Below the pieces are notes generated by a model. That model saw only the letters and a list, made by a program, of their open reading frames with translations, was not told the origin of the DNA and did not search any database. This document shows positions 1-64,000 of a DNA stretch of 64,000 nucleotides, piece after piece. The position numbers and the translations under genes are program-made. Positions within the stretch are counted from its first letter, which is position 1, and each line of letters starts with the position of its first letter. This DNA is from Gammaproteobacteria bacterium (GTDB taxonomy: Bacteria; Pseudomonadota; Gammaproteobacteria; HTCC5015): positions 1 to 64,000 of the forward strand of contig JACDDA010000003.1 in the NCBI GenBank assembly GCA_013817245.1. The letters run 5' to 3'.

Positions 1-75
1 GTCTTCTCGGCGATTGCCTCGCTGAGTGATATGGTGAGGGACTTTAGGAAATACGGCTCTGGCTTGTCTTGGCAT
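1..75 (-). CDS. REP-associated tyrosine transposase (RAYT), N-terminus only, cut by window edge
   Basis: Twenty-five codons on the minus strand, from an ATG at 73-75, run open to the left edge of the window. The peptide begins MPRQARAVFPKVPHHITQRG, followed by NRRED. This matches the very conserved N-terminus of Y1/RAYT transposases (MPR.AR...P..PHH.TQRGNRR). These HUH-type enzymes act on REP hairpins. The catalytic HUH motif and tyrosine would lie outside the window. REP-like sequence sits just upstream (96-137), as is usual for a RAYT gene. The family call rests on the N-terminal motif alone; whether the rest of the gene is intact cannot be seen. Confidence 0.75.
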   Translation of the reverse strand, partial: MPRQARAVFPKVPHHITQRGNRRED

Positions 76-95
76 AGCAGCAGCTTAACATGCAT

Positions 96-137
96 CAAAT
101 TTAAAGGGTAGCGTCCCCTTATTTTTCCCCTTATTTT
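96..137 (-). repeat. REP-like element upstream of the RAYT gene
   Basis: Read on the minus strand this contains AATAAGGGGACGCTACCC, a short GGGG...CCC imperfect hairpin, preceded by a second AATAAGGGG copy. It lies between the RAYT start (75) and the next ORF (154). A related sequence in the opposite orientation lies at 661-680 (AAGGGG, six bases, CCC). This pattern and position are typical of REP sequences associated with RAYT genes. Genome copy number cannot be judged from this window. Confidence 0.5.
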
Positions 138-153
138 ACTAGAATTAATCTAT

Positions 154-549
154 TTATTTACAAGCAACATCTCGAGATTTAGGTGTCATTTCAACTTGAT
201 GGGTATTAATATTAATTATCCAATACTCGCAAATGGAAGAAAGTCGAGTCCTTGTGACGCCATCATCTGTACGATAAATCTCTCTAGGTCTTCTAGCCAC
301 CAACAGCCTATCACCATCTACTTTATATTCATCGACTCTAGAATCAATGACAATCTGCTTAGATCGTTCATTTCCTGTATACACAATATTAATTTCATTT
401 CCACCGGCATAATTATATTCATAGCCATTGATGATAGGATCCGCGAAGTCTCCGACGCCAGGCCCCAAGAATTGACTAGCTACCACAAGTAACAACGCAA
501 ACAAAGTAAGCGCCACCAAAATCACTTTAATTGGTTTCTTGAGCGACAT
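154..549 (-). CDS. Hypothetical membrane-anchored protein (131 aa)
   Basis: I do not recognise this family with confidence. The protein has a basic N-terminus (MSLKKPIK) and one hydrophobic segment at about residues 8-27, so it is probably membrane-anchored or exported, with the remaining ~100 residues outside the cytoplasm. The body is polar and beta-rich looking, with a paired motif of the type VIDSRVDEYKVDGDRLLVAR and a later EYWIININT stretch, reminiscent of small uncharacterised exported proteins. The ATG is at 547-549. It is flanked by two REP-like sequences (96-137 and 661-680) and lies next to a RAYT gene, so it may belong to an accessory patch rather than the purA operon. Confidence 0.55.
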   Translation of the reverse strand: MSLKKPIKVILVALTLFALLLVVASQFLGPGVGDFADPIINGYEYNYAGGNEINIVYTGNERSKQIVIDSRVDEYKVDGDRLLVARRPREIYRTDDGVTRTRLSSICEYWIININTHQVEMTPKSRDVACK

Positions 550-660
550 TGGGCTGTCCTGAATAGTGGATAAGAAAATCCGTACCTACAAATATTCCTG
601 CGCCCGAAGCAAAATAGAAACCACCATAAGTTTCAAAGTTACGAACCGGATAATCAAGAA

Positions 661-680
661 TTTAAGGGGTCAGAGCCCAT
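661..680 (+). repeat. Second REP-like element, opposite orientation
   Basis: The sequence AAGGGGTCAGAGCCC at 664-678 has the same AAGGGG-six bases-CCC layout as the element at 96-137, but points the other way. The pair brackets the orphan gene at 154-549. It lies downstream of purA, in a 194-base gap that shows no other gene. The assignment rests on the shared layout, not on a copy-number search. Confidence 0.4.
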
Positions 681-743
681 AAAAATATTCATAAATTCAA
701 AGCCTTTAAATTCAAATTATTTTTAAACTTTCTCTGAAACACA

Positions 744-3268
<2,525 letters not shown>

Positions 3269-3294
3269 GTGTTTTTTTATTTACCTAAAATTTT

Positions 3295-3483
3295 TCAGCT
3301 TAACCAGTACAACAACACAACGCCCAACAACATGCTGCTCAAACCACTGATACGCAATGCACGATCTGGCATTAAAGCAATTTGTTGCATCATGTTGCGC
3401 CAACGTTGCGGCGCGGCAAAAGGCAACAAACCTTCTATCACGAGTAACAATGCAATACTGGTGACAATGCTATGCCACGCCAT
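3295..3483 (-). CDS. DUF2065 family small membrane protein (YjeT-like)
   Basis: A 62-aa protein with two hydrophobic segments (about residues 5-22 and 46-61) separated by a basic loop (PQRWRNMMQQ). This matches the DUF2065 family in size and topology. These genes almost always follow hflC and precede purA or hisZ. The function is unknown; the conserved context suggests an inner-membrane link to HflKC. It is packed 5 bases after hflC and 26 bases before hisZ. Confidence 0.85.
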   Translation of the reverse strand: MAWHSIVTSIALLLVIEGLLPFAAPQRWRNMMQQIALMPDRALRISGLSSMLLGVVLLYWLS

Positions 3484-3488
3484 TAAAC

Positions 3489-4364
3489 TTATCGCTTACC
3501 CGCTGAATCTTTCAGATAACGAAAAAAATCTGAATTCGGATCTAAAATAAGCATGTCGCCTTCTTTACCTAACGCATTGCGATACGCTTGCAAGCTTCGA
3601 TGAAACGCATAGAACTCTGGATTGCGACCATACGCTTTTGCATAAATTTGCGCAGCTTGTGCATCACCTTCACCGCGAATAATTTCCGCTTCTGAATACG
3701 CTTTAGATAAAATTTCTTCACGTTCGCGCTCAGAACGTGCGCGCAGTTTTCTGGCTTCTTCATCACCGCGTGAACGGAAATCTTGTGCTGCGGCTTCGCG
3801 TTCTTTAATCATTCGATCATAAACGGATTGACTCACTTCACGCGAAAAGTCGACGCGCTTTAAACGCACATCAACAATTTCAATGCCGAGTTTTTGCGCT
3901 TCGATATCTACATTTTTGCGCACTACATTCATGATTTCAGTACGATCACCCGAAATAACTTCTTGAATAGCACGCAAACCAAACTGACCTTTTAATGCAT
4001 CGACAATAGTACGACTTAAGCGATCGTTCGCCATCGTCATACTGCCACGACCAGTAGCCTTATAAAACTTGGTTATGTCAACAATTCGCCATTTTACAAA
4101 AGCGTCTACTTCGACATTTTTCTTTTCAGCCGTTAAAAATTTTTCAGGCGGCAAATCAACTGTTTGAATACGCTTGTCAAATTTGCGTGCTGATTCAATA
4201 AAAGGCCATTTAAAATGCAGACCTGGCTTGTAATCCGCTTTGACAATTTTACTGAGCTGAAAACGAATGGCGTATTCGCGTTCATCAACGGTAAACGTGC
4301 TTAACCAAAAGACTAAAAACGCCGTAAATACGATAGCGGCAATCGATGAAACTTTAACCTTCAT
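3489..4364 (-). CDS. hflC: HflC, SPFH-domain modulator of FtsH protease
   Basis: Partner of HflK in the large inner-membrane SPFH complex that encloses FtsH and limits its access to membrane substrates. It has one N-terminal membrane segment (about residues 8-25), then the band-7/SPFH domain (TVDEREYAIRFQLSKI onward), a charged helical stretch with KEREAAAQDFRSRG, and the conserved C-terminal segment SDFFRYLKD. At 291 aa it is shorter than E. coli HflC (334), mainly in the coiled region. The gene starts 21 bases after hflK, so the two are probably co-translated. Confidence 0.95.
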   Translation of the reverse strand: MKVKVSSIAAIVFTAFLVFWLSTFTVDEREYAIRFQLSKIVKADYKPGLHFKWPFIESARKFDKRIQTVDLPPEKFLTAEKKNVEVDAFVKWRIVDITKFYKATGRGSMTMANDRLSRTIVDALKGQFGLRAIQEVISGDRTEIMNVVRKNVDIEAQKLGIEIVDVRLKRVDFSREVSQSVYDRMIKEREAAAQDFRSRGDEEARKLRARSEREREEILSKAYSEAEIIRGEGDAQAAQIYAKAYGRNPEFYAFHRSLQAYRNALGKEGDMLILDPNSDFFRYLKDSAGKR

Positions 4365-4385
4365 AAAGAGACTCCTAAATAATCT

Positions 4386-5513
4386 CTAAGGGAAATCGCG
4401 CGAACGTGGATCATCGCGGCCATCTTGAGCGCTTACACCTGAAACACCGGATTGTTTAGACGCAGCGCCGGTGTTGCTATTAAAATTGCCAGCACGCGTA
4501 GCGTTGTCAGGTGTTGCATTTTTGTTTTTGAGGATTTGATCTAAAGGCAAATACATCATGTTGCCGCTGCCCTTCACATCCACCATCACTTTAGAACTTT
4601 TGCTTAATACTTCTTCTACCGCTTCAATATATAAACGCTCGCGTGTTACTTTCGGCGCTTTTTCATATTCGGCTAATAGTTTTAAGAAACGTGAAGTTTC
4701 ACCTTGCGCACTATTTACAATTCGCGCTTTATAACCGCGTGCTTCTTCAATATATTGTTCCGCACCACCACGCGCAACAGGAATAACTTTGTTGCGGTAA
4801 GCTTCTGCTTCACTTAAAAAGCGTTCTTTATCTTCACGCGCTTTATTTACATCTTCAAAAGACGCTTGAACTTCTTCGGGCGCTTCTGCGCGTGTCATGT
4901 TCACTTTAATTACGTTAACACCGGATTTGTAACGATCCATGATTTCTTGCAATAACACTTGGGTACGTTGCGCAATATCTTGACGGCTTTCTTTAATAAC
5001 GTAATCCAAAGTATTTTTACCGACGATTTCACGAATCGCACTTTCGCTCGCTTGGCTCAAGGTACTTTCTGGATCTTTCAAATTAAACAAAAAATCGGCG
5101 GGATCAGAAATATTAAACTGAACTTCATATTCAACATTTACGATGTTTTCATCTTTGGTCAGCATGCGCGCAGTGTTTTTCATGGTGCGATAAGAAGACA
5201 CGTCGATAATTTCACGCGATTGTACAAAGAGCGGAACCCAATGAGGGCCTGAGCCTACGGTATCCACATGGCGACCAAATTGTTTGATAACGGCGCGTTG
5301 GGTTTCATCGACGACAAAAAAGCCGAACAAGAACCATAAAGCAAAAACGACCGCTAGAATGATCATATACATTCTATTTTCGTCGTTACCGCCGCCTTTA
5401 CCGCCAAAAAAATCGCTTAGCTTGCGAAAGATTGCATCGACATCATTGGAGTTATTGGTATTACGTTTACCCCAAGGGTCTCGCGGGCTACCGCCCGGCT
5501 CATTCCAAGCCAT
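4386..5513 (-). CDS. hflK: HflK, SPFH-domain modulator of FtsH protease
   Basis: Forms the HflKC complex that regulates FtsH in the inner membrane. The 375-aa protein has the typical glycine-rich N-terminus (MAWNEPGGSPRDPWGK), a membrane segment at about residues 48-67, and an SPFH domain beginning VVDETQRAVIKQFGRHVD. A charged coiled region with the ARGYKARIVN motif and a low-complexity S/N/G-rich tail follow. Between hflX and hflK lies a 94-base gap with a GC-rich perfect palindrome (5577-5590). Confidence 0.96.
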   Translation of the reverse strand: MAWNEPGGSPRDPWGKRNTNNSNDVDAIFRKLSDFFGGKGGGNDENRMYMIILAVVFALWFLFGFFVVDETQRAVIKQFGRHVDTVGSGPHWVPLFVQSREIIDVSSYRTMKNTARMLTKDENIVNVEYEVQFNISDPADFLFNLKDPESTLSQASESAIREIVGKNTLDYVIKESRQDIAQRTQVLLQEIMDRYKSGVNVIKVNMTRAEAPEEVQASFEDVNKAREDKERFLSEAEAYRNKVIPVARGGAEQYIEEARGYKARIVNSAQGETSRFLKLLAEYEKAPKVTRERLYIEAVEEVLSKSSKVMVDVKGSGNMMYLPLDQILKNKNATPDNATRAGNFNSNTGAASKQSGVSGVSAQDGRDDPRSRDFP

Positions 5514-5607
5514 GTGAATATCCTCATTACGGTTCGAGATATTAAGAAGTGAATTCGGTGTGCATTCTAGGGGGGAGCGGCGGCCGCCGCAACCGATGAA
5601 ACAGTTA

Positions 5608-6924
5608 TTACTGAGTGACTTGATCGCTTAATTGATCACCGGCTTGATCAGTTATTTGATCAATGGCTAAACCCATTTGGTGTAGATGATCTTTGCGTAA
5701 ACAGACATGCAAGAGACTATCGCCATCATTTTGCGCTTGTTCACTGAGTACTGCGCCCGCTTCGTAAAGCTGTGCGCGCTGCTTGGCCGCCTCGGGTTTT
5801 AAGCGTATCCAACCGCGAATCAATTCACCGGCAAAACAATTAACAATAGCTTGCTGTAATTCACTTAAACCTGCGCCCGTTTGTGCAGAAACATAGGCGG
5901 CGCGCGGCCGGCCATCTGGATCGGCGACGCACATGGGAGGTTGGCCAGAAAGGTCGATTTTGTTGTAAACCAATAATTGCGGGACGTCGGCAGCACCAAT
6001 TTCGCGCAAAACTTCGTTGACCTTATCTATATATAGGTCACACAGCTCATCATTGGCATCAATGACGTGTAGCAACAAATCCGCTTCACGCGTTTCCAAC
6101 AGCGTTGAACGGAACGCGGCAATCAGGTCATGCGGCAAATCGCGTACGAATCCTACCGTATCGGCCAACACGACATGTCCCAAACCCGGTAAGGCTAAAC
6201 GTCTAACCGTAGGATCCAAGGTGGCGAATAATTGGTCGGCTGCGTACACATCAGCCACGGTCATGCGATTGAATAAAGTAGATTTGCCGGCATTGGTATA
6301 ACCAACCAACGATACTGTTGGCACTGCGGCTTTTTGCCGAGAACGCCGATTTTGATCACGTTGCTGCGCGACTTTATCGAGCTTGTCTTCCAAAGAACGG
6401 ATTCGCTGGGCGATTAAACGGCGATCGGTTTCGAGCTGCGTTTCGCCGGGACCGCGTAAACCAATACCGCCTTTTTGACGTTCTAAGTGGGTCCAGCCCC
6501 GCACGAGCCGTGACGATAAATGTTTAAGCTGCGCTAGCTCCACTTGCAGCTTGCCTTCAAAACTGCGGGCGCGTTGCGCAAAAATATCCAAAATCAAACC
6601 GGTACGATCAAGCACCCGGCAACCCAAGACTTTTTCTAGGTTACGCTCTTGGCTAGCACTTAAGGGGCGACTAAAAAGTACGATTTCTACTTTATGCTCT
6701 TCCACTTGCAAGCGGATTTCTTCAACTTTACCACTGCCCACACAATAACGCGGATCAGCTCTGTTACGCTGCGCGCTAATAGTGGCAAGAGGATCGGCGC
6801 CTGCGGAAACGGCTAAGGCGTGAAATTCTTCGATGGCTCCGTCCCCGCGACGAGGACCAAATTGCACATCAACTAATAAGGCTCGTTCCCCGTGACGGGG
6901 TCGTTCAAATAAATTCCAACCCAT
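5608..6924 (-). CDS. hflX: Ribosome-associated GTPase HflX
   Basis: GTPase that binds 50S or 70S ribosomes and rescues stalled or heat-damaged ribosomes. It has an N-terminal HflX domain (LLVDVQFG), a coiled linker with the conserved GPGETQLETDRR motif, then the G domain with GYTNAGKST near residue 208, DTVGFVRDLP (switch II) and NKID. At 438 aa it is in the normal range. The C-terminal tail holds an unusual D-Q repeat (IDQITDQAGDQLSDQ) encoded by 12-base spaced TTGATC units. It lies 27 bases after hfq, as in E. coli. Confidence 0.96.
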   Translation of the reverse strand: MGWNLFERPRHGERALLVDVQFGPRRGDGAIEEFHALAVSAGADPLATISAQRNRADPRYCVGSGKVEEIRLQVEEHKVEIVLFSRPLSASQERNLEKVLGCRVLDRTGLILDIFAQRARSFEGKLQVELAQLKHLSSRLVRGWTHLERQKGGIGLRGPGETQLETDRRLIAQRIRSLEDKLDKVAQQRDQNRRSRQKAAVPTVSLVGYTNAGKSTLFNRMTVADVYAADQLFATLDPTVRRLALPGLGHVVLADTVGFVRDLPHDLIAAFRSTLLETREADLLLHVIDANDELCDLYIDKVNEVLREIGAADVPQLLVYNKIDLSGQPPMCVADPDGRPRAAYVSAQTGAGLSELQQAIVNCFAGELIRGWIRLKPEAAKQRAQLYEAGAVLSEQAQNDGDSLLHVCLRKDHLHQMGLAIDQITDQAGDQLSDQVTQ

Positions 6925-6951
6925 TTATGTCACGGAGTGCGAGCGCATAGA

Positions 6952-7176
6952 TTACTCGTCAAAACTAATGTTGATTGGTTTTGAAGGCACGATGGTTGAA
7001 ACAGCGTGCTTGTAAACCATTTGGCTAACCGTGTTTTTCAACAAGATCACAAACTGATCAAATGATTCTATTTGTCCTTGCAGCTTGATGCCGTTGACCA
7101 GAAAGATCGAGACGGGTACATGTTCCTTGCGCAAGGCATTCAAAAAGGGTTCTTGTAGGTGTTGCCCTTTTGCCAT
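6952..7176 (-). CDS. hfq: RNA chaperone Hfq
   Basis: Hexameric Sm-like protein that pairs small RNAs with mRNAs. I chose the ATG at 7174-7176 ([18 protein letters not shown]), which has a GGAG ribosome-binding site 8-9 bases upstream; the longer reading frame adds 24 residues without family support. The resulting 74 aa include Sm1 ([20 protein letters not shown]) and Sm2 ([11 protein letters not shown]). The disordered C-terminal tail of E. coli Hfq is almost absent. The gene sits between miaA and hflX, the standard order. Confidence 0.98.
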
Positions 7177-7271
7177 ATGCGTTCTCCAGTTAAGTTTTTG
7201 TTTGGTTTCAAATAATAAGACAACTTCATTACGTACAAATTCTAGCACAGTGCGGTTAATTCGTTGCGCAT

Positions 7272-8219
7272 CTACGAATTTTTTGCGATGAACGTATCGA
7301 TCATTGCTGCAAATCGTTCAACTTGTTGATGCAGATTGCATTCAAGCGGATCTTGAATACATAAAGCCTGCTCCGTGCGCAACCACGTTAGCTGCCGTTT
7401 GGCTAGCTGACGCGTAGCAATAATACCCTTATTTTGCAGAGTTTGCCGATCATATTCGCCCTCTAAATAATTCCACACTTGACGGTAACCTACCGCACGG
7501 ATCGATGGCAAAGTTTTGTATAGGTCTTTGCGCGTGCGTAATGCAATCACTTCATCAATAAAACCTTGTTGCAACATTAATTCAAAACGTTGTGCAATAC
7601 GCGCATGCAACTGTGCGCGATCATCAGGTACCAACGCAAGTTTTAATATGGGTGCTGGCCATGCATGCGGAGGTGTTGCTTGTTGCAAACTTGTCATTGT
7701 TTGTCCGCTAATTTTTTGTACTTCTAATGCACGCAAAATTCGCTGCGGATCATTGGGATGAATGCGTGCAGCAGCAACGGGATCTAATTGCGCTAAACGT
7801 TGATGTAATTTTTCTAAACCTTGTGTAGTTAATTCGTGTTGCAATGCGGCGCGTATTGCAACATCCGCATCGGGCAAATCTGACAAGCCTTGTAACAACG
7901 CACGAAAATACAACATGGTACCGCCGACTAAACACGGCCATCGGCCTTGTTGCCACGCCGTTTGAATGGCTACACGCGCATCTTCAACAAATCGCGCAGC
8001 GGAATAAATTTCTGCTGGATCACAAATATCAATCAATGCATGTGGCGCACGCAATAAAGTTGCTGCATCAGGTTTTGCAGTGCCGATGTTCATGCCACGA
8101 TAAACCATGCCGGAATCAACACTGATCAAACTCAAGGGCCAACGCTCTGCTAAAGCCATCGCCAAATCAGTTTTACCCGATGCGGTGGGCCCCATTAAAC
8201 AAATTAAAGGTATGCTCAT
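7272..8219 (-). CDS. miaA: tRNA dimethylallyltransferase
   Basis: Transfers a dimethylallyl group to A37 of tRNAs reading UNN codons, the first step to ms2i6A. The 315-aa protein starts with a P-loop (GPTASGKT, residues 10-17) and has the [16 protein letters not shown] substrate motif and the [13 protein letters not shown] segment. The swinging-arm domain and a C-terminal [12 protein letters not shown] region are also present. It follows mutL by 11 bases and precedes hfq, as in E. coli. Confidence 0.97.
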
Positions 8220-8230
8220 GCGAATAAAAT

Positions 8231-10033
8231 TTATTGGCCACGCATAAATAATTTATCCAACTGATCAATATTCAGCTGAATCCAGGTAGGTCTGCCATGA
8301 TTGCATTGACCGCTGCGCTCGGTAATTTCCATATCACGTAACAGTGCATTCATTTCAGGCAAGGTTAATTTACGATTTGCACGAATGGAAGCATGACACG
8401 CCATGGTTGATAATAATTCATTGCGCTCATTTTCAATGCGCTGACTACGACCATGCTCAGCTAAATCTGCCAACACATCTCGCACTAATGCATCTATATC
8501 CGCTTCTTTTAGCAAACTTGGCACTCGTCGTACCGTTATAGTTTCAACACCCGTACGATGCAATTCAAAACCATATTCTTCAAAAGTAGTTTGATATTGT
8601 TCCGTTAAATCAGCTTCACGTTGACTAACGTTCAAGGTCAACGGCAACAACAACGGCATTGACAACATCGCAGCAGCATCATGTTCAACTTTTAAACGCT
8701 CGTAAGTGATGCGCTCATGCGCAGCATGCATATCAATCATCACCAGACCTTGCGCGTTTTCAGCCAAGATATAAATGCCATGCAATTGCGCCAGCGCATA
8801 ACCTAGTGGTGGCGTATCCCTATTTAAATTTGGATTTAAATTTGGATTTGATGGATACGATTGCCCAATGTGGTTGAATCCAGTGTTGCTAGATGCGGTG
8901 CTGTATAACGCTTGATAGGTCGCCAAGGATTCATGCACGGCATTGTTCAAAAGGTTTAACGAATTATTTTGTGGTGTTGCCCAACCATTTGATAAGTCTA
9001 TACGTCTTTCAAAAGCATTTTCTTTTAAACCCGAATTAACATGACCGGCGCGTGCGCTGGCTAAGACTTTATGTAAGGTCTTATAAATAAAATCGTGGAC
9101 TAATTGACTATCACGAAACCGCACTTCGTATTTAGCCGGATGCGCATTCACATCTACCAAGGTTGGATCCATTTCTAAATACAAAACATAAGCAGGATGA
9201 CGACCATGAAACAAAACATCTTGGTAAGATTGACGGACTGCATGCGTCACTACTTTATCGCGCACCATGCGGCGATTAACATAAAAATATTGCATGTCGG
9301 CTTGGCTGCGTGAAAACGTCGGCAATCCAACCCAACCGGACAAGCGCAAACCCGCACCGGACTCATCAAAATAAATACTTTGTTCCAACAAACCTTTGCC
9401 ACACACTGCATTTACACGTATGGCTTGTGATTCAGCGCCCACTGGAATTACAAAAATTGCTTGTTGGTTATGACTCAAACGAATTTCAGCATCAGCACAG
9501 CCTAATGCTAACCGTTTCACCATTTGTTCAATATGACTAAATTCGGTTTTATCGACGCGCAAGAATTTGCGGCGCGCGGGTACATTAAAAAATAAATCTC
9601 GTACTTCAACCGTTGCACCTTGTGCATGACGCGCAGGTGCGATGGTAAAATTTTGTCCGTCGATTTCCCACGCTTCACTTGCGTGTTGCGCTTGAGAAAT
9701 TAATCGCAGATTTGAAACGGATGCAATACTGGGCAAGGCTTCGCCGCGAAATCCAAAAGAGCCCACACGTTCTAAATCATCCAGCGATGCGATTTTACTG
9801 GTGGCATGGCGATCTAACGCCAGCGCTAATTGTTCGCGCTCAATACCATAACCATTATCACGCACGCGAATAAGACGTTTACCGCCTGCTTCGATATCAA
9901 TATCAATGCGCGTCGCGCCCGCATCTAAACTATTTTCTAATAATTCTTTAACCACAGACGCAGGTCGCTCGATGACTTCACCGGCCGCAATTTGATTAAT
10001 TAATAAAGAAGGTAATTTTTGAATCAGTGGCAT
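8231..10033 (-). CDS. mutL: DNA mismatch repair protein MutL, endonuclease-type
   Basis: Links MutS mismatch recognition to strand incision and removal. The ATG at 10031-10033 (MPLIQKLPSLLINQIAAGEV) gives 600 aa; a start 14 codons upstream is possible but not conserved. The N-terminal GHKL ATPase motifs are clear (NQIAAGEVIERPASVV; DNGYGI; GFRGEALPSI). The C-terminal domain carries DMHAAHERITYE, close to the DQHAxxExxxxE endonuclease motif, plus ACHASIRA and CNHGRPT metal-site motifs, so this MutL probably nicks DNA itself, unlike E. coli MutL, which relies on MutH. The linker is low-complexity, with a small NPNLNPNLN tandem repeat. Confidence 0.97.
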   Translation of the reverse strand: MPLIQKLPSLLINQIAAGEVIERPASVVKELLENSLDAGATRIDIDIEAGGKRLIRVRDNGYGIEREQLALALDRHATSKIASLDDLERVGSFGFRGEALPSIASVSNLRLISQAQHASEAWEIDGQNFTIAPARHAQGATVEVRDLFFNVPARRKFLRVDKTEFSHIEQMVKRLALGCADAEIRLSHNQQAIFVIPVGAESQAIRVNAVCGKGLLEQSIYFDESGAGLRLSGWVGLPTFSRSQADMQYFYVNRRMVRDKVVTHAVRQSYQDVLFHGRHPAYVLYLEMDPTLVDVNAHPAKYEVRFRDSQLVHDFIYKTLHKVLASARAGHVNSGLKENAFERRIDLSNGWATPQNNSLNLLNNAVHESLATYQALYSTASSNTGFNHIGQSYPSNPNLNPNLNRDTPPLGYALAQLHGIYILAENAQGLVMIDMHAAHERITYERLKVEHDAAAMLSMPLLLPLTLNVSQREADLTEQYQTTFEEYGFELHRTGVETITVRRVPSLLKEADIDALVRDVLADLAEHGRSQRIENERNELLSTMACHASIRANRKLTLPEMNALLRDMEITERSGQCNHGRPTWIQLNIDQLDKLFMRGQ

Positions 10034-10170
10034 TACAGTCTCATCGCGAGGTCGGTCGACGTTACAACATTTCAACGAAGGGTATTATCCTAATTCACGC
10101 GCTGAGCCGCTAGCTTAATAGACAAAGCGTCATGCACGAGAGGAAAGCGAGACAGAAAAACCGAAGGTAA

Positions 10171-11538
10171 TTAGTTTTGAGCGACCGTATGAACCGATTG
10201 CGGTACTTCTTTGATGCCGCGATATTGATAAGCTAACCACGTACCGGGCGGCGCTTTACGAGCAAAATAGCGTTTTAAACCACCGACAATGCCGGTCGCC
10301 ATTTTTTGTTGATACGCTTTATCACCCAGACGTTTTTCTTCTTTGGGATTTGAGATAAACGCAGTCTCAATCAAAATTGATGGGATATCAGGTGATTTTA
10401 AAACGACAAAACCGGCTTGTTGCACAGTTTTACGATGCAATTGCGCAAAGCGTTTAAGCTCACTTAAAATTTCACCACCCACATCTAAACTGGATTGAAT
10501 AGTAGCGGTTTGAGACAAATCGAGTAGCACCGATGCCACCATTTTATCTTTGTCACCCAAACTCACGCCGCCGATTAAATCTGATGCGTTTTCGCGATCC
10601 GCTAACCATTTAGCTGCTTCCGACGTTGCGCCTTTTAATGATAATGCGTAAACCGATGCGCCGGTTGCATTAGGATGATTAATCGCATCCGCATGCACTG
10701 ATACAAACAAATCTGCTTTGTGGGCACGCGCTTTATTAATGCGATCACGTAATGGTAAATAATAATCTCCATCACGAATCAGTACCGCTTTCATGCCTTT
10801 TTCACGTTCAATGCTGTCAGCAAGTACCCGCGCAATCTGTAACACGACATCTTTTTCACGCGTGCCATAACGACCGCTAGCGCCGGGATCTTTACCGCCG
10901 TGACCTGCATCAATCGCAATCACAACATCGCGTAAACCTTTTTCATCAAATAAATTTTTTACTGCCGCCGTAGTCGTGCTTGCGGTGGGCGAAGGCACTG
11001 GTAATGCAGGGATGACTGCGGTCGCAGGCTGTATCGGTGTTGATGCCAATACCGATGAAGTTACCGAAGCAGATGCTAAAGCCGGCAACGCAGGTGTCGT
11101 AAACAAATCCAAAACCAAACGATAACCTTGACCGCTTTCAGGTTTTAATAAAAAACTTTGCGGGCGCACGTGCTGATTCACATCTAAAACAATGCGCAAG
11201 CCCACTGGGTTAACGCGATCATTGCGCACCGCGCTACGAATACTGCGCACGATAGGCGCGCCCATCACAATTTCAGGGAAGGATTTGTTGAGAATAACGG
11301 CATCAAGATCTATCACGACCCGATCGGGATTATTTAAGGTAAACACGGAATGCCGGATCTCGCCGTCCAGTTCAAAAACCATACGTGTGCGTTCTTCTAC
11401 CACCGAAACCCGCAGCTCGCCCATGGTGGCAATACGAGTGGCGGCATTAACAACAGGACTGGATAGCAATAGCAGCACCAGCGCATGGCTAGCGAAAATT
11501 TGAAGAGAACGGGTGATCAGCGACATCGGTGATTTCAT
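10171..11538 (-). CDS. amiC: N-acetylmuramoyl-L-alanine amidase with AMIN domain (AmiB/AmiC type)
   Basis: Periplasmic zinc amidase that cleaves the stem peptide from MurNAc and helps split daughter cells. After a signal peptide there is an AMIN domain (about residues 35-140, septal targeting), an A/T/P-rich linker, then the Amidase_3 domain with AIDAGHGGKDPG, SVHAD and a C-terminal IETAFISN motif containing zinc and catalytic residues. I prefer the ATG at 11536-11538, which has AGGA upstream; an ATG at 11566-11568 is also possible. The mutL-amidase-tsaE neighbourhood is where amiB sits in E. coli, so orthology to amiB or amiC is not settled. It has its own promoter at 11596-11624. Confidence 0.92.
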   Translation of the reverse strand: MKSPMSLITRSLQIFASHALVLLLLSSPVVNAATRIATMGELRVSVVEERTRMVFELDGEIRHSVFTLNNPDRVVIDLDAVILNKSFPEIVMGAPIVRSIRSAVRNDRVNPVGLRIVLDVNQHVRPQSFLLKPESGQGYRLVLDLFTTPALPALASASVTSSVLASTPIQPATAVIPALPVPSPTASTTTAAVKNLFDEKGLRDVVIAIDAGHGGKDPGASGRYGTREKDVVLQIARVLADSIEREKGMKAVLIRDGDYYLPLRDRINKARAHKADLFVSVHADAINHPNATGASVYALSLKGATSEAAKWLADRENASDLIGGVSLGDKDKMVASVLLDLSQTATIQSSLDVGGEILSELKRFAQLHRKTVQQAGFVVLKSPDIPSILIETAFISNPKEEKRLGDKAYQQKMATGIVGGLKRYFARKAPPGTWLAYQYRGIKEVPQSVHTVAQN

Positions 11539-11595
11539 TAACACGCTGGTTCCTAACAAAAAGTGCATCTAACAGTTCAGCAATAGTGTCTGAGA

Positions 11596-11624
11596 ACTAT
11601 AGGCAATTGCAAGGATTTTTTCAA
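11596..11624 (-). promoter_or_regulatory. Sigma-70 promoter candidate for the amidase gene
   Basis: On the minus strand TTGAAA (11619-11624) and TATAGT (11596-11601) are separated by exactly 17 bases. The predicted start of transcription is near 11589, shortly before either candidate start codon. It lies in the 125-base gap after tsaE, so the amidase, mutL and the following genes can be transcribed independently of tsaE. Confidence 0.6.
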
Positions 11625-11663
11625 TAAAAATAATAAGATACAAGAACTTTGTAATGTAACAAC

Positions 11664-12149
11664 CTAGGATTTTAGAGCGGCTAACCACGCCTCCCCTTGT
11701 GTTGAACAAGCCTGTAATTGGGCTTCGCGGCTGCTTATATTGTCGACATCCTGCCTACCAACGGGTAGCGTCAAGGTAATCAACAAATCGGGTTCCGGTA
11801 ATACCCCTCGTCCTCGTGAGGGCCATTCGACCAACAAAATAGCGTCTCCAAAATAATCACGAATCCCCATTTCTTCGAGTTCATTGGGATCCATTAAACG
11901 ATATAAATCAAAATGATAGACCACTGGCTGCACATCCTCATAAACCTCAACCAAGGTATAAGTAGGACTTTTCACCAAACCTTGATGACCCCGCGCACGT
12001 AAAAAACCGCGCGCAAAACTGGTTTTACCGGCGCCTAACGAACCTTCCAGATGGATACACGCATGCAACGGCGCAGCATGCGCAACTTCGGCCGCTAAAG
12101 CCGCGGTTGCCGTTTCATCGATTAAATAACGTGTGATCGTCAACGCCAT
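11664..12149 (-). CDS. tsaE: tRNA threonylcarbamoyladenosine synthesis ATPase
   Basis: Works with TsaB and TsaD to make t6A37 in ANN-reading tRNAs. The 161-aa protein has a Walker A motif (GSLGAGKT, about residues 36-43), the [11 protein letters not shown] segment, the HFDLYRL motif and [11 protein letters not shown], all typical of TsaE. It begins 3 bases after the nnr stop, so the pair is translationally linked. The nnr-tsaE-amidase-mutL order is as in E. coli. Confidence 0.96.
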
Positions 12150-12152
12150 TTT

Positions 12153-13655
12153 TTATATGCCGTTAACTAAATCACGCAGCGGATTCCACATATCGCTGGC
12201 GATTAACCCACGCGGCGTTTGCCCCGCTGCGCGATCACCCGCGCAAGCGTGCAACAACACACCCATACGCGCCGCTTCCGTTAAAGAAAATCCTTGTGCT
12301 AATAAAGCCGCAATCACGCCCGTTAAAACATCACCCATGCCAGCGGTTGCCATGCCTGAATTACCGCGATCGCACAAACTAATATCTAAATGCTCAGGTT
12401 CACACACTAAACTGCCCGCGCCTTTTAACACTATGCGCGCGCCGAAACGTTCGCTTAATGCTTTAGCCGCATGAAAGCGATCATGTTGAATAGTGGTCGT
12501 GGTGACATTTAATAAACGCGCCGCTTCACCAGGATGCGGTGTCAAAATCCAATCGCGATGTTTAACCGGATCTTGTGCTAACAAATTCAAAGCATCAGCA
12601 TCAACAATCAGCGGTTTATGTTGCAACAACACTTGGCTAAACAAACGTCGCGCCCATTTTGATTGACCTAAACCAGGGCCAATCGCAATCACATCTGCAC
12701 GTTGTATCAATGACAGTAATTCACTGCCGGTATCAACGCCATGCACCATTAACTCGGGATGTCCGACATTTAATGCAGAGGCATGTTCGATCCGCGTAGC
12801 GATAGTCACTAAGCCCGCACCACAACGCAGTGCAGCAACGGCAGCTAACAATACCGCACCACTCATGCCTTGATCGCCACCAATAATTAATACATGGCCA
12901 TAACTATTTTTATGCGCATTTCGCGCACGCGGTTTTTGACAAGCGCGTAAATGTTTAAGTGTTAAACGCTGCGCCGCTGCCGATGTTTCTGTGCACAGTG
13001 GCAGCATCAAATCATCAAACACTAATTCGCCAACATGATCTGTCGCTGCAGCGGTAAACAAACCTTGTTTTAAACCCACAAATGTTATGGTTGCAGTGGC
13101 GCACACCGCAACACCTAACACGCGACCAGTATCCGCATGTAAACCAGAAGGTAAATCCAACGCGAGAATAGGTGCTTGTGCGTTATTGATGGCATGAATG
13201 ACTTCTGCAAAGCGCCCTTCTACTTCGCGCTGCAAACCAATGCCTAATAATGCATCAACAATTAAATCTGCCGTGGCTAAACTTTCCCAGGTGTTAACGA
13301 CCACACCTGCACTTAACCACGCTTGCGCCGCGGTTGCTGCATCGGCTTGTAAATGCTCTATCGAAGTAATTGCAACAACGGTAACGTGCGCACCAGCGGC
13401 TTGCGCTAAACGTGCAAAAACATAACCATCGCCGCCATTATTACCCGCGCCACATACGACGGTAATACGTTTATTGCTAAGTTGATTATTAAGAAATCGA
13501 ATTCGTGCAAATGCGAGCGCCGCAGCGCCCGCACGATTCATTAATTCATAAGCAGGTATATGCAGCTCTTCAATCGCCCGTCGATCAAATTCTCTGATTT
13601 GATTCGCACGGTATAAAGCAGTCGGTAAAACATCTACTGTGTCACCGTTATACAT
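12153..13655 (-). CDS. nnr: Bifunctional NAD(P)H-hydrate epimerase / ADP-dependent dehydratase
   Basis: Repairs damaged NADH and NADPH hydrates. The N-terminal YjeF domain is the epimerase (GNNGGDGYVFARLA around residue 70; LDLPSGLHADTGRVLG); the C-terminal ribokinase-like domain is the dehydratase (ALRCGAGLVTIAT, LTPHPGEAARLL, GNSGMATAGMGDVLTGVI). The length of 500 aa is normal for the fused enzyme. It is packed 6 bases after sppA and 3 bases before tsaE. Confidence 0.95.
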   Translation of the reverse strand: MYNGDTVDVLPTALYRANQIREFDRRAIEELHIPAYELMNRAGAAALAFARIRFLNNQLSNKRITVVCGAGNNGGDGYVFARLAQAAGAHVTVVAITSIEHLQADAATAAQAWLSAGVVVNTWESLATADLIVDALLGIGLQREVEGRFAEVIHAINNAQAPILALDLPSGLHADTGRVLGVAVCATATITFVGLKQGLFTAAATDHVGELVFDDLMLPLCTETSAAAQRLTLKHLRACQKPRARNAHKNSYGHVLIIGGDQGMSGAVLLAAVAALRCGAGLVTIATRIEHASALNVGHPELMVHGVDTGSELLSLIQRADVIAIGPGLGQSKWARRLFSQVLLQHKPLIVDADALNLLAQDPVKHRDWILTPHPGEAARLLNVTTTTIQHDRFHAAKALSERFGARIVLKGAGSLVCEPEHLDISLCDRGNSGMATAGMGDVLTGVIAALLAQGFSLTEAARMGVLLHACAGDRAAGQTPRGLIASDMWNPLRDLVNGI

Positions 13656-13661
13656 ACATCA

Positions 13662-14639
13662 CTAACGCAAACGAGGTTCTAACATTGCTTGCACGCCAAA
13701 TTGAACACCATTGCGCACTTCGCTTAGCAACGTTTCCATAAAGGTTTTCTTGCGGCCGTAATGTTGCAATTCTTTTTCGCCAATAACTTCGCGCGCAACA
13801 TAATCTACACTGGCTAATTCATCAACCAAACCTAAATTAATACCTTGCTCACCCGTCCAGATCAAACCAGTAAATAACGTTTCATCTTCTTTTAAGCGAT
13901 TACCGCGTTGCGCTTTAACCGCATCAATAAATTGTTTATGCACTTGATCCAATAAATTTTGCACATGTTGTTGTTGCTCAACATTCACAGGCGTAAAGGG
14001 ATCTAACATGCCTTTATTATTACCCGCTGTTAACAAGCGACGTTCAATGCCTAATTTGTCCATGGTTTTTACAAAACCAAAACCATCCATGCGCACACCA
14101 ATAGAACCTACAATACTGGCTTTCGCGGCATAAATTTTTTCCGCACCGGCAGCAACATAATAACCACCGGATGCACCGACATCTTCAATTACTGCATATA
14201 ACGGCACATCAGGATATTCCGCACGCAAACGCACCATTTCATCATAGATATAAGCTGATTGTACTGGGCTGCCGCCTGGACTATTGATACGTAAAATCAC
14301 GCCTTTAGTACCGGAGTCTTCAAACGCATCGCGTAATGAATCTATCGTATCTTGTGCGTTGGCATCGCCATCCGCTTCAATGACACCTAACAAATCAACA
14401 ACCGCCGTATGTGAACCTGTGCTAACGGTACCTTTGCCAGAAAACGCACTCATGGCCATTAACACGCCGATGTAGCCAAAAAATAATATAATAAACACAA
14501 TTCGCCAACGACGCGTACGACGTTGTTCATGCAAGGAAGCCATGGCGAGGCGCGTTAATAATTGGCGCTCCCAATTTTGTTCGGTGTTTTGTACATCTGC
14601 TGATGAATTAGATGATGCTGAATTTTCGGTATCTTGCAT
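13662..14639 (-). CDS. sppA: S49 family peptidase (SppA/SohB-like signal peptide peptidase)
   Basis: Inner-membrane serine protease of the S49 family, likely to degrade cleaved signal peptides or misfolded membrane proteins. The ATG at 14637-14639 has GAGG 8 bases upstream, so I prefer it to the TTG two codons earlier. One membrane segment lies at about residues 45-65. The catalytic serine is in DVGASGGYYVA and the catalytic lysine in GNNKGMLDPF, the Ser-Lys dyad of the short single-domain form (325 aa, against 618 aa for E. coli SppA). The gene lies between a phosphatase gene and nnr. Confidence 0.92.
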   Translation of the reverse strand: MQDTENSASSNSSADVQNTEQNWERQLLTRLAMASLHEQRRTRRWRIVFIILFFGYIGVLMAMSAFSGKGTVSTGSHTAVVDLLGVIEADGDANAQDTIDSLRDAFEDSGTKGVILRINSPGGSPVQSAYIYDEMVRLRAEYPDVPLYAVIEDVGASGGYYVAAGAEKIYAAKASIVGSIGVRMDGFGFVKTMDKLGIERRLLTAGNNKGMLDPFTPVNVEQQQHVQNLLDQVHKQFIDAVKAQRGNRLKEDETLFTGLIWTGEQGINLGLVDELASVDYVAREVIGEKELQHYGRKKTFMETLLSEVRNGVQFGVQAMLEPRLR

Positions 14640-14676
14640 GCTCAATTCCTCGTTATTCTAAATTTTAGCGCATCTG

Positions 14677-15366
14677 CTAAGCAGAGGCTTTGCTCACTTG
14701 CAGCTCACGCTGCGTCAGCCATGATAGCAGATGCGTCACGTCTTCCAGTATGGTCAAAGGCGCAAATTTTTCTAAATGACTAGGATCATGCGCGCCCCAT
14801 GCGACTGCCACAGCGTGCATATTGGCGGCCTTAGCCATTTCAATATCAAATTCGGTATCGCCAATCATTAAAGCCGCACTTGCGGGAACATTAAACGCTT
14901 CAAGTAACTCGTGTAACATTTGCGGGTGCGGTTTAGATTGGGTTTCGTCAGCGCAACGACTCGCATGAAACAACGGCGCCAATGCAACGTCGTCTAATAC
15001 ACGATTCAAACCTAAACGACTTTTACCGGTCGCAATCGCCAAATAATAACCTTGTGCACGCAAGTCGTGTAAAAAAGGCTCGACGTTCGCAAACATCGCC
15101 GCAGGCGTCACATTCAATTCTAAAAATTGACGTTTGTATTCTTGCACCAAGGTTTCATGTTGTGCTGCGGTCACGCCTTCGGGAAATAAATATTCAAATG
15201 CTTGATAAATACCTAAACCAATAATATGCCGTAACGCAGCATCCGTGCGCGCGGGCAACCCCGCATGCGCGATAGCGGCGCGTAAACACGCAACAATTTT
15301 TGCGGCGGAATCCATCAAGGTACCGTCCCAATCAAAAATCAGTAATTGATAAGGATTTTGTTTCAT
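14677..15366 (-). CDS. HAD-family hydrolase, phosphoglycolate-phosphatase-like
   Basis: Haloacid dehalogenase phosphatase of the Gph/PGPase type. Motif I is FDWDGTLMDS with the nucleophile D12 and D14; motif II (ATGKSR) and motif III (KPHPQML; MIGDTEFDIEMAKAANM) follow, and a helical cap lies between motifs I and II. The length of 229 aa fits. It overlaps the rluC stop by 4 bases (ATGA), so it is translated from the same message; the rluC-HAD-sppA order is common in gammaproteobacteria. The true substrate is uncertain, as such neighbours of rluC are often annotated only as HAD-IA hydrolases. Confidence 0.88.
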   Translation of the reverse strand: MKQNPYQLLIFDWDGTLMDSAAKIVACLRAAIAHAGLPARTDAALRHIIGLGIYQAFEYLFPEGVTAAQHETLVQEYKRQFLELNVTPAAMFANVEPFLHDLRAQGYYLAIATGKSRLGLNRVLDDVALAPLFHASRCADETQSKPHPQMLHELLEAFNVPASAALMIGDTEFDIEMAKAANMHAVAVAWGAHDPSHLEKFAPLTILEDVTHLLSWLTQRELQVSKASA

Positions 15367-16298
15367 GTCAACGCCTCGAGCACTGCATTTAATTCAAGCG
15401 TTAACGGCGCCGTGTAATCATGCTGTTCATCGGCATAATCAAACATCAAATGACTGGCGTGCAAAAACAAACGCTTTAAACCTGCCTGCTGTTTTAATGC
15501 TTTATTCAAAGCTCGATCACCGTATTTTTCATCACCGGCGACAGGATGCCCAAGACCCGCAGCATGCACGCGGATTTGATGCATACGACCTGTTTCAATT
15601 TGAATTTTCACTAAGGAATGTTCGCCATAATATTCTTGTACATCAAAATGGCTAATAGCCGCTTTACCTTCTTCATCAATTTCAACCACACGTTCGCCAC
15701 TGTTCATGCGGCCGCGCAACAAAGCATAATCAACCCGATGTTTACCTTTAGGCAAACGTCCACACAATAACGCTAAATAATATTTCTGCACTTCGCGACT
15801 ACGCCATGATGCTTGCAAGGTCAATAAAGCTTCGCGTTGTTTAGCAAGCACTAAACAACCACTGGTTTCTCGATCTAAACGATGCACTAATTCGGCATGC
15901 GCGTATTGCTCACCCATTTCGCGCAACGCTTCAATCAAACCAAAACGCAAACCCGAACCACCGTGTACAGCCAAACCCGCCGGTTTATTCAACACTAAGA
16001 TCGCGGCATCCTCATACATAATGGATTGCCGCAGTTGCTGCAAAACCTCATCAGGAATAATCGCAGGAGGCGCGTCATCACCAAGATGCAAAGGTGGAAT
16101 GCGCACCAGATCGCCGATTTGCAAACGATATGTAGGTTTGATGCGGCCTTTATTTACGCGCACCTCGCCTCGCCGCAAAATACGATAAATAGCGCTGCGC
16201 GGTACGCCCTTGAGCTGATTCAATAAAAAATTGTCGATCCGTTGACCAACGGCGTACTCATCTACGGTCAACCAGTTCACTTTTGCCGTCTGCGTCAC
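15363..16298 (-). CDS. rluC: 23S rRNA pseudouridine synthase RluC
   Basis: Makes pseudouridines at positions 955, 2504 and 2580 (E. coli numbering) of 23S rRNA. It has an S4 RNA-binding domain near the N-terminus (GQRIDNFLLNQLKGVPRSAI; RVNKGRIKP), then the RluA-type catalytic domain with HRLDRETSGCLVLAK, whose aspartate is catalytic, and GRMHQIRVH. I choose the GTG at 16296-16298, which has GAGG 6 bases upstream; the longer TTG reading is less likely. It diverges from rne, an arrangement conserved in gammaproteobacteria. Confidence 0.94.
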   Translation of the reverse strand: MTQTAKVNWLTVDEYAVGQRIDNFLLNQLKGVPRSAIYRILRRGEVRVNKGRIKPTYRLQIGDLVRIPPLHLGDDAPPAIIPDEVLQQLRQSIMYEDAAILVLNKPAGLAVHGGSGLRFGLIEALREMGEQYAHAELVHRLDRETSGCLVLAKQREALLTLQASWRSREVQKYYLALLCGRLPKGKHRVDYALLRGRMNSGERVVEIDEEGKAAISHFDVQEYYGEHSLVKIQIETGRMHQIRVHAAGLGHPVAGDEKYGDRALNKALKQQAGLKRLFLHASHLMFDYADEQHDYTAPLTLELNAVLEALT

Positions 16299-16730
16299 GC
16301 TGTGCCTCGGAAAATTTAAAAAAATCAATTAGTTGAAGAGCATTGGAGACTTGGTATATCATCCAATGGTCTGTCGGGAGGCGGATTCTAGCTGGTCGCT
16401 CGAATGAGAGCCATCAACATAACCTTCCGCCACAAATTGTTTTCTGAATGAACGAGCTCAACCGCTCGATCTTTCACAGAAAGGATGCGCTAGCGAAATA
16501 CTAGCGGTGTGTGCAACCCGCTCCATCACGCTTGAACGCATCTGTAGCACAACAACAGCCGAGTAACGAAATGACCTATTTCATGACGCAGCTTCTAATT
16601 ATCGCGTTACGGATTATTTGCCAAAGCCCACCGACAATCTGTCGGTGGCTTCGTTTGCGCTGTCTTCTTGCATCAGATGTGTTAAGCCTGCTTTTGGAGC
16701 ACGCTATAACTATTAACAGGTTTATTACTT
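16299..16730 (+). promoter_or_regulatory. Long structured rne leader (probable autoregulatory 5' UTR)
   Basis: 432 bases without a convincing gene separate rluC and rne. A promoter candidate (TTGAAG 16333-16338, 16-base spacer, TATATC 16355-16360) would give a leader of about 360 bases. Inverted repeats: CATTGGA/TCCAATG (16341-16368, overlapping the promoter); TTTCTG/CAGAAA (16441-16482) enclosing CGAGC/GCTCG; CGCTAG/CTAGCG (16488-16506); and a strong CCACCGACA/TGTCGGTGG hairpin (16628-16648). In E. coli a comparably long rne leader with hairpins lets RNase E destabilise its own mRNA. The same role here is inference from length and structure. Confidence 0.55.
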
Positions 16731-19367
16731 ATGAAACGTATGCTTATCAACGCAACCCAGTCCGAAGAACTGCGCGTTGCTCTGGTCGATGGCCAGAAAC
16801 TCTACGACCTTGATATTGAGGTTCCTGCTCGCGAACAGAAAAAAGCGAATATCTACAAAGGTCGTATTACTCGCATAGAGCCTAGTCTCGAAGCGGTGTT
16901 TGTCGATTATGGCTCTGAACGCCATGGCTTTTTATCTTTCAAAGAAATCAGCGCTAATTATTTAGATCAAAACGGCAGCGACGAAAATACGCGTGTGTCC
17001 GTTAAAGACTCGATCAAAGAAGGCCAAGAAATTATTGTCCAGGTCGACAAAGAAGAACGTGGCAATAAAGGCGCCGCTTTAACCGCTAAAGTGGGTTTAG
17101 CAGGTCGCTATTTAGTTTTAATGCCTACCGATCCCCGCGCAGGTGGCGTATCACGCCGCATTGAAGGCGATGATCGTTCTGAAATTCGCGAAGCCTTAAC
17201 TGAAATTACCATTCCTGAAGGCATGGGCGTCATCGTACGCACAGCCGGCGTCGGTCGTTCTGCTGAAGAACTGCAATGGGATTTAGATTATCTCGTCAAT
17301 GTGTGGACCGCCGTCACCACTGCAGCCACCGAACGTGCAGCGCCTTTTTTAATTTATCAAGAAAGCAATGTCATTATTCGCGCACTGCGTGATCATTATC
17401 GTTCCGACATTGGTGAAATTTTAATTGATGAAGAAGCGATTTTTCATCAAGCGCAAAACTTTTTAAAACAAGTTATGCCGCGTGATTTGCGCAAACTCAA
17501 GCGTTATATTGATCCAGTACCTTTGTTTAATCGTTTCCAAATTGAATCGCAAATTGAATCAGCTTTTGAACGCGAAGTTACTTTGCCTTCTGGCGGCGCG
17601 ATTGTTATCGATCACACTGAAGCCTTGATCTCTATCGACATCAACTCCGCACGCGCTACCAAAGGTGCAGATATTGAAGAAACCGCGCTCAACACAAATC
17701 TTGAAGCTGCTGACGAAGTTGCGCGTCAATTACGTTTACGCGACTTAGGTGGTTTAGTGGTTATCGACTTTATCGATATGACCTCTAATCGCAATCAACG
17801 TGAAGTTGAAAACCGTTTAAAAAATGCGCTGAAGATTGATCGTGCACGCGTACAGATTGGTCGCATTTCACGTTTTGGTTTATTAGAAATGTCGCGTCAA
17901 CGTTTGCGTCCTTCATTAGGCGAATCTAGCCAAATGACCTGTCCGCGTTGTCATGGTCACGGCTCTATTCGAGGTGCCGAATCACTAGCACTTGCGATGT
18001 TACGCTTGATCGAAGAAGAAGCGATGAAAGACAACACGGCGCGTGTAGTTGCACAATGCCCAGTTGAAGTCGCCACTTTCTTAGTAAATGAAAAACGCCA
18101 AATCGTGGTCGATATTGAATCACGCAATAAAGTTGACGTACTGATCGTGCCTAATCCCGCAATGGAAACGCCTAACTATTTGGTCGAGCGTATTCGTCTA
18201 TCGGAAAGCACCGCTTCAGAAAGTAAGAGCAGTTTTGAACATGCCACCGTCAAAAAAGAAACAACGCCTTTAGTTTCACAACACGCGAAACCTAAAGCTG
18301 AAGAACCGGCGGTGAAAGAATTAATTCCACAAGCACCGGCTCCCAAAAGCTTGATGAGTCTATTAACCCGTTTATTTAAGTTTTTATTCGGCGGCAAAAA
18401 GAAAAAACGCCCAACTCAACAAAACCGTGACAACAATAGACCGCATAACAATCATCGTCATGCGAACAATAATACTCGTCGCAATAATAACAATCGTCCA
18501 CAACGTAGTAATAACGCTCAACAGAATGAGTCACGTACGACGAACGAGCCGCGAAATAATACTGCGCAAAATAATGACTCGCGCAATAACGAACCGCGTC
18601 AGCAACGTCCACAACAACAACATCAACACCGCAATCCTGCACCCGCACAAGCGCAAGCACAAGCACAAAACACCTCCGCACCAGCGCCTATTACAGAAGC
18701 CGCTGCTACTCAGGTAGATGCTGCTGCCAACGGCGAGCCACGTAATGAGAAACGTCGCAACGGCAAACAAAATCGTCGTGGCGGTCGTGGTCGTAATCGT
18801 GGCAATAACAATGCAGTAAGCGGCAATGCGGAAACCAGTGTCAATCCAGAAAACTTCGCTAACAATCCAGTCAACGAAGATATGACACCGATTACCATCA
18901 ATATTAGCGAACCTAATTATGAGCGGCCCGCACCCGTTGCAAAATCGATTCAATTCAATGAATCATCGCCAGTGATCTCGTTTGACAATAAAACAGACAG
19001 CGAACGCAGTCCTAATCCCGTCTCAATAAGTACTGTGGCAACGATTGCACCTAATATTGTCTCAGCACCTATTGTGGAATCAGTGCGCGAAACGTCGTAT
19101 GCCCCAGAGGCCAAACCGACAGAAACTAAACCAGCAGAAGTTAAAGCCGTTGAGGTTAAAACTGTTGAAGTTAAAGCAGCTGAAGCGAAGCCAGTTGTTT
19201 CCACGCAAGACTTTAGCAACAACAGCACAACTGTGTCGCCTGCACCATCAGCACCAGCGACCAACGCAGCGACAAATGTAGCACCGGCTGCTTCAAGTAA
19301 ATTACGGGAAATTAAACCTGGGATTTACACATTAACTAACGATACAACTGATAGCAGCAACGATTAA
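16731..19367 (+). CDS. rne: Ribonuclease E
   Basis: Essential endonuclease that starts mRNA decay and matures rRNA and tRNA; scaffold of the degradosome at the inner membrane. The 878-aa protein has an N-terminal S1 domain (about 35-125), catalytic core with [10 protein letters not shown] and VVIDFIDM, and the zinc-link CPRC at residues 404-407, the same positions as in E. coli. Around residues 540-555 is an amphipathic membrane-targeting helix ([16 protein letters not shown]). The C-terminal half is disordered: an N/R/Q-rich stretch at about 560-648, an [10 protein letters not shown] basic patch, and [11 protein letters not shown]-type repeats near 800-820. It ends with a conserved-looking [11 protein letters not shown] tail. 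The stop overlaps that of the convergent phosphatase gene by 3 bases. Confidence 0.97.
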
Positions 19368-19867
19368 AATTTGTGTTTGTTAACAATGGATTGAAGCAGC
19401 CCATTCGCGGCTGCTTCAATCAAATCTAAAACCTCTTCAAAGCCCTGCTCGTTTCCATAATACGGATCTGGCACTTCACGCACTGCTAACTCCGCATAAT
19501 CCAACAATAAGGCCACCGTGACGTTATTGGTCGCTCGTTGAGTTTTTACGCGACGACTTAGATCATTCACATTTTTCATATTGTCATCATCCATCAGAAT
19601 CACATAATCAAAATGCTGCAAATCATCTGGCGTGATCAAGCGTGAACGTAACGCACCAATATCAATACCTCGACGCAAAATAGCCGCTTGCGAACGTTTA
19701 TCGGGCGCATGACCAAGGTGATAACTATGAGTGCCGGCAGAATCGATATGGAAATGTGCCGTCAAATTCGCGCGTTCTACAGCGGCACGAAACACGCCTT
19801 CAGCCGTTGGTGAACGACAGATATTACCCATACAAACAAATAAGACCTTAATTTTATCGGCACTCAT
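19364..19867 (-). CDS. Low-molecular-weight protein tyrosine phosphatase family protein
   Basis: The N-terminal P-loop CMGNICRSP (nucleophile C12, R18) and the later general-acid motif VPDPYYG are the hallmarks of low-molecular-weight tyrosine phosphatases; 167 aa fits the family. Its start codon overlaps the stop of the upstream transglutaminase-like gene (ATGA), so the two are co-translated. The gene is not beside a tyrosine kinase or capsule operon, so its substrate is unknown. It converges on rne with a 4-base overlap. Confidence 0.9.
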
Positions 19868-21369
19868 TTCGATAACTCGCTTAAGTATTGCTCACATTTT
19901 TTAAAATTTGGGGATTGCGCAATACAATCCCGTAAGATGCGTTTAGCATTCGCAGTATCTTTAGTCCGCAAATAATCACCCGCCCAATTAATATAACTGG
20001 CTTCTTTATTTGCCAGCAAAGTGCTACTGAATTTTTGTTTTTTATCATACACAATCGCCTTATCAATTTTAGCGATGGCAGCTGCCCAAGCTTTTTGCTG
20101 GCCTTCTTGTTGCGACCAATTCATATATAACAAAGACAAATGCGCGCTGCACATTGTATTTTTTAAGCAATCCGGCATCAGCTGCTGATAAGCATTTTCA
20201 GCTTCTTGAAACCTCTCTTGCTGCATCCAGCTTTGCATCATGCTTGCAAACACATTGTATAAATTTTCTTTAATGGTCGCATAACCTTCTATTTTAGATG
20301 GCATATTTTTTATAAGTTTTATCAATTCAGTCAAGGCAATATCATGCTGACCCGTATTTGCATACACAGCAATGCGCTGATACTTTAACCATGATAGTTT
20401 ATTCATAATATCTAGCGAGCTCGCCCACTGCTTTTCTACGAGTGGAATATTAGGCCAAATCGCAGCATGCATTCTCGCTAACACGGCATAATCATTAGTG
20501 GCTTGCAAAGCATTAAATTCATTATTATAAAAAGCTAGCCGATTATTCTGAATTTTAAAATCTGCTAGCATCAGCCACGCGGCTATTTCCGACAAACGCC
20601 CCCGGTCCACTGCACTCATGCGCGAGCTCGCAGTGTGTTGCGAATTCATATTTAATGCCGCTAATTGGTACGGTGAAATTTTTTGTCGCTGCAAATAATC
20701 ATCATAAGTTGCTGGATTTAAATTTAAACGACCAAACCAACCAGATCCTTGCTGTTCATAAAATTTTTTATCATGTACCCAGTTATAGCCATTCACTGAA
20801 GTTGTCTCAACTTCCACTTTTTTATTATTAGGGAAACTTAACTCCACAAACACATGTGACGGCATACTAACTACCGCAGCCGGTAAATCAAAATATCGTG
20901 CTAGCACCACATACAGGATTGTGGAACTGGCACAGTTATAACGCTGTTTAAGTAATACTTCGCTAAACTTACTTTGATTAGCCTCATAATGCGAAATATC
21001 ATCGTGTGGCCCGCGAATCCCAAAAAATGTTTCGTGCATAGCACGATGCAACAACAAACCTTTCTCAACGGGATCTTTTATGGCGGCCAGAATAGGACGC
21101 TGCAGTTTTACAAAGTCTATTATTTGTTTTTTGTATTTTGCGAAACTTTTAGTATCCCGCACATCACCAGAAGCAATTAAATATAAAGCCAATAATGCAT
21201 CGGGATCACCCGCCTCAATAGCAGCGCGATTTTTTAAAGTAGCCACTTCAAAATCCGTTAGCGGGCTCCAAATAGGCAAATCCGATCGACCATACTCCGC
21301 GCGCGGCTCTGCTGCTAACAAAGGCGTTGCTAGCATAAATAACAATACTGGCAAAAAATGTAATCTCAC
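19864..21369 (-). CDS. Exported transglutaminase-like protein with TPR-like C-terminus
   Basis: A signal peptide (about residues 1-20, cut near LLAA) sends this 501-aa protein out of the cytoplasm. A central segment (about 105-210) looks like a transglutaminase/cysteine-protease fold: YNCASSTILYVVLARYFDLP with Cys146, then MPSHVFVEL with His172, and a following VEVETTSVNG strand where the third catalytic residue would lie. The C-terminal half (about 260-495) is helical and resembles TPR repeats (ALTELIKLIKNMP, ENAYQQLMPDC). The start is GTG at 21367-21369 with GGAG 9 bases upstream. It forms a two-gene operon with the downstream phosphatase. I do not know its substrate; peptide cleavage or cross-linking in the envelope is inference. 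Confidence 0.65.
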   Translation of the reverse strand: MRLHFLPVLLFMLATPLLAAEPRAEYGRSDLPIWSPLTDFEVATLKNRAAIEAGDPDALLALYLIASGDVRDTKSFAKYKKQIIDFVKLQRPILAAIKDPVEKGLLLHRAMHETFFGIRGPHDDISHYEANQSKFSEVLLKQRYNCASSTILYVVLARYFDLPAAVVSMPSHVFVELSFPNNKKVEVETTSVNGYNWVHDKKFYEQQGSGWFGRLNLNPATYDDYLQRQKISPYQLAALNMNSQHTASSRMSAVDRGRLSEIAAWLMLADFKIQNNRLAFYNNEFNALQATNDYAVLARMHAAIWPNIPLVEKQWASSLDIMNKLSWLKYQRIAVYANTGQHDIALTELIKLIKNMPSKIEGYATIKENLYNVFASMMQSWMQQERFQEAENAYQQLMPDCLKNTMCSAHLSLLYMNWSQQEGQQKAWAAAIAKIDKAIVYDKKQKFSSTLLANKEASYINWAGDYLRTKDTANAKRILRDCIAQSPNFKKCEQYLSELSK

Positions 21370-21621
21370 GAGGCCGCTCCATTAACAATCTGCGATTTTG
21401 ATATTTTAACTTTAGCACAAGCCGTCACAAGACGTTACAAGCCTTGGGCTGGGTACTACTAAACATAATACTGCGAGTCAATCAGAAAATTTGAGCCTTC
21501 TTGTAATACAAACATGGTCTATACTCGAAGAAAACGTTATTCTCCAAAACCAGCATGAAACATGATTGGCTAGAAAATTTATTCAACATGCCCATTAATT
21601 GCAGAGACGCCGTAACGCAAC

Positions 21622-23115
21622 ATGTCCCGTCGTAAAATTAGAAAACACAAAGTTCGGCCTGTTACACCGGCTAAGCGACGGCATAAAATCAGCAAAAACA
21701 TTTGGATTGCAGTTGGCTGCGTTATTTTTATTTTATTTTGTTATTTTGTTTATAAAGTTAATCGCTCTGAGTTAAATCGAATCAAAGATCGCGGTACATT
21801 GGTGATTTTAACGCGCAACACTCCCACCACTTATTACGAAAATACTGACGGCGAAACTGGCTTTGAGTATGACTTAGCCAAATTATTTGCTAATGATTTG
21901 CACGTAGATTTGAAAGTTGTAGTCCCTAATAGTTTTTCGGATCTTATTCCCACGCTCAGAGGTGGCGGTGGCAATTTAATCGCAGCCGGCATGACGATCA
22001 CGGCAACGCGTGCGCAAAAAGTTGAATTTGGGCCAGCTTATCAAGAAATTACGCAACAGCTTATTTACAATACTGACGGTGATAATAAACCGCGTGAGAT
22101 TAACGATATTCTCAATAGCAAAATCGAAGTCATCGCCGGCAGTAGTTTTGAAGAACGTCTTATAGAATTAAAAAAAGAATATCCGGCTTTAAAATGGACG
22201 GCGATCAAGGATATTGATCTTGATGAATTATTAGTGCGCGTTTCAACAGGAGCAATCGATTACACCATCGCCGACTCCAATGAGTTTAATATTCAAAGAC
22301 GTCTCTATCAGAATTTAAATGTCGGTTTCAATATATCCGCGCCTCAACAATTAGCATGGGCATTTCGTGAAAATGTCGATCCTGCTTTATTAAAAGCGGC
22401 GCAAAAGTTTTTTGCAAGAATCACCACTGATGGCACGCTCACGCAATTAATGGAACGGCATTATGGTCATAACGGTGACTTTGATATTGTCGAAACCACA
22501 ACTTTCCTACACCATATCAATGAACGCTTACCCACATATCAATCTTATTTTAAAATCGGAGCTGCGCGTCATGAACTCGATTGGCGTTTATTAGCGGCGC
22601 TTTCTTATCAAGAATCACATTGGCGTACGGAAGCCATTTCCCCTACCGGCGTGCGTGGCATTATGATGTTAACGCATGCGACAGCCGGGCATTTAGGAAT
22701 TGCTAATCGTTTAGACGCAGAAGCCAGCATTTTAGGCGGCGCGCAGTATTTAAAAACATTAAAAGATAAAATGCCAACACGTATCAATGAACCGGATCGT
22801 ACGTGGTTAGCGCTTGCCGCATATAACGTGGGTTATGGTCATTTAGAAGATGCGCGCATTCTCACCGAAACGCTCAAAAAAAATCCTGATCAATGGATAG
22901 ATGTTAAAGAATCTTTGCCACTTCTCAGTCAACAGAAATGGCATCAACGAACTAAACATGGTTATGCGCGCGGACGCGAGCCGGTTATTTATGTGCAAAA
23001 TATTCGCGGTTATTACGAAGTCTTGCTGTGGTTAGACGAACGCAATAAATCTAAACGCTGGGATGGCAATCAATCGCCTATTGGCAAAACAGCAGATTTG
23101 CCTTTGGCTTTTTAA
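21622..23115 (+). CDS. mltF: Membrane-bound lytic transglycosylase F
   Basis: Murein hydrolase that cleaves MurNAc-GlcNAc bonds. The 497-aa protein has a basic cytoplasmic N-terminus and a membrane segment at about residues 27-46. A periplasmic solute-binding-protein family 3 domain follows (about 58-295), then a C-terminal SLT domain with SYQESHW, in which E331 is catalytic, and AAYNVGYGHLEDAR. Unlike E. coli MltF it has a charged 26-residue extension before the membrane segment. A -10 box (TATACT, 21520-21525) lies upstream, and a 26-codon ORF (21555-21635) overlaps its start in another frame. Confidence 0.92.
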   Translation: MSRRKIRKHKVRPVTPAKRRHKISKNIWIAVGCVIFILFCYFVYKVNRSELNRIKDRGTLVILTRNTPTTYYENTDGETGFEYDLAKLFANDLHVDLKVVVPNSFSDLIPTLRGGGGNLIAAGMTITATRAQKVEFGPAYQEITQQLIYNTDGDNKPREINDILNSKIEVIAGSSFEERLIELKKEYPALKWTAIKDIDLDELLVRVSTGAIDYTIADSNEFNIQRRLYQNLNVGFNISAPQQLAWAFRENVDPALLKAAQKFFARITTDGTLTQLMERHYGHNGDFDIVETTTFLHHINERLPTYQSYFKIGAARHELDWRLLAALSYQESHWRTEAISPTGVRGIMMLTHATAGHLGIANRLDAEASILGGAQYLKTLKDKMPTRINEPDRTWLALAAYNVGYGHLEDARILTETLKKNPDQWIDVKESLPLLSQQKWHQRTKHGYARGREPVIYVQNIRGYYEVLLWLDERNKSKRWDGNQSPIGKTADLPLAF

Positions 23116-23226
23116 AGCACATTTGACGCTTAAAAGCTCACGTTTTTAATTATCACACGGCCCTTTTTCCCGATTTCCACACGCTGGCTGACCCATATCC
23201 GCGTCCCCTCTGCGGCCAGTATTAGG

Positions 23227-23232
23227 TATAAT
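23227..23232 (+). promoter_or_regulatory. -10 element for dapC
   Basis: A perfect TATAAT lies 48 bases before the dapC ATG and is followed by GCGCC, a plausible start region. No good -35 hexamer is visible at the right distance, so an activator may be involved. This is the only strong promoter element in the 164-base gap after mltF. Confidence 0.45.
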
Positions 23233-23279
23233 GCGCCCTGCCATTATATTAGCCCGCTGAAATAACCCATGGAAACGCG

Positions 23280-24482
23280 ATGAATCTCGGCCTTGCACAA
23301 TTGCAATCCTATCCATTTGAAAAATTGGCCGCGCTCAAAGCAGGTATTACGCCCATTGCAGGAAAATCTGCGATTAATCTCTCCATCGGCGAACCCCAAC
23401 ACAAACCGCCTCAGCTCATTTTTGATGCGCTGCATGCCGCGCAAAATGATTTGCAGTATTACCCCAAAACCCGCGGCGAACTGGATTTACGCGAAACTAT
23501 AGTGCAGTGGTTGAATCAACGCTTTGGTTTGACGACAGGCACATTACAAGCAGAGCGTCATATATTGCCAGTCAACGGTACACGCGAAGCCTTGTTCTCC
23601 ATTGTGCAAACCGTGGTCGATAACACCCGCACGACCAAACCCACTATTTTAATGCCTAATCCGTTTTATCAAATCTATGAAGGCGCCGCGTTATTAGCGG
23701 GCGCAGAACCCGTATTTTATTCCACCGATGAAGACAATGATTTTCTGCCGGACTGGAACGCTATACCCGCCGATGTCTGGCAGCGTTGTGCGCTCATTTT
23801 TATTTGCTCACCTTCAAATCCTACGGGTCGCACCTTACCCTTAACGCACTTCAAAGATTTAATCGCGCTGTCTGATAAATACAACTTTGTCATCGCATCC
23901 GACGAATGTTATGCCGACATTTATTTTTCTGCGGACACTAAACCCATCGGCATTTTAGAAGCTGCCCAGTCATTAGGCCGCAGCGATTTTAAAAATTGTT
24001 TAGCATTTCATTCTTTATCTAAACGTTCCAATGTCCCGGGTTTGCGTTCTGGTTTTGTTGCAGGTGACGCAGCTCTCATTGAAAAGTTTTTTCTCTATCG
24101 CACGTATTTGGGTGGTGCAATGTCGCGCACTATTCAACGTGTAAGCATCGCCGCATGGCAAGATGAAGCGCACGTACAACAAAATCGCGCTTATTATCGT
24201 GAAAAATTTCAAGCGGTAATTGATATACTCTCCCCCGTTACTGACGTGCACTGGCCTGATGCAAGTTTTTATATTTGGTTAAAAACACCGATTGACGATA
24301 CGATATTTACCCATGATTTATTTGCGCAACAAAACGTCAGCGTTTTACCGGGAAGTTTTTTATCACGCAATATCAATGGTCGCAATCCAGGTAATCAACG
24401 GATTCGTATGGCGCTAGTGGCCGAATTACCCGAATGCATAGACGCGGCTCAGCGTATGCGCGAATTTCTTCATCAACTTTAA
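23280..24482 (+). CDS. dapC: Succinyldiaminopimelate transaminase
   Basis: Class I/II PLP aminotransferase that makes N-succinyl-LL-diaminopimelate, a step in lysine and peptidoglycan synthesis. The 400-aa protein starts MNLGLAQLQSYPFEKLAALK, typical for DapC, has the SPSNPTGR motif, and binds PLP through K248 in SLSKRSN. The C-terminal RIRMALV segment holds the substrate carboxylate-binding arginine. It lies 18 bases upstream of dapD, which supports assignment to the DAP pathway rather than to another aminotransferase. Confidence 0.93.
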   Translation: MNLGLAQLQSYPFEKLAALKAGITPIAGKSAINLSIGEPQHKPPQLIFDALHAAQNDLQYYPKTRGELDLRETIVQWLNQRFGLTTGTLQAERHILPVNGTREALFSIVQTVVDNTRTTKPTILMPNPFYQIYEGAALLAGAEPVFYSTDEDNDFLPDWNAIPADVWQRCALIFICSPSNPTGRTLPLTHFKDLIALSDKYNFVIASDECYADIYFSADTKPIGILEAAQSLGRSDFKNCLAFHSLSKRSNVPGLRSGFVAGDAALIEKFFLYRTYLGGAMSRTIQRVSIAAWQDEAHVQQNRAYYREKFQAVIDILSPVTDVHWPDASFYIWLKTPIDDTIFTHDLFAQQNVSVLPGSFLSRNINGRNPGNQRIRMALVAELPECIDAAQRMREFLHQL

Positions 24483-24500
24483 ATAAAGGCAATCTTGCAC

Positions 24501-25328
24501 ATGGCTGATTTACAAAAAATTATTGAAGACGCATTTGAAAATCGCAACGCGATTAATCCAAAGACCGTCGACGCCACCATTAAAAATGCAATTGAAGAAG
24601 CCATCACTTTATTAGATCAAGGCAAAGTCCGCGTCGCTGAACCAAAAGCCGAAGGCGGTTGGCAGGTTAATCAGTGGTTAAAAAAAGCGGTGCTGTTATC
24701 TTTTCGTATTCGTGACAACGCACCTATGGAAGCCGGTGGCTTCACGCGTTTTTACGACAAAGTAGATTCTAAATTTGGTCAATACACCGACCAACAATTA
24801 CAAGACTCTGGCGTTCGTGTCGTCCCGCCGGCGGTTGCACGTCGCGGCAGTTACATCGCTTCCGGTGTTATCTTAATGCCTTCTTACGTAAACATCGGTG
24901 CATACGTTGATAGCGGCACGATGGTTGATACGTGGGCAACCGTAGGTTCATGCGCGCAAATTGGTAAGAACGTACACATCTCTGGCGGCGCAGGTATCGG
25001 CGGCGTGCTTGAACCGTTGCAAGCATCACCCACCATCATTGAAGATAATGTGTTTGTCGGCGCACGCTCTGAAGTAGTAGAAGGTGTTATTGTCGAAAAA
25101 GGCGCGGTAATTTCCATGGGCGTTTTTCTAGGACAAAGCACGCGTATTTATGATCGTGAAACCGGTGAAATTCATTATGGTCGTGTACCCGCAGGCTCAG
25201 TTGTTGTGCCGGGCAACCTTCCTTCTGAAGACGGCAAATACAGTTTATACGCCGCGATTATTGTAAAAAAAGTCGATGAAAAAACCCGCAGCAAAGTTAG
25301 CTTGAACGACTTGTTACGCCCAGATTAA
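24501..25328 (+). CDS. dapD: Tetrahydrodipicolinate N-succinyltransferase
   Basis: Transfers succinyl from succinyl-CoA to tetrahydrodipicolinate, the step before DapC. The ATG at 24501 ([15 protein letters not shown]) gives 275 aa, against 274 in E. coli; the TTG two codons earlier is less likely. The hexapeptide repeats of the left-handed beta helix run from about residue 110 to 215 ([36 protein letters not shown]). It is cotranscribed with dapC and followed after 25 bases by an ArsC/Spx-like gene. Confidence 0.97.
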
Positions 25329-25353
25329 GTTATTAATTATTTAAGTGGAACAC

Positions 25354-25698
25354 ATGTTAAAAATTTACGGCATTCCGAATTGCGATACAGTTAAAAAAGC
25401 CCGCGCTTGGTTAGAAACCAATGGAGTGGAATATCAGTTTCATGATTTCAAAAAAGACGGCTTAAGTGAAGCGCAGCTAGAAAAATGGCTGAAAATTATT
25501 GGTTGGCAAATATTGCTGAACAAACGCGGCACTACTTATCGTCAGTTACCGGATAAAGAAAAGTTAGCGCTCAACGAAGACAAAGTAAAAAAACTAATGC
25601 TGATACAACCGGCATTAATCAAACGTCCGGTAGTTGAAACCGACAAAACTACCTTTGTCGGTTTCAACGAAGCTGACTTTAAAGCGATTAATAAATAA
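25354..25698 (+). CDS. ArsC/Spx-family protein (YffB-like)
   Basis: Thioredoxin-fold protein of the ArsC/Spx family. It has IYGIPNCDTVKKARAWL with a single cysteine (C10) where ArsC has its catalytic residue, and the RGTTYRQLP and IKRPVVE segments. The ATG at 25354 gives 114 aa; a GTG three codons upstream is possible. YffB-type genes often lie beside dapC, dapD or dapE; their role is not established, and arsenate reduction is unlikely. The 3' end contains a perfect 15-base inverted repeat (25633-25668). Confidence 0.88.
   Translation: MLKIYGIPNCDTVKKARAWLETNGVEYQFHDFKKDGLSEAQLEKWLKIIGWQILLNKRGTTYRQLPDKEKLALNEDKVKKLMLIQPALIKRPVVETDKTTFVGFNEADFKAINK
25633..25668. repeat. Perfect 15-base inverted repeat inside the yffB-like gene
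   Basis: GTTGAAACCGACAAA (25633-25647) and its exact reverse complement (25654-25668) are separated by six bases. The repeat lies in the coding region, about 30 bases before the stop, and is not followed by a T-run, so it is not a classical terminator. It could still form a very stable mRNA hairpin protecting the 3' end or pausing polymerase between convergent genes. Confidence 0.8.
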
Positions 25699-25722
25699 AA
25701 GTCGCCATAAAATAATTGTCTG

Positions 25723-28044
25723 CTATTTTTTCCAACCGGCTAAGGCATTTGCAAAAGGATTGTTTTTAATATCGGGCTGATTATTTTTAACCTGATTAGC
25801 CGTTTTTGCATTAACTGATTTTCCCGCATTTTTGTCGCTATGCTCACCTGTCTTCAACGCATCTTCATCAGAACGCATGGTTAAAGAAATACGATTCCGT
25901 TTCGGATCAATCTCAACAACATACACTTGTACAACATCACCCGTCTTGACGACTTCATGCGGATCTTTAACAAATTTATTCGCTAATTGTGAGACATGCA
26001 CTAAACCATCTTGATGCACACCGATATCGACAAACGCACCAAAGTTGGCCACATTGGTCACCACACCTTGCAAACGCATACCGGGTTTTAAATCCGCTAA
26101 ACTTTCAATGCCTTCTTTAAATTCTGCGGTTTTAAACTCAGGACGCGGATCACGACCCGGTTTTTCTAATTCCGCCAAAATATCGCGCACGGTCGGCGCA
26201 CCAAATTTATCATCAACATAATCATTTGCGGCTAAGCCACGCAAGAAACTCACATCACCAATGATCTGGCGCATGTCACGACTATTTTTACTAATGATGC
26301 GTTCAATCACTGGATACGCTTCAGGATGCACCGAAGATGCATCTAAAGGATTGTCGCCATTCATCACTTTTAAAAATCCCGCGCATTGTTCAAACGCTTT
26401 ATCGCCCAACCGCGTAACTTTAAGTAATTGTTGGCGATTTTTAAAAGAGCCATGTTGATCACGAAAACTAACAATGTTCTCCGCCAAACTGCTGCTCAAG
26501 CCTGAGACCCGCGATAATAAAGGTGCTGATGCCGTATTCACATCGACGCCCACCGCGTTCACGCAATCTTCTACGACGGCATTCAACATACGCGCTAATT
26601 GCACTTGCGATACATCATGTTGATATTGACCAACACCAATTGATTTAGGATCAATTTTCACTAATTCCGCCAAAGGATCTTGCAAACGACGCGCAATCGA
26701 AACCGCGCCGCGCAGCGATACATCCAAATTTGGAAATTCACGTGACGCTAATTCAGATGCGGAATACACTGAAGCACCCGCTTCTGACACCATGATTTTT
26801 TGAATCTTGCCCTTACTAAGCGCAACAATTTCACCGGCTAATTTATCCGTCTCGCGCGAACCCGTGCCATTACCAATCGCAATCAAATCAACATTATGTT
26901 TTTGGCACAAAGCGGCAATCGTTAACAACGAACCTTGCCAATCATTACGCGGTTGCAAAGGATAAACCGTGCTGGTATCAACTACTTTGCCCGTGTTATC
27001 AACCACTGCAATTTTGACACCGGTACGAATGCCGGGATCTAAGCCCATGGTTACACGCGGGCCAGCAGGCGCGGTTAATAATAGATCACGCAAATTGCGC
27101 GCAAAAACTTTAATGGCTTCTTCTTCCGCTAATTCGCGCATTTGTTTTTTAATTTCAGAATCAATGTGCCATTCCACTTTTACTTTCCACGTCCAACGTA
27201 CCGTATCGATTAACCACGCATCACCCGCGCGGCCTTTATCCACAATATTAAAATGCTGCGCAATCATCACTTCACCGATCGAACGCGGATTTAATGGCTT
27301 ACCATTTTCATCCAAGGGATCAATAAATAAGGTCAGTGATAAAATTTCTTCGGTTTGGCCACGCAACATCGCTAAGGCACGATGTGATGGCGTTTTTTTC
27401 ACCGCTTCAATCGCATCAAAATAATCTGAGAATTTTGCGCCTTCTTCGGTTTTTCCATCTCGCACTTTGGATTGTAATTGACCATTTTCCCAACTGTATT
27501 CACGTAACTTGCGATTCAGTTCTGGGTCTTCAGCAAATTGTTCCATCAATATTTGACGCGCGCCTTCTAAAGCAGCGGCAATGTCAGCAATACCTTTGTC
27601 TTCTGCAACATAACTTGCGGCTTCTAACTCTGGATTTAATGTAGGATCATTTACCAAAGCTAAGGCCAATGGCTCTAAACCAGCTTCTTTAGCGATCTGT
27701 GCTTTAGTACGCCGTTTTTTCATATACGGACGATACAAATCTTCTAAACGAACTTTACTTTCAGCAGCATCAATCAATGCGCGTAACTCATCCGTCAACT
27801 TGCCGTCTTCTTCAATCGCTTTCAACACAGTTGCACGGCGCTCTTCTAATTCGCGGTGATAGCGCAAGCGTTCCTCTAATAAACGCAATTGAGTGTCATC
27901 TAAGCCACCCGTCGCTTCTTTGCGATAGCGCGCAATAAAGGGTACCGTCGCGCCTTCATCAAGCAGTGCAACAGCAGCATTAATTTGAACAATTTTGGCG
28001 TTAACTTCAACAGCGAGACGAGTGACAATGCGAGCGAGATTCAT
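25723..28044 (-). CDS. tex: Tex family RNA-binding transcription accessory protein
   Basis: Tex is a conserved nucleic-acid-binding protein related to eukaryotic Spt6. The ATG at 28042-28044 has GGAA upstream and gives 773 aa. The order is an N-terminal Tex domain, a YqgF/RNase H-like domain (TMGLDPGIRTGVKIAVVD around residue 325), helix-hairpin-helix repeats (about 490-560) and a C-terminal S1 domain (about 645-715, GVVTNVANFGAFVDIGVHQD). A K/N-rich tail ends the protein. It converges on the yffB-like gene with a 24-base gap. Confidence 0.96.
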   Translation of the reverse strand: MNLARIVTRLAVEVNAKIVQINAAVALLDEGATVPFIARYRKEATGGLDDTQLRLLEERLRYHRELEERRATVLKAIEEDGKLTDELRALIDAAESKVRLEDLYRPYMKKRRTKAQIAKEAGLEPLALALVNDPTLNPELEAASYVAEDKGIADIAAALEGARQILMEQFAEDPELNRKLREYSWENGQLQSKVRDGKTEEGAKFSDYFDAIEAVKKTPSHRALAMLRGQTEEILSLTLFIDPLDENGKPLNPRSIGEVMIAQHFNIVDKGRAGDAWLIDTVRWTWKVKVEWHIDSEIKKQMRELAEEEAIKVFARNLRDLLLTAPAGPRVTMGLDPGIRTGVKIAVVDNTGKVVDTSTVYPLQPRNDWQGSLLTIAALCQKHNVDLIAIGNGTGSRETDKLAGEIVALSKGKIQKIMVSEAGASVYSASELASREFPNLDVSLRGAVSIARRLQDPLAELVKIDPKSIGVGQYQHDVSQVQLARMLNAVVEDCVNAVGVDVNTASAPLLSRVSGLSSSLAENIVSFRDQHGSFKNRQQLLKVTRLGDKAFEQCAGFLKVMNGDNPLDASSVHPEAYPVIERIISKNSRDMRQIIGDVSFLRGLAANDYVDDKFGAPTVRDILAELEKPGRDPRPEFKTAEFKEGIESLADLKPGMRLQGVVTNVANFGAFVDIGVHQDGLVHVSQLANKFVKDPHEVVKTGDVVQVYVVEIDPKRNRISLTMRSDEDALKTGEHSDKNAGKSVNAKTANQVKNNQPDIKNNPFANALAGWKK

Positions 28045-28211
28045 GCGAAATTCCAAAGCGTAATAAAACGACAATTAAGAGCAGGCATTATACGCAAGAG
28101 CTAAAATTCGCGCTAATTGAATAATGCGTGGCATCAAAATACATCTATTTTTAACAAAATTTTTGCCCATTTTTAAGCCCGCTTGTCAACATATTGCCAT
28201 AAAAATAGCGC

Positions 28212-28475
28212 ATGGTTGACATAAGAAAAGCTTTGCAAAAAAGATCAATGACAAGCGGTGTATTGAGTAGCGCATTCAAAAAATACTTATAATCAAAACC
28301 AGATGAATGTTATCCGACAGAAGAATTTCTTGGCCAACTTTTTACTGTCCAAACTTATACATTAGATCAATTTATTGATAGCGACGGTTCATTTAATATC
28401 TGGCCAGAAGATATTATCTTTTGCGAAAAACCTTCTACATTAGTAGACGTAAACGGCAACACACCTAGCTGGTAA
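28212..28475 (+). pseudogene. Remnant of an unrecognised gene with an in-frame stop
   Basis: From an ATG at 28212 one frame reads 26 codons to a TAA at 28290-28292, then stays open for 60 more codons to a TAA at 28473-28475. The second part (PDECYPTEEFLGQLFTVQTY, then TLDQFIDSDGSFNIWPED and IIFCEKPSTLVDVNG) looks like real protein but has no ATG, GTG or TTG in frame. The simplest reading is one small gene broken by a stop or truncated at its 5' end. I cannot name the family. It occupies most of the 449-base space between tex and the VOC gene; the rest (28045-28211) shows nothing I can support. Confidence 0.45.
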
Positions 28476-28493
28476 TACCGCCAACAAAATAAG

Positions 28494-28862
28494 CTATTCT
28501 GGCTTATGACACACGGCCTCGATGTTATGACCATCGGGGTCAATCACAAAAGCACCATAATAATCAGCATGATAATGCTCACGTATGCCAGGCTTACCAT
28601 TATCCGTACCGCCCGCTTTAATCGCCGCTACATAAAATGCATCTACTGCTGCGCGTGACTCCGCAATAAACGCAACATGCATCGGCAAATGCACTGTGCC
28701 GCCACTACCAATCCAGAACTCTGGTTTTTGTCCGTAACCGAAACCACCGTAGTTTTCATATTCTTTAGACAACACAATATTCAATGGTGCAAAAGCAGCT
28801 TGATAAAATGCTTTGCTAGCCGCATAGTCTTTAACAAATAAACCAATGTGATCAATAATCAT
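28494..28862 (-). CDS. VOC (glyoxalase/bleomycin-resistance fold) family protein
   Basis: A 122-aa single-domain VOC protein. It starts MIIDHIGLFVKDYAASKAFY with the first metal-ligand histidine (H5), has LPMHVAFIAESRAAVDAFY with the second (about 62), and ends DPDGHNIEAVCH with the glutamate ligand. These are the usual features of small dioxygenase, glyoxalase or resistance-type VOC proteins. The substrate cannot be inferred from the context, which is an accessory patch between tex and yajQ. Confidence 0.85.
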   Translation of the reverse strand: MIIDHIGLFVKDYAASKAFYQAAFAPLNIVLSKEYENYGGFGYGQKPEFWIGSGGTVHLPMHVAFIAESRAAVDAFYVAAIKAGGTDNGKPGIREHYHADYYGAFVIDPDGHNIEAVCHKPE

Positions 28863-28928
28863 GTAATCTCCGGCTATGTAATATGACGTAATATTTATTT
28901 AGTGTATTAATAAAAACAGGTAACAGCA

Positions 28929-29669
28929 GTGGCAATTGTCTGGACAAAAACGCAACAACACAATCACTACGAAGTGCGTGCCGCTGGAAAATCTAGACGC
29001 TTGTACCGCAACGGCGTATTACACACGGCTTACCATCCAGACAATATCATCACCAGCAGTATTTGGGATTTATTATTTCTTCCTGCACTGCTCTATCCTA
29101 CTCATCAATTACAACGCGTTTTATTACTTGGTGTCGGCGGCGGCGCGGTCATTCACTTGCTCAATCATTACCGCACACCTAAAGAAATTGTCGGCGTTGA
29201 GATTGATGCAATCCATTTAAACGCCGCCAAACGTTTTTTTAATCTGCGCTACAAGAACCTAACACTGCATCATGCTGATGCGATTGAATGGGTCAAACAT
29301 TATAAAGGCGAAAAGTTTGATTTGATCATCGAAGACATTTTCACCGAACACGAAGGCCAGCCAACTCGACTAATGCACAACAACAAAACCTGGTTAAAAC
29401 AACTAAAACGACTGCTCAACAAAAAAGGCATGTTAGTTATTAACAATGCAGATAGTAAAGAAGCGGCTTTTACTAAAGCCAATAGCAGCGGCTTCGCCGC
29501 TATTTTTCAGTTCCGCTTACATACCCTGCAAAATCATGTCTTAGCATTTACACGACAAATAAGCTCAATATCATTATTTAAAAATGAAATTAAATTAAAT
29601 CCTGATTTAACAAAAAAACAAAAAACTGGTCTGCTACGGTACACATTGCGCAAAATACAAAACCCTTAG
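28929..29669 (+). CDS. Spermidine-synthase-like methyltransferase-fold protein
   Basis: The 246-aa protein has the Rossmann-type nucleotide-binding core of the spermidine synthase/SpeE-like family: LLLGVGGGAVIHLL (about residues 66-79), VGVEIDAIHLNAAKRFF, and DLIIEDIF where spermidine synthases have their acidic active-site motif. The N-terminal beta domain of true SpeE is short. Such stand-alone proteins are usually annotated as spermine/spermidine synthase or fused-MFS SpeE-like proteins; their reaction is unknown. The start is GTG at 28929. A terminator-like hairpin lies within the gene (29487-29508). It converges on the fic gene. Confidence 0.75.
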   Translation: MAIVWTKTQQHNHYEVRAAGKSRRLYRNGVLHTAYHPDNIITSSIWDLLFLPALLYPTHQLQRVLLLGVGGGAVIHLLNHYRTPKEIVGVEIDAIHLNAAKRFFNLRYKNLTLHHADAIEWVKHYKGEKFDLIIEDIFTEHEGQPTRLMHNNKTWLKQLKRLLNKKGMLVINNADSKEAAFTKANSSGFAAIFQFRLHTLQNHVLAFTRQISSISLFKNEIKLNPDLTKKQKTGLLRYTLRKIQNP

Positions 29670-29683
29670 CGCCTTCTTAACAT

Positions 29684-30232
29684 TTATTTCTTTAAAACAA
29701 TAAACTGCTCAATTAAACGCACAATAAGATCTTTTTGTGCAGGATCACTACCTGCCACTAACAACGCCAATGCAACCAAGGTGTTATCGTTAATCAACGT
29801 TTCTACAGGACGCGCTAGCAAAGCTTGATTCAATCGCAAGTACCACACAAACAAAAAAGCTCCCGAACGTTTATTGCCATCCGACAAAGGATGGTTTTTG
29901 ATAACAAAATACAATAAATTCGCTGCACGACTCGCCACATTGGCATACAACGGTTCGCCACCAAATGTTTGTTCAATAGAAGCAATCGCCGTACTTAAAC
30001 CTTCATCGCGTAACTGTCCGAACAAATCGGACGCTTCACCTTTCCGCATGAGTTCTTTTTTTAATTCGCCAATCGCCGTCAATACTGATTCAAACTCCAG
30101 CGAATGCATTGCCTCCTGTTTATCTATAACGGCTTTCAAAGATTGCTCATCATAACCTTGCAAAATTGTCCAGGTACGCGCGTAATCCGTTACTACTTTT
30201 AAGGCGCTTACATCAGAATCAGGGGTAGTCAT
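29684..30232 (-). CDS. Doc-like Fic domain protein, no visible antitoxin
   Basis: The 182-aa protein has the Fic core motif HPLSDGNKRSG (about residues 114-124). The loop reads NKR, as in the Doc toxin, which phosphorylates EF-Tu, rather than NGR as in AMP-transferring Fic enzymes. The N-terminal 80 residues are helical and charged. I prefer the ATG at 30230-30232, which has AAGGA 7 bases upstream, over one six codons earlier. No Phd-like or other antitoxin gene adjoins it, and I see no inhibitory (S/T)xxxE(G/N) motif. It sits between the spermidine-synthase-like gene and yajQ. Confidence 0.82.
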   Translation of the reverse strand: MTTPDSDVSALKVVTDYARTWTILQGYDEQSLKAVIDKQEAMHSLEFESVLTAIGELKKELMRKGEASDLFGQLRDEGLSTAIASIEQTFGGEPLYANVASRAANLLYFVIKNHPLSDGNKRSGAFLFVWYLRLNQALLARPVETLINDNTLVALALLVAGSDPAQKDLIVRLIEQFIVLKK

Positions 30233-30308
30233 AGCTTTATCCTTAGTCATAAGAAATTATTAATAAGATTATAAATAGCCGAAATCAATCACGTCATTAA
30301 AGCAGGAC

Positions 30309-30794
30309 TTAATCGCGGAAATTTTCAAATTGTAAAGCCAAACCAAAATCTTCCTTACGCAAACCCGCCATCACTTCCTGTAGATCGTCGCGTTTTTTGC
30401 CCGTCACGCGCAACTTATCGCCTTGAATCGCCACTTGGACTTTGAATTTTCCATCTTTAATAAACTTAATCATCTCTTTAGCTTTTGGCTGCTCGATACC
30501 CTGCTTAAACGTCATCACCAAAGAATAAGTTTTACCACTGTGAATAGGCTTGTCGCTGATATCTGCATTCGCAGCACTAATGCCACGTTTGATACAAGCA
30601 TTACGAAAAATTTCTTCTAATTGCCTGACCTGAAACTCCGATTCAGTTTTTAACGTCACGACTAAGTCTTTCTGCTCAATCGTCGCCTCTACCCCACGAA
30701 AATCAAAACGCGACGTCACATCACGAATAGCATTATCAACCGCATTTTTTAACTCGTCTTTATCAATCTCAGATACGACATCAAACGAAGGCAT
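30309..30794 (-). CDS. yajQ: YajQ family nucleotide-binding protein
   Basis: The 161-aa protein matches YajQ in length and sequence: it starts MPSFDVVSEIDKDELKNAVD and has SRFDFRGVEA, the GKTYSLVMTFKQGIEQ segment, and ends GLALQFENFRD. The family binds nucleotides; some members (XC_3703 type) bind cyclic di-GMP and act with transcription factors. It stands alone in a 650-base unit between fic and ligA; an A/T-rich 108-base gap separates it from ligA. Confidence 0.95.
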   Translation of the reverse strand: MPSFDVVSEIDKDELKNAVDNAIRDVTSRFDFRGVEATIEQKDLVVTLKTESEFQVRQLEEIFRNACIKRGISAANADISDKPIHSGKTYSLVMTFKQGIEQPKAKEMIKFIKDGKFKVQVAIQGDKLRVTGKKRDDLQEVMAGLRKEDFGLALQFENFRD

Positions 30795-30902
30795 AAAAAT
30801 CCTCTAGCTTTTAATTACGTTTTAAAAAAATAAAATTTCAATCAAATGTTTTCAGTTTCAGCGTTTAATAATTATAAATAAAAACGCTTCTAATATGACT
30901 TA

Positions 30903-34132
<3,230 letters not shown>

Positions 34133-34141
34133 ATCACTACA

Positions 34142-37100
34142 TCAAGAAGTAGCCGTCATTTTCACGGCTTCTTCAACGTCAACCGCTACAATGCGCGACA
34201 CCCCTGCTTCACGCATCGTCACGCCCATCAACTGCTCCGCCATTTCCATGGTGGTCTTGTTGTGAGTGATAACAATAAACTGAACCTTGTCCGACATCTC
34301 GCGCACCATGTCTGAGAAGCGGCCCACGTTCGCTTCGTCTAATGGCGCGTCAACTTCGTCGAGCATACAAAACGGTGCGGGATTTAATTGGAAAATTGCA
34401 AACACCATCGCTACCGCGGTCATTGCTTTTTCACCGCCGGATAACAAATGAATATTTGAAATGCGTTTGCCCGGTGGTTGCGCCATGATCGACACGCCAG
34501 TGCTCAGCAAATCATCGCCCGTCATTTCAAGATAGGCTTTACCGCCACCAACTAAACGCGGGAACATGCGGCCAATTTGGGTGTTTACTTTTTCAAACAC
34601 TTCTTTGAAACGCGCGCGTGTTTCTTTATCAATTTTTGCAATCGCGCCTTCTAAGGTTTCTAATGCGTCGACTAAGTCTGCGTTTTGCGCATCTAGATAA
34701 TTTTTACGTTCCGATTGTTCTTTGTGCTCATCAATCGCGGCTAAGTTAATCGCGCCCATGCGTTGAATGCGCTGCTCCATTTTGCCGAGCTGATCTGCCC
34801 ATTCATCAATGGTCGCATTTTCGGGCATTTCATCGAACAGCAATTTTGTTTCAAAACCCGTTTCACTGAGTTGTTCTTTATACGTTTGGCAACGCACGCG
34901 ATTTTCCTGCGCACCTAAACGCCCCATTTCTAATTCACTGCGCAGTTCTTGCACGCGTTGCTCTAAACCTGCGCGACTTGATTCCAAACGACGCACTTCA
35001 TTTTCTAATGTTTCGACCGCTGCACGCGCATCACTTAACGCTCGTTCAATATCGACACGTTGATCAAGAAATTCTTTGAGCTCCGCTTCCATGACATGAA
35101 TCGGTTCATCGCCGCGCGATAACGCCGCGGTTAATTCATCACGACGCGCTTGCAGATGTGAAACCTGCTGCTGCATACGGCTCAAGTTTTTGTCGGTTGA
35201 ATCATGCGTTGAACGCATGGATTCAATGCTTACCATTAATTCGCGTAACAAATCACGATCAGCTTGGGCGGCTTTGCGCACTTCACTTAAAGACTGTGTG
35301 AGCTGTTCGCGTTTTTGTTGTAAGTCACGTTGACGCTGCTCAACACCAGCCTGTTGTTGCTCGGCCTCTTGCAAACGCGCTTGCGCACTCGCTTGCTGCT
35401 CTTGATCTTGTTGCACTTGCTGCGCAATTTCAGCCATGTCTTTTTCTAACACACCGCGGCGATTTTGCTGCTGCTCTAATTGCAGCTTGGCGCTGTTAAG
35501 CTTGGTCTTGACATCCGTTTGCTGAAAATTAATTGATTTTAAATATTTTTGCAGCGTGTCGCGTTCTTCTTCGTTGCTGCGCAATTGATTTTTTGCATCG
35601 TCCCAGGCTTTTTCTTGGTTTTGAATTTCTTCATCAAAAGCATCAAGTTTTTGTTTATTCGATTTAATTAATTGCTCGCGAGTTAAGACGCTGCCTTGTT
35701 TGTCGTCTTCGTTTTTAACACGCAACCAATTCCGACCTAACCACAAACCTTCGCGCGTAATGACGGATTCGTGTTCGGCGAGTTGTGCGCGCATTTGCAA
35801 CGCATCTTGCAAGGTTTCTACTGCGTACACGCGGTTTAAGGGTTCTGACAAATCAAACGGTGCACGTACTTTCGCGCCCAAGGTGCCGCTTTTAGCGGGA
35901 CGGGCTGCGCCTTTGCGATCTAATAAAATTAATGCGCCTTTTTCTAATTCCGCCAAGGTGCCGGAGATGTCATCAAAACCGTCAACGCAGACTGCTTCAA
36001 GATGGCTGCCTAAGACTGTTTCAACAGCACGCTCCCAGCCTTTTTCTACATCTAATTGTTCAGCAACACGCGGCTGTTTTAATAAACCACGACGTTCTAG
36101 CCATTGATTCAAGCTGGTGTTTTGTTTGCCTAAAGCGGCTTGTTGTAACGCTTCTAATGATGCGAGTTTGCCGCGTACACTTTGTGATTCCGAACGTTTT
36201 TCATTTAAATTTTTATTAATCTGATCAATTTTTTCACGCGTCAACAAAATGCTTTTATTGTTGGTTTCAATGCCCTGCTCCAAACCTTCTAGCTCGGCAT
36301 GAATCCGCGATTCTTGTTGCAGCAAAATTTCTTGTTGCTCAATCAACGGTTCAACATTCAGCGTTTGTGCTTCTTCTAACATACGCTGCTTGCGTTGTTC
36401 TAAACGTTGCAATTGCGCTTTGTATTGCTCTAAACGTGTGGCTTCTACTTTGCTGGCTTGTTGAATACGTGCGGCGTCTTGATTAAAACGCTCCCATTCA
36501 GATTGCCAATCTTGCATCGCTTTTTCAGCATTGTGCAAACTCGTTTCAGAATGTTGTTGCGTATCTTTTAAAGCTGTAAGCGCGGGTGTTTTATGCGCCA
36601 AGTCACGACTTAATTCTTCGAGACGTTGTTTGTCATCTTCAATATGTTGTTGCGCATCACGCCATGCGGTTTCAATTTGCTGCAAGTCTTGTTGCTGGCG
36701 TTGACGCGTTTCTTTGTAATGCTGAATGCTTTGTTCAATACGCGAAATTTCTGCGCCTAAACGATAATATTCACTTTGTACTTTGCTTAACGTGTCATTA
36801 GCAACTGTTTGTTCTTCGCGTTGTTTTTCAATATTGGCTTCAACGTGGCGTTGTTCCGCAATCACCGCTTCTACTTTAATTTGTTGTTCGCCAATCGCTT
36901 GATCGTCTTGTTGAACTTTTTCGTCTAAGACTTTCCAGCGCAGAGCTAACAGTTCCGCCTTCATACGGCGTTCTTCGGTTTTTAATTCTTTGAATTTTTC
37001 AGCCGCACGCGCTTGACGGTCTAAATGCGTTAACTGCTTGGCGATTTCTTCGCGCAAATCATTTAAACGTTCTAGGTTTTCACGCGTATGACGAATCCGT

Positions 37101-37645
37101 GTTTCCGTTTCTTTACGACGTTCTTTATATTTAGTAATGCCTGCAGCTTCTTCTAAATAAACGCGCAGCTCTTCTGGCTTCGCGTCGATGATGCGCGAGA
37201 TCATGCCTTGTTCGATGATCGCGTAACTGCGCGGACCTAAACCCGTACCCAGAAAAATATCGGCAATGTCACGGCGGCGACATTTGGTGCCGTTTAAATA
37301 ATAGTTAGATTGGCCATCACGCGTGACTTCGCGACGAATCGCAATTTCAGAATATTGCGCGTATTGTCCGCCGAGTGTGTGATCGGAATTATCGAACACT
37401 AAATCAACCGATGCGCGGCTCACCGGTGGGCGCGAAGTTGAACCGTTAAAAATAACGTCGTCCATTGAATCGCCGCGCAATTGTTTTGCGGATGATTCGC
37501 CCATGACCCAACGCACAGCATCAATCACGTTTGATTTGCCGCAGCCATTAGGGCCGATAATGCTCGTCAAGTTGGATGGAAATTGGATAGTGGTAGGTTC
37601 AACAAATGATTTGAACCCGGCTAGCTTGATTTTTGACAGCCGCAT
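34142..37645 (-). CDS. smc: Chromosome segregation protein SMC
   Basis: Condensin ATPase that loops and segregates DNA. The 1167-aa protein has the Walker A loop GPNGCGKSN (residues 31-39) at the N-terminus, two long Q/E/R-rich coiled coils, a hinge around residues 510-660 and the C-terminal signature LSGGEKAM with Walker B (FCMLDEVDAPLDEAN). This is SMC with an ScpA/ScpB system, not MukB as in E. coli. scpA and scpB are not in the window. It leads the smc-zipA-ligA operon. Confidence 0.97.
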   Translation of the reverse strand: MRLSKIKLAGFKSFVEPTTIQFPSNLTSIIGPNGCGKSNVIDAVRWVMGESSAKQLRGDSMDDVIFNGSTSRPPVSRASVDLVFDNSDHTLGGQYAQYSEIAIRREVTRDGQSNYYLNGTKCRRRDIADIFLGTGLGPRSYAIIEQGMISRIIDAKPEELRVYLEEAAGITKYKERRKETETRIRHTRENLERLNDLREEIAKQLTHLDRQARAAEKFKELKTEERRMKAELLALRWKVLDEKVQQDDQAIGEQQIKVEAVIAEQRHVEANIEKQREEQTVANDTLSKVQSEYYRLGAEISRIEQSIQHYKETRQRQQQDLQQIETAWRDAQQHIEDDKQRLEELSRDLAHKTPALTALKDTQQHSETSLHNAEKAMQDWQSEWERFNQDAARIQQASKVEATRLEQYKAQLQRLEQRKQRMLEEAQTLNVEPLIEQQEILLQQESRIHAELEGLEQGIETNNKSILLTREKIDQINKNLNEKRSESQSVRGKLASLEALQQAALGKQNTSLNQWLERRGLLKQPRVAEQLDVEKGWERAVETVLGSHLEAVCVDGFDDISGTLAELEKGALILLDRKGAARPAKSGTLGAKVRAPFDLSEPLNRVYAVETLQDALQMRAQLAEHESVITREGLWLGRNWLRVKNEDDKQGSVLTREQLIKSNKQKLDAFDEEIQNQEKAWDDAKNQLRSNEEERDTLQKYLKSINFQQTDVKTKLNSAKLQLEQQQNRRGVLEKDMAEIAQQVQQDQEQQASAQARLQEAEQQQAGVEQRQRDLQQKREQLTQSLSEVRKAAQADRDLLRELMVSIESMRSTHDSTDKNLSRMQQQVSHLQARRDELTAALSRGDEPIHVMEAELKEFLDQRVDIERALSDARAAVETLENEVRRLESSRAGLEQRVQELRSELEMGRLGAQENRVRCQTYKEQLSETGFETKLLFDEMPENATIDEWADQLGKMEQRIQRMGAINLAAIDEHKEQSERKNYLDAQNADLVDALETLEGAIAKIDKETRARFKEVFEKVNTQIGRMFPRLVGGGKAYLEMTGDDLLSTGVSIMAQPPGKRISNIHLLSGGEKAMTAVAMVFAIFQLNPAPFCMLDEVDAPLDEANVGRFSDMVREMSDKVQFIVITHNKTTMEMAEQLMGVTMREAGVSRIVAVDVEEAVKMTATS

Positions 37646-37750
37646 GTATTCTTAAATCCTAAGTAAAGTCACAAGTGCGATGAGTTGCTATAAAATACCG
37701 CCCGTTAATTCGATAACGTCTTAACGACCATCAAATCAACAGGAGTGGTC

Positions 37751-38140
37751 ATGTCGACAAAGCCGAGCAAAGACCTGGAAACCTTCGAGAACCCCCAACA
37801 GGGTCGAGATTATACCATCCGAATCGAGATTCCGGAGTTTACCTGTATCTGTCCGAAAACGGGACAGCCAGACTTCGCAACCTTGTTATTGGAATACATT
37901 CCCGCGCAGCGCTGCGTAGAGTTAAAAGCCCTGAAGCTTTATATGTGGGCCTTCCGTGACCAAGGTGCTTTTCACGAAGCCATCACCAATGAAATCTTGG
38001 ATGATCTGGTCAGGGCTTGTGAACCCCGTTTCATGCGCCTAACCGGTAATTTCAACGTACGCGGCGGGATTTGGACCAGTGTGATTGCGGAACATCGTGC
38101 CAAAAACTGGGTAGCGGCTGCGCCGGTTATCTTGCCTTAA
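37751..38140 (+). CDS. queF: NADPH-dependent preQ0 reductase QueF, single-domain form
   Basis: Reduces 7-cyano-7-deazaguanine to preQ1 in queuosine synthesis. The ATG at 37751 has AGGAG 5 bases upstream and gives 129 aa, the short unimodular (type I) form, against 282 aa in E. coli. The nucleophile and acid are C34 and D41 in [10 protein letters not shown], spaced as in the Bacillus enzyme. The QueF signature [15 protein letters not shown] and the FHEAITN motif follow. It diverges from smc and converges on the squalene-synthase-like gene with a 3-base gap. Confidence 0.95.
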
Positions 38141-38143
38141 TGG

Positions 38144-39193
38144 CTAATTAACGTCATTCGGCGCGGGCAAACCTCGCGCCAGTGTCCGAAATAACCATTT
38201 CAGACGTCGTTCGCCGCCCACGGCCAACTCGGTGCTGGCAATGATGAATTTGACTTGTAAGCGCGTAATTTTCACTTCGCGGCCATCGCGATAATTCGGT
38301 TTCGCTTGGATTTTGCGCAAGGTTGATACCGCCATCGCCAAGGCCCAAAAACAGAATCTTCTTAAACCGCGTTCGTGCGCGGGTATTAATAAGGTATAGG
38401 CCATGGCCTTACAAAGCTGGCCGTAACTGATGCCTAATAATTCGTGCATGCCTTTTAAGAAACCGGGGTCTTGGCAACCGGGCTGCAAGTCTTCTAAGGA
38501 AAAACCGTGCTTAGTAAATAATGCTTGGGGTAACCAACAAGCGCCGCGCGCGTGATCGGTGTGAATGTCTTTCATGATATTGGTCATTTGCAAACCTTGA
38601 CCAAAGCCAACTGCTAAGCGCATTAATGCGGCGCGTTGTTCGTTCATCTCGGGTGAATAGTCGCAATACAATTCAGTGAGCATTTCACCGACAACACCGG
38701 CGACGTGATAACAGTATTCCGCCATCTCGGCTTCATCGCGTAAACCATGTTGCCGTGGTTGCAACTGAAAACGCACCATGCCATCGACCATAATACGAAT
38801 ACAACGTTGCAGTGATGCTTGTTGTACCGAACTAAACGTTTGCGTAATGCCGACGATGACGGGCGTGTGTAAGATTAACTCTCGTTCTAACGGCAACATG
38901 TCCGCAGAAATTTGCGGCGCTACTGCATTCGCAAATGTTTGCGCATCTTGTGTGCCTGCAAGGACTTGCACAAATTGATACGCGTATTGTTCTTTGGCGC
39001 TGGCGCTTAATTGTGGATCATCTTCGATAGTGTCGGCGATGCGGCACAATAAATAAGCATTGCCGACAACATCACGTAAGGCAGCGGGTAATTGCGGAAT
39101 AGTTAAAGCGAAGGTGCGCGACACACCCGCTAATAAGCGATTTTGTAATGCTAACGGTGTTTCTGCTAGTGGTGCCACTGTTTGAACAGTCAT
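38144..39193 (-). CDS. Squalene/phytoene synthase family protein
   Basis: Head-to-head prenyl transferase. The 349-aa protein has the two Asp-rich motifs that bind Mg-diphosphate: DTIEDD (residues 54-59) and NIMKDIHTD (205-213). It also has YCYHVAGVVGEMLTELY between them and ARGACWLP after the second. Length and motif spacing suggest squalene synthesis from two farnesyl diphosphates, but I cannot exclude an HpnC/HpnD-like or phytoene-type reaction. No C-terminal membrane anchor is visible. It lies 9 bases after ispG on the same strand, so it is probably cotranscribed with an isoprenoid-precursor gene. No squalene-hopene cyclase is in the window. Confidence 0.85.
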   Translation of the reverse strand: MTVQTVAPLAETPLALQNRLLAGVSRTFALTIPQLPAALRDVVGNAYLLCRIADTIEDDPQLSASAKEQYAYQFVQVLAGTQDAQTFANAVAPQISADMLPLERELILHTPVIVGITQTFSSVQQASLQRCIRIMVDGMVRFQLQPRQHGLRDEAEMAEYCYHVAGVVGEMLTELYCDYSPEMNEQRAALMRLAVGFGQGLQMTNIMKDIHTDHARGACWLPQALFTKHGFSLEDLQPGCQDPGFLKGMHELLGISYGQLCKAMAYTLLIPAHERGLRRFCFWALAMAVSTLRKIQAKPNYRDGREVKITRLQVKFIIASTELAVGGERRLKWLFRTLARGLPAPNDVN

Positions 39194-39202
39194 GTACAGC
39201 GA

Positions 39203-40438
39203 TTAACTACCGTAACGACGTGCTACATAGTTTTCAACTAACACTTGAAAATCTTCAGCGATACGATCGCCTTTTAGTGTTACGTCTTTTTCGCCATCGA
39301 TATAAACCGGCGCAACCGGCAATTCACCCGTACCGGGTAAACTAATACCAATGTTTGCATGTTTACTTTCGCCGGGGCCGTTAACGACGCAACCCATTAC
39401 CGCCACCGTCATGGTTTCAACGCCGGGATATTGACCGCGCCAAATGGGCATTTGCGCGCGTAAATAACGTTGAATTTTATCAGCGAGTTCTTGGAAATAG
39501 GTGCTGCTGGTGCGACCACAACCTGGGCATGACACAACCGCCGGCGTAAACGAACGTAAATTTAATGATTGTAAAATTTCTTGTCCAACAATCACTTCTT
39601 GCGTGCGCGCACCACCGGGTTCAGGTGTTAATGAAATGCGAATGGTATCGCCTATACCTTCTTGCAATAAAATAGATAAAGCGGCGGTAGATGAAACAAT
39701 ACCTTTAGAACCCATGCCTGCTTCAGTTAAACCTAAGTGCAGTGCGTAATCACAACGACGCGCAAGCGCGCGGTAAATCGCAATCAAATCCTGCACTTTG
39801 CTGGTTTTGCAGGACAAAATAATACGATCAGCGCCTAGACCTAATTCTTCTGCGCGTTTAGCGGACTCAATCGCTGAGGTAATCACCGCTTCACGCATGA
39901 TGACATCTAATTCCAAAGGTTTAGCTTGTTTAGCATTGTCGTCTAACATGCGCGCTAATAATTCTTGATCCAAACTGCCCCAGTTGACGCCGATGCGCAC
40001 GGGTTTATCGTAACGACAAGCTATGTCAATCATGGTCCCAAATTGGGTATCGCGTTTTGCACCGCGACCAACATTGCCGGGATTGATGCGATATTTGCCT
40101 AATGCTTCTGCACACGCAGGAAAACGCGTCAGTAATTTGTGACCGTTAAAATGAAAGTCGCCGACTAAAGGCACGTTAACGCCCATGCGATCTAATTGAT
40201 CACGAATGAAAGGCACGGCAGCAGCGGCTTCTTCGGTATTGACGGTAATGCGGACTAATTCCGAACCGGCTTGCGCTAATTCGGCGACTTGCGCCGCAGT
40301 GCGAATGGCATCAGCGGTGTCGGTATTGGTCATCGATTGCACCACGACGGGCGCACCACCGCCCATCAACACATGGCCGACACGTACGCTCTTACGCAGG
40401 GGTAGCTCAATCATGGATGCGGACTTCATGGTACTCAT
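39203..40438 (-). CDS. ispG: 4-hydroxy-3-methylbut-2-en-1-yl diphosphate synthase
   Basis: [4Fe-4S] enzyme of the MEP pathway to IPP and DMAPP. The 411-aa protein has the TIM-barrel start ([20 protein letters not shown]), and the cluster ligands in [10 protein letters not shown] and CVVNGPGE. In E. coli ispG lies between rodZ and hisS; here it lies downstream of der and next to the squalene-synthase-like gene, while rodZ and hisS adjoin. The rearrangement keeps it in the same genomic neighbourhood. The 104-base gap before it separates it from der and could hold a promoter, but no clear pair was found. Confidence 0.97.
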
Positions 40439-40542
40439 AGAATCTACTCAAACCGACAGATACACAGCCGCTGCATTTTAGCTAAAAATCGGTCTCAACG
40501 TGCGCTCTCAGGACAAAATAATCGCTTTATTGCCACGTCAAC

Positions 40543-41952
40543 TTAGTCTTTATTGCGGCGCTTTTTATCGCTTTTTTTAATGTGGCTAATTAAACGCTTG
40601 CGACGCAGTTGTTGGCGTTCGGATAAAACATTCGCTTTATCTTTATAGGGATTTTTGCCGGTCTTTAATTGAATTTGTACCGGTGTACCAAATAATTTTA
40701 ATTGGGTACGGAAAAAACGTTCGAGATAACGAATATACGCATTCGGTAAATGTTCTGCTTGGCTGCCATGAATCACAATTACGGGTGGGTTTTTACCCCC
40801 TTGATGCGCGTAACGTAATTTCACACGTCGACCGCGTACTAATGGCGGTTGATGCGTGAACACGGCGGATTGCAATAAATCGGTTAACAGCGGCGTTGGC
40901 ATCTGCCGCATAGCCGAGTTATAGGCTTTGATAATGGCTTCGGGTAATAAACCGACGCCGCTACCATGCAAAGCAGAAATAAAATGATATTCCGCGTAAT
41001 CAATAAAATTTAATTTACGAGCTAATTCAGATTTAACGCGTTCTTTGTGATCCGCATCTAAGCCATCCCATTTATTAATAACCAAAATAATCGCACGACC
41101 TTGATTTAAAACTTCGCCTAACAACGTTAAATCTTGATCGGTGATACCTTCACTAGCATCAATCACCATCAACACGACATGCGCGTCGCCAATCGCTTGC
41201 AACGCTTTAATCACGCTGAATTTTTCAATAACTTCACTGACGCGCGCGCGTCTGCGAATACCGGCAGTATCAATTAAGGTAAAACGTTGATCGCCATATT
41301 GAAACGGCACATGAATACTGTCGCGTGTGGTGCCTGGTTGATCAAACGCAATCACGCGTTCTTCACCCAGCAAACGATTTACCAATGTTGATTTGCCAAC
41401 ATTCGGTCTGCCAATAATGGCGGCTTTGATGCCGAGTTCAGCTTCTTCGGTTTCATCTAATACAGGATACGGTTTTAAAACTTCAACCATCATTTCGTCG
41501 ATACCGCGACCATGTGATGCGGCAATACAAAATACGGTGGTAAAACCTAAACGATAAAAATCGCTAGCGGCGATATCAGGATCACGGCCATCGGTTTTAT
41601 TAATGACTAAATGAATAATTTTTTGGGTACGACGTAAAGCACTCGCAATTTGTTGATCGGCCGCCGATAAACCTTCTGCGCCATCCACTACAAATAATAC
41701 CGCGTGTGATTCATCTAAAGCTTGTTGCACTTGTTGCGCCATAACGGCATCAACGCCTTCGGCGTTACCACTCAAACCACCGGTATCAACAATAATATAA
41801 GGCTTATCACCTACCACACCGCGACCATACTGACGGTCACGCGTTAGCCCGGCAAATTCTGCAACCAAAGCAGCGCGAGTGCGGGTTAAGCAATTAAATA
41901 GGGTCGATTTGCCAACATTGGGTCGGCCGACGATAGCGATTACCGGTTTCAT
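40543..41952 (-). CDS. der: Ribosome-assembly GTPase Der (EngA)
   Basis: Double-GTPase needed for 50S maturation. There are two G domains, each with GRPNVGKST (about residues 8-16 and 182-190), DTGGLSG and DTAGIRRRARV switch regions, and NKTDG/NKWDG specificity motifs. A C-terminal KH-like domain (about 365-450) and a basic tail (RRKRLISHIKKSDKKRRN) follow. The length of 469 aa is normal. In E. coli bamB directly precedes der; here a DUF945-like gene lies between them. Confidence 0.97.
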   Translation of the reverse strand: MKPVIAIVGRPNVGKSTLFNCLTRTRAALVAEFAGLTRDRQYGRGVVGDKPYIIVDTGGLSGNAEGVDAVMAQQVQQALDESHAVLFVVDGAEGLSAADQQIASALRRTQKIIHLVINKTDGRDPDIAASDFYRLGFTTVFCIAASHGRGIDEMMVEVLKPYPVLDETEEAELGIKAAIIGRPNVGKSTLVNRLLGEERVIAFDQPGTTRDSIHVPFQYGDQRFTLIDTAGIRRRARVSEVIEKFSVIKALQAIGDAHVVLMVIDASEGITDQDLTLLGEVLNQGRAIILVINKWDGLDADHKERVKSELARKLNFIDYAEYHFISALHGSGVGLLPEAIIKAYNSAMRQMPTPLLTDLLQSAVFTHQPPLVRGRRVKLRYAHQGGKNPPVIVIHGSQAEHLPNAYIRYLERFFRTQLKLFGTPVQIQLKTGKNPYKDKANVLSERQQLRRKRLISHIKKSDKKRRNKD

Positions 41953-42047
41953 ACAAAAATATGATGCTTTTCAAGACGATATGACGGGGCGCGGATCATG
42001 ACATAGCCCATGACAGCGAGCAACTGCCGGCGCTTATACAAAGTGCT

Positions 42048-43583
42048 TTACGGCGTTTTACTCTTCTGTGCCGGTATCGAAACCGGCACAGATACCTGTG
42101 TAGATACCGGTGTAGATACTGGTGTAGATACCGATATAGATAATGGCGTAGACGGAACGCTCACGGCGGCTTCTGCTGACGCAGGCTCTGCAGCTGTGTC
42201 GGCGGCGGGATACCAAAGGTCGCGCCATTCAATCGGTTCACCATTTATTTGTAAACGGCCGCGCACCCAATCAAAGTTTGCGTGATAACGATCGCCTTTT
42301 AATTCCAGCACATGTCGATCAATCAATTGAGTGATTTGTATCGCTGCGTATTCTTTAGGATCGATAGGCTTTTTATTTTTCGCTTCTATTTTAGATTTAG
42401 TCGGCGTTGTTACACGTGGCAATGTCGCCGTTTTTTCTAATGCTGTTTGCTCCACTAATTGTTCTGCCAACAGGTCTTCTGCTCGACGTATGTACAATTG
42501 TTCAGCGAGCTCGATAGAAATTGATATTTCACCTTGCACATGAATTTTTTCAATCAACGCTGCAAAAGTATAATTTTCAATCGGTGTAGAAGGCATGGTG
42601 ATTCGCACCCAGCCCTCTAATACGCCAGCATCATTTTGTAATTGGATTTTTTTTAATTCTATTTGCGCAGAGGTTGGCAATAAAATGGTTAGCGCTTCCG
42701 GTAACGCTTCGGTGTTATCAGACCAACGCATTAAGTATTTCACTAGTTGGCGTTGCTGAGTTGCGGTTAAACCTAGCCATTGCAAATCTACTTTACCGTC
42801 TTGATATTCTGAATCATCCCACAATAATTTTTTCCATCGCACTGAAATATCCGTTTGCATGCGCGCTTGTTTTTCAACGGTGACCACTGACAACTCAGCA
42901 TCGCTTAATTGTAATTTTTTTCCATCGTCCCATATTTGCTGAAATTGTTTAGCGCGCATTTCCATCGTGCCCGCAGGTGATGGCTGCATGTAATAATCTA
43001 ATGCCAAGCTAGCATCACGCATATCAATATTATCAATGCGAACCCGTTGCCATTCACCTGTTGCAGTTAATCGTTGCGAGCGCGGTTGCCAATAAAAATC
43101 ACCTAAGCCGGATAATGCTGGCGCGGTTTTGCCGTCATCAATAAAATCAATCAAGCCGGTTAAACGTCCATTAAATTCTTGATACAAACGCACGTTCGCC
43201 AAATGCCTATCATCCATGCCGGCTTGTTCACCGACTAAGCGCTGCAAGACCACGCCATTCGCTGCGGCTAATAACATAGGAGTAACGCCGTAATTTAATG
43301 CGCCTAAATAAAATGGTCCGTGGATTAAATCGACTTGCATAACATAATGACCCCGACCTTGTTCGACGGGTTGCCAAATCCATGCGGCTGCACTGTGATA
43401 AGCGCCTTGCACATATTGTCCACGGCCTAAAGCACCACCGGGTGTGCTAACAGGACGTTGCCAATTTTGTTGGAAATGCGTTTGCAGAAAGAGACCGATG
43501 CCTAACGGTGCGAGCAGCAGTAGCATCGACACCACTGCCGCTAACAACATTCCGCCATAAATAAAACGGCGCATTAGAGTCAT
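42048..43583 (-). CDS. DUF945 (YdgA-like) family protein
   Basis: The 511-aa protein has an N-terminal membrane segment (about residues 10-34) and then a long periplasmic or inner-membrane-associated beta-rich body with DLIHGPFYLGALNYGVTPM, typical of YdgA/DUF945. The assignment is by this pattern and length, so moderate. The last ~35 residues are an S/V/P/T repeat (TPVSTPVSTQVSVPVSIP) encoded by 12-base units (42090-42150). It lies between bamB and der on the same strand, an insertion relative to E. coli, and is probably cotranscribed with bamB (gap 45 bases). Its function is not known. Confidence 0.65.
   Translation of the reverse strand: MTLMRRFIYGGMLLAAVVSMLLLLAPLGIGLFLQTHFQQNWQRPVSTPGGALGRGQYVQGAYHSAAAWIWQPVEQGRGHYVMQVDLIHGPFYLGALNYGVTPMLLAAANGVVLQRLVGEQAGMDDRHLANVRLYQEFNGRLTGLIDFIDDGKTAPALSGLGDFYWQPRSQRLTATGEWQRVRIDNIDMRDASLALDYYMQPSPAGTMEMRAKQFQQIWDDGKKLQLSDAELSVVTVEKQARMQTDISVRWKKLLWDDSEYQDGKVDLQWLGLTATQQRQLVKYLMRWSDNTEALPEALTILLPTSAQIELKKIQLQNDAGVLEGWVRITMPSTPIENYTFAALIEKIHVQGEISISIELAEQLYIRRAEDLLAEQLVEQTALEKTATLPRVTTPTKSKIEAKNKKPIDPKEYAAIQITQLIDRHVLELKGDRYHANFDWVRGRLQINGEPIEWRDLWYPAADTAAEPASAEAAVSVPSTPLSISVSTPVSTPVSTQVSVPVSIPAQKSKTP
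42090..42150. repeat. Degenerate 12-base tandem repeat at the 3' end of the DUF945-like gene
   Basis: Units of the form GTAGATACCGGT recur about every 12 bases, with changes at the CGGT positions, and encode S-T-P-V repeats on the minus strand. Just before them an inverted repeat GTGCCGGT/ACCGGCAC (42069-42090) adjoins the array. Period and reading frame agree (12 = 4 codons), so copy-number changes would not shift the frame. Confidence 0.65.
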
Positions 43584-43628
43584 GGCCTCTGATTATAGTA
43601 GTTAATAAATAATGCGAGGTTTAAAATT

Positions 43629-44789
43629 TTATTTAACAGGTGCGATCGATAATGCAGCCAAAATACCTTCACGTGTATAAACATAAGCAACCGGACCTTC
43701 AATCAACGCTTCCGATAAAATGCCGTCACTGCCAATGCGGGTGCGCGCAACGAAGCGACCATCTGTTTTACTAAGCGCATGTACATATCCATCAAAATCA
43801 CCGGTCAGCACTACATCACCTAATACCGCTGCGCCTACTAAAGGTCGCGCATGTAATTTATCTTGCGTCCACGCAGAGCCGCCGGTATTGCGATCAAATG
43901 CCCACACATGACTGGTGTCATCAACGGCATACACTTGATCATCACCTATCGCTAAATTGCGATACACGGATTTTTCACGCGACCAAATAATTTGTCCGCG
44001 ATCCGCTGTTAATGCGGCTAAACGGCCTTGATACGCCGCGACATAAATAATGCCGCCATCAATTGATGGCACCATATCAATATCAACCATTTGATCTAAT
44101 TCATTGCGACCCGTTGGAACAGCAATGACTGATTCCCATAGCGGCCGACCATCCGCTAACGTTAATGCCGTTATGCGTCCGTTATCCGCACCACTGATGA
44201 CGCGTCCCGCAAAAATGATAGGACTGCTAGTGCCACGTAAACTTAATGCCGGTACGTTATGTTTAAACGTCCATAGTTTTTCACCGGTAGTTGCAGAATA
44301 AGCGTGCACGACGCCATCAACGGTACGTGCTGTGACGACACCATAACCCGAAGTAGGCACGCCTAAAATTTCACTGGACAGTTGGGCTTGCCACGCAGGC
44401 GCACCATCTTTTTCTGCAAATGCTGCTAACAATCCTTCACGGGTACCAATGAATAAATAGCCATGCCCTACACCTACGCCCGCGCTTACCGGTAAATCGG
44501 TATCACGCGACCATAATACTTTGCCGGTTTTTTTATTGAGCGCGGTTAATTCACCTTTGCGATCTACGGTAAAAATAGCATCGCCGCTAATCACCGGTTG
44601 CAAACTTAAACGATATTGACCTGCGCCTGCACCGGTATCACGTTTCCATAATGTTTTAAAACGTAACTCTGGCTTAAAGTCTTCTAAAGCAGCAGGTGGC
44701 TCCGTCGTATCTTTAGATGCGCAAGCAGTCAATACGAGCACGCTGCACAAAAATACTAAGGGCATTAATAACTTATGCATCGGGCGCAT
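43629..44789 (-). CDS. bamB: Outer-membrane assembly lipoprotein BamB
   Basis: Lipoprotein of the BAM complex that helps insert beta-barrel proteins. It has a lipoprotein signal with lipobox LTAC, then an eight-bladed PQQ-type propeller with repeated W-x-x-x-x-T-G-x-K/A units (GKVLWSRDTDLPVSAGVGV; GEKLWTFKHN; GRPLWES). Several in-frame starts exist (44780, 44789, 44798, 44816); I use the ATG at 44787-44789, which overlaps the end of yfgM. It lies in the conserved hisS-yfgM-bamB-der order. Confidence 0.95.
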   Translation of the reverse strand: MRPMHKLLMPLVFLCSVLVLTACASKDTTEPPAALEDFKPELRFKTLWKRDTGAGAGQYRLSLQPVISGDAIFTVDRKGELTALNKKTGKVLWSRDTDLPVSAGVGVGHGYLFIGTREGLLAAFAEKDGAPAWQAQLSSEILGVPTSGYGVVTARTVDGVVHAYSATTGEKLWTFKHNVPALSLRGTSSPIIFAGRVISGADNGRITALTLADGRPLWESVIAVPTGRNELDQMVDIDMVPSIDGGIIYVAAYQGRLAALTADRGQIIWSREKSVYRNLAIGDDQVYAVDDTSHVWAFDRNTGGSAWTQDKLHARPLVGAAVLGDVVLTGDFDGYVHALSKTDGRFVARTRIGSDGILSEALIEGPVAYVYTREGILAALSIAPVK

Positions 44790-45465
44790 GCGTTTCATCC
44801 GCTTTAACTGCGGCATCAGTTACCGCAGCTGTTGTTTCAGCAACACCTAAGTCTTCTAATTTCATTTTCAGCAAAGCACTATCACTTGCACTGTCTTTAG
44901 CATTTAATGCTGCTTGATAATGTTTTTTAGCAGCATCGGTGTCAGCTTTAGCTAATGCAATGTCGCCTTTTAAAGTTTCTAATAAACCGAGATATGCAGC
45001 GGGATATTCAACATCTACGGTTTTTTCTGCTGCTTCAATTTGACCTTGTGATAATTGCAGTTCTGCTAAACGCAAACGCGCAATCAATTTCAAATGTTGT
45101 TGTTTAGCATTTGAAACTACCCATTGCAGCCGCTCAATCGCCACGCTTTCTTGACTATTCTCGACCGCTACTTTAGCTGCACCCAAACCCGCTAATGCGG
45201 CATACGGTGTATCAGCATAATCTTTAAATAAAATATCGGCGGTGACCGGAATGGTTTCAATACTTTTGGCTTGCATGTTAATCATTAAATGCGTGTATTG
45301 TATGGAAGCATCTTCGGCGTGTTTGCGTTGATGCTCTTGCCAAAAATACCAACCCGTTAGCATGCCCACGCCTAACACCACGCCGGTGATAACCGCAGTT
45401 ACATTTTCTTTCCACCACAACTTGAGCTGTTCAAGTTGTACATCATCAGTATCTAATTCACTCAT
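44773..45465 (-). CDS. yfgM: YfgM, TPR-containing ancillary SecYEG/chaperone protein
   Basis: Inner-membrane protein that in E. coli associates with SecYEG and PpiD. It has an N-terminal cytoplasmic stretch, one membrane helix (about residues 21-41, VTAVITGVVLGVGMLTGWYFW) and a periplasmic TPR-like domain (ADILFKDYADTPYAALAGL; GDIALAKADTDAAKKHYQAA). The length of 230 aa is close to E. coli's 206. AGGA lies 8 bases upstream of the ATG. It overlaps bamB and follows hisS. Confidence 0.93.
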   Translation of the reverse strand: MSELDTDDVQLEQLKLWWKENVTAVITGVVLGVGMLTGWYFWQEHQRKHAEDASIQYTHLMINMQAKSIETIPVTADILFKDYADTPYAALAGLGAAKVAVENSQESVAIERLQWVVSNAKQQHLKLIARLRLAELQLSQGQIEAAEKTVDVEYPAAYLGLLETLKGDIALAKADTDAAKKHYQAALNAKDSASDSALLKMKLEDLGVAETTAAVTDAAVKADETHAPDA

Positions 45466-45501
45466 GGCTTATTCCTAAGTTAAGGTTTTTATTTATCGTG
45501 C

Positions 45502-46785
45502 TCAGCAATCAAAATGCTCAGCTAATTTATTAATCACTGCACTGATCGCGACCGTGTGTTGCTCAGCATGCTGATCACGCAAATATTTTATGGTGATACT
45601 AGCATTCTGCAATTCTTCTTCGCCTAACACTAAGGCAATCTCAGCACCTGAGCGATCAGCGCGTTTAAATTGACTTTTCATGCTAGCGCTACCGCAATTT
45701 AATTGTATCGCCAAGTTAGGCAATGCATCACGTAACTGTTCGCTGATTTGCATGGCTTTAACGCTAGCAGCGTCACTGCCCGCATTATTGACAGCAATGA
45801 TATAAACATCGACTGAATGCATCGCAACTATTTCGTTTTCTAACAAGGCTAATAAACGTTCCAAGCCCATCGCAAAACCCACTGCAGGCGTTGCTTGTCC
45901 GCCCAATTGCTCAACCAAACCATCATAACGACCACCCGCGCAAATTGTGCCTTGCGCGCCTAATGATTCAGTAATCCATTCAAACACGGTGTGATTGTAA
46001 TAATCTAAACCGCGCACCAAATAAGGATTTACGGTGTATTCAATATTCGCTTGATCTAACAAAGCACACAGACCAGCAAAATGCGCTTGAGTTTCCGCGC
46101 CCCAATAATGACTCAAGATAGGGCCTTGTTTTACTATTGCCTGTGTATCTGGATTTTTACTATCTAATACACGCAATGGATTTTGCTGCAAACGACGCTG
46201 ACTATCTTCATCTAGCTTAGCGTGATGTTGCGTCAAATACAGGACAAGCGCTTCACGATATTGTTGGCGTTCTGCACGCGTACCTAAGGAATTTAATTCC
46301 AATCGAACCGCAGGCAATGCCAACGCGCGCCATAAACGCGCGGTCATCAAAATAATTTCCGCATCAATATCGGGGCCTTCCATGCCATACGCTTCAACAC
46401 CGACTTGATGAAATTGCCGATAACGACCTTTCTGTGGACGTTCACGACGAAACATCGGCCCGGTATACCACCAGCGCTGAATTTGATTACGAAACAAACC
46501 GTGCTCTATACCCGCGCGTACGCAACTCGCAGTACCTTCGGGACGTAAGCTCAACAAGCTGTCGTCACGATCTTTGAAGGTATACATTTCTTTTTCAACA
46601 ATATCGGTCACTTCACCAATCGAACGGCAAAATAAATCAGTACTCTCAAGTATGGGCGTACGAATTTCTTGATAACCATAGCTGTTCATTAATTGATGCA
46701 AATGCACTTCTAGCCACTGCCAAGCAGCGCTCTGTTCAGGCAGGATGTCGTGCATCCCTTTGACGGATTTAACAGTTGTTGACAT
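45502..46785 (-). CDS. hisS: Histidyl-tRNA synthetase
   Basis: Charges tRNA-His. It is a class II synthetase with MHDILPEQS at the N-terminus and motif 2 around [17 protein letters not shown]. The histidine motifs [15 protein letters not shown] and AGGRYDGL follow, then motif 3 ([14 protein letters not shown]) and the C-terminal anticodon-binding domain (about 325-425). The length of 427 aa matches E. coli (424). It directly follows rodZ because ispG has moved elsewhere. Confidence 0.98.
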
Positions 46786-46822
46786 GATTATTGTGTTACG
46801 CGTGAATTAGCGAAAAACCAAC

Positions 46823-47710
46823 CTATTCGTTTTCAATGATAAGTTGTGCGGTGCGATTACTGCGAACGAATGGCTGAAGATTATAGATCTGGCCATTTAT
46901 TTCTAAACCGACTTGCGCAGCATCACCTAACATTACATGGAACGGCGCTTGGCCTTGTAACACTATAGGAGAATCTTTTTGGGAAAACATGCCATAGACA
47001 TGACGAAATTGATTTGCATCATAAACTTCAATCCAAGATGCGCCCGTCATTTTTACTGCTAAACGATCCGTACCCTGCGGTGCTTGTTTACGCAAGGTGG
47101 GTTTAGCGACAGGTACAGCAATCGGCACTTGCGCCGCGTCGGTTATAGGTTCTAATTTGGGTAGGGCCGCAGCTTTATCAGGAACCACTGCCGCTTCGGG
47201 AGTTTCATCTTCCGTTACTGCTGCCTCTTGTTGTGCTGCTAACAATGCTGCTTCTATCGCAGCAGTTTCATTTGGTACCGTATCAACCGCCGCAGATTCA
47301 GTGACTTCAATTACCTCTACGTTCGGTTTGCTGCTTTGTGCAACTGCCCAATAAATTAAATAGATGAGCAACGATAAAATTATCGCAACCGTTAACCATT
47401 TGATTCGAGGATCACGCATGGTCACGGGTGGCTTCGCAGTGGCAGTATCAATCAACGCCGGATCACGAAAACCCAATTGATTATAATGTTGTACCCAAAC
47501 AGTGGCGTCTACATTTACTGCGTCAGCGTACTGGCGTAAATAACCACGCACAAAAGTCGGTGCTGGTAAACGACTGTGATCGTCTTGTTCTAACGCATCA
47601 ATGATGTCACGTTGCAAACGAAGTTTGTGCGCTAAGTCTGCTAATTCTATACCCGCTTGTTCACGCGCTTGTCGTAAGCTGGCACCTAAAGTTTGATCAT
47701 TTGGCAACAT
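46823..47710 (-). CDS. rodZ: Cytoskeletal protein RodZ
   Basis: Links MreB to the cell-wall elongation machinery. It has an N-terminal helix-turn-helix domain of the Xre type (TLGASLRQAREQAGIELADL; PTFVRGYLRQYADAV), one membrane helix at about residues 107-126, an acidic A/V-rich linker and a C-terminal beta domain (MTGASWIEVYDANQ; PFHVMLGDA). The length of 295 aa is normal. GGGAG precedes the ATG. It lies between pilF and hisS. Confidence 0.95.
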   Translation of the reverse strand: MLPNDQTLGASLRQAREQAGIELADLAHKLRLQRDIIDALEQDDHSRLPAPTFVRGYLRQYADAVNVDATVWVQHYNQLGFRDPALIDTATAKPPVTMRDPRIKWLTVAIILSLLIYLIYWAVAQSSKPNVEVIEVTESAAVDTVPNETAAIEAALLAAQQEAAVTEDETPEAAVVPDKAAALPKLEPITDAAQVPIAVPVAKPTLRKQAPQGTDRLAVKMTGASWIEVYDANQFRHVYGMFSQKDSPIVLQGQAPFHVMLGDAAQVGLEINGQIYNLQPFVRSNRTAQLIIENE

Positions 47711-47765
47711 GCATTGCTCCCTTCGATTTTTCGCTAATCGTTATCGAAATTTAAAGTTGTGTTAA

Positions 47766-48506
47766 TTACTTATTAATATTGCGCGCTGCTTCCGAATCCG
47801 GAAAACGATTACGCAGTTTTATGGTGTATTTGCCTTCCGCATTACGATCGCCTAGTTGTTTAGTCAAACGAATTGCGGTTGCAAGGCTATCAGGTGTTTC
47901 CGGTAATTTTTCAAAATACTTTTGTACATAACCATAAGCCACGCGTGGATTGCGTTTACGTTCATATAGATGCGCCATTTGCATTAACGCACTACCAAAA
48001 TAAGGATTTAAATCGAGGGCTTTACGAAAATAGACTTCTGCTTTTACTTCATCGGGGATTTTTAAGGCGCAAATACCTAAATTAGTCCATGCAAATTCTT
48101 TAGTAGGATATAAAGGATCACGCAACGCTTTATTAAAACGCTCTTCTGCTTCTTGCAAACGTCCTACGCCACATAAAAAAGTGCCGTAGTTATTATTATA
48201 TTCTGGATTTTCGGGTTCAATGCGGAGCGCTTTTTTCAAATGCTTATCCGCTTTTTTATTATCGCCCAGTTGATTTTGCAGCAAGCCATATGCAGCATTT
48301 GCTAATGCGGAATTGGAATTTTGATCTAACGCTTTTTCTAGTTTTTCTTTAGCGCGCTCCACCTGGCCTTGTGCCAAATAACCTGCACCTAATTGGGCAT
48401 TAAATTCTGCGGCTTTTTCCAAGTTAGGTTTTGGACCCGACGATACACAAGCTGTCAGACAACTGAACAATGCAATGACAAACAAAAGACAATATTGACG
48501 CTTCAT
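47766..48506 (-). CDS. pilF: Type IV pilus assembly lipoprotein PilF (PilW) / TPR protein
   Basis: TPR lipoprotein that helps the secretin PilQ reach and multimerise in the outer membrane in piliated bacteria. I use the ATG at 48504-48506 (MKRQYCLLFVIALFSCLTAC), which gives a lipoprotein signal with lipobox LTAC; a start 9 codons upstream dilutes it. Six TPR-like units follow (ALANAAYGLLQNQLGDNKKA; PEYNNNYGTFLCGVGRLQEA). Its place between rlmN and rodZ is conserved even in species without functional pili, so pilus function is not proven here. Confidence 0.92.
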   Translation of the reverse strand: MKRQYCLLFVIALFSCLTACVSSGPKPNLEKAAEFNAQLGAGYLAQGQVERAKEKLEKALDQNSNSALANAAYGLLQNQLGDNKKADKHLKKALRIEPENPEYNNNYGTFLCGVGRLQEAEERFNKALRDPLYPTKEFAWTNLGICALKIPDEVKAEVYFRKALDLNPYFGSALMQMAHLYERKRNPRVAYGYVQKYFEKLPETPDSLATAIRLTKQLGDRNAEGKYTIKLRNRFPDSEAARNINK

Positions 48507-48599
48507 GCCTACCCTATAAGTCTCATTAACCATTAATAAGGAATGATATGGAAAATCGGAAAATCTAAAGATCCGCGCATGATAGCGCAGCGGCGAACT

Positions 48600-49736
48600 T
48601 CAGGCGATACCCGTCTGTTTTTCGCCAAAACGAGGTTGAATAAAGCGTTTTTCACGACGACTGCGATCTGCGACTTGCCCTACTAATTGACCACACGCGG
48701 CATCAATATCATCGCCACGGGTTTTACGGACGGTGGTCACAATACCCGCACGTTGGGTGATGCTCATAAAACGACCAATCGCTTCATCATTGGAGCGGCG
48801 ATAACCAGAACCGGGGAATGGATTAAACGGAATTAAATTGAGCTTGCTGGGAATACCTTCCAAGCGACGCGCCAGCTCTTTCGCCAAAACCGGGCTATCG
48901 TTAACCCCGTCGAGCATCACGTATTCAAAGGTAATTTGGCGTTTATGTAGACCTTTTATATAGGCGCTACAGGCTTCGAGTAATTCTTCGATTGGATATT
49001 TGGTATTAAGCGGCACTAACTCATTGCGCAAACTATCATTGGGCGCATGCAGAGAAATGGCCAAGGCCACTTCAATTTGCTCATCGCGTAATCGATAAAT
49101 CGCGGGCACAACGCCGGCCGTGCTGACGGTCACGCGACGCTTAGCTAAGCCGTACGCCAAATCATCGATCATCAATTTTAAGGCAGGCACTACATTTTCA
49201 TAATTAATCAGCGGTTCGCCCATGCCCATCAAAACGACATTGGTGATTCGCCGATCCGTGGGTTTAAGTAAACGCTCAGCTGTCCAGACCTGGCCAATAA
49301 TTTCGGCGGTGGTCAGATTGCGATTAAAACCTTGGCGCGCAGTCGAACAAAACGAACAATCCAAACTGCAACCTACTTGCGAAGAAATACATAAAGTCGC
49401 ACGCCGCGTTTCGGGAATATAAACCGTTTCAATCGCATTTCCTAACAGGCTTTCACTACCACGAGCAGCGCTTTGACCCATATGAAACAACCACTTACGA
49501 GTGCCGTCGCTGGATTCACTATCAAAGGCAACTTCGGGCGGCGCAACCACCGCTACTGCCGCCAAACGTTCTCGTAGGGATTTAGATAAATTGCTCATCA
49601 ACGCGAAATCGGTGATTCCGCGTTGATGTATCCATTGCAATAATTGCTGCGAGCGGAAGCTGGGCTCGCCCAACTGCTCAAGAAACTGCCGCAAACCAGC
49701 GGCATCTAGACCCATTAAATTGTGCGGTTCTGACAT
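48600..49736 (-). CDS. rlmN: Dual-specificity 23S rRNA/tRNA adenine-C2 methyltransferase RlmN
   Basis: Radical-SAM enzyme that methylates A2503 of 23S rRNA and A37 of some tRNAs. It has the CSLDCSFC [4Fe-4S] motif (CxxxCxxC), the [12 protein letters not shown] motif and the C-terminal DAACGQL motif with the methyl-carrying cysteine. The ATG at 49734-49736 ([10 protein letters not shown]) gives 378 aa; the longer reading uses TTG and overlaps ndk. It lies 20 bases after ndk on the same strand. Confidence 0.96.
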
Positions 49737-49756
49737 GGGTCTGACTATAGCTGACT

Positions 49757-50206
49757 TTAACGCGTACGTGGACAAATCACGGCACTGCTAGCGCCCAAGC
49801 CGGTGCCAAAAAAGAAGTTAATTTCTTCGGCGGCTGTGTCGGCTGCATCCGAACCATGCACCGCATTTTCGTCGATACTGGCTGCAAAATCTGCTCGGAT
49901 CGTACCTTTAACGGCGTCTTTAGGATTGGTTGCGCCCATTAAGTCACGGTGTTTAGCGACGGCATTTTCGCCTTCTAAAACCTGAATGATCACGGGACCC
50001 GAACTCATAAAACCCACTAAATCTTTAAAAAAGGGACGTGCGCTATGAACCGCATAAAAGCCTTCAGCTTGTTCGCGATTAAGATGCATCATTTTGGCAG
50101 CGACAACTTTTAAACCGGCTTTTTCAAAGCGACTATAAATTTCGCCGATCACATTTTTGGCAACACCATCAGGTTTGATGATGGATAAAGTACGTTCAAT
50201 TGCCAT
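49757..50206 (-). CDS. ndk: Nucleoside diphosphate kinase
   Basis: Balances NTP and dNTP pools. The 149-aa protein starts [15 protein letters not shown] and has the phospho-acceptor H117 in ENAVHGSD. The C-terminus ([14 protein letters not shown]) is a few residues longer than E. coli Ndk (143 aa) and reads unlike the family. GGAG precedes the ATG. A terminator at 50267-50297 separates it from the isc operon. Confidence 0.97.
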
Positions 50207-50266
50207 GAATACTAACTCCGTTGTTCAGACCTAAAAAGAAGGCGGGATTCTACTAGGGTTATTCGT

Positions 50267-50297
50267 AAAAAGGTAGGACAGCACTGCTGCGCTACCT
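50267..50297 (-). terminator. Rho-independent terminator of the isc operon
   Basis: On the minus strand, just after iscX, AGGTAG-CG-CAGCA-G-TGCTG-TC-CTACCT forms a two-part hairpin followed at once by TTTT. It ends the isc transcript before ndk, whose start is 61 bases further on. Confidence 0.8.
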
Positions 50298-50310
50298 ACT
50301 TATTACTGCA

Positions 50311-50511
50311 TTAATCGCGTTCTGCAATCCACGCCGTTTGAATAGCTTCAAGAATTTTTTCACCGGAACGTGTTGGTTCATCGGTAAAATCTTCTAAGTC
50401 ACAAACCCACGCATGTAAATCAGTAAATCTTATATACCGAGGATCAACATCTGGGTGCGCATCAATTAATGCCAGCGCAATATCGAGTGTATCTGTCCAC
50501 TTTAAAGTCAT
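50311..50511 (-). CDS. iscX: IscX, small acidic isc protein
   Basis: IscX (66 aa) binds IscS and iron and modulates cluster synthesis. The ATG at 50509-50511 ([20 protein letters not shown]) matches the E. coli length and sequence ([27 protein letters not shown]). The longer frame upstream overlaps fdx and is not conserved. It is the last gene of the isc operon. Confidence 0.95.
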
Positions 50512-50521
50512 GATGCTTTGC

Positions 50522-50863
50522 TCACTCGTGACGTTCGGAAACCATATTAATTGTGTAGCGAGGGATCTCAATAACCAAATCGACATCACCCACCAACGCC
50601 TGACAACTTAAACGTGAATCAGGATCTAAACCCCACGCTTTATCGAGCAGATCATCTTCCAATTCATCACTGGGCTCGAGCGTGGAATAACCTTCGCGCA
50701 CATGCACATGACAGGTAGTGCAGGCACACGCTTTTTCACAAGCGTGTTCGATCTCTATACCATTGCTTAAAGCGGCATCACAAATACTAATACCCGCTGC
50801 AACTTCAATGACCGCGCCTTGAGGGCAACTCTTAGGATGCGGCAAAAATATTAATTTAGTCAT
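50522..50863 (-). CDS. fdx: [2Fe-2S] ferredoxin of the isc system
   Basis: Electron donor for cluster assembly on IscU. The 113-aa protein has the adrenodoxin-type ligands C42, C48, C51 and C87 ([23 protein letters not shown]), at the same positions as E. coli Fdx. It lies 19 bases after hscA and just before iscX. Confidence 0.96.
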
Positions 50864-50882
50864 GATTGTATTACTCGCATTT

Positions 50883-52757
50883 TTATATTTGATCCAAGCG
50901 CTGACCAGCTAAGGCTTTACGAATATTATGATCCATACGCCTACCCACATAGTCTGCACACTGCGCTTCTAAATTTTCAATCGCTTGTTTAATACCCGCT
51001 ACGTCATTACTATTTTGCAGAGCCGCTAACTTTTCGCGCGCTACTAAAATTATTTGACGTTCAGATTCCGATAACAATAATTCACCGTCGACTTGCAAGG
51101 CCGCATCAACCGCTTCCAATGAACGTGCTGCATCAATTTGTTGTTCGCGCACGCGCCGTAATTCAAGATCATCAGCAGCATAGTGAATCGAAGCCTGCAA
51201 CATATCGGCAATTTCTGCGTCACTTAAACCATACGAAGGTTTCACTACAATCGTGGCTTCAGTGCCACTCGTTATTTCCGTAGCGGCAACACTGAGCAAA
51301 CCATCGGCATCGACTTGAAAGCTCACCCGAATCCGCGCCGCGCCCGCCACCATCGCAGGAATATTGCGCAATTCAAAACGCGCTAAAGAACGACAGTCTT
51401 GCACTAATTCGCGATCACCTTGCACAACATGAATCATCATTGCCGTTTGGCCGTCTTTAAAGGTAGTGAATTCTTGTGCGCGACCCACCGGCAACGTGGT
51501 GTTGCGCGGAATAATTTTTTCCACCAAACCACCCATGGTTTCTAAACCGAGTGACAAGGGCACTACATCTAATAACAACATATCTTGCTCAGCTTTATTA
51601 CCTACTAACACATCGGCTTGCAGAGCTGCACCTAACGCTACTACTTTATCGGGATCAATCGTAGTTAGAACTTCACGGCCAAACAATGTTGAAACCTGCT
51701 GACGCACGCTCGGAATGCGCGTTGAACCACCCACCATTATGACTTCATCAATCGCACCAAATGTTAAATTCGCATCGCGCACTGCGCGCCGACAAGCCTG
51801 CAAGGTTTTTGCAAGTAACGGCGCTATTAACGTTTCTAATTGCATGCGCGTAAGGGTTAACGCGTGTGTTGCGCCATTCGGCAAATTAATTGCGAGCTCA
51901 ACATTCATCTGACTGGATAATGCTTCTTTGCTATCAATCGCTAATTGCTGCAAGTAACGACGATACTGTGGACTCAGTGTTTCTGCATTTAGCGCGAGTA
52001 CTTCAAAAAAATGATTTAATAATAATTGATCAAAATCATCCCCACCCAAAGCCGCGTCACCACCAGTAGCAACGACTTCAAACACGCCTTTTTGCAAATG
52101 CAAAATAGAAATATCAAACGTTCCGCCGCCCAAATCATAAACTGCAATTCGACCTTCGCGCTTGCTATCTAAACCATACGCGATCGCTGCGGCAGTGGGT
52201 TCATTTAACAAACGTAAAACTTTGATACCCGCTAAATTAGCCGCATCTTTCGTAGCTTGACGTTGCGCATCATCAAAATAAGCGGGCACTGTAATAACGG
52301 CACCGGTTAACTCGCCATCAAGACTGGCTTCTGCGCGCGCGCGTAAATATCGCAAGATCTCTGCAGATATTTCTACCGCCGTTATTTCACGTCCTGCGCA
52401 AACAATGCGTGGCACTACACTGTCACTCGCAACAAAATTATAAGGTAAATACGCTTGTTCACGCTGTATGTCTTCTAGGTTGCGGCCCATCAAACGCTTA
52501 ACAGAGACAATAGTATTTTCCGGATCTTCTGCTAAATGATGTTTGGCTGCTTCGCCAACTTGCACCACACCATTTGATAAATAGCGCACTATCGACGGCA
52601 CAATGGCGTTATCCATCTCATCCACCAACACATCAGGAATACTGCTGCGTACAGTGGCAACTAAAGAATGAGTAGTACCTAAATCAATACCCACCGCTAA
52701 ACGATGTTGATGCGGCGCAGTAAATTTACCGGGTTCAGAAATTTGCAATAAAGCCAT
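50883..52757 (-). CDS. hscA: HscA, Hsp70-type chaperone for Fe-S transfer
   Basis: Specialised Hsp70 that releases clusters from IscU. It has the ATPase-domain motifs [47 protein letters not shown] and [15 protein letters not shown], and then a substrate-binding domain. The length of 624 aa is close to E. coli HscA (616). It starts 2 bases after hscB. Its partner LPPVK site is present in IscU. Confidence 0.97.
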
Positions 52758-52759
52758 GA

Positions 52760-53284
52760 TTAAGATTCGAGTCCAAATAAACGATCATCAATTTCTTGCG
52801 CTAATTTTTTCAAAAATTGCAATTCAGCCAATTCATTCAACGCCTTCAAAAATTGCGCATCGTTATCTAATGCAAGCGCAATACGCGCAACCGATTCAAG
52901 CATAGCAATGCGCACAGATGCTAATAATGTATGTAATTGATCAAAGCAATTCGCTTCTACCAATGCTTCGCGCAACTCCATCTGCGTCATTAAAAACTCA
53001 GACGACAAGGTCGGTTTTTGTTGCGCTATCTCAGGCTGATGCAAGCTTAATAAATACAAACCACGCTCCACATCATCGCGCAAAATTCGATACGCATCAT
53101 TCACCAAAGCAGCGCGTTCTAAGGCCATACGGCGTTCACGCTCACTTTTATCTACATATCGATCAGGATGCAATTGGGCTTGCAACAAACGATAACGCGT
53201 TACCAAATCGTCTGTCTTAACGGCATAATTTTCCGGCAATTCAAATAACTTAAAATAGTTATTAGCCGTCTGTGCAGCATTCAT
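52760..53284 (-). CDS. hscB: HscB, J-domain co-chaperone
   Basis: Delivers IscU to HscA. The 174-aa protein has an N-terminal J domain with the HPD motif at residues 39-41 (LHPDRYVD) and a C-terminal three-helix IscU-binding domain. It lies between iscA and hscA in the standard order. Confidence 0.96.
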
Positions 53285-53359
53285 ACAAAATCTTCTAGCG
53301 TATTAATGAAAATGGCTACGCATTGCATAGCCATTGTTAAGTGTCGAAGTAGGATAACC

Positions 53360-53683
53360 TTACACCGTAAAGCTTTCACCACAACCACATTCGTCTTTAA
53401 CGTTAGGATTTTGGAATTTAAAACCTTCATTCAAACCTTCGCGTACAAAATCCAATTCCGTGCCATCGATATAAAGCAAACTTTTAGGGTCCACAATAAT
53501 TTTTAAAGCATGCGATTCAAAAACGGCATCTTCAGGCTGCAACTCATCCGCGTATTCCATTACATAGGCCAAACCCGAACAGCCGGTGGTGCGAACACCT
53601 AAACGCAAACCTAAACCTTTGCCACGTTGTTGCAAAGATTTTTGTACGTGTTTTGCGGCGGCAGTGGTTAATGTTACGCTCAT
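53360..53683 (-). CDS. iscA: A-type Fe-S carrier IscA
   Basis: A-type carrier that passes clusters or iron to apo-proteins. The 107-aa protein has the three conserved cysteines C35 (TTGCSGLAY), C99 and C101 (CGCG) at E. coli positions. A 32-base gap follows iscU and a 75-base gap precedes hscB. Confidence 0.97.
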
Positions 53684-53715
53684 AACGACCTCACAAATGC
53701 TGTGGCATTAATCCG

Positions 53716-54111
53716 TTATTGGCCAGAAAATTCTGGGTGTTTGGTTTTGTAATCTGCAATTGCCGCAGCAATCGCATCTTCTGCTAATACTGAACAATGG
53801 ATTTTAACCGGCGGCAATGCGAGCTCTTCCGCAATTTGACTATTCTTAATCGTAGAAGCTTGCGCCAACGTTTTTCCTTTGACCCATTCGGTCACCAAAG
53901 AACTAGAGGCAATTGCTGAACCACAACCATAGGTTTTAAAACGCGCATCTTCGATAATGCCGTCTTTGCTTACTTTGATTTGTAATTTCATTACGTCGCC
54001 ACACGCAGGTGCACCGACCATGCCGGTTCCTACATCAAGATCATTTTTTTCGAATGATCCAACATTACGTGGATTTTCATAATGATCTAAAACTTTTTCA
54101 CTGTATGCCAT
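53716..54111 (-). CDS. iscU: Fe-S scaffold IscU
   Basis: Scaffold on which IscS sulfur and iron form [2Fe-2S] clusters. Conserved C37 (GAPACGD), C63 (GCGSAIASS), H105/C106 (IHCS) and the HscA-binding LPPVK at 99-103 all match E. coli. The length of 131 aa is normal. It follows iscS by 60 bases. Confidence 0.98.
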   Translation of the reverse strand: MAYSEKVLDHYENPRNVGSFEKNDLDVGTGMVGAPACGDVMKLQIKVSKDGIIEDARFKTYGCGSAIASSSLVTEWVKGKTLAQASTIKNSQIAEELALPPVKIHCSVLAEDAIAAAIADYKTKHPEFSGQ

Positions 54112-54171
54112 TTCATTACTCCTACATACTTACCTTACATATACAAAACCAAATGCACGCAACACTATTAA

Positions 54172-55395
54172 TTAATGTGCGGCCCATTCAACCGTTTTCA
54201 AGTCTACGCCTTCCTTATACATATCCCATAAAGGCGACAATTCACGCAAGCGTGTCACGGCATGTTGAATTTTACCAATCACTTCATCAACGTCTTGCTG
54301 AGTGGTAAAGCGACCAATCGAAAAACGAATTGAGCTATGCGCTAATTCATCTTCACGACCTAAAGCTCGCAACACATAACTGGGTTCTAAGCTTGCGCTA
54401 GTACACGCAGAACCACTGGACACAGCCATGTCTTTCAACGCCATAATTAAGCTTTCGCCTTCTACAAACGCAAAACTGATATTTAAATTACCGGCCACGC
54501 GATGCTCAAGATCACCATTCACATATACCGCTTCCATTTCTTTCAAACCATTCAACAAACGATCACGCAAAGCGAGCACGCGCACATTTTCAGTAGCCAT
54601 TTCTGCTTTCGCAATGCGGAATGCTTCACCCATACCAACAATTTGATGAGTGGGCAAAGTGCCTGAACGTAAACCACGTTCATGACCACCGCCATGCATT
54701 TGCGCTTCTAAACGAATGCGCGGTTTACGACGCACATACAAAGCGCCCATGCCTTTCGGGCCATAAATTTTATGCGCAGAAAAAGACATTAAATCAACGG
54801 GCAATGTTTCTAAATCAATAGGAATTTTGCCAGCACTTTGCGCAGCATCAACATGAAAAATGACGCCGTGCTTACGACAAATATCGCCGATCGCTTGAAT
54901 ATCTTGAATCACACCGACTTCATTATTAACATGCATAACCGACGCTAAAACTGTGTCAGGACGAATTGCAGCGGTGAATTTTTCTAAATCCAACAGTCCA
55001 TCATTTTGCGGTTCTAAATAAGTTACTTCAAAACCTTCGCGCTCTAATTGACGCATGCTATCGAGCACGGCTTTATGCTCAGTTTTAACGGTAATGAGGT
55101 GTTTACCTTTTTGTTTATAAAAATGCGCAGCACCTTTGATGGCTAAGTTATCTGATTCAGTAGCGCCGCTGGTCCACACAATTTCACGCGGATCTGCATT
55201 CACGAGCGCCGCAACATCAACACGCGCTTGTTCTACTAAATCTTCGGCTTCCCAACCAAAACTATGTGAACGCGACGCAGGATTACCAAATGCGCCATCC
55301 ATCGTTAAGCATTGCCACATTTTATCGGCCACGCGCGGATCTACCGGCGTCGTCGCGGAATAATCTAAATAAATTGGTAATTTTTTCTCACTCAT
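54172..55395 (-). CDS. iscS: Cysteine desulfurase IscS
   Basis: Supplies sulfur from cysteine for Fe-S clusters and thiolated tRNA. The ATG at 55393-55395 ([20 protein letters not shown]) has GAGGTG upstream and gives 407 aa, close to E. coli (404). The PLP lysine is in [10 protein letters not shown] and the catalytic cysteine in the group II loop [17 protein letters not shown]. The C-terminal IscU-interacting tail is intact ([21 protein letters not shown]). It sits directly after a second desulfurase gene. Confidence 0.97.
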
Positions 55396-55419
55396 ACTCA
55401 CCTCACTCAACTCCAGAAC

Positions 55420-56562
55420 TTAGGCCGCAGACATTGCTTGCGATCTCAGTGTATTTACTATTTTATAAAGCGCCTGACAAAATTGATTCACTTCATCTGC
55501 GGTCGTGTCTTTACCAACGCTGACGCGAATTGCAGTTAATGCTAATTCATCATCAACACCCATCGCGGTTAACACATGACTAGGTTCTTGTATGTCGCTA
55601 TGACAAGCCGAGCCACTGGATACGGCAATGCCTTCTTTATCTAACATCATCAGCAACGTTTCGCCGTGACACGCTGGAACCGCAAACTGTACCGTATTAG
55701 GCAAACGTTCTGCTTGCTCAGAAAAAATAACTAAGCCAGTAATTTTTTGTAAACCTTGCTCTACTAGGTTTCGCAGTGCGCGCATGTGTGTAATGCGTGT
55801 TTGTAATTCTTCTTTAATCAAACGTGCGGCTACACCTAAACCAACAATAGCGGCGACATTTTCAGTACCGGAACGCCGACCTTTTTCATGACCGCCACCG
55901 TGTAATAAAGGCTGCAAGTTCACGCGTTTATCATGAATCAATACACCTACGCCTTGTGAGGCGTACATTTTATGACCCGACAAAGTCAGCAGCTGTGCAC
56001 CGCTACTTGCAAAATCAACCGGCTGTTTACCAATCGCTTGCGTAGCATCGCTATGAAAAATCACACCACGACCCGCTAATGCTTGACCAATCGCTGCAAT
56101 CGGTTGAATTGCACCGGTTTCGTTATTCGCCCACATGACTGAAACTAGTTTTGTAGCCGATGATAATGTTTGCAACACAGCATCGGGCTGCGTGACGCCT
56201 TGCGCATCTACTGGAATGTATTTTAAAACGCCGTGTTGAGTTGCCGCTTGTGCCGCTTCTAAAACTGACGCATGTTCAATCGAACTAATTACAACTTCAG
56301 GATTAGTAAAGGTTGCGCATGCGCCTTTAATCGCTAAGTTATTGGCTTCAGTACCACAGCCGGTGAAGACAACTTGGCTAGGATGCGCATTCACTAAACT
56401 GGCGACTTGATCACGCGCTTGTTCAATAGCACTGCGCATTAAACGACCCTGCCAATGCAAGCTGGAAGGATTGCCATAAATTTCACCTAGATACGGCAAC
56501 ATCGCTTCGCGCACGCGTGGATCCAGCGGCGTTGTTGCGTTGTAATCTAAATAAGCACTCAT
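55420..56562 (-). CDS. Second cysteine desulfurase, NifS-like
   Basis: A 380-aa PLP enzyme of the NifS/IscS family: PLP lysine in SGHKMYASQG and active cysteine in SSGSACHSDIQEPSHVL. It is clearly distinct from the downstream IscS: it lacks the extended C-terminal IscU-binding tail and has shorter loops, closer to NifS-type proteins. It lies between iscR (15-base gap) and iscS, inside the operon, where E. coli has none. Both genes keep all catalytic residues. Possible roles are sulfur supply to another acceptor or IscS assistance; the sequence does not decide. Confidence 0.93.
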   Translation of the reverse strand: MSAYLDYNATTPLDPRVREAMLPYLGEIYGNPSSLHWQGRLMRSAIEQARDQVASLVNAHPSQVVFTGCGTEANNLAIKGACATFTNPEVVISSIEHASVLEAAQAATQHGVLKYIPVDAQGVTQPDAVLQTLSSATKLVSVMWANNETGAIQPIAAIGQALAGRGVIFHSDATQAIGKQPVDFASSGAQLLTLSGHKMYASQGVGVLIHDKRVNLQPLLHGGGHEKGRRSGTENVAAIVGLGVAARLIKEELQTRITHMRALRNLVEQGLQKITGLVIFSEQAERLPNTVQFAVPACHGETLLMMLDKEGIAVSSGSACHSDIQEPSHVLTAMGVDDELALTAIRVSVGKDTTADEVNQFCQALYKIVNTLRSQAMSAA

Positions 56563-56577
56563 GACGTTTAAGATTCC

Positions 56578-57063
56578 TTAAAGACGACTGCTAAACATTT
56601 TTTCGCCGTCACGGCGACGTTCTAATAAAAATGTATCTTGTCGATCAGCAACATCTAACGTAGTTTTACGATTAATTAAATCGGCGAGACTCACGCCTCT
56701 TAAGAACACACGAATTTGTGCACTTAAATCTTCCCATAAATCGTGCGTTAAACACCGCGTATTACCTTGGCAATTACGTGAACCGCCACAACGGGTCGCA
56801 TCAACACTTTCATCAACCGCTTCAATCACATCCGAAATCGCAATTTCACTAGAAGCCTTACTCAACTTATACCCGCCACCAGGGCCACGCGTACTTTTTA
56901 CTAAACCGGTTTTGCGTAAACGCGAAAACAATTGCTCCAAATAAGATAGCGAAATTCCTTGGCGTTCTGAAATATCAGCCAAGGCTACAGGACCACCGCT
57001 ATCATGTACGGCTAGGTCTAACATGGCTGTTACCGCATAACGGCCTTTGGTTGTAAGTCGCAT
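56578..57063 (-). CDS. iscR: Fe-S-sensing regulator IscR
   Basis: Rrf2-family repressor that senses [2Fe-2S] status and controls isc and other genes. I choose the ATG at 57061-57063 ([20 protein letters not shown]), preceded by GGTGGAG; the frame continues three codons to a GTG. Cluster ligands C92, C98, C104 and H107 match E. coli numbering exactly, and the winged-helix recognition region ([19 protein letters not shown]) is intact. It is the first gene of the operon and probably represses it through the boxes upstream. Confidence 0.97.
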
Positions 57064-57077
57064 ACTCTCCACCGGTA

Positions 57078-57102
57078 ATAACTGAGTAATTTGGTAGGAT
57101 TA
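57078..57102 (-). promoter_or_regulatory. IscR-type box, proximal
   Basis: By my count this 25-base site matches the type 1 consensus (ATASYYGACTRWWWYAGTCRRSTAT) at about 18 of 25 positions on the minus strand. It overlaps the -10 of the iscR promoter and the transcription start. Weaker than the distal box, but spaced in tandem with it (28 bases start to start). Confidence 0.55.
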
Positions 57103-57126
57103 TATATACCCTATCAATTTGGTCAA
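57099..57126 (-). promoter_or_regulatory. isc operon promoter
   Basis: On the minus strand TTGACC (57121-57126) and TATAAT (57099-57104) are separated by 16 bases. Transcription should begin near 57092, 29 bases before the iscR ATG. Both IscR boxes overlap this promoter, so IscR would block polymerase directly. Confidence 0.75.
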
Positions 57127-57130
57127 GTAT
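57106..57130 (-). promoter_or_regulatory. IscR-type box, distal
   Basis: This 25-base site has ATACTTGAC at one end and GGGTAT at the other and matches the IscR type 1 consensus at about 21 of 25 positions by my count, differing mainly in the central GTC half. It covers the -35 of the isc promoter. E. coli iscR has comparable tandem sites. Confidence 0.65.
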
Positions 57131-57162
57131 TCACCCATACCTATCTTATAGCTCCTGCCTGT

Positions 57163-57912
57163 TCATAATTCCTCAGGAGCACGGCTGCGTTTCTCCATAG
57201 CCGCAAATAATCCTCTTAATATATGGACTTCTTCAGTGCGCAAGCGCGCACGGGTAAAGATGCGTCGGAAACGGCGTAACAAGGTCAGTTTGGCGTTTTC
57301 AGCTTCAGTAATCCGCAAACGCACTAAAACGTCGGCTAAATGCGCCAACATACCTTCTACTAAGTCCACATTGGCTAAGGGCTCTTCGGCTTCAGTCGAC
57401 GTTTCGACCGGTGTTTCGATTAAAGCTAAACGACGAATTTCATAGGCCATAATCTGCACGGCAGAGGCTAAATTCAGCGAACTGTAATCAGGATTGGTAG
57501 GAATGTTCACCACAAAATGACATAAATCTAACTCTTCATTAGTCAAACCGGTGCGTTCGCGGCCAAACACCAATGCTACCGGCCGATGCTGCACTTCTGC
57601 CAATAAACGCGCCGCCGCTTCGGCAGGCGAAAATGCCGGCCATGATAAATGTCGCGTGCGTGCCGACGTACCAATCACCAATGCGCAATCCGCTAGCGCC
57701 GACGCCAAATCCTCATGACAGTGCGCATTTTCCAACACATCATCTGCACCTGCCGCCCGCGCAGTGGCTTCTTCGGCGGGAAACAGTTTCGGCGCAACCA
57801 GATGCAATTGATTCAAACCCATGGTTTTCATGGCGCGCGCAGCACCACCAATATTACCGGGATGCGAGGTATTCACTAAGACCAAACGAATATTGGGGAG
57901 CTGTTTTAACAT
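57163..57912 (-). CDS. trmJ: tRNA (cytidine/uridine-2'-O-)-methyltransferase TrmJ
   Basis: SPOUT methyltransferase that modifies position 32 of several tRNAs. The ATG at 57910-57912 (MLKQLPNIRLVLVNTSHPGN) matches E. coli TrmJ; a GTG six codons earlier is possible. It has NIGGAARAMKTMGL, ALVFGRERTGLTNEEL and the IPTNPDYSSLNLASAVQ knot motif, then a charged C-terminal helical extension. An inverted repeat GCTCCTG/CAGGAGC (57151-57180) overlaps its stop and may act as a weak terminator before the isc promoter. It diverges from suhB, as in E. coli. Confidence 0.95.
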   Translation of the reverse strand: MLKQLPNIRLVLVNTSHPGNIGGAARAMKTMGLNQLHLVAPKLFPAEEATARAAGADDVLENAHCHEDLASALADCALVIGTSARTRHLSWPAFSPAEAAARLLAEVQHRPVALVFGRERTGLTNEELDLCHFVVNIPTNPDYSSLNLASAVQIMAYEIRRLALIETPVETSTEAEEPLANVDLVEGMLAHLADVLVRLRITEAENAKLTLLRRFRRIFTRARLRTEEVHILRGLFAAMEKRSRAPEEL

Positions 57913-58063
57913 GGCGCGCAGAATACCCACTTCATCAACACAAGGCGAGTATCCCGAAATGGAGAGCGCAACTTTTTAATCTGGCGCTTACTTGGAATTC
58001 AACTTGTGTAGTCCGGGTCATGGCTTTATCCTACGCGGCCTTGTGACTCGTTCTTTATAAAAT

Positions 58064-58867
58064 ATGCATCCAGCACTTAACATCGCAATCCGTGCCGCTC
58101 GTGCGGCTGGCAGTAGCATCCTCCGTTATTACAATCGGTTGGACACCTTAACTGTCGACATTAAAAGACAAAATGATTTTGTTACAGAAGCGGATCAACA
58201 CGCCGAAAACGAAATCATCAAAGTATTACGCCGCGCTTATCCTGCGCACGCCATTCTTGCCGAAGAAAGTGGCGCACACGGCGATAGCGATCATTGCTGG
58301 ATCATTGATCCGCTCGACGGCACCACCAACTTCATGCACGGTCTTCCACACTTCGCTGTTTCTATTGGTTTACAAATTCGTGGACATTTAGAGCTCGCGG
58401 TGATTTACGATCCTATCAAACAAGAATTATTCACGGCTGAAAAAGGTGGCGGTGCGCGCTTAAACGACAAACGTATTCGTGTGGGCAATCGACACAACAC
58501 AGAGGGCGCTCTCTTTGGTACCGGCTTTCCTTTCAATACACCGGGCGCAATGGATTTTGATGCGTACCTAACAACACTCAAACCGATCATGGCGAACAGT
58601 GCCGGCATCCGTCGTGCAGGTTCCGCTGCTTTAGATTTAGCGTATGTAGCATGCGCACGCTTAGATGGTTTTTGGGAATTCAAACTAAAACCCTGGGACA
58701 TGGCCGCAGGCGTGTTATTGATACAAGAAGCTGGCGGAATTGTTACCGATGATAACGGTGGCGAAAATTATTTAGCTAGCGGCAACGTCGTGGGTGGAAA
58801 TCCTAAATTACATAAATGGTTATTAGAAAATATTCAAAATAGTCGGCCAGTAATAAAATCAAAATAG
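58064..58867 (+). CDS. suhB: Inositol-1-monophosphatase family protein SuhB
   Basis: Mg-dependent phosphatase; in E. coli it also joins the rRNA antitermination complex with NusA. The 267-aa protein has EADQHAENEI, the metal-binding DPLDGTTNF (residues 82-90), GVLIQEAGGIVTDD and KPWDMAAG motifs. It diverges from trmJ with 151 bases between the starts, and ends before a bidirectional terminator shared with secF. Confidence 0.95.
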   Translation: MHPALNIAIRAARAAGSSILRYYNRLDTLTVDIKRQNDFVTEADQHAENEIIKVLRRAYPAHAILAEESGAHGDSDHCWIIDPLDGTTNFMHGLPHFAVSIGLQIRGHLELAVIYDPIKQELFTAEKGGGARLNDKRIRVGNRHNTEGALFGTGFPFNTPGAMDFDAYLTTLKPIMANSAGIRRAGSAALDLAYVACARLDGFWEFKLKPWDMAAGVLLIQEAGGIVTDDNGGENYLASGNVVGGNPKLHKWLLENIQNSRPVIKSK

Positions 58868-58887
58868 TTTTCTACTGATCAAAGCAC

Positions 58888-58921
58888 AAAAAAAAGGGCG
58901 TTAATGATAACGCCCTTTTTT
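58888..58921. terminator. Bidirectional rho-independent terminator between suhB and secF
   Basis: A 13-base-pair stem, AAAAAGGGCGTTA with its exact complement, encloses an ATGA loop (58891-58920). It is flanked by A-runs on the left and T-runs on the right, so it works in both directions between the converging suhB and secF genes. Confidence 0.92.
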
Positions 58922-58940
58922 ATAATTCTGATTTAAAAAA

Positions 58941-59903
58941 CTATGGCATGCCAATTTCACGGGCTTCTTTTGCAGTTTGTTTTTCTTTTTCAGCATTCAA
59001 CATATCTTGGCGGGTTAAACCCAAAAACAAAACAACAGGGCTCGCGACAAATATAGATGAATAAGTACCGATTAAAATACCCAAAATAAGTGCGAGTGAA
59101 AAACCATAAACCACTTCACCGCCAAAGAAAAATAACGCTAGCACTGATAACAAAGTAACGCCCGATGTCATCAAAGTACGACTTAAAGTATCATTAATCG
59201 CAACATTCATAATTTCTGCAGTATCATTACTGCGCGTACGGAAAAAGTTTTCGCGAATACGATCGAAAACAACAATCGTGTCATTCAGCGAATAACCAAT
59301 GATCGCTAATATCGCCGCTAAGGTTGCTAAATCAAAACTAATACCTAACCAAGCAAACACGCCTAATGTCAGAACCACGTCATGCGCGGTAGCGACAATA
59401 GCGCCGGCGGAAAAGAACCAACGATTAAAACGCATAGCCACATAAAGGAAAATAAAAAACGTCGCGACTAATATTGCCATGCCGCCGCTATTTTTTAATT
59501 CATCGCCGACTTGTGGGCCAACGTATTCAACACGGCGCAATGTGGCGCCTGTCGTATGCTGCTGCAAGATGCTATAAATTTTGTCGCTTAAGGTTGTGGC
59601 TTGATCTTGACCAGTCTCTGCTTCGTCTGATGGCAACACTCGAATTAGCACATCTCTAGAAGTACCAAAATATTGCACGGTTGCACCAGGTACGCCGTTT
59701 TCTTCTAATGCTCCGCGCACTTTTGATAATTCAACCGGTGCAGCGTAACCCACCTCAATCAAATAACCGCCGGTGAAATCAATGCCTAAATTCAAACCGC
59801 GCGTTGCCAGGCCGAAAATCGACAAGCCAACAAACAAAATGGAAGCGGCCATTAACCAATAACGTGCGCCAATGAAATTTATTTTTAAATTATGTATGTT
59901 CAT
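58941..59903 (-). CDS. secF: Protein translocase subunit SecF
   Basis: With SecD it uses the proton gradient to complete protein export. It has six membrane segments and the conserved GIDFTGGYLIEVGY motif early, and VSVLALFFFGG and GILIGTYSSIFVASPVV later. The ATG at 59901-59903 (MNIHNLKINFIGARYW) is preferred; the longer frame uses GTG. About 320 aa. It follows secD by 16 bases. A C-terminal charged tail (NAEKEKQTAKEAREIGMP) ends it. Confidence 0.96.
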   Translation of the reverse strand: MNIHNLKINFIGARYWLMAASILFVGLSIFGLATRGLNLGIDFTGGYLIEVGYAAPVELSKVRGALEENGVPGATVQYFGTSRDVLIRVLPSDEAETGQDQATTLSDKIYSILQQHTTGATLRRVEYVGPQVGDELKNSGGMAILVATFFIFLYVAMRFNRWFFSAGAIVATAHDVVLTLGVFAWLGISFDLATLAAILAIIGYSLNDTIVVFDRIRENFFRTRSNDTAEIMNVAINDTLSRTLMTSGVTLLSVLALFFFGGEVVYGFSLALILGILIGTYSSIFVASPVVLFLGLTRQDMLNAEKEKQTAKEAREIGMP

Positions 59904-59919
59904 GATATCTATTCTCACA

Positions 59920-61839
59920 TTAAATCGATAAACGCTTGATGGTACGACCGCCGTATAACAAGTTCACCATGGCGCGAGTACCCACGACCGCTGTAAACAT
60001 AGACGTTAAAATACCTAAGGCCAACGTTACCGCAAATCCGCGCACAGGACCTGAACCTAAACTCAACATCGCTAAAGCGGCGATCAAGGTTGTGACATTC
60101 GAGTCAGTAATGGTGGCAAACGCTTTATCAAAGCCAGCATGAATAGCCGCTTGCACACTATTACCCAAGCGTATTTCTTCGCGGATCCGCTCATAAATTA
60201 ATACGTTTGCATCTACCGCCATACCTACTGTTAAGACGATACCAGCAATACCCGGCATGGTTAACGTTGCTTGCAGTAACGATAAAATAGCGACGAGCAA
60301 TACCACGTTCACGGCTAACGTAATATTCGCTAATAAACCAAATGTTTTATAATTCAATATCATGAAAACAAACACGGCGATGAAACCAATCATTACGGAT
60401 TTCAAACCATTATCAATATTATCGCGACCCAAACTTGGCCCCACCGTGCGTTCTTCAACAATTTTCATTGGCGCTTTTAACGCGCCTGAACGTAATGACA
60501 ATGCTAAATCTTGTGCTTCAGCAGTGCTAACACCGGTTGTTTGAAAACGTCGACTCAGTTGATCACGGATAGTAGCAATGCTAATCACGGTTTCTTTTTT
60601 ATTGGTAGAGATTTGTAATTTGCCATCCACTTCTTTGGTATCGGTTTGATACTCAATAAACACAACCGCCATATCTTTGTTAATATTTTGGCCGGTCACT
60701 TCGCTCATGCGATCAGCGCCTTTGCCATCCAAATTTACAAACACAGCAGGCTGACCATTTGTTGGATCAAAGCCAGCGCTGGCGCTAGTAATACTATCGC
60801 CCGTCACAATTAATGAGCGGCGCAATAACACCGCTTTACCATCTCGATCACGATAAAGTTTGGCATCTACGGGCACTGCTGCACCGCTTTGATCAGCACG
60901 CGCCCAATCACTAGGCGTGCCATAAATCAAACGATATTCAAGAGTTGCGGTATTACCTAAACGACGTTTTGCTTCAGCGGTATCTTGTACGCCCGGTAAT
61001 TGCACAATAATACGATCTGTACCTTGTTGCTGAATAATAGGTTCGGCCACACCCAAGTCATTCACACGATTACGCAAAGTTACAATGTTTTGCGTAAGCG
61101 CATCGCTGCGTTCTTTTTTGATCACTTCTTCGCGCATGGTTGCCACTAACGTGACCACTTCTTGCACGCCAGCAACCGGTGTTACACCTGCTGCGGGAGT
61201 TGCCGCTACCGTTGGATCTGGAGATGTAAAAGTGCTAGCAGTAAATTTTAAATCAGGAAATTCATTTTCTAATGTGCTCTGCGCTTTTTCAGCGACTGCA
61301 GCATCGCGAAATCCTAAAGTGATGCGATCAGCGCCGGGTTGAACCCGACCATAACGTAATTTGTTTTTAATTAACACCGAACGAAACGCATCGGTATAAC
61401 TTTCCATGCGTTGTTTTAATGCGCTATCCATATCTACTTGCAGCAAAAAGTGCACACCACCGCGTAAATCTAAACCGAGATACATGGGTTTTGCGCCGAT
61501 AGCACGTAACCATTTTGGTGTGGCTGATTCTAGATTCAACGAAACACTGAATTTTTCACCCATGCGTTGCACTAATGCTTCTTGACCCGCTAATTGAATA
61601 TCGGTATCTGCAAAGCGCGCAACAACATGGGATGGCTCAATGTCTACCGCCGAAAATGGAACGCCCGCTTCGGTTAATGCCACTTCTACTTGTTCACGTA
61701 ACGATGCATCAATAGCCACTTCTCGTGAAGCAACTTGTACTACGGGATCATCACCATACAGATTGGGCAAGGCATACAAAATGCCTAGCATCAAAGCCAC
61801 GAGTAACGACAGATATTTCCAGAGAGGATATTGATTCAC
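59920..61839 (-). CDS. secD: Protein translocase subunit SecD
   Basis: The 639-aa partner of SecF. It has an N-terminal membrane helix and a large periplasmic domain with P1 head and base (GLDLRGGVHFLLQVDMD; VNDLGVAEPIIQQQG). A five-helix C-terminal membrane domain follows, with the LRSGALKAP, GMAVDANVLIYERIREE and FDKAFATITDSNVTTL motifs. The length is close to E. coli SecD (615). It lies after yajC by 25 bases. Confidence 0.97.
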   Translation of the reverse strand: MNQYPLWKYLSLLVALMLGILYALPNLYGDDPVVQVASREVAIDASLREQVEVALTEAGVPFSAVDIEPSHVVARFADTDIQLAGQEALVQRMGEKFSVSLNLESATPKWLRAIGAKPMYLGLDLRGGVHFLLQVDMDSALKQRMESYTDAFRSVLIKNKLRYGRVQPGADRITLGFRDAAVAEKAQSTLENEFPDLKFTASTFTSPDPTVAATPAAGVTPVAGVQEVVTLVATMREEVIKKERSDALTQNIVTLRNRVNDLGVAEPIIQQQGTDRIIVQLPGVQDTAEAKRRLGNTATLEYRLIYGTPSDWARADQSGAAVPVDAKLYRDRDGKAVLLRRSLIVTGDSITSASAGFDPTNGQPAVFVNLDGKGADRMSEVTGQNINKDMAVVFIEYQTDTKEVDGKLQISTNKKETVISIATIRDQLSRRFQTTGVSTAEAQDLALSLRSGALKAPMKIVEERTVGPSLGRDNIDNGLKSVMIGFIAVFVFMILNYKTFGLLANITLAVNVVLLVAILSLLQATLTMPGIAGIVLTVGMAVDANVLIYERIREEIRLGNSVQAAIHAGFDKAFATITDSNVTTLIAALAMLSLGSGPVRGFAVTLALGILTSMFTAVVGTRAMVNLLYGGRTIKRLSI

Positions 61840-61864
61840 GATTATCTCACTTAATTAATTTGGT

Positions 61865-62194
61865 TCACGCTTTCCCAACAGTACCTTTGGGCACTACATT
61901 GGCAATCGCTTGTTTTTGTAATTTGATCTCTACACCATCAGCGATTTGTAAGGTCACAAAATTTTCGCCTACATCGGTAAGTTTGCCTAAGACACCGCCA
62001 GTAGTAATCACTTCATCACCTTTTTTCAAGGCAGCCACTAATTCGCGCTGTTCTTTCGCACGTTTTTGTTGTGGACGAATTAAGAAAAAATAAAAGAAGA
62101 CGATTAACGCAACCATCCACAAAATCGGCAATAAACCACCGCCCTGAGGGGCTGCAGTACCTTGTGCATGCGCGCTAGCAATAAACCAATCCAT
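61865..62194 (-). CDS. yajC: Sec translocon accessory protein YajC
   Basis: A 109-aa inner-membrane protein that associates with SecDF. The ATG at 62192-62194 (MDWFIASAHAQ) precedes one membrane helix (about residues 19-39, LLPILWMVALIVFFYFFLIR) and the cytoplasmic KRAKEQRELVAALKKGDEV domain typical of YajC. The upstream reading uses TTG and is less likely. It lies between tgt and secD, as in E. coli. Confidence 0.96.
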   Translation of the reverse strand: MDWFIASAHAQGTAAPQGGGLLPILWMVALIVFFYFFLIRPQQKRAKEQRELVAALKKGDEVITTGGVLGKLTDVGENFVTLQIADGVEIKLQKQAIANVVPKGTVGKA

Positions 62195-62257
62195 AACAAA
62201 CAACCTTAGTTAGACCCAAAAGAGGCGCGTATTATGCCACAGCAGCATTGAATTGCA

Positions 62258-64000
<1,743 letters not shown>

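Follow-up and report, generated by a model that had tools for sequence, protein, structure and literature searches.

A terminal repeat and a cut transposase gene of a probable TIRtron at the start of a gammaproteobacterial contig

The first bases of contig C3 of a gammaproteobacterial genome hold the beginning of a transposase gene and, upstream of its start codon, a repeat. A sequence-only reading had taken this locus for a RAYT gene, of a kind usually single copy, at the window edge and for the source of a many-copy REP family, and the question is to which kind of element it belongs. The window, i.e. the whole stretch of 64,000 nucleotides analysed, corresponds to bases 1-64000 of C3 in a genome of 2.27 Mb and 20 contigs. 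The location at the edge was given correctly, but the edge is that of the contig and not only of the window: window base 1 is base 1 of C3, and therefore the open reading frame at 1-75 is interrupted by the assembly. Window 1-126 probably represents the start-codon end of a single TIRtron about 0.74 kb long, in which a Y1 gene (TIRYT, or group 1 RAYT) lies between inverted copies of AATAAGGGGACGCTACCCTTT. The name TIRtron dates from 2013 (PMC3733652) and the link to TnpAY1 subclass 2.1 from 2018 (PMC6006769), and in the available text of the latter TIRYT and TIRtron are mostly placed in that subclass, equal to Bertels group 1. A literature search on these names returned PMC3733652 and PMC6006769 only.

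The gene fragment, its repeat and its partner

The features at the contig edge are listed below.

Window 1..75, minus strand: RAYT/TIRYT transposase gene, first 25 codons, start codon 75..73, cut by the contig edge
Window 97..126, minus strand: terminal inverted repeat on the start-codon side, AAAAATAAGGGGACGCTACCCTTTAAATTT, of which the exact 18-base repeat occurs also past the stop codon on contig C4
Window 106-118: GGGGACGCTACCC, within the terminal repeat
Window 104-120: stem-loop, stem AAGGG/CCCTT, 7-nt loop GACGCTA
Window 127..135, minus strand: second outer tip, AATAAGGGG, without the remainder of the repeat

The minus strand from 75 to 1 translates to MPRQARAVFPKVPHHITQRGNRRED, which is 83% identical over 24 codons (E 2.7e-6) to residues 1-24 of the relative L044, confirming the proposed RAYT N-terminus. 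The repeats claimed upstream of the start were found as well: AATAAGGGG lies on the minus strand twice, at 115-123 and 127-135, AATAAGGGGACGCTACCCTTTAAATTT is located within 97-126, and the hairpin spans 104-120. Folded as single-stranded DNA, this hairpin with its 5-bp stem was weak (z -1.93; 13 of 200 shuffles equally good). The bases flanking its two arms are ATAA or TTTA, with no GT[AG]G; the sole GTAG, on the plus strand at 107-110, straddles stem and loop. The tip, GGGGACGC, has G at base 7 and so departs from GGGGWSAS, with A at that base; in the available text of PMC3733652 this word is printed as common to some TIRs, and it is thus not strictly defining. The repeated tip at 127-135 was considered as the scar of a repeated insertion, an idea that was dropped because extra tips are only slightly enriched in 35 relatives (same-way tips, 9 against 5.6 expected on the left and 7 against 4.3 on the right; opposite-way tips, 3 against 2.0 and 1 against 1.1).

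The right end of contig C4 carries, on the minus strand, 112 C-terminal codons of a RAYT-like protein (AIRYVERNPVRAK...), including the tyrosine motif YVERNP. Past its stop codon stands the exact repeat AATAAGGGGACGCTACCC, inverted relative to the copy before the C3 start, the 18 bases being common to the C3 start side and the C4 stop side in opposite orientations. L044 (229 aa as given) aligns to the C4 piece over residues 115-225 with 59% identity, and its residues 25-114 are matched in the genome only by the other Y1 genes, three in number, which are 35-39% identical to L044 over almost its full length. Since L044 aligns to both pieces and its middle is covered only by these other genes, the C3 and C4 pieces are likely to represent one gene split by the assembly, with about 90 codons lost in the gap. 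The position of the HUH motif (59-62 in relatives) falls inside this gap and the tyrosine on C4. The remainder of the gene, which had been proposed as the place to look for the HUH motif and the tyrosine, very probably lies at the C4 end together with the matching repeat. The layout is then that of a TIRtron, with a repeat of non-GTAG type before the C3 start and its inverted copy after the C4 stop, if C3 and C4 are taken as one element.

Alternatively, the two pieces may be derived from two different truncated elements, neither of them working, with the terminal repeats left from past activity. Both pieces do stop at contig edges and the middle is absent, the same genome holds a remnant at C12:3763-3852 that matches only residues 2-31 of L044 (E 0.018), and broken copies exist in the family, 21 of the 80 loci described below having no recognised start. 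Against this stand the open and correctly oriented state of both pieces, with the same exact repeat outside, and the fact that the genome yielded no more than a single N-terminal and a single C-terminal piece of this subtype, so that we consider two dead remnants rather unlikely and retain the reading of one TIRtron.

Relatives of the transposase, their fold and the layout of the unit

Relatives were sought in GTDB genomes with six peptide patterns, one of them AIRYVERN; 130 stretches were collected, 91 were confirmed and 80 loci were kept. Judging from the record titles, these 80 loci are spread over many phyla, the best being 65% identical over the C-terminal part, and the element belongs to a little-studied kind that is present in distant bacteria. 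Among 55 related genomes searched, 13 gave a match, the window's own included (best other, 41% identical), and none was found in the three genomes of the same family. By tblastn with a relative, 25 of 72,556 plasmid records matched, all below 60% identity (37.4% for the best among 15 listed), and 1 of 50,697 phage records matched, at 33%.

The proteins of the relatives are mostly 218-232 aa in length and carry NHxH, WQ and YVERNP. Pfam identified the Y1_Tnp domain in 39 of 39 relatives, in which N59, H60, H62 and Y119 are invariant; for the tyrosine motif this follows in part from the search itself, AIRYVERN being one of its patterns. In a wider alignment, L113 and L021 are without NHxH as written, L101 has DQVH, and L115 is without the Y motif. 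An AT_hook was detected in 5 of the 39 (best E 0.013). For TnpAY1 subclass 2.1 a C-terminal tail resembling a helix-turn-helix is printed; none of the 11 Pfam families reported for the 39 at E of 1 or less is a helix-turn-helix family.

Because a search of PDB by sequence gave weak matches only (four, E 0.28-0.83, three of them IS200-type transposases), a comparison of folds was needed. The AlphaFold2 model of L044, made from the alignment of 39, reached a mean pLDDT of 91.9, and its best solved match was 4er8, in which the E. coli RAYT is in complex with a REP hairpin (Foldseek E 1.9e-7; Z 15.8, rmsd 2.5, 153 residues); TnpA of the IS200/IS605 family (IS608, ISDra2) gave Z of about 8 to 10, the best IS608 chain 9.9. 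The assignment as a RAYT-type Y1 transposase is upheld by this match. Pointing the other way, with the NCBIfam RAYT model (cut-off 80 bits) L044, L083 and L088 scored 67.3, 68.2 and 74.2, all below the cut-off, and the C4 piece 15.1.

The relatives form a uniform unit, a gene between inverted GGGGAC... ends, with a length of 720-815 bp (median 742) in 35 elements measured, L067 being excluded from this set and from the matching of ends for its mis-set right end. When the start flank was compared with the stop flank, an inverted repeat scoring 11 or higher was detected in 40 of 56 relatives and in 0 of 280 shuffled pairs, the other 16 loci scoring below 11; at 9 of the 56 loci at least one of 20 own shuffles reached 11 or 12, and the cut-off alone is no proof for a single locus. 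This test left aside 24 of the 80 loci (21 without recognised start and 3 with short flanks). In 32 of the 35 elements both ends have the same inner 9-mer, against a shuffled mean of 6.0.

The ends fall into classes, assigned by hand, that follow the transposase tree (of the quick kind, with SH-aLRT only): 21 changes of end class were counted against a shuffled mean of 35.7, with 0 of 200 shuffles as low. One group of 30 rows (support 95) takes in all 28 GACG rows, alongside two long-branched GACA rows, L074 and L082. Of the finer types, GACGTTA, GACGCAA and GACAGCC showed no clustering (all 500 shuffles were as low) and GACAGAC scarcely any (54 of 500). The left repeat is itself a hairpin in 16 of 18 loci of GACG type, 1 of 16 of GACA type and 2 of 2 of GTCA type, as judged on 36 of 53 typed loci, 17 being dropped by the motif rule. 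On the tree the hairpin trait, scored by eye for the three Y1 genes of the window's own genome, needs 5 changes against 13.0 after shuffling (0 of 500 as low), and therefore hairpins came or went several times.

Two relatives carry unusual ends. In L054 (an Inquilinus assembly; 2600-2660 and after 3348) the ends are reversed relative to the others, with AAAAAAGGTGAGCGTCCCCTTTTTT upstream of the gene, and the inverted pair is nonetheless perfect over 26 bp. At L043 3330-4120, the right end of the element carries a palindromic insert of about 150 bp, and a BrnT/BrnA-like toxin-antitoxin pair (by reading) is located between two same-way copies of GGGTAGCGTCCCC.

Boundaries, copy numbers and mini-elements

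In 13 of 15 pairs of copies, DNA similarity was lost no more than 20 bp from the tips, and in no pair did it extend past 50 bp, as judged on the first member of each pair and with a cut of 73% chosen after a first list had been seen. Three copies in one Candidatus Anammoxibacter assembly (L079, L081 and L114) are 94.8-96.4% identical and have different flanks, and L085 and L089, from two Omnitrophota assemblies, are 98.1% identical over 753 bp. For the Nitrosomonas locus L053, the genus search covered 61 genomes, 60 of them with a match, and six loci were examined, five of these from other genomes. On its left side L053 matches a locus of another genome at 98.5% identity, the match ending about 10 bp short of the GGGG tip; in this counterpart and four more loci the sequence continues through a response-regulator gene (by reading). 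The left junction of L053 is thus suggestive of insertion on sequence grounds, the right flank being different. For L068, 8 of the 29 genomes of its genus gave a match, its own genome among them, and elsewhere only short matches were found; no clean empty site was observed in either genus, nor in the comparisons L058/L059, L043/L064 and L070/L073. No target-site duplication was seen, and for the window element no movement was seen in its own genome. A 20-kb composite between two TIRs on the L053 contig was rejected, as the far TIR does not have the remainder of the broken gene next to it. In L058, a RAYT gene of the GACG type is broken at 600-735 by a short element whose ends are GGGGTCAGACTCGATTGATT; we read this from the sequence as one TIRtron family inserted into another.

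The 17-base repeat, as had been expected of it, occurs elsewhere in the window's genome, with 8 copies when up to 2 mismatches are allowed and none of the reversed pattern, and AATAAGGGGACGCTACCC is present in 3 exact copies; a few may be missed in an assembly of 20 contigs. In the 31 genomes that bear a relative, AGGGGACGCTACCCTTT with up to 2 mismatches was detected 251 times against 9 for the reversed pattern, with a median of 6 copies per genome (range 1-29). In 54 other related genomes, 9 copies in 8 genomes, one of the nine exact, stand against 19 of the reversed pattern, i.e. at background.

Short forms were found in G078, a betaproteobacterial assembly, which contains nine head-to-head pairs of the repeat 46-64 bp apart. 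The same core stands at both ends in 9 of 9 (CTA in 4, CTT in 2, CAA in 3; permutation p 0.0008), two of the nine being near-identical copies and eight coming from regions preselected for showing a pair, so that the counts describe that genome and are not a rate. Two of the pairs were folded and gave long hairpins (z -10.5 and -8.8). REPIN-like mini-elements with GGGGACG-type ends do exist.

These data bear on the view that the locus is a canonical REPtron, i.e. a domesticated RAYT that maintains a large GTAG REP family. The RAYT fold, the inverted palindromic repeats flanking the gene and the REPIN-like mini-elements in the genome of one relative are as such a system would have them, but GT[AG]G is missing at the foot of the hairpin, and the copies, 8 near ones here and at most 29 per genome elsewhere, are fewer than the usual number of REPs, over 100 per genome in the part of PMC2817692 available to us; no large REP family was seen in the 31 genomes searched. 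A canonical REPtron is therefore very improbable. The claim that this is the source locus of a many-copy REP family is likewise not supported, the repeat marking instead the two ends of a short unit. The idea that ordinary transcription terminators or mRNA structures, flanking the gene by chance, account for the hairpins can draw on the A- and T-rich sides of the GACG-type hairpins, but we give it hardly any weight, as the repeats flank the gene on either side in inverted orientation and share one 9-base core in 32 of 35 elements, 15 of 16 GACA-type ends are without such a hairpin, and DNA copies stop at these repeats.

Known systems, a possible mechanism and further repeats of the genome

We class the element as a TIRtron variant and not as a GTAG REPtron; its end motif falls outside the printed consensus, its ends are hairpins and its boundaries are documented. 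It agrees with TIRYT/TIRtron in the RAYT-like Y1 gene lying between terminal inverted repeats at similar distances, the GGGG tip, the repeat dimers elsewhere in genomes, the patchy distribution and the protein size of about 220-240 aa. It differs from what is printed, as far as the text is available, in having GGGGACG(C/T) instead of GGGGWSAS, the consensus of many TIRs, a departure at the seventh base, and the Y motif YVERNP in place of YIELNP or Y[IV]HLNP; in addition, each repeat of the GACG type is here also a hairpin in 16 of 18 cases. In the running text of the literature searched, five core end sequences were not found, and the consensus word GGGGWSAS appeared only in PMC3733652. The hairpin nature of each end in the GGGGACG type and the REPIN-like mini-elements with the same ends are apparently new.

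With the REPtron (RAYT/TnpAREP) the element shares the fold, the inverted palindromic repeats on both sides and the REPIN-like pairs; unlike it, the element has no GT[AG]G foot, has few copies and shows similarity bounded at the ends like that of an insertion sequence. The Y1 HUH fold and the small unit are shared with IS200/IS605 TnpA (IS608, ISDra2); the known members of that family are, in the available text of PMC2817692, without terminal inverted repeats, in contrast to 40 of 56 relatives here, and their Y motif is given as Y---Q (PMC6006769, also available in part), whereas it is Y---NP here, with YVERNP on C4.

As to the mechanism, the available text of PMC8266576 describes for E. coli TnpAREP, with activity tests of groups 2 and 3 only, how single-stranded REP is recognised, cut at C|T next to the hairpin and linked through a 5'-phosphotyrosine. 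By analogy, and from the fold and motifs, the enzyme would bind the terminal repeat as a folded single strand, probably while the locus is single-stranded in replication, would nick at or near the outer GGGG/CCCC tip through the tyrosine of YVERNP, and would hold a 5'-phosphotyrosine before joining the ends elsewhere. The base after CCCC is T in only 20 of 35 elements, and therefore C|T is not general here. As two inverted and matched ends are kept, it is suggested that both are used in one reaction. Short forms keeping both ends without the gene may be moved in trans. For the window element, this scheme takes the gap between C4 and C3 as an assembly gap of about 90 codons.

A wider reading, which we hold to be possible though on the unlikely side, is that TIRtrons are the living mobile forms giving rise to REP-type hairpins: in this family the terminal signal would have two states, plain (GACA) and hairpin (GACG, GTCA), the enzyme would read the two ends as partners, perhaps paired in single-stranded DNA, and so keep them matched, and short derivatives bearing both ends would lead to REPIN-like families. 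If this is true, REPs would have their origin in ordinary terminal repeats that became self-folding. The origin and spread of REPs are called poorly understood in the part of PMC8266576 available to us, and a related family whose units are clearly bounded and have matching ends, and which includes near-identical copies in different places as well as mini-elements ending alike, bears on the step from terminal repeat to REP. It also offers natural substrates for asking whether group 1 RAYTs are active transposases. The finding is useful but modest.

RAYT genes had been described as usually single copy; this genome holds three further Y1_Tnp genes, which have repeats of their own.

L002: ends GGGGTCAGACTC, 8 exact copies in the genome
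L001: ends that are a diverged form of the GGGGTCAGACTC of L002
L003 (contig C1): GGGGTCAGAGCCC upstream, 7 copies with up to one mismatch in the genome

For L003, no such repeat was found in the 250 bp downstream. The L002 and L003 genes, unlike the window copy with its departure from GGGGWSAS, do carry GGGGTCAG. A lone GGGGTCAGAGCCC is located in the window at 666-678, plus strand, about 540 bp from the element and just past purA (by reading). At C12 3659-3757 there is a mini-element of about 100 bp with GGGGTCAGACTC ends, a REPIN-like form in the window's own genome, whose arms are 93% identical over 69 bp and 100% over 28 bp to the left end of the L002 element. On C12, three Rhs-like C-terminal cassettes (by reading) open with a repeat variant, at 323-340, 2338-2355 and 5076-5093; it is AATAACGGGACGCTACCCTTTAAATTTT or a decayed form of it, at the same place in each, and the variants were probably copied along with the cassettes. 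At C10 1-152, the contig starts in the end of an IS30-like gene (by reading), and a lone exact copy of the window repeat lies a few dozen bases beyond the stop of that gene.
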